The notes beneath the pieces were generated by a model, which saw only the letters and a program-made list of their open reading frames with translations, did not search any database and was not told the origin of the DNA. 36,469 bases of DNA from assembly GCA_025062195.1 (NCBI GenBank), contig JANXAS010000032.1, positions 1 to 36,469 on the forward strand. The letters are read 5' to 3'. Below are positions 1-36,469 of this stretch, one piece after another. The stretch's first letter is position 1; each line of letters starts with the position of its first letter. This DNA comes from Armatimonadota bacterium. GTDB lineage: Bacteria > Armatimonadota > Fervidibacteria > Fervidibacterales > Thermosaccharophagaceae. A program made the position numbers and the translations under genes.

Positions 1-3
1 CGT

Positions 4-891
4 ATGCCTATTGATAAGGCAACATGGCGAGTCAAAGTCGGTCTGGCACAAATGCTTCGTGGGGGCGTGATTATGGATGTCACAAATGCGGAGCAAGCGC
101 GCATCGCCGAGGAAGCAGGTGCTGTAGCGGTGATGGCGCTTGAAAGAGTGCCAGCTGACATAAGGGCAGCAGGCGGTGTGGCGAGGATGGCGGACCCGGA
201 AAAAATACTTGAGATTATGGATGCAGTCTCAATACCGGTGATGGCTAAGTGCCGAATTGGGCACTTCGTTGAGGCGCAAATACTTGAAGCGCTCGGCGTT
301 GATTTCATTGATGAGAGCGAAGTCTTAACACCGGCTGATGAAATGCACCACATAGACAAACATCGTTTCAAAGTGCCATTTGTGTGTGGCGCAAGAGACT
401 TAGGGGAGGCGCTCAGACGAATAGCCGAAGGTGCTGCAATGATACGCACAAAGGGGGAGGCAGGGACGGGCAATGTGGTTGAGGCTGTAAGGCACATGCG
501 TGCAATCATGGATGAGATAAGACGCTTGCAGAGCATGCCGAGAGAAGAACTGATGGCTGAAGCTAAGCGTCTTGGCGCACCATACGAGCTTGTGCTTGAA
601 GTCTCTGAGACCGGCAGGTTGCCAGTGCCTAACTTCGCAGCCGGCGGTATTGCCACTCCAGCCGATGCAGCCCTAATGATGCATCTTGGTGCAGAGGCTG
701 TATTCGTTGGCTCAGGCATATTCAAGAGCGAAGACCCATACAAGCGCGCTAAGGCGATAGTTGATGCTGTCACCTACTACGATTGCCCAGAGGTGTTAGC
801 GGAGATATCTCGCGGTTTGGGCGAAGCTATGCCGGGAATTGATGTTAGGAAATTGCGCGATGAGGAAAGGTTGGCTGTGAGGGGTTGGTAG
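4..891 (+). CDS. pdxS: Pyridoxal 5'-phosphate synthase, lyase subunit PdxS
   Basis: PdxS makes PLP from ribose 5-phosphate, glyceraldehyde 3-phosphate and ammonia delivered by PdxT. The 295-residue product is full family length and follows the Bacillus protein almost throughout: GGVIMDV near residue 20, [10 protein letters not shown] near 46, the ribose-binding lysine in VMAKCRIGH (Lys82), the second lysine in RTKGEAGTG (Lys150), the phosphate-binding segment [10 protein letters not shown], and the C-terminal RGW. Asp25 in IMDV is the conserved aspartate. The ATG lies at the window edge, so the ribosome binding site cannot be seen and a slightly longer start cannot be ruled out, although the N-terminus already matches the family. 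pdxT follows 112 bases downstream on the same strand, as expected for the two-subunit enzyme. Confidence 0.98.
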
Positions 892-992
892 GGACACAGC
901 AGAAAAACAGCCTTCGCTTGCCCGCACACTGTAAGCTAATGAAGACACCGTTTATACGCCTTGAGCAGCAGTGATAAGCCAACGACTGAAAT

Positions 993-1000
993 AAGGGAGG
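993..1000 (+). promoter_or_regulatory. Shine-Dalgarno site of pdxT
   Basis: AAGGGAGG precedes a run of in-frame GTG codons (1004, 1010, 1013). Spacing favours 1010 over 1004. Confidence 0.6.
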
Positions 1001-1003
1001 CTT

Positions 1004-1651
1004 GTGATAGTGGTGGAAGGTGACATTTTGGGCAAACTTGCTCAACAAGAAATTGCCTTACGCATCGGTGTGCTTGCGCTGCAGGGCGATTTTAGAGAGC
1101 ATATGAATATGGTAGAGCGCTGCGGACATGAGCCAATTAAAGTGCGCCTGCCGGAAGAAGTTGAGCTGATTGACGGCTTGATAATACCGGGCGGCGAGAG
1201 CACAACATTCGGAATCATCATGGAGAGATACAATTTGATTGCCCCGATACGAAAGGCAGCTTCATCAGGCATGCCAGTATTCGGAACTTGTGCGGGCGCC
1301 ATCGTCATTGCGAAAGAAATAGAGGGCAGCAACCAACAGCGCCTCTCAATTATGGACATATCCGTCAGAAGGAACGCCTTTGGCAGGCAAGTCAACAGCT
1401 TTGAAGCGGACATTGAAATAAAGCAACTTGGTGAATTGCCATTCAGGGCTGTATTCATCCGTGCACCAATCATTACCAAAGTTGGTGAAGGGGTTGAAGT
1501 GCTTGCCACATTTGAGGGAAAAATCGTTTTGGCAAAGCAGGGCAACATAATAGCGTGCGCCTTCCATCCGGAATTGACTAACGACTTGCGTCTCCATCAA
1601 TACTTCATTTCGCTGTGCGAGACTTATGCAAAGGGACGGATGAATAAGTGA
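1004..1651 (+). CDS. pdxT: Pyridoxal 5'-phosphate synthase, glutaminase subunit PdxT
   Basis: PdxT is the class I glutamine amidotransferase that hydrolyses glutamine and passes ammonia to PdxS. The triad is visible: Cys96 in FGTCAGAI, and His188 and Glu190 in FHPEL. PGGESTT (near 62) and NAFGRQVNSFE are family signatures. The usual family N-terminus corresponds to RIGVLALQG at about residue 20, so this reading gives roughly 18 extra residues. The ribosome binding site AAGGGAGG (993-1000) sits only 3 bases from the GTG at 1004 but 9 bases from the in-frame GTG at 1010, so the real start may be 1010 or 1013. It very likely forms one operon with pdxS. Confidence 0.96.
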   Translation: MIVVEGDILGKLAQQEIALRIGVLALQGDFREHMNMVERCGHEPIKVRLPEEVELIDGLIIPGGESTTFGIIMERYNLIAPIRKAASSGMPVFGTCAGAIVIAKEIEGSNQQRLSIMDISVRRNAFGRQVNSFEADIEIKQLGELPFRAVFIRAPIITKVGEGVEVLATFEGKIVLAKQGNIIACAFHPELTNDLRLHQYFISLCETYAKGRMNK

Positions 1652-1724
1652 GCACCTGGTTGAGCACCCTCGCACAAAAAACTTATCACCTGCTTGTGCC
1701 CCAACCGTAATGGAGTGATGCACT

Positions 1725-2564
1725 TTGCTGCGCTATCGCCTGCTCAGCGCTGCAGTTGGGCTGCCAGCAATGCTCTTGGTCATCTACATCAACGGCGCAT
1801 TTTTTGCTATCTTGGTTTGCGCCATTGCAATGATAGGGGCACATGAACTTATGCTGGCGATGAAGCGGGCAAACATAGAGGTTGTTAAGGAAGTCGCATT
1901 CCCATGCACCGCCGCAGGCATTATCGGAACTTATGCGTTTGCCAACGACGCCTTTTCGTTGCTCCTGCTTTGGTGCTCTGTCGCTTTCATATTGGTCTTT
2001 GGGAGTATGGGCTTTTACATCCTGGTTCATTCTGGCAGGGAACATCCTGGGGAGCGCACGGCGAGCATCAGTGCCACATCTTTCGTCACCGTATACGCAT
2101 GCATGTTCTCATTCATGCTCATGCTCCGTCAGCGCGAGAATGGATGCCAACTGATGCTCATGACATTGCTCACCGTCTGGGGAGCCGATGCAACGGCTTA
2201 CTTTGTTGGGAGAAAATTTGGTGGCAGAAAGATATGCGAGCGCATAAGCCCGGGAAAAACCATCTCAGGAAGTGTTGCCGGTGCGCTCGCTGCATTAGTG
2301 CTTGCTCCAACACTGTCAATAATCATGGGCGTCATTCCGGCGCTCGCGGCAGGCTCACCCACGCCTATTGAAGCGCTGCCGGTTGGTCTCATCGGTGGCA
2401 TCTTTGGGCAACTTGGCGACATGTGCAAAAGCGTCATCAAGCGAGATCTCGGGATCAAGGATTTCGGCACTTTAATTCCCGGACATGGTGGTGTCCTTGA
2501 CAGGTTTGATAGCTTGCTCATCTCAACGCCGCTTGTATACTTTTACACCGCTGCCATGTTGTAA
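1725..2564 (+). CDS. cdsA: Phosphatidate cytidylyltransferase (CDP-diglyceride synthase)
   Basis: CdsA makes CDP-diacylglycerol from phosphatidate and CTP in the cytoplasmic membrane, the branch point for phospholipid head groups. The 279-residue protein is strongly hydrophobic with about eight membrane segments. Near the C-terminus it has the full CTP-transferase signature: SVIKRDLGIKD, then IPGHGGVLDRFD, containing the metal-binding aspartates. The start is TTG; GGAGTGA six bases upstream supports it. It lies 73 bases after pdxT on the same strand and may be cotranscribed with the PLP genes, although the functions are unrelated. No terminator was recognised after it. Confidence 0.95.
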   Translation: MLRYRLLSAAVGLPAMLLVIYINGAFFAILVCAIAMIGAHELMLAMKRANIEVVKEVAFPCTAAGIIGTYAFANDAFSLLLLWCSVAFILVFGSMGFYILVHSGREHPGERTASISATSFVTVYACMFSFMLMLRQRENGCQLMLMTLLTVWGADATAYFVGRKFGGRKICERISPGKTISGSVAGALAALVLAPTLSIIMGVIPALAAGSPTPIEALPVGLIGGIFGQLGDMCKSVIKRDLGIKDFGTLIPGHGGVLDRFDSLLISTPLVYFYTAAML

Positions 2565-2636
2565 ATTTTTAGCCCGCCAAAAGCTCAACCACCCAGAAGC
2601 CATCAGCGGCGTGATGCCCATGCTACTTAGACAGTA

Positions 2637-3605
2637 TTAAACAGCCATGATGAACCTATCAAGTGATGTGGCTAATTCTGAGAGCAGATTAATTGGGCGT
2701 GGGCGCTCGGCATAAAATTTTGAGCGCTGCAGGAACTCGCCAATTAGCCTGTGCCTTCGCAGCGACATTGCAACTGATAGCGTCTTTTCAGCGCGCCCCA
2801 TCCTACCCCACCCGCCATCCTCAAACTGCAAGCTGAGCAAAAGCGGTATAGAGTTTTTAACCTGCCTCATTGCCAGCTCACCCTGAATGCTGCCAAGCCC
2901 GTAGAGCACGAGGAATGTGATTGAGACATCGCAGTTCCATATTCCGTCATCGCGCTGAAGCGATTCAAGCCACAGCGTGATCTCGTTACGAACGATCGTC
3001 GCCTCCATCGTCTCTTCATCAGCGAGCGCCACAAGCATGTAAACGGCACAAGGTATGCAGCACACCCCATCGGCAAGATACTTCTCAACTAACCACCTTA
3101 CAGCCCTTCTGTATGCTTCATCTTCATATCGCCATTTCCTCAATCCCAAGAGCACATACGCGGTGAAGCCGAGCGAGAAAGTTCCGGGGGTAAACTCACC
3201 GCCATCAAGGCTTTGGTAGACAGTTGGTATAGTTGGGCGCTCATAAAAGTTGCCATCGCTCGTCTGATAAGCCTCAACAAACTCAATTGCCCTCACAATC
3301 TTCGGATGAGATGCCTGCACTCCAAGGTGTGAAAGCCTCCAAAGCTCGTATGCAGTCCACCCAACCGAGCCCTTCCAACTGCCCCTCGGAAATTGCGACG
3401 AAAGTATGCCCCTGCGCAACCTCTCAACTAAAGGGACATCTCTCTTGAGCCTGAAGCCGAGCATATCTCGCCTTGCGATGATGCCCTGCAGCGTTTGGCT
3501 GCGCCAGAGGAAGGAGAAGGGATGCCTCGGAAACTCCTTTAGCTCCTCAAGGAAGTTCTTCAATCGCTCATGTTGATCAACCAACTCGTCCCGTTCATCC
3601 ATCAC
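2637..3605 (-). CDS. Alpha/alpha-toroid protein, terpenoid cyclase/prenyltransferase-like
   Basis: The 322-residue soluble-looking protein has no signal peptide or membrane segment. It contains repeated motifs of the squalene-cyclase/prenyltransferase beta-subunit toroid, each a helix followed by a Q-x(3,4)-DG-x-W-like turn: ILSSQFPRGSWKG (about 88-100), YQTSDGNFYE, LESLQRDDGIWN, and LLSLQFEDGGWG (about 260-271). It lacks the DxDD catalytic acid motif of class II cyclases, so enzymatic cyclase activity is doubtful; a binding or scaffold role is possible. The start is GTG at 3605, with GGGGTGA nine bases upstream and an ATG directly after. It lies 118 bases downstream of mutS on the same strand and may be cotranscribed. 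I do not know its substrate. Confidence 0.8.
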   Translation of the reverse strand: MMDERDELVDQHERLKNFLEELKEFPRHPFSFLWRSQTLQGIIARRDMLGFRLKRDVPLVERLRRGILSSQFPRGSWKGSVGWTAYELWRLSHLGVQASHPKIVRAIEFVEAYQTSDGNFYERPTIPTVYQSLDGGEFTPGTFSLGFTAYVLLGLRKWRYEDEAYRRAVRWLVEKYLADGVCCIPCAVYMLVALADEETMEATIVRNEITLWLESLQRDDGIWNCDVSITFLVLYGLGSIQGELAMRQVKNSIPLLLSLQFEDGGWGRMGRAEKTLSVAMSLRRHRLIGEFLQRSKFYAERPRPINLLSELATSLDRFIMAV

Positions 3606-3723
3606 TTGGCATGCTCACCCCAAAATGCTGTCTTTTGGCTAAAGCAGGGTATCATCCACCCTCACAGCCTAAAGCGATCGCAACCGAAACACGCCCCTGC
3701 ACGCTGCCCTCGTTTTGAGATTT

Positions 3724-6360
3724 TCAACCCCTCTTACTAACGCCTCCCTTGAGCTGCTTGCACCATTCGTAAATTTTGCTTAGGGCTTCAAGCGGTGTCA
3801 TAGAATCCGGGTCTATTCGTTGAAGCTCCTCAATGATTGGGTGCTGTTGGAATTCAAACAGCTTGAGTTGTATTTGTGGGGCAACCTCCTTAGCGCTTTC
3901 TTTTGATGGTGCAATCCGTTTTTCACTGCCAGGCTGTTCAAGCTGCGCCAACACTTCCTTAGCCCTTTCAATTGCTCTTGATGGCAAGCCGGCGAGCTTA
4001 GCTACCTGTATTCCATAACTTTTATCAGTTCCACCGGGAACAATGCGGTAAAGGAAGACGATGCTGTCACCCTCCTCCTTAACGGCAGCCCTGAAGTTGC
4101 GCACCCTCGGAAGCAGTCTCTCAAGCTCGTTCAAGTGGTGGAAGTGAGTTGCAAACAAACACTTTGCGCCGATGTCGTGGATGTATTCCGCAACTGCCCA
4201 TGCTATGCTCACACCATCAAATGTGCTTGTGCCACGCCCAACCTCGTCAATCAGTATTAGGCTCCTCTGTGTGGCATTGTTGAGTATGTTGGCTGTCTCA
4301 TGCATCTCAACCATGAATGTGCTCTCACCGGTCGCTATGTTGTCGTGGGCGCCCACACGCGTGAATATCCTGTCAACCACACCAACCTCAGCATGCGCTG
4401 CCGGAACAAAGCAACCCATTTGCGCCATGAGCACTATGAGCGCAACCTGGCGAAGGTATGTTGACTTGCCTGCTGCATTCGGTCCGGTGATGATGAGCAC
4501 TTGATTTGAGGTTGAATTAAGCTCACAATCATTCGGCACAAAGGGCTTATCGCGCTGCACTCGCTCTATCACAGGATGCCTTCCAGACCTAATCTTGATC
4601 ACATCACCATCGTTGACTATCGGTCTCGTATAGCCATAGCGGTCTGCAAGCTCAGCAAAGCATAGGAGCACATCAATCGTGGCGATGGCTTGTGCCGTGC
4701 TCAAAAGCTCGCCGCTTCGTCTCGCCACTTCGTCCCTTAGCTCGCAAAAGAGCTGATACTCAATCTGGCATATCCTTTCATGAGCGCCCAGCACTTTCGC
4801 CTCAAGCTCTTTCAACTGCGGCGTTATGAAGCGCTCGGCATTTGCCGTAGTTTGCTTGCGTATATAATCGCTCGGGACAAGGTGCAAGTTCGGCTTCGTC
4901 ACCTCAATGTAATATCCAAAGACCTGGTTGTAGCCAACACGCAGAGACTTTATCCCAGTCCTGCGCCTCTCACGCTCCTCAAGCTCAAGAATCAACTCTT
5001 TGCCGTGAGCGCTCACGCTGCGCAGCTCATCAAGCTCCTCGTTATATCCATCCCGTATTATCCCGCCATCCCGTGCTGATACTGGCGGGTCATCTGACAA
5101 CGCCCTGCACAACAATTCGCTCAAGTCGTCGCAAGTGCACATTTGCGAGCGCAATTCGCAGAGCAGCTGCGAGCCGACATTTGACATTGCTGAAAGCAAT
5201 TTAGGTATCACCTCAAGAGCGCTCCTTACCAATGCCAAATCCCTCGGGTTAGCTGTTTTAGTTGCAGCTCTGCTTGTAAGCCTTTGTATGTCGGGCATTG
5301 AGCGAAGACACTCAATCAACTGTTTGCGTAGAACGACATTGCGGAGCAGCTCCTCAACCGCGTCAAGGCGGCGGTTGATTTGAGCCACATCAAGCAACGG
5401 TTGAAGCAGCCAACGCTTGAGCAGCCTGCCACCCATCGGAGTGACAGTTAAGTCAAGCACGGATAGCAAGCTTCCCTGATACTCGCCGAGTATTGTCTGG
5501 GTCAATTCAAGGTTGCGCCTCGCTGATGCATCAAGCGTCATGAACTGGCTGAGCGAATATGTGCTCAGTGTGCGTATATGCTCAAGAGCTGCTATGTGTG
5601 TCTCTTTAAGATATGAGAGGACCATGGCAGCTGCAGCGATTGCAGCATCCATACCTTCGCAGCCAAAGCCTTTAAGAGATGTGGTGCCAAAGTGGTTTAT
5701 AAGCATTTGAGCTGGCGATACCAATGCGCCAAGTTGATAAGGTGTCACGCGAGGCGAGCAAGAGCTCAAGAGTTGCGCTAATAGCGATGCATCCTCTGAT
5801 ATGCTGTGCGGCAAAAGCAGTTCAGCCGGCTGTAACCTGCCCAACTCCTCTGAGACGGAATTGAAGCCATCTGAGATGTCAACTTCGGTCACCGCGAATT
5901 CGCCCGTTGAGACATCGGCAACAGCTATGCCGCACCTCTGCCAATGCTCGTCGGGGTAAAGCGCAACAAGGAAATTATTTTCGCGCGCATCCAAGAATGG
6001 CTCTTCAACAACTGTCCCGGGGCTGAGGACACGCACAACTTCTCGGCGCATCAACCTGCCGCTTGTTGCGGTATCGTCAAGCTGCTCACACACTGCCACT
6101 TTATAGCCGGCTTCAAGGAGCTTGCCAATATAGCGCTCAACTGCATGGTGCGGTATACCGCACATCGGCAGCCTTACACCTTTGCCGAAGTCGCGTGAGG
6201 TCAAAACAAGCTGAAGCACCTGCGAACCGATCTTAGCATCCTCGCCGAACATTTCGTAGAAGTCGCCGAGACGAAAGAGCAGTATGACATCGGGGTATTG
6301 TTGCTTGATGCGAATGTATTGGCGAAGCATCGGAGTTTGCCTTTCATATCGGTTATCCAT
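3724..6360 (-). CDS. mutS: DNA mismatch repair protein MutS
   Basis: MutS recognises mismatches and small loops in DNA and licenses repair through MutL. The frame is open further upstream, to 6645, but the family N-terminus starts at the ATG at 6360: TPMLRQYIRIK is followed by GDFYEMF, containing the mismatch-reading Phe34 and Glu36. This start gives 878 residues, normal for the family. The C-terminal ABC-type ATPase has Walker A GPNAAGKST, the signature segment STFMVEM, Walker B LILIDEVGRGTSTFDG, and the ATHFHHL switch. The C-terminal end (YEWCKQLKG) resembles the usual dimerisation tail. The 285 open codon bases upstream carry no conserved MutS sequence and are not included. Confidence 0.97.
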   Translation of the reverse strand: MDNRYERQTPMLRQYIRIKQQYPDVILLFRLGDFYEMFGEDAKIGSQVLQLVLTSRDFGKGVRLPMCGIPHHAVERYIGKLLEAGYKVAVCEQLDDTATSGRLMRREVVRVLSPGTVVEEPFLDARENNFLVALYPDEHWQRCGIAVADVSTGEFAVTEVDISDGFNSVSEELGRLQPAELLLPHSISEDASLLAQLLSSCSPRVTPYQLGALVSPAQMLINHFGTTSLKGFGCEGMDAAIAAAAMVLSYLKETHIAALEHIRTLSTYSLSQFMTLDASARRNLELTQTILGEYQGSLLSVLDLTVTPMGGRLLKRWLLQPLLDVAQINRRLDAVEELLRNVVLRKQLIECLRSMPDIQRLTSRAATKTANPRDLALVRSALEVIPKLLSAMSNVGSQLLCELRSQMCTCDDLSELLCRALSDDPPVSARDGGIIRDGYNEELDELRSVSAHGKELILELEERERRRTGIKSLRVGYNQVFGYYIEVTKPNLHLVPSDYIRKQTTANAERFITPQLKELEAKVLGAHERICQIEYQLFCELRDEVARRSGELLSTAQAIATIDVLLCFAELADRYGYTRPIVNDGDVIKIRSGRHPVIERVQRDKPFVPNDCELNSTSNQVLIITGPNAAGKSTYLRQVALIVLMAQMGCFVPAAHAEVGVVDRIFTRVGAHDNIATGESTFMVEMHETANILNNATQRSLILIDEVGRGTSTFDGVSIAWAVAEYIHDIGAKCLFATHFHHLNELERLLPRVRNFRAAVKEEGDSIVFLYRIVPGGTDKSYGIQVAKLAGLPSRAIERAKEVLAQLEQPGSEKRIAPSKESAKEVAPQIQLKLFEFQQHPIIEELQRIDPDSMTPLEALSKIYEWCKQLKGGVSKRG

Positions 6361-6795
6361 AATACATCGCCAACCTGCTACCCGTAATCCATTTCGCTCA
6401 TCGGCGCATTGAAGGTGACAAAGTTTGATGTCCCTCTTAAAGCCAAAGCTATATACGCTCAGCACCGTTTGATGAAAGATAAAATATTTTGGCAATGCTA
6501 AATGATGTGTAGCAGTGGAGTGTAGCCTCCCCCAATCCCCATCCTTCAAAATAGCACATGCTCTTTGCCGCCTACAAGCCTTGCAAACCTTATTTAGCCT
6601 TCCAGAACGATGTCTTCCATTTAAGCAGAGGCAGGCAAAACCCATCCTAAGTTTCAGGGCGGACTTTGTCGACCATCTTTACGAGCTCCCTTAGCGATAA
6701 AATGAGCAAGCAAACACAACTTCCCATTCCTTAAGCATGCTGACACACTCATCCTTTCGCTCCGTGGCACTTTGGGCTACCCCTGTGCTTTGACA
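6361..6795. other. Gene-free spacer upstream of mutS
   Basis: This 435-base gap separates mutS from the Gfo/Idh gene, both read leftward. It is open in the mutS frame up to 6645, but that translation is cysteine- and arginine-rich and resembles no known domain. I see no RNA gene, repeat or clear terminator; it presumably holds the mutS promoter. Confidence 0.5.
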
Positions 6796-8004
6796 TCAAA
6801 GCCCCCAATGGGCATTTATGTCCGCTTGGTAGCATTCAACATTTCCGTCAATCACATCCTGGATTTTTACAGCGCTTCCAGTGGCAGCCGATTCGTAAAT
6901 TGCGATTGATACAGCTTCGTCTCTCATTCCATCCTCCGCATCAACTTCGGGCTGACGACCGCTCCTTATCGCGTCAAGGAAGTCATAGCATTCAATCGTG
7001 AAAGGTTCTGTAATGCCGTGAGGGAATAGGCACATGCGCTGTTCTTCACTCAGGCTTTGCAGAAACTCATTTTGCAACTCGGAGAGACGGCGCACCCTGC
7101 CATCAACACGGTGAATGAGCGCCCCAGAAAATGGACCGTGAAATGCATCGCCTGAGTCAATTAGCGCTCCATCACTCCCGTAATAGACGACATGTGTGAA
7201 CTGATGACCCGGCGCTGCCGATGTGTAGCTCCAAAAGCCATTCATGCCGGATGAGAAGTTTAGTATAGCCATCCAAGTATCCTCACGGAAGTCGTAAACT
7301 ATCTGACCGTCCTTATTGTGGGGGCGCTTTTGCAGCTGCTTAACTTGTGCAAAGACGCTCTCAATCTCGCCAAATAAAACCCGCATAGTGTGTATGAAAT
7401 GCACACCGCTGTCAAATACCAATCCGCCACCACCAAGGTATCTGTCAACCCGCCAATGCCACTTTGGTGCATTCCACTCTTGCGGTGGCGGACTCCAAGA
7501 GATCTGCTGGGCGTAAAACAACCTCGGCTCACCAATAAGTCCAACTTCACATATCGCCCACTTAGCCGTCCTCGCCGGTAGACTACGAAAACACTGCTCA
7601 GCAGTTGCTGCTATCCTGCCAAAGCGCTTTGACGCCTCAATGACAGCCTTGGCAGCTTTTATAGTTATCCCGACCGGTTTCTCCAAAAGCACATGTGCGC
7701 CAGCTTCCATGCATTGTATTGCATGGATGTGATGCAGACCGTGTGGTGTGCAAATATCCACTGCATCAACGGCTTCGTTCTTGAGCATCTCTTCAAGCTC
7801 GGTGTAAATGCTGATGGGCTCATCTTGCACACTTGAAGCCTCCCTTGCAAACCCTTCGGCACGCTCTCTAACTGTGTCGCACATAGCCACGAACTTGAAT
7901 AGCTCAGGCTCACGCCGCTTTATCTCAATGTAACCTTTAAGGTGCGAGCGAGCTATGCCACCACACCCAACCATCGCAAGCTTTATCGGTTCAGATGAGG
8001 ACAT
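6796..8004 (-). CDS. Gfo/Idh/MocA family oxidoreductase
   Basis: This is a 402-residue NAD(P)-dependent sugar or inositol dehydrogenase-type protein. The N-terminal Rossmann domain shows the dinucleotide loop VGCGGIARSH (12-21), the DICTPHGLHH strand-loop (about 83-92) and the family motif EKPVG (108-112), whose lysine is catalytic in the family. The C-terminal alpha/beta domain contains LGGGGLVFDSGVHFIHTMR, with the usual metal-less aspartate/histidine active-site pair. The substrate cannot be read from sequence. The ATG at 8004 follows GGGTTGAG. It lies 120 bases downstream of a GH172 glycosidase on the same strand, suggesting the pair degrades or modifies a glycoside, one hydrolysing and one oxidising the sugar. 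Confidence 0.93.
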   Translation of the reverse strand: MSSSEPIKLAMVGCGGIARSHLKGYIEIKRREPELFKFVAMCDTVRERAEGFAREASSVQDEPISIYTELEEMLKNEAVDAVDICTPHGLHHIHAIQCMEAGAHVLLEKPVGITIKAAKAVIEASKRFGRIAATAEQCFRSLPARTAKWAICEVGLIGEPRLFYAQQISWSPPPQEWNAPKWHWRVDRYLGGGGLVFDSGVHFIHTMRVLFGEIESVFAQVKQLQKRPHNKDGQIVYDFREDTWMAILNFSSGMNGFWSYTSAAPGHQFTHVVYYGSDGALIDSGDAFHGPFSGALIHRVDGRVRRLSELQNEFLQSLSEEQRMCLFPHGITEPFTIECYDFLDAIRSGRQPEVDAEDGMRDEAVSIAIYESAATGSAVKIQDVIDGNVECYQADINAHWGL

Positions 8005-8124
8005 CTCAACCCACCCCCTCAGGATTTTATGCGAACCTGAAAGCGCAACCTTGCACTCATAATGTCACTTCACCTGAACAACTTACACTTGCATTGCATT
8101 ATGGCATAGTCAGCTTAATCCTGT

Positions 8125-9189
8125 TCATCTTGACCACCTATCACATATTGGCGGCATGGGTGGGAACTGCGCGTGCGGCTCAGTCTGATACCAGTAAGCC
8201 ACTGAAGCGATGTCATCGGTAAGCGGCTGATACTTGCCGTTGGGATACCATCCGAGAGCTTGTATCGTAACTTTGAGGTCGTGCTTAAACCTTATTGGGT
8301 CGCATATGTGCCACCTGTAAAGGGCATGTCTTGGGACCTCACCTGGCTCTTTGCGATAAAGCGGGTAGCCAAGAAATGGCGTGCAATATGTTTGACCGCC
8401 AAATCCCCAAGCACCACCGAAGTAGTCCTCTGTGCCGGTGCCGCAAATCGTCGGATAATCGGTGTCGCCATCAATGTAGAATTTAACCTCGCCCTCACCC
8501 CACCAACCGTTTGAGAGTTGCGTCCACGCTATGAAAGTCCCAACATAGTGACCTTGCCCAACAACGCCATCAAGTATTATGTGCTCCGGGTGCTCCCGTC
8601 TTGTCATTGAGCGGCGCCATTGCGCATGGAAGTAGGCTGCATTGTCAGAAACATCGGTGAGCGCGTATGTGATTTGGTAAAAGAAGCCCCCGATATCTTC
8701 CCAACGCTGATTCTCAATCGTGATGAGCGCCCTTCTCCTGAATGGCATCGGAAAGTAGCAGTTAAATCCACCAGATGGATTTACAGATATGGGAAGCGAG
8801 TTAACATTGTATCTCAAGCCATGCCCATTGCAGAAGAAATCGCCAAGCGGGACTTCAACTGACGGTGCTGTTTCATCATCCCAATAGAAGCGAAGGATGC
8901 AATCCCTGTATGCGCGCGCATCAACGGTTATCCAAATGTGTTGGACTATGCCACTGCCTTTAATATCGGCAAGCGTCGTTGTGCTTTCAGCTTTAAGCGT
9001 TATGCATGGACGGACCTTCCAGCCGACGCCGAGATTTGATGCCGGGCTTTTCTCATCCGGGATAGCCATGGCGCCTTTGCCCTTTTCCCCTGTTGGGTTC
9101 TCCGCAGATATTGAACGCGTCTCAGCATCGGAGAGGATGGGGAGAGCACCCAAGCCAAAGCAACATGCGCCGCAAAGCAATCCCTGCAT
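8125..9189 (-). CDS. Secreted DUF2961 / glycoside hydrolase family 172 protein
   Basis: The 354-residue protein begins with a probable signal peptide (hydrophobic residues 3-20, then an Asp/Glu stretch). The body is the DUF2961 fold, now classed as GH172, which includes alpha-fructofuranosidase/difructose-anhydride and arabinofuranosidase activities and works as jelly-roll trimers or hexamers. Visible family motifs: GIVQHIWITV, LRFYWDDE, VPLGDFFCNGHG, WWGEGEVKFYIDGD and GTGTEDYFGGAWGF. The glutamates in the last two are the likely catalytic pair by comparison with characterised members. The ATG at 9189 is chosen over an upstream codon at 9222 because GGGGGTGA lies five bases before it and the signal peptide starts there. 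It probably forms an operon with the downstream Gfo/Idh gene. Confidence 0.92.
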   Translation of the reverse strand: MQGLLCGACCFGLGALPILSDAETRSISAENPTGEKGKGAMAIPDEKSPASNLGVGWKVRPCITLKAESTTTLADIKGSGIVQHIWITVDARAYRDCILRFYWDDETAPSVEVPLGDFFCNGHGLRYNVNSLPISVNPSGGFNCYFPMPFRRRALITIENQRWEDIGGFFYQITYALTDVSDNAAYFHAQWRRSMTRREHPEHIILDGVVGQGHYVGTFIAWTQLSNGWWGEGEVKFYIDGDTDYPTICGTGTEDYFGGAWGFGGQTYCTPFLGYPLYRKEPGEVPRHALYRWHICDPIRFKHDLKVTIQALGWYPNGKYQPLTDDIASVAYWYQTEPHAQFPPMPPICDRWSR

Positions 9190-9194
9190 TTCTC

Positions 9195-9202
9195 TCACCC
9201 CC
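9195..9202 (-). promoter_or_regulatory. Shine-Dalgarno site fixing the GH172 start
   Basis: On the minus strand GGGGGTGA is followed by five bases and ATG (9189). This decides between that ATG and an upstream in-frame start at 9222. Confidence 0.7.
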
Positions 9203-9424
9203 CACAGTGATGGTCTCCGCAAAGTGAGGTGAACGCTATAGAAGTCAAGAATAACACCGGATGGGCGAACGCGTCATACACCAACCCGGACTTCATGATG
9301 GCTGAAAAAGCGCATAGCGCAAAGGCTTGCCTTACCCGGAGCCGAAAACCAAAATTGGCGTGTGAAACCCGTTACCCATCTTAATGCTGGCAACATCCGC
9401 AGAGGCATGAAGAGGTGATGAATA

Positions 9425-9736
9425 ATGGCGATCGTTGAGGTCTCAATCATCCCCATCGGGACTGGTGGCACTGGATTAAGCGATTACATAGCGCATGCGA
9501 TTAAGGTGCTCTCACAGCGCGCCGAAAGAGAGGGCTTAAAGTTTCAAGTTGGCGCGATGGGAACGGTTATAGAGGGCGACATTGATATCGCCATTGCGGC
9601 AGTGAGGGAGATGCAAGAGGCGCTCTTTAAACTCGGATGTAAGAGACTGATCACTCGGATTGAAATTGATGACAGGCGTGACAGGTCGCAAACTGCTGAG
9701 GAGAAAGTGCGAGCGGTTGAAGAGAAGCTCAAGTAG
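9425..9736 (+). CDS. MTH1187 family thiamine-binding protein (DUF77)
   Basis: This 103-residue protein matches the MTH1187/YkoF-like family of ferredoxin-fold thiamine-binding proteins: IVEVSIIPIGTGGTGLSDYI at the start, the central MGTVIEGD motif, and a C-terminal TRIEIDDRRDR strand. Family members bind thiamine or its precursors and often occur near thiamine genes, but none is visible here and no TPP riboswitch core was found upstream. The start is well supported by GAGGTGAT (9412-9419), five bases before ATG. It is divergent from the GH172 gene and stands alone. Confidence 0.93.
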   Translation: MAIVEVSIIPIGTGGTGLSDYIAHAIKVLSQRAEREGLKFQVGAMGTVIEGDIDIAIAAVREMQEALFKLGCKRLITRIEIDDRRDRSQTAEEKVRAVEEKLK

Positions 9737-9952
9737 CTGACCCACTTTGAAGAGGGTGAACATTGGCAATACCATTTCAAAAACTGAAGCAACATGGGCT
9801 CCGTTTGAATCAACAAACGATGAAGATTTTCACCGTGCAGCGCTTCACACATTGAGCGACGGTCGTTTGGAGCACGAAAGGCTATAGTGCTATCCTTTAT
9901 TGGGCATAGGAAAAGCTGTCGGTGCAAGCAAGTGCTAAATGGATTAACGGTG

Positions 9953-10987
9953 TTACTTATATCCCTGCAGGAAGCCCTTGGGCATTAATTCCGCGTAGCG
10001 TGAAAGCTGTCGGCGCAAATTTTCTGCCCCACTTTTATCTCGGCAAACGAATACCGATGCTGTGGTGGCAGGGATGTAAACTTTATCATTCCGCTCCTTA
10101 ATCCAGACGACGACGGTGTAAACTCCGGGGCGGTTGGCGAAGAACGGCAATGGCGAGAAAAACGAGCCATCGTCAGTAACGACGATGTCGCCGCGTGAAC
10201 CATCGGCATACCTCGCATTTGGCGGCAAAAGCTTGAATAGTGATTTTCTCTCATCGGGCAATCCATAGGCGCCTCGTCTATTCAGTTCCTCCCTCGCCAT
10301 TGGCGAGGGCAACGGCTCATAGAATACATCGATGTTATGCAACTCCCACCCATCTGTGACGCTGCCTGCAATCTGCAGCCGTTCATCAAGTGTGGCGAAT
10401 TGGGGCAACGGATAAAGCTTGACCAATTTTGTCACAAACTCTTGAACTACATATGTCCACATGCCTCCCGTTGCAATCCCAATACCCACATGTGTCGCAT
10501 ACCTTTGAAGCAATGTCCTTCTGTGCCCATCATTGGGTGGCTTTTCAGCGAGGTAGGAACTTACGATTGCCTCGTGGAGACGCTCAATCGGTATCCCTTT
10601 AGTGCGGCTCAGGTTCTCGGAGAGAGCGTGATAGCCACCAGCAAGTGAATAGCGCATATATGGCTTTAGACCGTCCCTGTCCCAATGACTGAAGTATTCG
10701 CCATCAGCCATATCATTTGCGTGAAGTTGTGCCACAGCACATGCATGTTCATCAATTTCAACCGGCGGAACTCCGTTGCTTGTCCTCGCACGATTTATCT
10801 CGGAGAGCATGCGAAGCCTGAACTCATGCATCCATTCTTGCGTGCTGCCAGCCGGCACCAAGTTTAGCGTTAAAAATAAAAGTCCAACAGCGATCCAAAG
10901 ATAGCTTCCCGGCTTTGCCGCCACGAAAACACGAACAAACCAAACACACTTCTCAAATACCCTTTTAAGTCTCATTTGCCGCTTCAT
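9953..10987 (-). CDS. CAP (SCP/PR1)-domain protein, membrane-anchored or secreted
   Basis: The 344-residue protein has a basic N-terminus and one hydrophobic segment (about 28-47), acting as an anchor or uncleaved signal. The CAP domain follows at about 55-190: LSEINRARTSNGVPPVEID, then HANDMADGEYFSHWDRDG, with the family histidine, SENLSR with the glutamate, and NDGHRRTLLQ. The remaining C-terminal 150 residues form a separate beta-rich domain with a segment near 285-310 (GVYTVVVWI) that looks immunoglobulin-like. Bacterial CAP proteins are extracellular and their biochemical role is mostly unknown. The ATG overlaps the stop codon of the upstream DUF58 gene by four bases (ATGA), so the two are translationally coupled. 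Confidence 0.88.
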   Translation of the reverse strand: MKRQMRLKRVFEKCVWFVRVFVAAKPGSYLWIAVGLLFLTLNLVPAGSTQEWMHEFRLRMLSEINRARTSNGVPPVEIDEHACAVAQLHANDMADGEYFSHWDRDGLKPYMRYSLAGGYHALSENLSRTKGIPIERLHEAIVSSYLAEKPPNDGHRRTLLQRYATHVGIGIATGGMWTYVVQEFVTKLVKLYPLPQFATLDERLQIAGSVTDGWELHNIDVFYEPLPSPMAREELNRRGAYGLPDERKSLFKLLPPNARYADGSRGDIVVTDDGSFFSPLPFFANRPGVYTVVVWIKERNDKVYIPATTASVFVCRDKSGAENLRRQLSRYAELMPKGFLQGYK

Positions 10988-11922
10988 TCCTGCTGCAACC
11001 CTATCAACGGTTGTGAAGTGATGGCTCTCCTTCGCCTTGAGCGCCAGCTCAGGTATTCACTCAACGACTTGTCAAATGGTTCATCTGTGCGAAGGAGCTT
11101 GTAGTCGGCGTGGACTTTTGAACACATCTCCTTGCACTCCGTTAGGAACTTTTCAAGCTCTCGCCTGTAAGAAGCACTGAGCGCAACTGGGTCTGCTGGC
11201 AATGCCCTGTGTGATTCCATATCTCTGAAAACGGATGGCTCATCAAACGGCAGTTCAAGCTCCGCCGGGTCAAGCACCTGAAATGTAATTATCTCATGCT
11301 TGCGATGCCTAAGGAAGCTCAAGGCTCTTTGGAACGAACCATCGTCTTCAATCAGGTCGGAAAGCAGTATTATCAATCCCCTTCTTTTCAAGCGCTCGCC
11401 CAACTCCAAGATAGCGCTGCCGAAATTTGTTCTCCCATAGGGGCGCACGCTCTCCAAAGCCTCAACGAGTGTCTCAAAATGAGATGGATGCATCCTTGGA
11501 GGGATGTAAACCAATGTGCGCTCATTGAAGAGCACCAAGCCGACTGAGTCACGTTGTTTTAGGGCGAGGTATGCAAGTGCGGAAGCCGTAACTGACGCAT
11601 ACTCAAATTTGCCCATCGCCGTCGTCCCAAAGGACATTGAAGCGCTCGCATCAACAAACAGATAGCAGCGAAGGTTCGTCTCCTCTTCAAACTCCCTAAC
11701 ATACAACCTATCCGACTTAGCATATGCTTTCCAGTCAACATGGCGCACATCGTCACCCGGAAAATAAGGTCGGTGCTCCGCAAACTCAATGCTTGAGCCT
11801 TTGTATGTGCTCCTGTGCATGCCACCAAGGAAGCCCTCAACAACAGTGCGTGCACGCAGCTCAAGCCCCTTTATCTTGGCGAGCAACTCCGGCAGCAGCC
11901 GCTCATCAACAATCTCCGCCAT
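10984..11922 (-). CDS. DUF58 / von Willebrand factor A-like domain protein
   Basis: This is a 312-residue member of the DUF58 family, proteins with a vWA-like metal-binding domain that usually accompany MoxR ATPases. The DUF58 core is seen as STYKGSSIEFAEHRPYFPGDD, then VRHVDWKAYAKSDRLYVREFEEE (about residues 38-80). The vWA MIDAS motif DASASMS follows near residue 92, with a later LLSDLIEDDG. No MoxR gene lies in the window, which is unusual. The start is ATG 11922; an in-frame TTG is two codons upstream. It is downstream of the TIM-barrel gene (51-base gap) and overlaps the CAP gene by four bases. Confidence 0.93.
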   Translation of the reverse strand: MAEIVDERLLPELLAKIKGLELRARTVVEGFLGGMHRSTYKGSSIEFAEHRPYFPGDDVRHVDWKAYAKSDRLYVREFEEETNLRCYLFVDASASMSFGTTAMGKFEYASVTASALAYLALKQRDSVGLVLFNERTLVYIPPRMHPSHFETLVEALESVRPYGRTNFGSAILELGERLKRRGLIILLSDLIEDDGSFQRALSFLRHRKHEIITFQVLDPAELELPFDEPSVFRDMESHRALPADPVALSASYRRELEKFLTECKEMCSKVHADYKLLRTDEPFDKSLSEYLSWRSRRRRAITSQPLIGLQQE

Positions 11923-11973
11923 TCTCAATCAACACCGAGTCGCACAAGCTGATACTTATCTTTAAAATGACAC

Positions 11974-12834
11974 CTATGGGTCAGCGAGTATTTCAGAGCG
12001 CAGCCTCTCAAGATACTTTACAGCCTCTGCCACATCTCTGCGCTGCTGTTCCCCGGTTATCTCACGCTCAATTGTGAGCGGACCTACATAGCCAACCTCC
12101 TTCAGCGTCTTGAGGAAAAGCGGTATGTTCACATCGCCCTGCCCAAGCGGCACCTCTTCACCCCATTCCTCTCCCGGTCTGGATGACCATTTTGCATCCT
12201 TACAGTGGACACTGCGCACATACACACCGACTTTGCGCAGCGCCTCAATTGGCTCACCGGAACCGTAGAGTATCATGTTAGCCGGATCAAAGTTCACAAA
12301 GAGATTATCCTTACCGACATCCTTGATAAACCTGAGGAGCGTATCGGCGGTCTCTTGACCGGTCTCAAGGTGGAAGCGCTGTCCGTTTGACTTTGCATAA
12401 TCGCACACTTCCATGCACGCCTCAACGACTTCGCCATACAGCGGATCAGTTGGGTCTTCGGGTATGAATCCGATGTGCATCGCTATTGCGTCAACACCGA
12501 GCGCAGCTGCAAAGTCGGATATCTCTTTAGTCTCGTTGAGGCGCTCCGCCCTTGTCTCGCTCGGAACAAGCCCAACAGTCTTCCTTACGGTCGGTATGTC
12601 AGCGTAGCTCTCCCCCGGAAACCCGCAAAACACAACCGTAACTATTATCCCGGCTTCCTCCAAATCTCTCTTGAGCTGCTCAACATGTTCTTTCGTGCGA
12701 AATTGTTTTGGCGGCGCATGGAGCTGTATCGTCGGGATGCCAAGCTCCTTTACAACCTGAGGGGTAACACCCAAGCCAGCCCCTATTGATGTGAACACGC
12801 CAATTGGATAGCGCTCCTCAACGCTGCCCATCAT
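11974..12834 (-). CDS. Sugar phosphate isomerase/epimerase-like TIM barrel
   Basis: A 286-residue AP-endonuclease-2 type (xylose-isomerase-like) TIM barrel. The divalent-metal ligands of the family can be placed: Glu in HLETGQET, Asp in VNFDPANMI, His in VRSVHCKDA and Glu in LTIEREI. The substrate is not readable; relatives epimerise or isomerise keto-sugars or inositol derivatives. The frame opens at 12864, but the ribosome binding site GGGGGTGGTG lies just before a double ATG at 12834/12831, so 12834 is preferred. This start lies inside the last codons of prfB, an overlap of 17 bases that implies cotranscription and probably coupled translation. Confidence 0.9.
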
Positions 12835-13940
12835 CACCACCCCCATAGGCTCTAAGATACGCACTTATAAACTCATCAATCTCGCCATCAAGCACTGCTT
12901 CAACATTTGTTCTCTCAACACCTGTGCGGTGGTCTTTGACGAGCGTATATGGATGGAGCACATAGCTTCGTATCTGGCTGCCAAAGCTTATCTCCTTCCT
13001 TTCGCCACGCAACCTCTCAATCTCCTCCAGCCGTTTCCTGCGCTCATATTCATATAGCCGCGAGCGCAGCACTTCCATTGCAATTTGCCTGTTGCGCAGC
13101 TGCGACCTTTCAGCCTGACATGTGACGACAATGCCGGTTGGTATGTGCGTGATGCGGACTGCCGAATCAGTCGTATTGACATGCTGTCCGCCGTGCCCAC
13201 TTGCCCTAAATGTCTCAATGCGCAATTCCTCCGGGTTTATCTCAACCTTTATCTCCTCGCCTATCTCGGGTATGACATCAACCGATGCAAAAGATGTGTG
13301 CCTTCTCCTGTTGAAGTCAAACGGGGATATACGCACAAGCCTGTGGACGCCCCTCTCGGCTTTCAGGTAGCCGTAAGCGTATGGACCTTTGACGAGTGCC
13401 GTTAGACTTTTTATGCCAGCTTGTTCACCCGGGAGTATTTCAATAACTCTAAACTCGTAACCACGGCGCTGCGCCCACATGCGATACATTCTTGCGAGCA
13501 TCTCAGCCCAGTCCATCGCATCAACGCCACCAGCTCCGGGGTTGATTGAGAGGATGGCATTTTTACCGTCATGCTCACCACTTAGGAGCGCACGCATTTC
13601 AAGCTCTTCAAACTCGCCCTTGATTGAAACAAGTTCAGCCTCAAGCTCCTCATTTATACTCTCGTCATCCTCCTCAACAGCCAGTTGTGCAAACGCCATT
13701 AATTCTCTTGCCTTACGCTCAATCCCATCCCATGGCTCAAGCTCAGATTGCAGCTCACTGACCTTGCGCACGACTGCCTGTGCATCACCTTCAGTCATCC
13801 AAAAGTTGGGTTGGTTTAGTCGTTCCCTTAGCTGGTTCAACTCTTCCCTTTTCCTTGGCAGGTCAAAGGCGATCGCCCAGCTCACTGAGCCGGGCAAGCA
13901 ATTGCTCTATCTCCTTCACAATTTCCCTTGCGTCAGGCAA
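12818..13940 (-). CDS. prfB: Peptide chain release factor 2, with programmed +1 frameshift
   Basis: RF2 releases the peptide at UGA and UAA. The main part reads in one frame from 13864 to 12818 and contains the stop-codon recognition motif SPF ([10 protein letters not shown]) and the peptidyl-hydrolysis motif GGQ ([10 protein letters not shown]). The true N-terminus is in the zero frame upstream: from TTG 13940 (SD GAGGTGA five bases before it), 25 codons encode [14 protein letters not shown] and [10 protein letters not shown], then CTT TGA C occurs. A +1 slip at CTT (13868-13866), skipping the T at 13865, joins GAC at 13864. The fused product is 373 residues, with TGA as codon 26 exactly as in E. 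coli. The gene starts about 14 bases after the secA stop. Confidence 0.95.
13862..13868 (-). other. prfB programmed +1 frameshift site
   Basis: On the minus strand the bases read CTT TGA C in the zero frame of the RF2 N-terminal segment. This is the autoregulatory slip site known from most bacterial prfB genes: low RF2 lets the ribosome shift at the in-frame UGA. The usual SD-like stimulator (AGGGGG) three bases upstream is weak here; only a short GGGC in CTGGGCGATCGC is seen. Confidence 0.93.
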
Positions 13941-13953
13941 CACTCTCACCTCG

Positions 13954-16900
13954 CTAATGCGCCTTGGTGCTCTCTTTCATTTCCTTGAGCATGCAGCACT
14001 TCTTGTATTTCTTTCCGCTCCCGCATGGGCATGGGTCATTACGCCCAACCTTATGCACCCTTACGGGGCGCTGAACATCTGTCCTCTCGCTTGCTGAAGC
14101 AATTGCCTCCTCAGCACCAGTTGTATCCACAGACACTGCCACAACTTCATCATGCCGCTCACGCAATTGCGAGACCCTCGCCTGCTGCTGTTGTATTTCC
14201 GGCTGCCCATAAAACGCCCATCTTACAACCTCCTCTCTTATGCTTTGGAGCAACTGTTGAAACATCTCGTAAGCCTCACGCTGATATTCAACGAACGGGT
14301 CTCTTTGACCATAGGCTCTAAGGTGAATATGGTCACGAAGGTAATCCATGTTTGCGAGGTGGTCAATCCATTTCGTGCTTATAGCCCAAAGCACGATGCG
14401 CCTCTCGTAATCACGCATCGCCTCCTCACCAAATATCTCCTCCTTGCGCTCATAAAACTCAAGCGCCCTCTGATAGATGAGTTCTTTGACCTCCTCTCTC
14501 GTCAATCCGGTTAGCTCCGAGAGGTTAACCAGCTCATCAATTGGGATGAATTGGCGCATCGTTTGCATGAATGCGTCCCAGTTCCAACTCTCCCTCGGGA
14601 TCGTCTCACTCAAGTGATAATCAACGGCGCTGTCAATCACGGCACGCAGCATCTCAATGACATTTGCGCGCATGTCTGCGCCTTCAAGCACTTTACGCCT
14701 GTCGGAGTAAATTATCTCCCGTTGCATGTTCATGACATCGTCGTATCGCAATGTGTGCTTTCTTATCTCAAAGTTGTGCGCCTCCACTTTCTGCTGCGCC
14801 TTCTCCATCGCCTTGCTGACTATACGGCTCTCTATTGGCAGCTCCTCCCACCAACCTCGCAGCCAAGGATGGTTCAGCTTGTCACCGTAAAGCCTCATCC
14901 ATTCGTCCTGAAGTGAGACATAGAAGCGCGACGAACCTGGGTCTCCTTGTCTCCCTGAGCGCCCTCTAAGTTGGTTATCAATTCGCCTGCTCTCATGCCT
15001 CTCCGTCCCAATTATGTGCAGTCCGCCAACTTCCACAACCTTGTGATATTGCTTGTTGTGTATCATATGCACCTTGCAATCCGGGTCATCGCACAATTCC
15101 TCTGGGTGATTTTTGATGTCCGGCTTGCCGCCGAGAATTATGTCAACACCCCTACCAGCCATATTAGTTGCAACCGTCACAGCAAAGAGCCTCCCGGCTT
15201 CGGCAATTATTTGAGCTTCGCGCTCATGGTGCTTTGCGTTCAGCACATTGTGCGGTATGCCCTCACTTAATGCCTTTGACAGGCGCTTAAGAATTTCAGG
15301 TTCTGGAACCAGCTTTATCAACTCAGCGAAGCGCCTCAGGTTAGCTTCTTCAAAGATTTCCGTATCCAATCCTACTTCCTTAGCCACCCTTCTAACCTTA
15401 ACTACATCAAGCCTTTCAAGCGGGGTATTTATGACTTGGCGCATCCTGTTAAAATCTTCTGGGCTTAACTCATTGGCGTTATACTTTGCGTGTATTCGGT
15501 CAAGCGTGAGATAGCACAGGGCGAGCAGTTGCAGGTAATGCGGTTTCAAGCGCTCACTCAAAAACTCAGAGACAGCAACTGAGCGAGTCCCAACAAGGAC
15601 TGGCTGCCCCCTGCAATAGCAGTTAAGTATCTCGGCGACGATGCCCCTGAATTTTGCCTCCTGCACTTTGTAGACTATATCTGGGTGGTCAACTCGTATC
15701 ATCGGCTTATGCGTTGGTATGACCACAACAGGCATGCCATAAATCTTGATGAACTCTCCTTCCTCTGTCTTAGCTGTGCCTGTCATCCCAGCAAGCTTGT
15801 AATACATGCGGAAAAAGTTCTGAAGCGTTATAGTCGCAACAGTCTGGCTCTCCCGTTGTATCCTGACGCCCTCTTTAGCCTCAATTGCCTGATGCAACCC
15901 ATCACTGTAACGGCGCCCGAACATCAACCTGCCCGTGAACTCATCAACGAGGATGACTTCGCCGTCCTTGACGATATAATCAACATCGCGATGGAAGAGT
16001 GAATGCGCCTTAAGTGCGTTCATGACATAGTGGTAGATTTCAAAGTTTGCCGGGTCGGAGAGGTTATCAACACCAAGTTGTCTTTCAACCTTGCGCAAGC
16101 CTTCATCAGTCAGGGCGACTGTGCGAGCTTTCTCATCAACTGTGTAATCAATCTCTGGTTTGAGCGTGCGCACAACCCTGTCAACATCGTAGTAAATCCT
16201 CGTTGGCTTCTCAGCAACGCCAGAGATAATAAGCGGTGTCCTTGCCTCATCAATCAGTATGCTGTCAACCTCGTCAACGATGGCGTAAAACAGCTCCCTC
16301 AAAACTGTGTCTTCAAGTCTCCATGCAAGGTTGTCACGCAAGTAGTCAAAGCCAAGTTCGGTGTTCGTCACATATGTGACATCGCACCTGTAGTTTGCCT
16401 GTCTTTCCTCAGTCCCCATAAAGTGCTGTATGTATCCGACTGTAAGCCCGAGATATTCGTAGATTGGACCCATCCACTCAGCGTCTCTTTTTGCGAGGTA
16501 GTCGTTGACTGTGACCAAATGGACGCCTCTTCCGGTTAAGGCATTCAAGTAAAGTGGCAAGGTGGCTACAAGCGTCTTACCCTCACCCGTTTTCATCTCG
16601 GCGATCTTTCCCTCGTGAAGGACTATGCCACCAATTATCTGGACATCAAAGTGCCTCATGTTCAATGTTCGCCTTGCAGCTTCCCTCACCATAGCGAATG
16701 CGAGCGGCAATATCTTGCGCAGGTATTCTTGTTCCTTATCCTTAAGTGCCGTATCTGCAGCTGCAAGCTCCTCTTCAAGCCTCCTTCTCTCATCCGGCTC
16801 TTTGCAACGGAGCCACTGCTCCCTCTTCGCCTCATATTCAAATCGCTCACGCTCAGTATATGCTTTAAGCTCTGCCTTGAACTGCTCCGTCTTCGCCTTG

Positions 16901-17061
16901 AAGTCCTCGTCACGCCACTTTCGCACCTCCATCTCAAGTGCGTTTATCTCCCTGACGCGCCTTCTAAGGAACCTTATGCGCCACTCATTGACACTAAACA
17001 CCTTCCCAAACCCGTTCCATATTGCCCCTCCAAATTCCCAAAAGAAATCACTCAATGACAT
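13954..17061 (-). CDS. secA: Preprotein translocase ATPase SecA
   Basis: SecA drives secretory proteins through SecYEG. The 1035-residue protein shows Walker A MKTGEGKT (about 156-163), the DEAD-type box [15 protein letters not shown] (about 261), [12 protein letters not shown] and [15 protein letters not shown] in the second motor domain, and a C-terminal SEC-C zinc motif [16 protein letters not shown]. About 90 residues (about 505-598) are inserted in the second nucleotide-binding domain between EFLSERLK and the usual [16 protein letters not shown], making it longer than the E. coli enzyme. ATG 17061 is preferred over an upstream codon at 17067 because GGGGTGA lies six bases before it. It is first in the run to prfB and beyond. 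Confidence 0.97.
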
Positions 17062-17455
17062 TAACACTCACCCCTAATAAGCCTACTTGATGACGCAAAG
17101 CGAAGACTCTCCGCACGCTGGAAGCATCCCCAAGACTTTTATTGCAATCTCCGATGGCAACTAAGACGATAGCGCAAATATACTCTGTGGCGCATCACCT
17201 TAAACTTCGCCTGTAAGTCAAACCATTTAATAGTTACCTTGCGGACTATCGCTCATCCATTCAGGGCGATGAATTGATCAAATAGCAACTTCATGCTCAC
17301 CACTTCGCCATCGTTTACAATTTTCCGACTGCTCGCAAACTTTTAACACGGGGTGATGAACCAATCAACGCCCTCGCTCAACCATTCAAATATGGTGCGA
17401 TCGCACTGATAAACTGTTACCCATTCAACTCATTGTAACACGATGGTGATCGTTC
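17062..17455. other. Divergent promoter region between secA and the GT39 gene
   Basis: A 394-base gap between divergent genes that must carry both promoters. I see no coding sequence, RNA gene or repeat, and no promoter hexamer pair I would trust. Confidence 0.5.
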
Positions 17456-19228
17456 TTGGCGTTTGAGAGAATTAAATCTCAAAGTGAACGCTCAATTAAG
17501 ACAATGCCCAATAAGGTAGGTCACCTATTGAGGGGAAGGCTCACAGATATCGTTCTGGCAAGCCTTCTATTCTTTGGCTCGTTTATAAGCGTCGTATGGA
17601 CATCTGATGACATGGGTGTAACCTATGACGAAGCCATATATGCTGGCTGTGCATTGCGCTTCTTACAGTGGCTTAACATGACACTTCAAAGCATAAAGCA
17701 TGGCGACTTTGTGTCGCCATTCAAGTATGAAACGATACAAGCCTATTGGCACGCAAAGGATATGCACCCACCATTCCCGAAAATGCTCACAGCAATGACA
17801 TATCTGCTCTTTGGGAATATTATGCCGGCTGGGCTTGCACCATTGCGCAGCAGCACCGCGCTCATGTTCGCCGCACTTATTGTCGCTGTCTACATTTGGC
17901 TGCTACGCTACTTTGGACGCACCGCCGCAATATATGGCGCACTGGCGCTGCTCACTATGCCGAGAGTATTTGCGCATGCCCATTTCGTCACTTTGGATGT
18001 GCCAGTTGCCTCTGCGACATTCATTGCCACAATTCTTATGGCGAATGCTGTCGAACATAAGAGCAAAATGCTTACAGCATTTGGTGCTTTGGCACTCGGC
18101 ATCGCCTTCTCGTGCAAGATGAACGCCCTATTAGCCCCATTTGGTCTGCTTACCTTCTTCCTAATTGATCGGCTTTTAAGCAGCCGCCATATGGGCGAGC
18201 GCACGGAAGCGAACGCCAAGTTGCTGCGCGCTATATTTGTGACGGCTGTCTCAACAGCATTTGCGTTCGCATTTTTGCTCCTGACATGGCTATGGCTTTG
18301 GTATGAGACGCCCAAGAGGTTGGCATCTTATATCCTCTTTCACGGCAAGCATTTCCCCGTGCATACTTTTTATCTTGGCAAGATGCACGCATATGCGCCG
18401 TGGCATTATCCGCTTGTTATGACCGCCGTAACCACGCCGGCGCTAACTTTGCTGATGGCATTAGCTGGCACAGCTATTACCATTGTCCGTTGGCAAAGCA
18501 CACCGATGTTGGCTCGCGTTGCCCTAATAAATTACATCATCCACATTGCACCGTTCTGTTTGCCACAAACACCAAAATACAACTGTGTGCGCCTTTTCAT
18601 GCCCGCAATTCCGTTCTTAATTGTGCTTGCCTCGTTCGCCTTCCACAAATTGGAAATGATTGCGAGCAAATTGCTGGCGAGGGTGCATCCATATATCAAT
18701 GTCCGCCCCAAGATTATCTCCCTCTCACTCATCGTCATTTTCATTGCGCCTTCATTGAACTCGCTTCTTCGTATCCATCCATTTGAACTGTCATACTACA
18801 ATGCTCTGGTTGGTGGCACAAGAGGCGCAGTATACCGTTGGGGCTTTGAAAGCACCTATTGGGGCGTCAACATTGTTCAACTTCTTCCATTCCTCAACGA
18901 ACAGCGAGATGGCAGCCTTGTTTTCATCATCCCGGTCGGATTGCACGCTTACATGGACTTGTATATTCGCTTTGGATGGCTAAAGCCGACGCTGCGTTTC
19001 ACAAGCAAAATTGAGGATTTACCGAAAGCCGACTTCGCTATGTTTCAGGGAAGCCAAACGGAGATTTACGATAATCCAATCACATGGTTCCTGTGGCTGA
19101 AGTGCAAGCCAGCACACGCGGCAGTTTACGACGGTGTGCCAATAGCCGCCGTTTATGACGCAAACGCTATACGCATCGCTTTAAAGTGGGGAGCAAAACG
19201 AACGCAACTTCCTCACAAAAACGATTGA
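17456..19228 (+). CDS. GT39/PMT-like membrane glycosyltransferase
   Basis: A 590-residue polytopic membrane protein with about ten hydrophobic segments. The first TM (about 30-49) is followed by DDMGVTYDE, the acidic first-loop motif of the PMT/ArnT/GT39 superfamily, whose members transfer sugars from polyprenyl-phosphate donors on the outer face of the membrane. The C-terminal part (about 440-560) is a less hydrophobic external domain starting at FELSYYNALVGG. The acceptor is unknown. The start is TTG 17456 with GGTGATC just upstream; ATG 17504 is an alternative without a visible ribosome binding site. It is alone on its strand, divergent from secA. Confidence 0.82.
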   Translation: MAFERIKSQSERSIKTMPNKVGHLLRGRLTDIVLASLLFFGSFISVVWTSDDMGVTYDEAIYAGCALRFLQWLNMTLQSIKHGDFVSPFKYETIQAYWHAKDMHPPFPKMLTAMTYLLFGNIMPAGLAPLRSSTALMFAALIVAVYIWLLRYFGRTAAIYGALALLTMPRVFAHAHFVTLDVPVASATFIATILMANAVEHKSKMLTAFGALALGIAFSCKMNALLAPFGLLTFFLIDRLLSSRHMGERTEANAKLLRAIFVTAVSTAFAFAFLLLTWLWLWYETPKRLASYILFHGKHFPVHTFYLGKMHAYAPWHYPLVMTAVTTPALTLLMALAGTAITIVRWQSTPMLARVALINYIIHIAPFCLPQTPKYNCVRLFMPAIPFLIVLASFAFHKLEMIASKLLARVHPYINVRPKIISLSLIVIFIAPSLNSLLRIHPFELSYYNALVGGTRGAVYRWGFESTYWGVNIVQLLPFLNEQRDGSLVFIIPVGLHAYMDLYIRFGWLKPTLRFTSKIEDLPKADFAMFQGSQTEIYDNPITWFLWLKCKPAHAAVYDGVPIAAVYDANAIRIALKWGAKRTQLPHKND

Positions 19229-19734
19229 GAAGACCAACCCACATAGGAGTAGCTTAAAAGAGAAAGCCTCGCTGCTATCTTGAATCATGCTCTTTATGTG
19301 CATGGTCATTAACTTCACCCGTCCCCGGAGTTTTCGGATGGACTTAGTCTGCCCACACAACGCCAAATTTGTCCTTCACCCTTTTTGATAGCGGCGCCAG
19401 CTACAGCCTCACCAATCGTGAATGACGGTCGCAAAATTCACTCGGTGACAAAACCAGACAATAAAATGGGTTATGATGGCGGCTTAATTTGAAGACCGAT
19501 TAACTTTTTGTAGGAGTTGCGCAGCTGAAGCAGGGGCGGATGAAATCCGCCAAAAATATCGGGCAGGTTTAACCTCCCATTGCATCTTGCTCTGTGTGCG
19601 GATGAAATAAGCCACTTGATAATTCTGAGGCAATATTGGGGCAGGCTTTCCTCTTACCCTGCGAAACAACTTCAACTGCGTAAGCCCTGATTTTTGATAA
19701 AGAGCAAAGCGCTGCTATATGCATCCCCAGCGCT
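19229..19734. other. Gene-free spacer with hairpin repeats
   Basis: This 506-base gap between convergent genes holds two family C repeat units in its second half (19534-19671). The first half shows nothing recognisable. Confidence 0.5.
19534..19671. repeat. Family C hairpin repeat, two units
   Basis: Unit one has GGCGGATGAAATCCGCC followed by GGGCAGGTTTAACCTCCC; unit two has GCGGATGAAAT and GGGGCAGGCTTTCCTC. The same two-hairpin pattern recurs at 36036-36210. The GCGGAT/ATCCGC arms pair, as do GGCAGG and the following CCT run. Confidence 0.6.
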
Positions 19735-20595
19735 TTATGCCTCTTGCTGCCCTTGCTTTTCGCCTTCCTTCGGTTGCTGCTCCTCTTGTTGTGGCTTCTT
19801 CTCAATCAGCTCCTTTACTGGGAGTGTCGTTTTGAAGTCGTCAAATCGGACTTCAAACTCAACCTCCTCCTGTCCAGTCGTGAAGACAAACAACCCGATC
19901 TCAAGTTGCTCGCTTTTCAAGTCAATCCTGCCGCTGCCCAGTGGCAGCCCATCAACAAATGCTTCAAACCTGTCCTTGCCATCAAATGTGATTTTAAGCG
20001 CATGCGGTTTCTCTGCCTCATCGCCGAAAAGCAGCCTTGCCCTTGCTGCCACATCCCGCCAGCGCTTCTCACTGCATAGCCAAAGCACATACCTTGCATC
20101 CTTACCAAGATGGTCAACATCGGCAGCTACGCCGTTGGATGTCTCTTCGCCTTTCGGTGTGGCGTTTGAAATGTAGATGCCACACATAGCCCCAAATGGC
20201 AATTTGGGCAGCAAGATCTTGATGCTAACTTCAAACGGTTGGACTGGCAATGGTGGTGTTGCTACATTAGCAGTGATTGATTGACCTTTCTGTGCGCGCC
20301 CACTCATTATGAGTTGTCCGTCTTCAACGCGCACTTGGACACCCTGAGGCCGGTTTATCTCCGGAAACACTTTCAAGTCTATTGCACCACCGTCAAATGT
20401 CTCAACAAACTTTGGCTCCTCAACCTCAATGGCTTTAGGTGGCGCTTGTTCCGTCTTCTCAACATCCTCGGCAGGTTGTGTCTGACCCTCCTGCTGAGGG
20501 TATGCCAAATTAGCTAAGGCAAATAGCCACACCGTCAAAAGACATAAAGCAACTGTAAACAATGCCACTTCGCTCTTTACCTTGCATTTGAGCAT
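19735..20595 (-). CDS. Secreted protein with LamG/DUF1080-like jelly-roll domain
   Basis: A 286-residue protein. N-terminal residues 10-31 (VALFTVALCLLTVWLFALA) form a signal peptide or lipid-less anchor, followed by a Glu/Pro/Gln-rich linker. The body (about 60-255) resembles DUF1080/LamG concanavalin-like folds: FVETFDGG, VEDGQLIMSG, FEVSIKILLP, YVLWLCSEKRW, GKDRFEAFVDG and VRFDDFKTTLPV. Such domains bind or cleave polysaccharide. The C-terminal 30 residues are low complexity and rich in Gln, Glu and Lys. ATG 20595 is used because the signal peptide begins there and GGGGGTTGG precedes it; the frame is open further, to 20667. Function unknown. Confidence 0.82.
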   Translation of the reverse strand: MLKCKVKSEVALFTVALCLLTVWLFALANLAYPQQEGQTQPAEDVEKTEQAPPKAIEVEEPKFVETFDGGAIDLKVFPEINRPQGVQVRVEDGQLIMSGRAQKGQSITANVATPPLPVQPFEVSIKILLPKLPFGAMCGIYISNATPKGEETSNGVAADVDHLGKDARYVLWLCSEKRWRDVAARARLLFGDEAEKPHALKITFDGKDRFEAFVDGLPLGSGRIDLKSEQLEIGLFVFTTGQEEVEFEVRFDDFKTTLPVKELIEKKPQQEEQQPKEGEKQGQQEA

Positions 20596-20878
20596 CTTGT
20601 TCCAACCCCCTTCAAAGTTTTGATGATGCAAACACAACGATTTAATTAGGGGCGAACGATAGCGCATTCAACTTTTCTTGGCGCATTTCGCACACCCCTG
20701 TCATCACAATGCGTTGCGTCTCTTGCCATTTAGACTTGCGTCCCCAGGTTAAAGTTGCACTCGTTGGACACGATACCGCCACTCAAACTGAGATAGTATT
20801 ATGCTTGGCTTGTTCACATCGCTTAAAATGCATGTCTTCAACATCGGTGCAGCGTTTACAGCAGATGGCACAAAAAGT

Positions 20879-21166
20879 TTAATCATTTGAGAGCCACTCA
20901 AGCCCCTCTAAGCCCAACAACTGCAAACTCGTCTTGACATATTCACCTTGCATCTCTTTTGGGACATATCCTCTGGGTAGCTTAAGCACTTGTGCCATTA
21001 TGACCTTTTCTCCCCAGCGAATTTCAATTGTGTCGCCAACACGAACATCACTTGCAGCCTTCGCCACTCTCCCGTTGAGCTTCACCCTCTGCGCATCGCA
21101 AAGAGCCTTTGCAACGCTCCTTCGCTTGACAAGCCCGACTGCCTTCAAAAACTTGTCCATCCGCAT
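20879..21166 (-). CDS. S4-domain RNA-binding protein, RqcP/YabO-like
   Basis: The 95-residue protein begins with the S4 fold: MRMDKFLKAVGLVKRRSVAK, then VKLNGRVAKAASDVRVGDTIEIRWGEK. It aligns closely with the Bacillus YabO/RqcP protein, which binds 23S rRNA and the peptidyl-tRNA on stalled 50S subunits and assists RqcH in adding alanine tails during ribosome quality control. E. coli Hsp15 is a more distant relative. No rqcH is in the window. The ATG at 21166 has GGTGAT six bases upstream. Assignment to RqcP rather than another S4 protein rests on length and the N-terminal match only. Confidence 0.88.
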   Translation of the reverse strand: MRMDKFLKAVGLVKRRSVAKALCDAQRVKLNGRVAKAASDVRVGDTIEIRWGEKVIMAQVLKLPRGYVPKEMQGEYVKTSLQLLGLEGLEWLSND

Positions 21167-21498
21167 GGCTTAATCACCGTGAGAGTCCTCTGACATCCTG
21201 CTATGGCATAGCTCGTAATGAGCCACCGAAATTCGGTGCATCAGGTGATAAGTTCTACGGAGCACCAACTCAAAAGTCTGTCGGCGCTAAGCTACTATGC
21301 CATTGGCTTCAGCCAGCAATTCATGGTAATTTGGGGGCACCAAATTTGTTCAACGACCGCTACTTATACCGTTTTCAAAAATTAAGGTAACATCCAATCC
21401 ATGCAGGTTATAGCTTGCTCAGTGCGGTCATTTAAATTTCATTGCCCGTAAGTGGTGACACAATATCGTGAAAGTCTTATCGTTGCGTGACTCAATAG

Positions 21499-21612
21499 GT
21501 TCGTAGTTAGCCACGAAGCATTAGCGAAGTGGTGCCATAAATTATCCCATGTCCTGTGCCCCTTTTTCCATTTTTGACGGCACTGCACTTCGCTTCGTGC
21601 CTCACTACCTAC
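21499..21612. repeat. Family A inverted-repeat element, copy 1
   Basis: Left end GTAGTTAGCCACGAAGC is the imperfect inverse of the right end GCTTCGTGCCTCACTAC. The centre, read on the minus strand, is a run of degenerate 7-bp units (TGGAAAA, AGGGGCA, CAGGACA, TGGGATA). Confidence 0.75.
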
Positions 21613-21625
21613 CTTGACGAGAATG

Positions 21626-21732
21626 TTCGTAGTTAGCCACGAAGCGAAAGCATAGTGGCGCCAAATTTGTTACTTGACTCTTGCTCTTCGCCCTCCTCCT
21701 GACGGCACTTCGCTTTTTGCCTCACTACGAAC
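21626..21732. repeat. Family A inverted-repeat element, copy 2
   Basis: Same ends as copy 1 (GTAGTTAGCCACGAAGC and CTTTTTGCCTCACTAC), placed 14 bases after it in the same orientation. The centre has a 7-bp rhythm on the minus strand (GGGCGAA, GAGCAAG, AGTCAAG, TAACAAA). An outer flank AACAAACTTTTGAGTAAAG follows at 21749. Confidence 0.72.
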
Positions 21733-21802
21733 CAGCAAAGAATCAACAAACTTTTGAGTAAAGAGAGTGACGAAAGATTCAGAGCCAATCTTTATCACTT
21801 GC

Positions 21803-21831
21803 AGGGTGAGGCTATAGCCGAGCCAAAAAGC
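21803..21831 (-). repeat. Family D repeat overlapping the PAP2 stop codon
   Basis: On the minus strand the stretch GCTTTTTGGCTCGGCTATAG matches repeats at 23055 and 23192. Here it supplies the last codons and the TAG stop of the PAP2 gene. Confidence 0.55.
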
Positions 21832-22507
21832 TACAAAAACATTTGCGGTAAAGAGCGTTTCGTTTTATCCACATCAAAATTAGCTTGCCCAACAGAAGCA
21901 CAATTGATGCCACTGCGTATCCGACTATACATCCTGCAATGACATCGCTCGGGTAGTGCACCCCAAGGTATATCCTTGAATAGGCAACAAGTGATGCGAT
22001 GACAAACAAAGATGGCTTGCCTTCTGGAATAAAATGCGATAGCGCTCTTGCAGCAGCGAACCAATTTGCTGCGTGTGCTGACGGAAAGGAAGGTGATTTC
22101 CCTGCTGGCTCAATCGTGCGCACACCCGCTTCAACCAATGCTGGACGAGGTCGCTTCCATATGTCTTTCATGAATCTGCCAGTAAGCAAGTCTGTAAGCG
22201 AAAGCACAAGTAAGACAGCGATTAATGCCATAGCCATGCGCTTAAACCCTTTACAGCACCATAGCCATACAATCAATAGCAGCCAAAACAGCGCATTCTT
22301 CCCAAGATGAGTCACAGTAAGCATAAGCATGTCGGCAAATTTGTGTTCGCAATCCGGGTTGAGCAATTTGAGGAGCTTAGCATCAACCTCTTTAATAGGC
22401 TCCACGAAAGGTGTGACGGAGCAAAGCAGGAACACAAACACTAATACGATTTTAATTGCTACAATGAATCGCCCTTTGCCTAAGTCTCCTGCGGCTTTCT
22501 CGCCCAT
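21812..22507 (-). CDS. PAP2 family membrane phosphatase
   Basis: The roughly 231-residue protein has about five or six TM segments and all three PAP2 motifs: KDIWKRPRP (KX6RP), SFPSAHAANW (PSGH type) and SRIYLGVHYPSD (SRX5HX3D), with both catalytic histidines. Bacterial members dephosphorylate undecaprenyl pyrophosphate or phosphatidic or phosphatidylglycerol phosphate; which one applies here is not readable. A GTG at 22510 and ATG at 22507 are adjacent starts, with AAGGTG overlapping. The last residues (about SFLARL) and the stop codon are encoded inside a dispersed repeat, so the C-terminal tail may have been altered by repeat insertion. Confidence 0.93.
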   Translation of the reverse strand: MGEKAAGDLGKGRFIVAIKIVLVFVFLLCSVTPFVEPIKEVDAKLLKLLNPDCEHKFADMLMLTVTHLGKNALFWLLLIVWLWCCKGFKRMAMALIAVLLVLSLTDLLTGRFMKDIWKRPRPALVEAGVRTIEPAGKSPSFPSAHAANWFAAARALSHFIPEGKPSLFVIASLVAYSRIYLGVHYPSDVIAGCIVGYAVASIVLLLGKLILMWIKRNALYRKCFCSFLARL

Positions 22508-22727
22508 CACCTTAAGCTATCACCTTGGCATTTCGGTATTTGCTCAAAACAGGAGTTACGATTGAATGCGTGGGCAGCTGTCAGGCAACCAGCACCATTT
22601 GCTTTGAACGGTTTCTGCACCATGAATGGCACACTATGCCAAACTTCTTGGGCAATAAACCCCGTTCAATTTTATTTGGCTTAACTTGAACACAACAAAA
22701 ATGCTTGTAAAACTTTAGGGCACAAAA

Positions 22728-22918
22728 CTCGTTTCGCTCCTTACTTCAAATGTTGTTGGTATGCGCTTTTCACAACCATGCTTTTTCAAAACCATACCAT
22801 GGACTTTAGCCCATGGTCGCTGGCGAATTTTTGAATGCCGTCTTCAAATGGCATAATTTTTCGCCGAATGAATTCGGCGTTCATTAATTCGCCATCAACC
22901 ACTGGCTAAAGCCAGTGG
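22728..22918. repeat. Family B multi-hairpin element, copy 1
   Basis: It opens with a family-A-like outer end (TTTCGCTCCTTACTTCAAAT at 22732) and then carries hairpins in order: CCATGGACTTTAGCCCATGG (22797-22816), a decayed GCCGTCTTCAAATGGC, the perfect CGCCGAATGAATTCGGCG (22862-22879), and the perfect CCACTGGCTAAAGCCAGTGG (22899-22918). Confidence 0.75.
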
Positions 22919-22935
22919 CATGGATAAACAAAGCA

Positions 22936-23037
22936 CGCTTTTTCAAAACCATGCCATGAGCTTTAGCCCATAGTAGCTGACGAATTTTTGAGCGCCGTCT
23001 TTAGACGGCGGTGAAAATCTTGATGACGAATTTTTGA
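22936..23037. repeat. Family B element, copy 2 (partial)
   Basis: Repeats the start of copy 1: a CATGAGCTTTAGCCCATAG hairpin (imperfect), GTAGCTGACGAATTTTTGAG, and then the perfect hairpin GCCGTCTTTAGACGGC (22994-23009). The later hairpins are missing. Confidence 0.7.
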
Positions 23038-23054
23038 CCATTATTTACTCCAAA

Positions 23055-23220
23055 GCTTTTCGGCTCGGCAGTAGCCTCGCCCTACGAATTTTCCGTCACG
23101 ATTTTCCTCATTTCGGAGGGCAAGCCTACCGGCTTGCCGATTTTTCGGCAGAGCAGCAACCCTGCCCCAAGATTTTTTTCTTTGCTGAAAAATTTTGGCT
23201 CGGCAATAGCCTTGTCTTCC
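23055..23220. repeat. Family D repeats (two units) around a perfect hairpin
   Basis: GCTTTTCGGCTCGGCAGTAG at 23055 and ATTTTGGCTCGGCAATAGCC at 23192 are direct repeats. Between them lies GGCAAGCCTACCGGCTTGCC (23119-23138), an eight-pair hairpin. Confidence 0.6.
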
Positions 23221-23226
23221 CATCGG

Positions 23227-23333
23227 TTCGTAGTAAGGCACGGAACGAAGTGAAGTGCCGTCAAAAATGGAACATGGAACAAGGGACAATTTAGGACGCC
23301 AACTCGCTATCGCTTCGCGGCTAACTACGAACC
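23227..23333. repeat. Family A element, copy 3, with three exact-type heptads
   Basis: Inverse orientation to copies 1 and 2: left end GTAGTAAGGCACGGAACGAAG, shown by its first 20 bases from 23230, and right end GCTTCGCGGCTAACTAC. The centre reads TGGAACA, TGGAACA, AGGGACA (23268-23288). Confidence 0.75.
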
Positions 23334-23340
23334 TGCTGTT

Positions 23341-23476
23341 TTGTTGGTAGTCAGGCACGAAGCAAAGCGGAGTGCCGCCAAATAAGTGCAAGTGCTAAGT
23401 TCAAAGGGCAAGTAAAACTATAGCATCTCACTCTGCACCAACTTAACGCCACTTCGCTTCGTGGCTAACTAAGAAC
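23341..23476. repeat. Family A element, copy 4
   Basis: GTAGTCAGGCACGAAGC at 23348 pairs with GCTTCGTGGCTAACTA at 23456. The centre is a degenerate 7-bp run (AGTGCAA, GTGCTAA, GTTCAAA, GGGCAAG). Confidence 0.72.
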
Positions 23477-23562
23477 TTAAACAACAAAGGTTGTGGCAAA
23501 GGGTGTTTCATTTTTATTTGCTGCAAAATATTTCAGCGCCAATTGCATGGCTTTAGTCCATT

Positions 23563-24642
23563 TCACTTAAGCCATGGGAATTGAGTTATAAGGAAGTCAA
23601 GGCGCTTAATGAATAGCGAAAAGCGAGCCATCACTGTATTTCCGAATATCAATCCGAATGTCACCATCAAAAACAATCTCCCAATCAGTGCCGAAGTCCT
23701 TATAGTGGGGTGTTTGTGTTCAATAGTGAAGAAAAAGTAAATGAGCACACAGAGCAATGTGACAACGAAGACAATGTTGTTTAGTGTGAGCGATATGTCA
23801 CCTGGCACATAAATTGGGCGGAGTGATTTTGCAATTTGAGGATAGAATGTGAGCACGAATGCTTTGAAAACATAGCCAGATTGTAAGCCCATTATAGCGC
23901 CGATTACCAGACGGCTCATCCACGCAAATCTCGGGATGAATATAGTGTAGTATAACAAGCCTCCAACGAGTGCAAGTATCCAATACCATTTTCGCCCAAT
24001 GCAATGTCGCACATTGTCAATGTGCAAAGTTACACCGGCTTTCACGAGAGCGTCATCAGCAACAAACTCAACGATGCGCACACTTTTTAGGTCTATCTCG
24101 CCTTCCTTTGAGAGGTTTCGGAGATATAGCTTAACCTCCCGCCACCCTGAGAAATCAATCGGTATATAGCCACTTAGCCGCCCTTTAAAATTGCCGGTTT
24201 CATTCCCGGTCAAGATGCGCAAAATTATGCTCCCGTTGGTAGGTTTGGGTGAGTGCAACCAAAGCTTAATGTATCGGGCATCAATCCAATTAGCTGGTGG
24301 TGCAACAAAGCGAATTACCCTTACGCCTTTCACATCCCAACGGATGGATGCTTTACCTTCCATTTTGAACCGTTCATTAGGCAATGCACCTTCCCAACCG
24401 GTTAAGTTATCACATGCATTTACAACGATGGCATTTTCCGTCACCATAGGTTTAAACCATCTTGGCTCAAGCACTTCAGTTATCGTTATCGCAAGACCGT
24501 ATCCAGCAGCCACACCAATAAATATGTGCTCAAACAGCCTAAATAGCCTATTTTCACGGTATAAGATTGTGTAAATCCCAAGTGTGCATGCAGCTGCCAC
24601 AAAGTATGTGATTATTTCAACGGTGCGTTCGTCTATGCTCAT
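23563..24642 (-). CDS. Six-TM protein with inserted beta-sandwich-like domain, unknown function
   Basis: I do not recognise a family for the whole protein (359 residues). Two TM segments (about 8-28 and 38-57) are followed by a hydrophilic domain at about 72-213 whose pattern (WDVKGVRVIRFVAP, RYIKLWLHSP, GWREVKLYL, VRIVEFVADD, VTLHIDNVR) resembles galactose-binding/CBM-like jelly rolls. Four more TM segments follow (about 219-237, 242-265, 289-306, 313-340). The inserted domain should face one side of the membrane, probably the outside. The ATG lies four bases after the stop of the preceding gene, with GAGGGTTGA as ribosome binding site spanning that stop. Last gene of the membrane-protein set. 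Confidence 0.75.
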   Translation of the reverse strand: MSIDERTVEIITYFVAAACTLGIYTILYRENRLFRLFEHIFIGVAAGYGLAITITEVLEPRWFKPMVTENAIVVNACDNLTGWEGALPNERFKMEGKASIRWDVKGVRVIRFVAPPANWIDARYIKLWLHSPKPTNGSIILRILTGNETGNFKGRLSGYIPIDFSGWREVKLYLRNLSKEGEIDLKSVRIVEFVADDALVKAGVTLHIDNVRHCIGRKWYWILALVGGLLYYTIFIPRFAWMSRLVIGAIMGLQSGYVFKAFVLTFYPQIAKSLRPIYVPGDISLTLNNIVFVVTLLCVLIYFFFTIEHKHPTIRTSALIGRLFLMVTFGLIFGNTVMARFSLFIKRLDFLITQFPWLK

Positions 24643-24646
24643 ACCT

Positions 24647-25522
24647 TCAACCCTCTCTTCCTACTCTTTTTGCAGCCCACATTCCGAGATTACCGAGGGC
24701 TACAAGGATGATTATCAGCAAATGACCGGCAGATTGAGGCAGCATAGCCCTTTTACCACCACTTGCTATTTTCAGCATCTCTTCATACTCAGCGGCGCCT
24801 TTCAGCCCAACAAGTAAACCGGAAAGCTGACCGGTGTCCAAGTATGGGAATTGTTCGGGTCCAATAATGCCAGTGCATCCTTGTGCGAGTTTTACACCAA
24901 ATTGGGCATGGAATGTGGCAATGTATAGCGGCAATAGACCAGCGCCGGTAAACTCGGCAACAAGCCCAATATCCTTTGCGGAACGAACATTCCTCATCAT
25001 TGGGATTTCGTTAATTGGCGTGCCCATTTTGTCCTGCCTGACTGCAGCGTGAATGTCACGGCACATCCTTTCAAGAAACATTTGCCCGCCGGTTATCCAA
25101 CCAAAATTGCAAAAATCAATTCCATAACGATATCCATACTTCTTTCCGAGCTCTTCTGCATACGCCTGAGCAATAGTTGGACCAACCTGATCAAGCCCCA
25201 TAATGATGAACTTCTTACGGCAACGCATCAAATGCTCTATTACAGCCCTACACTGAGGTCCATTCTCACCGAGTGTGCCCGGATCAAAATCGCAAGCCAC
25301 TAACACAACCTTATCATTGGGCACACTCTCAACTGTTTCAAAGAATGAGCGCGCAGCCCTTGTAGGATACATTGGAAGTATGGGCAAATTTATGCCAATG
25401 TATGGCGCAATTATGGGAAAGCCTATCAAAAGCCAGACAAGCATGTATATGATACGCCTATCAACCTGCTGAAAACGGGCAAATATAACGAACATGAACG
25501 ATATTAACCGCCCGATGTTCAT
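24647..25522 (-). CDS. Membrane-anchored protein with alpha/beta-like domain, unknown function
   Basis: A 291-residue protein with one TM near the N-terminus (about 26-46) and one at the C-terminus (about 265-286). The region between has alternating strands and helices: KVVLVACDFDPGTLGENGPQ, KKFIIMGLDQVGPTIAQAY, RYGIDFCNFGWITGG, and TGIIGPEQFPYLDTGQLSGL. I recognise no catalytic motif; the CDFDPGT and GENGPQ turns are likely functional because they are glycine-, proline- and acid-rich. AGGTGA lies six bases before the ATG. Four bases separate it from the next gene, so translation is likely coupled. Confidence 0.72.
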   Translation of the reverse strand: MNIGRLISFMFVIFARFQQVDRRIIYMLVWLLIGFPIIAPYIGINLPILPMYPTRAARSFFETVESVPNDKVVLVACDFDPGTLGENGPQCRAVIEHLMRCRKKFIIMGLDQVGPTIAQAYAEELGKKYGYRYGIDFCNFGWITGGQMFLERMCRDIHAAVRQDKMGTPINEIPMMRNVRSAKDIGLVAEFTGAGLLPLYIATFHAQFGVKLAQGCTGIIGPEQFPYLDTGQLSGLLVGLKGAAEYEEMLKIASGGKRAMLPQSAGHLLIIILVALGNLGMWAAKRVGREG

Positions 25523-25585
25523 GCTGCTTCACCTATCCTGAAAGCATGGTATCCGCACACGCAAGATATGCACCATTTATGGCCA

Positions 25586-26431
25586 CTAAAATTGCCTTCC
25601 AAAATATCCGCCCCTTTCGAGGCTGAGCCAAATGCGCAATGCCATTGCAAGCGCCCCAACCCAAACACCAAAGAGAATGCCACGCTGAGCTGGCATGTTA
25701 ATGTTTGACAATAGCCATTCTGAAAGGACTTCAAACCTGAGAAACCTAAAAACGCTATCATCCGGTATCCAGTGCGTCAACCACATTCCAACCGGAACTT
25801 GCCCGAGCATGACTATGAGTGCACCAGCCATGAGCAAAGCAGCTTCAGCGGTGCGTATGCGAAACGCCCTGTAGGCAGCCGATGTGATGAAGAAGGCAAG
25901 TAGCGAAAAGACTGTAGCATTTAGCGCAGTGTATGCGCCCTCAAATAGGACTTTGAATGCCGCCGGAAATAGCCCCATACGACCTTCAGGAACATCGCCA
26001 GAAAAAAGTGTTGGAGCGTAGCGGTTGACCATCGTCACAACAAACATGAGCACCATACTGACAAAGAAGGCAATGCTGTTTCCCCAACCCTCCCTTTTTT
26101 GAGCGATATTCCTTGCATGCACAATGCAAAGGTTCATTATACCAAGTCCGACTGTAAAGGCAGCCATCACACCCACAGCATCACCAAGTGGATTCAACCA
26201 TGGAGTAAGAAAACGGTTGCGAAATGGGGTTAGAGCAGTGCCATCAGGGATAAAGAACTCAAGTGGGTAATACAAGCCAGCGATGAATGTGACGAAAACT
26301 ATGACCTTCATGCGCAAAGAAGGCGTCATGTTGTGCATGATTGTGAGAAGGATAACGCTAACGCAAACTGCGATTGCCATAAGTGCAATGTTTAACGCCA
26401 TGCTTTCAACAGGCGGAAACACACCTACCAC
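25586..26431 (-). CDS. Seven-TM membrane protein, unknown function
   Basis: A 281-residue protein with about seven hydrophobic segments: ALNIALMAIAVCVSVILLT, VIVFVTFIAGLYYPLEFF, VMAAFTVGLGIMNLCIV, IAFFVSMVLMFVVTM, NATVFSLLAFFITSAAYRAF, LLMAGALIVMLGQVPVGMWL and GILFGVWVGALAMALRIWL. Loop motifs such as LEFFIPDGTALTPFRNRF and GDVPEGRMGL do not point to a known transporter. The start GTG 26431 is tentative; MALNIALM (ATG, codon 11) is an alternative. It is followed 63 bases later by the alpha/beta-domain gene. Confidence 0.7.
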   Translation of the reverse strand: MVGVFPPVESMALNIALMAIAVCVSVILLTIMHNMTPSLRMKVIVFVTFIAGLYYPLEFFIPDGTALTPFRNRFLTPWLNPLGDAVGVMAAFTVGLGIMNLCIVHARNIAQKREGWGNSIAFFVSMVLMFVVTMVNRYAPTLFSGDVPEGRMGLFPAAFKVLFEGAYTALNATVFSLLAFFITSAAYRAFRIRTAEAALLMAGALIVMLGQVPVGMWLTHWIPDDSVFRFLRFEVLSEWLLSNINMPAQRGILFGVWVGALAMALRIWLSLERGGYFGRQF

Positions 26432-26692
26432 CCCTTACTGTTCGCTGCGAATTGTGAGCACTGCAAACAACGCAAATATTTCCAGCTCGTCAGCAGCCTC
26501 ACCAGCTAAATTGCCAAATGAATTTGTGCTCAACTTGACTTAAAGGCAAACAACGCAACAATGGGCAAAGTCCACCCACAAAATTTCGGACGCATTTCAT
26601 TCTTTCATTCGCCACTGCGTCATCCGATGGCTAAAGCAAATGGCATTGATGACTATGCGCCAGCAACTTTTTGAGCACAGCTCAAAGATGCT

Positions 26693-26763
26693 TGTAGCAA
26701 GGCACGAAGCGGAGCGCTATTAAAGACGCAACTATAAATACCGCCTCGCGGCTCACTACGAAC
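26693..26763. repeat. Family A element, copy 5 (short)
   Basis: GTAGCAAGGCACGAAGC and CCTCGCGGCTCACTACGAAC form the usual inverse ends; the centre is only about 40 bases. Confidence 0.65.
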
Positions 26764-26779
26764 TATGCTTTGACAGGGC

Positions 26780-26872
26780 GCCAACGATACATAGGTCTTT
26801 TGAAACGCAAGCATGCAGCAATGTTGATTGCCTCAAAGCACAGTGCCAATGATACATAGGTCTTTTGAAACG
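26780..26872 (+). repeat. Two 28-bp direct repeats with CRISPR-like spacing
   Basis: Copies at 26780-26807 and 26845-26872 differ at one base (GCCAACGAT versus GCCAATGAT) and share ATACATAGGTCTTTTGAAAC. The intervening 37 bases are unique. The repeat ends in GAAAC(G), like many type I/III CRISPR repeats. No cas genes and no clear third copy are present; a poor match lies at about 26924-26938. Confidence 0.7.
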
Positions 26873-27125
26873 GTTAGGACTTGCTCAGTTGGCATTGTTT
26901 TGACTCTCGGGGCTTATCCCCCGATGGTTTTTTAAATCACCGTCACAGGCGAATGGCAACGCTGCCGATGCCGTTAAAAACTTACGCTGTTGATTTTATT
27001 TTGCACTGGCAAACGGGAGTCCGCCCAGCAAAATCAAAAACGAAAGATACGAATAACTCAGACAACTTAAAAGCTGCAAAGCCGCCGCTATACTCAAGCT
27101 GCGCAATCCCTAATTGCAAAGCCGC

Positions 27126-27908
27126 TCATTGCCCGCCGGTAAGGAACTTGAGCAAGCCGTTTAATTCAGTCCAGTATTGCGAAAGCGTGGCGATGGTCAT
27201 CCCAGAGAGTGTAAACGCAGCAAGCAGTATCTTTGAATAGTCCTGACCAACAACGCTGCCAAGGTGTATCGGGTCTCGTGACAGGTATGCTGAAGCTGCA
27301 TAAAATTCCTCGCCGATGATCGTGTAATCACATGCAGCAATGAAGAAAGGCACCTGAAGAGTTGATGCAGTTCCAGCAATCTGTATCGCACCAAGTGATT
27401 GTCCAGTCTCGGCAAGTATGAGCGACTCTGCCGCGAACGGTCCAAAGAAGAAATTGGCAGCAACCTTCTCTCGGTTCATTATCCCGATGACGCCGGATGC
27501 GTATGCAAACTGGCTCCCGGAAAGGAAACGCACATCCTCGCGCCTAAACGCATCTGGGTGACCAGCTTCGGCATACGCTTCCTTGAGCACCTCTTCGGCG
27601 ATCGTGTATACAACCGTATCAATGACCGGCACTATGACCCTGTTTCTGTATCGTCCGGCAAGCCTCGCCACATGCCCAGCAATTGCGAGTGCCTGAAATG
27701 TTTCAACCTCAACTCCACCAAGTCCTACAGAGAAAAGCATTGGGCGTCCCATCTCAGTAGCTCTTCCAACTGCCTCCTCAATCGCATCAATACCCGGCAA
27801 ACGGCGAATGAAAAGTTTCCTGCCGCGCATGGATGAAAGTATCCCGTAAAGGATGAGCAAAGAGACAGCGCTCACAACAAACAGGTGTATAAGTTGGGCG
27901 TGCTCCAT
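27126..27908 (-). CDS. DUF6754 domain membrane protein
   Basis: The 260-residue protein has an N-terminal TM (about 8-27) followed by LPGIDAIEEAVGRATEMGRP, then SVGLGGVEVETFQALAIAG, VIVPVIDTVVYTIAEEV, REDVRFLSGSQFAYASGV, ANFFFGPFAAESLILAETG, GAIQIAGTASTLQVPFFIAA, ACDYTIIGEEFYAASAYLSR, and a C-terminal hydrophobic stretch. This matches my recollection of DUF6754, a family of unknown function in several thermophilic and Chloroflexi-like bacteria. The alternation suggests an alpha/beta domain held at the membrane. GTG at 27911 and ATG at 27908 are adjacent starts; GGTGGG lies upstream. It is the first large gene of the leftward membrane-protein set. Confidence 0.85.
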   Translation of the reverse strand: MEHAQLIHLFVVSAVSLLILYGILSSMRGRKLFIRRLPGIDAIEEAVGRATEMGRPMLFSVGLGGVEVETFQALAIAGHVARLAGRYRNRVIVPVIDTVVYTIAEEVLKEAYAEAGHPDAFRREDVRFLSGSQFAYASGVIGIMNREKVAANFFFGPFAAESLILAETGQSLGAIQIAGTASTLQVPFFIAACDYTIIGEEFYAASAYLSRDPIHLGSVVGQDYSKILLAAFTLSGMTIATLSQYWTELNGLLKFLTGGQ

Positions 27909-28102
27909 CACCTTTACCCACCTTTGTTAGATTTGCCCTCGCCGAAACTATAATGCAAACAGCCGGCGAAATCGCGCTCACATATCTTTTTACACTAAAA
28001 ACCTTTCTGCCCACGGCTCAAATTGATTGGATGGGTGAAACCCATCACACAAAATGCGTTTGCTTAATACGCACACCAAAAACAAGTGTGCCCCTTCATC
28101 AC

Positions 28103-28408
28103 TCAATTTGCGCCACTTTTATTGCCCGAAGATTTTTCTGCAGCGAGTTCCTCAATTCGTCTTATGAGCGCTTCAATGCCTTCACCCGTGCTCAATATAG
28201 CTCCAGCTTCGTGCAACGCATTAACGCCAAGAAAGGGAGCAAGGAATGGAAAGGCAAAAAGCAAACTGTGCCCCACAATATTTGCAAGCGGTTTATGAAG
28301 CTCAAGGAAAAGCACAGCTGGCACTTCCAAACCATAGCTCACAATCTTTCTTGCGATGCGTTCAATCACCTCTTTTTCCTTATCCTCTGGAAGACGTTCA
28401 AACAGCAA
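28103..28408 (-). CDS. Small conserved-looking hypothetical protein
   Basis: A 101-residue product beginning at TTG 28408, with GGTGAT six bases upstream. It is amphipathic then hydrophobic: ERIARKIVSYGLEVPAVLFL, ELHKPLANIVGHSLLFAFPF, LAPFLGVNALHEAG, and an acidic helix IEALIRRIEELAAEKSSG. The composition looks like a real protein: charged helices around one possible membrane-associated segment (about 41-62). I do not recognise a family. It lies 191 bases upstream of the DUF6754 gene in the same direction and may be the first gene of that unit. It is divergent from glgA. Confidence 0.65.
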   Translation of the reverse strand: MLFERLPEDKEKEVIERIARKIVSYGLEVPAVLFLELHKPLANIVGHSLLFAFPFLAPFLGVNALHEAGAILSTGEGIEALIRRIEELAAEKSSGNKSGAN

Positions 28409-28772
28409 AGCTACATCACCACACTCTCAGCTTCATACTGCGCTTCATATTGCTCACTTGGCTTCAATAGCGCGATGGCTTGCCGCCCACCTTATCACGA
28501 GCAAACAAACCACATCCGAAAGACAAGTTAAAAGGCAGCTATCAACAACTGCCGAAAATCGCTTTCGCCCGTGAACACGAGCTCCCATCAGACCTAAGTA
28601 TAGTATGCACAGAGTTGCAAGCTATGACATTTCAAAGCCAATTGACTGCTTAATCATGCACGGCTTCATTGCGTTACACTCATGGTAAAGTTTGTCTGCA
28701 TCCCGGTGAGAACTGACTCACGGCGAACTCAAAATTGTAGCGCAACTTAAAAACAGAAAGTTGGTGAGCGAA
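28409..28772. other. Divergent intergenic region before glgA
   Basis: About 360 bases between the small hypothetical gene and glgA. No repeat or RNA gene is seen. CTAAGTATAGTATGC (28595-28609) contains a TATAGT that could be a -10 box, but no matching -35 is convincing. Confidence 0.4.
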
Positions 28773-30272
28773 ATGGTTCGTAGTAAGCAACATGAAGGGC
28801 GCGCAGAAAAACGCCGCATACTTTACCTCGCCTCTGAGATGATGCCACTTGTTAAGACGGGCGGGCTTGCAGATGTTGCCGGAGCGCTACCGAAGGCTTT
28901 GAAAGAGTTGAAACACGATGTCTGTGCGCTGCTGCCAAAATATGAAGCAATTGAGAGGGGCAAATGGCGCACAAGGGTTGTCTTTAAATCCTTCCCCGTC
29001 AGGCTCGGAAACACAGTTTACAAAGTCGGCATTGAGCGGTGCTACGCTATTACTGGCATTGAGCTATACCTTCTTGACTACCCCGCCTTTTATCACCGCC
29101 CGCACCTGTATGGCTATCACGACGATGCCTTAAGGTTCGCCCTGCTGTGTCGCACAGCGCTTGAGCTGTCAAAGGCAATTTGCTTTCAGCCGGATGTCAT
29201 TCACTGTAACGACTGGCAAACCGGTCTTGTCCCTGCATACCTTAATACGACGAATTTGCACGACGGCTTCTTCTTGCGCACCGCTACCGTTTTCACCATA
29301 CACAATCTGGGCTATCAGGGGAACTTCACTCCAGCATTGCTGAGCGATGTTGGGTTGCCATGGGAGACATTCAGTATTGAGGGCGTTGAATTCTATGGTC
29401 ACTTCTCATTCATGAAGGCTGGGCTGTATTACTCGGACATGCTCACAACTGTTAGCCCAAGGTATGCTCAGGAGATACAGACGAAAGAGTTTGGGGAGGG
29501 CTTTCATGGTTTACTCTCAACTCGCTCAAACGAGCTTGTGGGAATACTAAACGGAGTTGACTATGACTTTTGGAATCCGAAGACGGACAAAATGATACCT
29601 GTAAATTACGATGCTTCAACTGTTGATATGAAGCGAAAAAACAAGGCTCACCTACAGGAGCAACTCGGCTTGCCGGTTGATGAGCAAAAGCCTGTTATAG
29701 GCATAGTCTCAAGGCTGGCATGGCAGAAAGGGTTTGACCTGCTGATTGAGGCTGCCGATGAATTGCTATCAAAGCACGATTTACAGTTAGTCATACTCGG
29801 TGCCGGCGAGGAGAGATACGAAAGCGCATTCATTGACCTTGCAAAAGCCTACCCAACAAAGGTGGGCGCACGCATCGGCGTCTACGATGAGCCATTGGCT
29901 CACCTGATCTATGCTGGCTCTGATATGTTCCTTATGCCGTCAAGGTATGAACCATGCGGTCTTGGACAAATGATAAGCCTTCGCTACGGGACACTGCCAA
30001 TTGTGCACTACACTGGCGGTCTCATAGACACGGTGAAGGAAGTAGACGAGGAGACTGGCAATGGCTTTGGCTTCCACAAGTTTGAAGCGAGAGAGATGTT
30101 AAGTGCGATTGAGAAAGCGCTATCAATTTACAATAACAAGCCACAGCTGTGGCGCAAGGCTATGCTGAATGCAATGGGCTGCGATTACTCATGGAAGCAT
30201 TCGGCAAGCGAATACGAACGCATCTATGAGATGGCTATTCAGAGGCGGATTAATAAACTGGGCGTTGAATGA
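28773..30272 (+). CDS. glgA: Glycogen synthase (ADP-glucose, GT5)
   Basis: GlgA elongates alpha-1,4-glucan from ADP-glucose. The 499-residue protein has the GT5 N-terminal motif LVKTGGLADVAGALPKAL (Lys28 binds the donor phosphate), DVIHCNDWQTGLVPAYL, FTIHNLGYQG, and the C-terminal GT-B motif PSRYEPCGLGQM with the catalytic glutamate, followed by YGTLPIVHYTGGLIDTV. The TTG at 28761 and GTG at 28764 are also in frame; ATG 28773 is preferred because GGTGA ends five bases before it. No other glycogen genes (glgB, glgC, glgP) are next to it. Its closest genes are unrelated, so regulation cannot be inferred. Confidence 0.96.
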   Translation: MVRSKQHEGRAEKRRILYLASEMMPLVKTGGLADVAGALPKALKELKHDVCALLPKYEAIERGKWRTRVVFKSFPVRLGNTVYKVGIERCYAITGIELYLLDYPAFYHRPHLYGYHDDALRFALLCRTALELSKAICFQPDVIHCNDWQTGLVPAYLNTTNLHDGFFLRTATVFTIHNLGYQGNFTPALLSDVGLPWETFSIEGVEFYGHFSFMKAGLYYSDMLTTVSPRYAQEIQTKEFGEGFHGLLSTRSNELVGILNGVDYDFWNPKTDKMIPVNYDASTVDMKRKNKAHLQEQLGLPVDEQKPVIGIVSRLAWQKGFDLLIEAADELLSKHDLQLVILGAGEERYESAFIDLAKAYPTKVGARIGVYDEPLAHLIYAGSDMFLMPSRYEPCGLGQMISLRYGTLPIVHYTGGLIDTVKEVDEETGNGFGFHKFEAREMLSAIEKALSIYNNKPQLWRKAMLNAMGCDYSWKHSASEYERIYEMAIQRRINKLGVE

Positions 30273-30562
30273 GCGCAACAGACAGCATCAACCGACTTTT
30301 CACTGTGAGCTGCACAGGTGGAGTTGATTTACAGAAAGAGGCGCACCGCCAAAAGAATCGCTAACGCAAATTCAATACCGATGGCTTGCGCTTATAACCA
30401 AACCGTGTGAAATCCGTATACGCAGTGGGCAATGGGCAAGCTTAAGGCGGAGACGGTGGCAAATTAGATATGCTCAAAAAACGGATAAGCTGTGTCCGCC
30501 ATTAACTTGCACCACTAAAGACGCTCACTTTACCTCATCATGCGAACTTGGGTGAGGCTCAG

Positions 30563-31558
30563 ATGAGGGGTAGCAAACTGAGGGCAGCCGGTGTGAAAGG
30601 AATTGGCGCATACTTGCCGGAACGCATACTTACGAATGCCGACCTTGAGAAGCTCGTTGAGACAAGCGACCAGTGGATACTTGAGCGAACTGGCATTCGT
30701 GAAAGGAGAATTGCCTCAAAGGATGAAACAGCAGCTACATTGGGAACACGCGCCGCAATTGAAGCCATAAAGGACGCCGGCATAAACCCAACCGATGTGC
30801 AGTGCATAATTACCGCCACCATTACCCCAGATTACTTCTTTCCAGCAACGGCGTGTTTAATTCAGGACGCAATTGGCGCAACCGGTGCTGCGGCATTTGA
30901 TCTGCTCGTTGGTTGCACAGGCTTTGTCTACGGGCTTGTCATAGCCTCGCAGATGGTCTCATATGGTGCATTTGACAATGTCCTTGTGATCGGCGCCGAT
31001 GTCCTCTCAAAATTCATCAACTGGCGAGATAGGCACACATGTGTCCTGTTCGGTGACGGAGCTGGTGCTGCGGTCATTTCACAAATTGATGATGATTATG
31101 GTCTGCTCGGATTTGACATCGGTTCGGATGGCTCATTAAGCAAGCTGTTGAGAATTGAAGCTGGTGGCTCACACCGCCCAGCGTCACTCATGACTGTCCT
31201 TGAGGAAGCGCACTCGCTAACCATGAATGGGAGTGAAGTCTTTAAATTTGCTGTCAGAGCAATGAGCGACTCAACGAGGCGCGCCTTGCAAGCCTGCGGG
31301 CTTGATGTGGAACATGTGAGCTTATTTGTGCCCCACCAAGCCAACATGAGAATTGTGCGAGCCGCAGCGGAACGCCTTCAAATACCGATTGAGCGTATAT
31401 TCACCAATGTGGAAAAGTATGGCAACACATCAGCCGCATCAATACCGATTGCACTGGCAGAAGCTGACAAGCTCGGAAGGATAAAGCGCGGCGACATAGT
31501 TGTGTGCACAAGCTTTGGTGGCGGATTGAGCTGGGCATCTTGTGTCCTGAGGTGGTGA
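30563..31558 (+). CDS. fabH: Beta-ketoacyl-ACP synthase III
   Basis: FabH starts fatty-acid synthesis by condensing acyl-CoA with malonyl-ACP. The 331-residue protein has the full thiolase-fold triad: Cys118 in LLVGCTGFVYG, His258 in VPHQANMRI and Asn288 in YGNTSAASIP. WILERTGIRERR (38-49) is the CoA-binding segment. ATG 30563 is chosen because GGTGAGG precedes it by five bases; an in-frame TTG lies at 30548. fabD follows eight bases after the stop, but the usual fabG, acpP and fabF are missing downstream, where repeats begin. Confidence 0.97.
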   Translation: MRGSKLRAAGVKGIGAYLPERILTNADLEKLVETSDQWILERTGIRERRIASKDETAATLGTRAAIEAIKDAGINPTDVQCIITATITPDYFFPATACLIQDAIGATGAAAFDLLVGCTGFVYGLVIASQMVSYGAFDNVLVIGADVLSKFINWRDRHTCVLFGDGAGAAVISQIDDDYGLLGFDIGSDGSLSKLLRIEAGGSHRPASLMTVLEEAHSLTMNGSEVFKFAVRAMSDSTRRALQACGLDVEHVSLFVPHQANMRIVRAAAERLQIPIERIFTNVEKYGNTSAASIPIALAEADKLGRIKRGDIVVCTSFGGGLSWASCVLRW

Positions 31559-31560
31559 TT
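31551..31560 (+). promoter_or_regulatory. Shine-Dalgarno site of fabD overlapping the fabH stop
   Basis: GGTGGTGATT contains the fabH TGA stop (31556-31558) and lies six bases before the fabD ATG at 31567, suggesting coupled translation. Confidence 0.7.
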
Positions 31561-31566
31561 GATAAG

Positions 31567-32502
31567 ATGGAGCATTTGGCATTCGTATTTCCGGGACAGG
31601 GCTCGCAATATGTCGGGATGGGAAAGACACTTTATGAGGCATTTGATGAGGTGCGCCAGTTGTTTTCACTTGCCGACGAGATCGCAAACAGAAGCCTTAC
31701 AAGGCTCTGCTTTGAAGGTTCAATGGAAGAACTAACGCTAACATTGAATGCGCAGCCGTGCATTTACCTTGTAAGCTGCGCTGTCTATACGGTCCTGTTA
31801 CGCAATGGGTTAAAGCCAAGTTATGTTGCAGGACACAGCCTTGGCGAGTGGAGTGCCGCTATGTGCGCCGGGTTCTATGATTTTGAAACTGGTTTGAGGC
31901 TTGTGCTTAGGCGCGCCGAACTTATGAACTCAGCCCCGAAGGGAGCGATGGCTGCGCTAATTGGCGGCAGCCATGAGCAGGTTATGGCACTTTGCGAGCG
32001 CGTTAAAGATAAGGGCATCATAGTCATAGCCAATTACAACAGCCCCTCACAAATCGTTATCTCGGGCGAAGTGAACGCAGTTGAAGAGGCGGCAAGACTC
32101 GCACGGGATTTTGGCATCCAGAGAGCCGTCATGCTCCGTGTTAGCGGCGGATTTCATTCGCCCCTAATGCAACCTGTAGCTGCTCACCTTGAAGAAGCTT
32201 TGGAGAGCGCTCAAATGCAAGACGCCAATATACCGCTTGTAGCCAATGTCACAGCAAGACCAGTAACTCAAGCATCGGAACTTCGTCGTCTGTTAGCAAT
32301 GCAACTGGTATCGCCAGTCCGATGGGTTGAAAGCATTCAATGGCTCTGGGATAGTGGCGTTAAGTGGTTCGTTGAAGTTGGACCAAGGAAAGTTCTCTCA
32401 CAGCTCATCTTGCAGACGCTACCAAATGCCAATGTCATACAAGTTGAGGACCCAGAGGGGGTTGATGAGGCGCTCGCAAAGATTTCAACCACTGCAATTT
32501 AA
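31567..32502 (+). CDS. fabD: Malonyl-CoA:ACP transacylase
   Basis: FabD loads malonate onto acyl carrier protein. The 311-residue protein opens with the family signature FVFPGQGSQYVGMG (7-20). The nucleophile elbow is GHSLGEWSA (Ser91), with Arg at about 115 in LRRAELM, His197 in GGFHSPLM, and the C-terminal VGPRKVLSQL. The start at ATG 31567 fits the family N-terminus; the frame is open upstream to 31504 but that part overlaps fabH and is not conserved. Cotranscribed with fabH. Downstream there is a repeat-filled gap. Confidence 0.97.
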   Translation: MEHLAFVFPGQGSQYVGMGKTLYEAFDEVRQLFSLADEIANRSLTRLCFEGSMEELTLTLNAQPCIYLVSCAVYTVLLRNGLKPSYVAGHSLGEWSAAMCAGFYDFETGLRLVLRRAELMNSAPKGAMAALIGGSHEQVMALCERVKDKGIIVIANYNSPSQIVISGEVNAVEEAARLARDFGIQRAVMLRVSGGFHSPLMQPVAAHLEEALESAQMQDANIPLVANVTARPVTQASELRRLLAMQLVSPVRWVESIQWLWDSGVKWFVEVGPRKVLSQLILQTLPNANVIQVEDPEGVDEALAKISTTAI

Positions 32503-32962
32503 AGCCCAGCTGCAGCTGTCAATTGGCGGGAGAAAAAACGATGGTGCACTTAAAACGCACTTCGCTCTTCACTACAAATGTTGGTGGTGACCATTTTCCC
32601 AGCCATGCTATGGGCTTTAGCCCATAGTAGCTGACGAATTTTTTAGCGCCGTATTTAGACGGTGTAATTTCTTCGCCGAATAAATTCGGCGCTTGTAAAT
32701 TCGTCATCAACCACTGGCAAAAGCCAGTGGCATGGAGTAAAGCAACAACAAACTTTGAAGTAAAGGGCGATACACTTCTCATAAGCCGCCGAAAGGGCAA
32801 TAAGTTCAAACTCACTTCCAAAAACTAAGTGGCGTATAAGCGGATGCAGTGTCAGAGGTTTATCCATTAGGAGTTATGCAGTTGAATGTATGGACAACAG
32901 TTAGGCTACACGCAACATCTGTGTTGCCAGTATTTATCCGGCGGAATATCGTCCGCCCCCAC
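32503..32962. other. Repeat-filled spacer between convergent genes
   Basis: This 460-base gap is dominated by the family B element at 32557-32775. After it, GGCGGAATATCGTCCGCC (32940-32957) forms a further hairpin just before the end of the kinase gene and could act in transcript termination of either strand. Confidence 0.55.
32557..32775. repeat. Family B element, complete copy with terminal inverted repeats
   Basis: Ends at 32557-32588 (GCACTTCGCTCTTCACTACA, then AATGTTGGTGGT) and 32742-32775 (CAACAAACTTTGAAGTAAAG, then GGCGATAC) are imperfect inverses. Inside lie perfect hairpins CTATGGGCTTTAGCCCATAG (32608-32627), CGCCGAATAAATTCGGCG (32674-32691), a GCCGTATTTAGACGGT, and CCACTGGCAAAAGCCAGTGG (32711-32730). 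Confidence 0.8.
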
Positions 32963-33925
32963 TTATGCAATCCGTTCAAGTTTGACTGCACCATAAATCT
33001 CAAAGACCGCTTCACGATCAAAATAGCAAGGCCCGTCAACGAGGACATTTGCTGTCCCCGCCGCTACACTCAACTGGAGCATCTCTTCAAAGCTCATGCC
33101 ACTCCAAAGCGCATATGCAATCCCACCAAGCATAGCATCACCGCTGCCGATGGTGTTAACGACATTCACACTTGGTGGCACAGCACGCCAAATGCCATCC
33201 TCACACCCACCAATAGCGCCGCGCTCACCCTGCGAGATAATGGCGCATCCTATGCCGCAGGATAGCAACTCTTCAATCGCCATCACAATTTGCGAGTCGT
33301 CTTGGAATTTGATTCCGAACGTCTCGCCCAACTCTTCCTCGTTTGGTTTCACAAGGAATGGCAACGAGCGTAATGCCACAGATAGGGGTTTTCCGGAGGC
33401 ATCCAATAGTGCTATAGCACACTTTGATTGAACGCATTCAATGCATCGCCTGTAAAAGTCATCCATAACGCCCGGTGGTAAGCTACCACAGAAGACAAAG
33501 ATATCGTTCTCACGGGCGAGTGATGCAAGCTTTTCCAAAAGCATTTCAACCTCTTCGTGTTTAATTTGTTCTCCAGGCTCAACAAGGTGAACTTCAATCC
33601 CCTGAGCATCGCACCTTACTGTCGTTGAAGTCCGTGTGCATGCCCTAACAAAGACAAAATCACATTCTATACCCTCAGCCGCCAAACTCTCTTCAACCCA
33701 ATTCCCAATTGGTCCTCCAAGGAAGCCAGTTGCGATGGATTTGCCGCCAAGGCGCATTATAGCCCTTGAGACATTCAGACCCTTACCCGAGGGATATTGA
33801 TAAACCTCACGGACCCGCAACACACCCCTTTCAACAAACTCGTCAACGACAAGTGTCTTATCAAGCGCTGGGTTGGGCGTAACCGTAATTATGCGTCCCA
33901 TGTATGGGCGAATTGGCAAACGCAT
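32963..33925 (-). CDS. 1-phosphofructokinase-family PfkB sugar kinase
   Basis: A 320-residue PfkB-fold kinase nearest to the FruK/LacC branch: TVTPNPALDKTL at the start, YPSGKGLNVSRAIMRLGG, FCGSLPPGV, LVKPNEEELG, and the anion-hole/catalytic motif VNTIGSGDAMLGG with Asp as base. These members phosphorylate fructose 1-phosphate, tagatose 6-phosphate or fructose 6-phosphate; the substrate is not readable and no PTS gene is nearby. Ribosome binding site GGTGA overlaps the stop of the upstream HAD gene and is six bases from ATG 33925, so the two are coupled. Confidence 0.92.
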   Translation of the reverse strand: MRLPIRPYMGRIITVTPNPALDKTLVVDEFVERGVLRVREVYQYPSGKGLNVSRAIMRLGGKSIATGFLGGPIGNWVEESLAAEGIECDFVFVRACTRTSTTVRCDAQGIEVHLVEPGEQIKHEEVEMLLEKLASLARENDIFVFCGSLPPGVMDDFYRRCIECVQSKCAIALLDASGKPLSVALRSLPFLVKPNEEELGETFGIKFQDDSQIVMAIEELLSCGIGCAIISQGERGAIGGCEDGIWRAVPPSVNVVNTIGSGDAMLGGIAYALWSGMSFEEMLQLSVAAGTANVLVDGPCYFDREAVFEIYGAVKLERIA

Positions 33926-33931
33926 AAGCCT

Positions 33932-34621
33932 TCACCGCTCAATGTGCTCCTTTAATTTCTCAATTAAGCTCACATCCAACTTATCAACCACAAAGTCAGC
34001 CTCACTCAACAACTCCCTTGGGTATGTGTTTGTCACAGCAAGGCACCACATATTTGCTGCCTTAGCGGAACGCACACCGTGAATTGAATCCTCAACCGCA
34101 ACGCACTCATTTGGCTTCAATGGCGGATTCAGATTTAGCACATCGTTAAGTCGTTCCATAGCTTTTATGAATGGCTCTGGATTAGGCTTACCATAAGTGA
34201 CATCTTCGGACGAGACAATGACTTTGAAAAGCTCGGCAATGCCGAGCGCATTCAGCACCATTAATATCTCATCTCGTGCAGCACCCGATGCGACAGCAAG
34301 ATAATAGTGCTTTGATGCCTCGGTCACAAACTCAACCACTCCAGGATAAGCCGTTAAAACAAGGCTACCAGAACGCTCACTTAACAGGCGCCTTTTCTGA
34401 CGCACAAACTCCTCAATGAGCGAATCATCGTGCTGGCATCCAATGTCGTTTAAGAAGGCGCGAAAGCAAGTTGGGTCATCATACGCCAAGTAGCGCTCAA
34501 CATAGCTGTCCCAACTCATGTGCAAGCCAAGTTTTGAGAGCACTTCATTAAACGCTTGCCAGTGAATGCGTTCCGTGTCGGCAAGAACACCATCACAATC
34601 AAAGATAATCGCACGAAGCAC
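33932..34621 (-). CDS. HAD-superfamily hydrolase, beta-phosphoglucomutase-like
   Basis: The 229-residue subfamily IA HAD protein begins with the nucleophile motif FDCDGVLADTE (Asp8, Asp10). It has the motif II threonine/serine position in VASGAARDEI, motif III Lys in YGKPNPEPFI, and motif IV VEDSIHG. The helical cap (about 18-90) is of the beta-phosphoglucomutase/phosphatase type. It probably acts on a sugar phosphate, consistent with the coupled sugar kinase six bases downstream. The start is GTG 34621 with GGTGG four bases upstream. Confidence 0.92.
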   Translation of the reverse strand: MLRAIIFDCDGVLADTERIHWQAFNEVLSKLGLHMSWDSYVERYLAYDDPTCFRAFLNDIGCQHDDSLIEEFVRQKRRLLSERSGSLVLTAYPGVVEFVTEASKHYYLAVASGAARDEILMVLNALGIAELFKVIVSSEDVTYGKPNPEPFIKAMERLNDVLNLNPPLKPNECVAVEDSIHGVRSAKAANMWCLAVTNTYPRELLSEADFVVDKLDVSLIEKLKEHIER

Positions 34622-34761
34622 ACCTTACCACCTTCCTGCCGTTAGGTGTGGCTTTAACACCGACCTTTTCTCGCATCCTAAGTTGCTTCTAACACTGCTT
34701 AATTTAACATTGCTCCATTTACAAATCGTTGGGCTTAAGCCACGACTCTTTCCTTACAGCC

Positions 34762-35598
34762 TCACTTAACCAAGTGTGAAAGCTCCTTTGGGACAATGAA
34801 TAGTGAAATAGCCTCGTCAGGATTGCGTGTTGAGAAGCGCTCTTTGATTGGGCGCGCAACTGCATGCAATGTCTCCACAGCTGTTATCTGGGCAAACCCA
34901 ACAACCTGCCACTCAACTTTGCGAAGCTCACGATTGTATGTGCGGCGGCATATAGCCACCTCCATTCCCCTCTTCCAGCCAGCACGCTTTCCACCCATAA
35001 TGTGGACTGCGCCACTCGGAAGTTGCAATTGAACTTGCGAACGGACAGGTTGACTGCGAAGCATCATTGCGATGGCTTCCTTAACGGCTTTCTTGAGAAC
35101 ATCCGGGGGCTCAACGGATGAGGTGAAGCCCTTTGCATCCTCAACATAGCATCTGGAGACACCACCGCGAGTGAACAGGCAAAAGTCGGCATCAAGCCAC
35201 CGAGCACAAACAATCAAACGCCATTTTGATGAACTTACACTTTGCAATGAGCCAATGACATCCACGCACGCTCCGACCCTCAACCTTTTGGAGAGTTCTG
35301 CAAGCTGCCCCCTTGAGAGCGGTGGGGTTGCGCGCATCAACGCCAACTCTTGTTCAACCTGTTCGTGCGATATGAGCGATAAGCCTGCTAGTGAAAGTTC
35401 ATCTTCAACGAGCTTTGTGAGCCCCTCATTCCAAGGCGATGCATCGAAGTCAAATGTGAACGGTGCAATTATAACATCGGCATACCTATCCTGCTGCGAC
35501 ATGCCTTGTGATGACCAGAAGCCAAACAGCAATGCTGTGGCGGAGAAGACAAGGTTGAACTTCAAATTGCGACAGCACCAGTTTAAAGCTAAAAGCAT
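34762..35598 (-). CDS. Secreted protein with CsgG-like and FlgT-C-like regions
   Basis: A 278-residue protein with a signal peptide (hydrophobic about 13-29; cleavage possibly near MSQQ). Residues about 40-180 (VIIAPFTFDFDASPWNEGLT, LVEDELSLAGLSLISHEQVE, LSKRLRVGACVDVIGSLQSV) resemble the CsgG/TolB-N/LpoB type of alpha/beta domain that senses or assembles in the periplasm. Residues about 195-265 (LPSGAVHIMGGKRAGWKRGM, EVAICRR, VVGFAQITAVETLHAVA) resemble the beta-domain found at the C-terminus of FlgT-like proteins. No flagellar or curli gene is nearby. GGTGAT is six bases before ATG 35598. The family assignment is tentative. Confidence 0.72.
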   Translation of the reverse strand: MLLALNWCCRNLKFNLVFSATALLFGFWSSQGMSQQDRYADVIIAPFTFDFDASPWNEGLTKLVEDELSLAGLSLISHEQVEQELALMRATPPLSRGQLAELSKRLRVGACVDVIGSLQSVSSSKWRLIVCARWLDADFCLFTRGGVSRCYVEDAKGFTSSVEPPDVLKKAVKEAIAMMLRSQPVRSQVQLQLPSGAVHIMGGKRAGWKRGMEVAICRRTYNRELRKVEWQVVGFAQITAVETLHAVARPIKERFSTRNPDEAISLFIVPKELSHLVK

Positions 35599-35623
35599 GC
35601 TCTCATCACCTTCACATACTATG

Positions 35624-35822
35624 GCGTTCGTTCTTTACTACAAACTTTGCTGGTCAGGTTCGTATTTAGCCACGAAGTGAGGTGGTGTTAAATTAGTGTA
35701 AAGCGCAATGTTATCATTTTCGCTCGCGCTTTGCACCCCACACTCACTTTCTTTGACGGCACTACGCATTGCTCTGTGTCTTACTGCGAACCAACAAGCT
35801 TTTGAGTGAAGAGCAATGGCGT
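35624..35822. repeat. Family A element, copy 6, with outer terminal inverted repeats
   Basis: Outer ends at 35624-35656 (GGCGTTCGTTCTTTACTACA and AACTTTGCTGG) and 35791-35822 (CCAACAAGCTTTTGAGTGAA) are imperfect inverses and match the ends of the family B element at 32557-32775. Inside are the inner A ends CGTATTTAGCCACGAAG and GTCTTACTGCG. Confidence 0.72.
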
Positions 35823-36035
35823 TAATTTGTAAGTCGGCAAATGTTCTATGAAGGCATATAGGCATATCATGTTTCCACCACCCACCATTCGCTACTCCTA
35901 TTCGCTTTCCGCTTTTTAACGAGGTAGTTCACATAGACTATGCTCACAAACGACGGCGAAGGACATGCCCAACCGCTGACAAGGTTAACGATTTTGTCAA
36001 CCAAATTAGCTTTGCCACTTATGGACAACGACTAT

Positions 36036-36210
36036 AAGGGTAGACGAAATCCAATCGCAAATTTCCGGCAGGCTTTGCCAATACATTGCAGGGCGGGTGA
36101 AATTTGAACGCAAGTTTTTTCCGGCAAACTTTGACTGCCCGTTGCGGTTTGTCAAATACTCCGCGTTTTTCCGGGTAGGTTCACCTTCCCATACGGCTTT
36201 TTCAAATAAT
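36036..36210. repeat. Family C repeat, about three tandem units
   Basis: Units of about 55 bp: GGGTAGACGAAATCC with CCGGCAGGCTTTGCC; GGGCGGGTGAAATTTG with CCGGCAAACTTTGACTGCCC; and a third ending CCGGGTAGGTTCACCTTCCC. They match the units at 19534-19671. Confidence 0.6.
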
Positions 36211-36243
36211 TCGTGGTTCACTCTTCGCTCAAAATTTTGTTAG

Positions 36244-36469
36244 CTCGTAGTAAGGCACGGAACAAAGCGTAGCGCCGTTAAAAATGGAACATGGGGCATG
36301 GGACACGGAACAATGGGCAATTTATGACGCCACTTCGCTATCGCTTCGTGGCTAACTACAAACCTGCCGTTTGTTCGCAGTAAGGCATGGAGCAAAGCGT
36401 AGCGCCGTTAAAAATGGAACATGGGGCATGGGACACGGAACAATGGGCAATTTATGACGCCACTTCGCT
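36244..36469. repeat. 130-bp tandem repeat of family A, running off the window
   Basis: TAAGGCACGGAACAAAGCG (36251) recurs as TAAGGCATGGAGCAAAGCG (36381), exactly 130 bases later, and the rest of the unit is identical up to the window end. Each unit has five 7-bp units: TGGAACA, TGGGGCA, TGGGACA, CGGAACA, ATGGGCA (36285-36319). The right inner end is GCTTCGTGGCTAACTAC. Confidence 0.85.

Follow-up and report, generated by a model that had tools for sequence, protein, structure and literature searches.

A co-inherited membrane gene module built around DUF6754 in Armatimonadota and other phyla

Five genes carried by a 36,469-nucleotide stretch of Armatimonadota DNA (the window), among them one for a DUF6754 protein, very probably belong to a single system. 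The full module counts seven to eight genes that are inherited together; it is nearly universal in the phylum Armatimonadota and occurs also in Nitrospira, Planctomycetota, Poribacteria, WOR-3 and others. A first-pass annotation had proposed one membrane gene system here, which is borne out by gene order, by the parallel divergence of matched paralogues and by the joint loss of genes. The five genes that it grouped do belong together, but its set was incomplete, lacking a MutL-like ATPase, a barrel-sandwich protein and the PH-like protein that usually accompanies them. We found no paper on DUF6754 or on such an operon in the open-access literature, and the system appears to be previously undescribed.

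Table 1. Features of the DUF6754 locus in the window
Feature	Coordinates	Strand	Description
101-aa protein (H101)	28103..28408	-	One hydrophobic stretch by hydropathy; first core gene
DUF6754 protein, 261 aa	27126..27911	-	PF20539 E 1.6e-98; N-terminal TM, (alpha/beta)6 domain, C-terminal TM
Non-coding spacer, 694 bp	26432..27125	.	Divides the cassette in the source genome
7-TM protein, 281 aa	25586..26431	-	7-8 hydrophobic stretches by hydropathy
Alpha/beta protein (AB), 291 aa	24647..25522	-	TM, predicted extracytoplasmic (alpha/beta)6 domain, TM
6-TM protein, 359 aa	23563..24642	-	6 TM stretches by hydropathy; final gene of the cassette
Beta-sandwich-like insertion, ~150 aa	23986..24441	-	Between TM2 and TM3 of the 6-TM protein

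The five leftward open reading frames of the first-pass annotation were all located on the minus strand (Table 1), and the two gap lengths that it gave hold, with 4 bases at 24643-24646 and 63 bases at 25523-25585. Its counts of TM stretches likewise agree with hydropathy for the 7-TM and 6-TM proteins, as do the two anchors that it assigned to AB. A Pfam scan of the five window proteins returned DUF6754 as the sole family above its cut-off, the 261-aa protein matching PF20539 with 329.4 bits (cut-off 27) over profile positions 8-252 of 257. Hydropathy detects only the N-terminal anchor of this protein, and the second, helix 214-243, comes from the structure model. The conserved "MxHA" start suggests that the true start of the DUF6754 protein is the ATG at 27908, and the 7-TM gene may begin at the GTG at 26422. 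Invariant residues were found both in the 7-TM protein, which is probably the membrane core (R188, E196 and R266), and in the 6-TM protein (E38, R340 and R347), and the last TM of AB carries a conserved His and Asn.

The spacer that separates the DUF6754 and 7-TM genes in the source genome is absent from the first-pass annotation. In relatives the corresponding gap is 15-55 bases, including two loci from the same taxonomic order with gaps of 15 bp (L033) and 55 bp (L032). The spacer contains no conserved open reading frame and holds degenerate repeats that are found again at 22.7-23.5 kb. A CRISPR-like reading of the spacer repeat pair was rejected, there being only two copies genome-wide, and the downstream PAP2 gene was rejected as a member of the set on comparison of related loci.

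DUF6754 was found in 252/291 genomes of the phylum, and gene order was compared at 40 loci. The large majority of these read PH-like, 101-aa, DUF6754, 7-TM, AB, 6-TM, with gaps usually of a few bases, and homologues of H101 within the phylum lie directly upstream of DUF6754. In one large clade, whose DUF6754 proteins have close relatives in Candidatus Zipacnadia or Armatimonadota, genes for an ATPase (~600 aa) and a barrel-sandwich protein (~375 aa) lie between the 101-aa gene and DUF6754. The usual full order is PH-like, 101-aa, MutL/GlmL-like ATPase, barrel-sandwich, DUF6754, 7-TM, AB, 6-TM. When checked for scattering or absence near DUF6754 in related genomes, as the first-pass annotation had advised, the genes stay together. 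"PH-like" is our reading of the sequence of a small, putatively PH-like protein with two TM stretches; a family search with it gave no match, and the loci inspected in the source genome showed no such gene.

The ATPase and barrel-sandwich genes of the source genome are unlinked from its cassette and lie on two other contigs, the ATPase gene at G000:C110:11226-13004 (65% identical to the relative used as query) and the barrel-sandwich gene at G000:C82:70893-72020 (56% identical). This separation counts against the machine proposed below.

A scan of named genomes gave over 580 sites matching the DUF6754 pattern, of which the best 80 were analysed, and the true breadth exceeds the hosts listed here: Armatimonadota/WS1, Poribacteria, WOR-3/Stahlbacteria, Latescibacterota, Edwardsbacteria, Nitrospira, Zixiibacteriota, Planctomycetota, Methylomirabilis and others. 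The order DUF6754, 7-TM, AB, 6-TM is fixed throughout 82 complete cassettes, which represent about a dozen phyla. Outside the window, DUF6754 is followed by the 7-TM gene in 89 cases (median gap 9 bp), the 7-TM gene by AB in 85 (3 bp) and AB by the 6-TM gene in 83 (6 bp); the barrel-sandwich gene precedes DUF6754 in 42 cases (median gap 4 bp), the ATPase gene precedes the barrel-sandwich gene in 36 and, in other phyla, the 101-aa gene lies directly upstream of or overlaps the ATPase gene in 30 (median gap -4). The DUF6754 protein is 42-52% identical to its homologues in other phyla. Since the set is found again with unchanged gene order in a dozen phyla, the recurrence of the set is far beyond chance. 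An apparent fusion of the 7-TM protein and AB (TM7-AB) at one locus, L151, was excluded as a frameshift artefact because the joint reads out of frame.

The four cassette proteins also diverge together, their distance matrices over the 82 cassettes correlating at 0.85-0.93. Tandem cassettes, in two or three copies, were found at ten loci, several of which have a single ATPase and barrel-sandwich gene. When the proteins of tandem copies are paired within their own cassette the mean r is 0.914, and swapping copies within the genome reduces this to 0.441 (SD 0.063), with 0/300 shuffles reaching 0.914. The four genes have been duplicated and retained as matched sets, the pattern expected of a complex.

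Presence and absence were scored in 205 genomes of the phylum, each at least 90% complete, with some DUF6754 absences deduced from gaps in the list of positives. The ATPase is absent from 13, the barrel-sandwich protein from 11 and DUF6754 from 13, and all three are missing in the same 10. Fisher tests of the joint keeping and loss of the three genes gave p = 3e-12, 1e-13 and 1.5e-16. As these tests ignore relatedness, a better gauge is the number of independent losses, four or more: the genomes that lack all three genes represent at least four lineages and include two genomes of 1.5 Mb. In other phyla, 22/23 genomes whose cassette has no adjoining ATPase gene have a MutL-family match elsewhere, which in 20 of these 22 is at E < 1e-200 and ~60% identity, and the 101-aa gene is often directly upstream of such unlinked ATPase genes. 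DUF6754 is present in 39/148 genomes of Planctomycetota. Omp85, an outer-membrane marker, was tried as a discriminator and proved uninformative, being found in 30/30 genomes.

AF2 models of DUF6754 (pLDDT 94.4, 56 sequences) and AB (pLDDT 95.0, 66 sequences) share one architecture, TM-(alpha/beta)6-TM, in which six alternating strands and helices pair one to one between the two proteins, AB having an extra segment. Homology of the two proteins was considered, but despite the equal order of elements in the models a profile comparison of DUF6754 with AB was not significant. Both domains have conserved polar residues near strand ends. By the positive-inside pattern, the charge that follows the first DUF6754 TM, together with the signal-like stretch and Fn3 domain that precede the TM in other lineages, argues for a cytoplasmic domain, and the charges that flank the AB protein's first TM on its N-terminal side and its last TM on its C-terminal side argue for a domain outside. 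Judged from these sequence features, the two domains probably face opposite sides of the membrane.

The fullest explanation that we can offer, which we put forward tentatively as the best available, is a conserved multi-protein machine that moves a ligand at the expense of ATP, with the five-gene set encoding its membrane part. In the cytoplasm, the MutL/GlmL-like ASKHA-fold ATPase and the barrel-sandwich adaptor would work with the anchored DUF6754 domain; the 7-TM and 6-TM proteins would form the membrane core; and the envelope side would present the AB domain, with Fn3 on DUF6754 in many species and, here, the beta-sandwich on the 6-TM protein. As the MutL-like protein binds and hydrolyses ATP, it would drive a change in the core, by which the ligand would be moved or passed between the AB domain on the outside and the DUF6754 domain on the inside. 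A single ATPase and adaptor could serve several four-gene cassettes. With the same reserve we suggest that this may be an unrecognised class of envelope machine: a GlmL-type ASKHA ATPase, acting via a barrel-sandwich adaptor, would power a membrane complex of four proteins that has Rossmann-like domains on either side of the membrane. The transport role itself, i.e. an ATP-driven envelope transporter for a ligand that we leave unnamed, is a slightly more doubtful part of the proposal. The neighbouring genes at the loci surveyed indicated no ligand, and we know of no ASKHA ATPase that drives a transporter directly.

An alternative that we consider unlikely, yet worth weighing, is a membrane-bound enzyme complex, in which the Rossmann-like DUF6754 and AB domains would make or modify an envelope component (a lipid or glycan precursor) and the MutL-like protein would be their ATP-dependent activator. 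The very high conservation of the polar residues of the DUF6754 domain is consistent with this, as are the roles of GlmL relatives as enzyme accessory proteins and of related ASKHA proteins as activators of radical enzymes. The best PDB fold matches also lean this way, being to SIS or Rossmann folds for DUF6754, e.g. the SIS sugar-isomerases MurQ and GmhA, and to GT-B-like glycosyltransferase domains for AB. These matches are weak, however, with TM-scores of ~0.35 or less on the query and no close solved relative for either protein, there is no known catalytic motif, and two polytopic proteins without soluble domains better suit a channel or carrier. The same fold searches with DUF6754 and AB gave no transporter or binding protein at a good score, which counts against the transport reading, and profile searches of solved structures with DUF6754, AB, the barrel-sandwich protein, the ATPase and the 6-TM protein returned nothing significant.

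The beta-sandwich of the 6-TM protein, which the first-pass annotation took for a possible sugar-binding domain of the set, is not a core part. Among 36 aligned homologues from the phylum it is limited to the source genome, L032 and L033, all of one taxonomic order, and its likeness to Lyase_N, the N-terminal domain of polysaccharide lyases, falls below the cut-off (E 2.7e-5, 24.5 bits, cut-off 26). The insertion is predicted to lie outside the membrane and is a late accessory, like the Fn3 domain on DUF6754 elsewhere. We regard a system that handles or exports surface polysaccharide as improbable. Fn3 or sugar-lyase-like sandwich domains predicted outside the membrane would suit it, but they are not universal. 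In three lineages the ATPase gene has Wza/Wzz-type neighbours, and at four loci the barrel-sandwich gene is followed by a phosphodiester glycosidase gene, but the Wza-type genes alone (3 loci) are near chance by our estimate and neighbours of these kinds occur at 6/76 ATPase or barrel-sandwich loci and 0/41 cassette loci. No consistent association with Wza/Wzz or glycosyltransferase genes was found at these loci, and the surface-polymer role suggested in the first-pass annotation is not upheld. Three early matches that had pointed to a polysaccharide-export link failed to hold with 40 further loci.

We give equally little credence to a signalling or sensing complex, in which AB and Fn3 domains would sense a ligand outside and DUF6754 would report to the ATPase. 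Predicted domains on both membrane faces suit such a complex and the tandem cassettes recall a receptor family, but conservation across phyla does not extend to any kinase, cyclase, regulator or DNA-binding partner.

The ATPase that would drive the ligand-moving machine matches PF13941 (MutL) with 427.6 and 435.6 bits in relatives (cut-off 27; E 7e-128) and falls below the cut-offs of both the GlmL equivalog NF040745 (255.2, cut-off 475) and the subfamily TIGR01319 (197.4, cut-off 204.05). Its ASKHA motifs DCGSTTTK and GxATTD are invariant and intact, from which the protein is expected to hydrolyse ATP, and the copies at other aligned loci are 56-60% identical to that of the source genome. Glutamate mutase E (PF06368) was found in 0/25 genomes tested, and methylmalonyl-CoA mutase (PF01642) in 3/20 genomes with the system and not in the source genome. 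With weak GlmL scores and these two mutases absent or mostly absent, the PF13941 name is therefore unreliable as a guide to the job of this ATPase. That the protein is an ordinary B12-mutase reactivase, linked to membrane genes by accident, is very improbable and largely refuted, the strong MutL match notwithstanding, by the absence of glutamate mutase, the rarity of methylmalonyl-CoA mutase, the score far under the GlmL cut-off and the joint loss of ATPase and DUF6754. The barrel-sandwich protein is weakly like RnfC_N or biotin_lipoyl in its N-terminal half (E 3e-5 at best), most matches being below cut-offs (RnfC_N 24.5 bits at best, cut-off 25.6), and weakly KOW-like at its C-terminus.

The distribution of the module points to a basic envelope process, one that no model organism could reveal, DUF6754 being found in 0/14 control genomes, and naming the ATPase "MutL/GlmL" by family membership would hide the module. 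Some Nitrospira, Armatimonadota and Planctomycetota hosts are reported to be cultivable, which would make its function directly testable.

Compared with known systems, the window's 261-aa protein is a full-length member of PF20539, a Pfam entry without function, partners or membrane context, and PADLOC models of anti-phage defence gave no match for the seven proteins scanned. The N-terminal half of the barrel-sandwich protein is weakly like RnfC/NqrA but, unlike in Rnf and Nqr, no Fe-S or flavin (redox) domain was matched in it, and it does not fall within that group. With GlmL/MutL (PF13941, TIGR01319, NF040745) the ATPase has the domain family and the ATP-binding motifs in common; unlike them it is ~120 residues longer at the C-terminus, scores below the curated GlmL cut-offs and is encoded with membrane proteins, in carriers without the cognate glutamate mutase. 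ECF and other modular ATP-driven transporters differ in that the ATPase here is of ASKHA type, with no ABC ATPase match in a scan of the window proteins and of operon representatives, and in that the membrane proteins match no known transporter family; the likeness to them is one of logic only, a single energising module with possibly several membrane cassettes.

Two or three DUF6754-7-TM-AB-6-TM cassettes, AB being the alpha/beta protein gene, stand in tandem at ten of the loci fetched from other genomes (L097, L117, L100, L107, L110, L132, L098, L133, L124 and L143), and several of these carry a single gene for the MutL/GlmL-like ATPase and a single barrel-sandwich gene. The cassette is followed by a gene for a Memo/AmmeMemoRadiSam-B protein at 17 loci (L149 and 16 others, mostly Nitrospira-type or related records). 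The N-terminal part of this protein is weakly PqqD-like, and it is possibly an extra, lineage-specific component of the system.

Wza/Wzz-type or phosphodiester glycosidase (NAGPA) genes adjoin the ATPase or barrel-sandwich gene at L177, L174, L170, L175, L180 and L202, which represent a few lineages within the phylum. The window's PAP2 phosphatase resembles undecaprenyl-diphosphate phosphatases; no such gene was found at the operon in relatives.

Positions of the neighbouring genes and repeats
Feature	Position	Placement
Memo/AmmeMemoRadiSam-B protein	L149:13344-14606	after cassette
PAP2 phosphatase	window 21812-22510	downstream, same direction as cassette
Degenerate repeats, e.g. TATCGCTTCGCGGCTAACTACGAAC family	window 22690-23480 and 26480-26765	intergenic
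Near-identical 28-bp direct repeat pair	window 26780-26807 and 26845-26872	within DUF6754/7-TM spacer

Degenerate repeats, among them the TATCGCTTCGCGGCTAACTACGAAC family, are common to two distant intergenic stretches of the window, which suggests that dispersed non-coding repeats exist in this genome. The core 21-mer of the direct repeat pair has no further copy elsewhere in the genome; the two repeats lie 65 bp apart, a spacing that resembles a CRISPR unit, with 28 bp of repeat and 37 bp of spacer.
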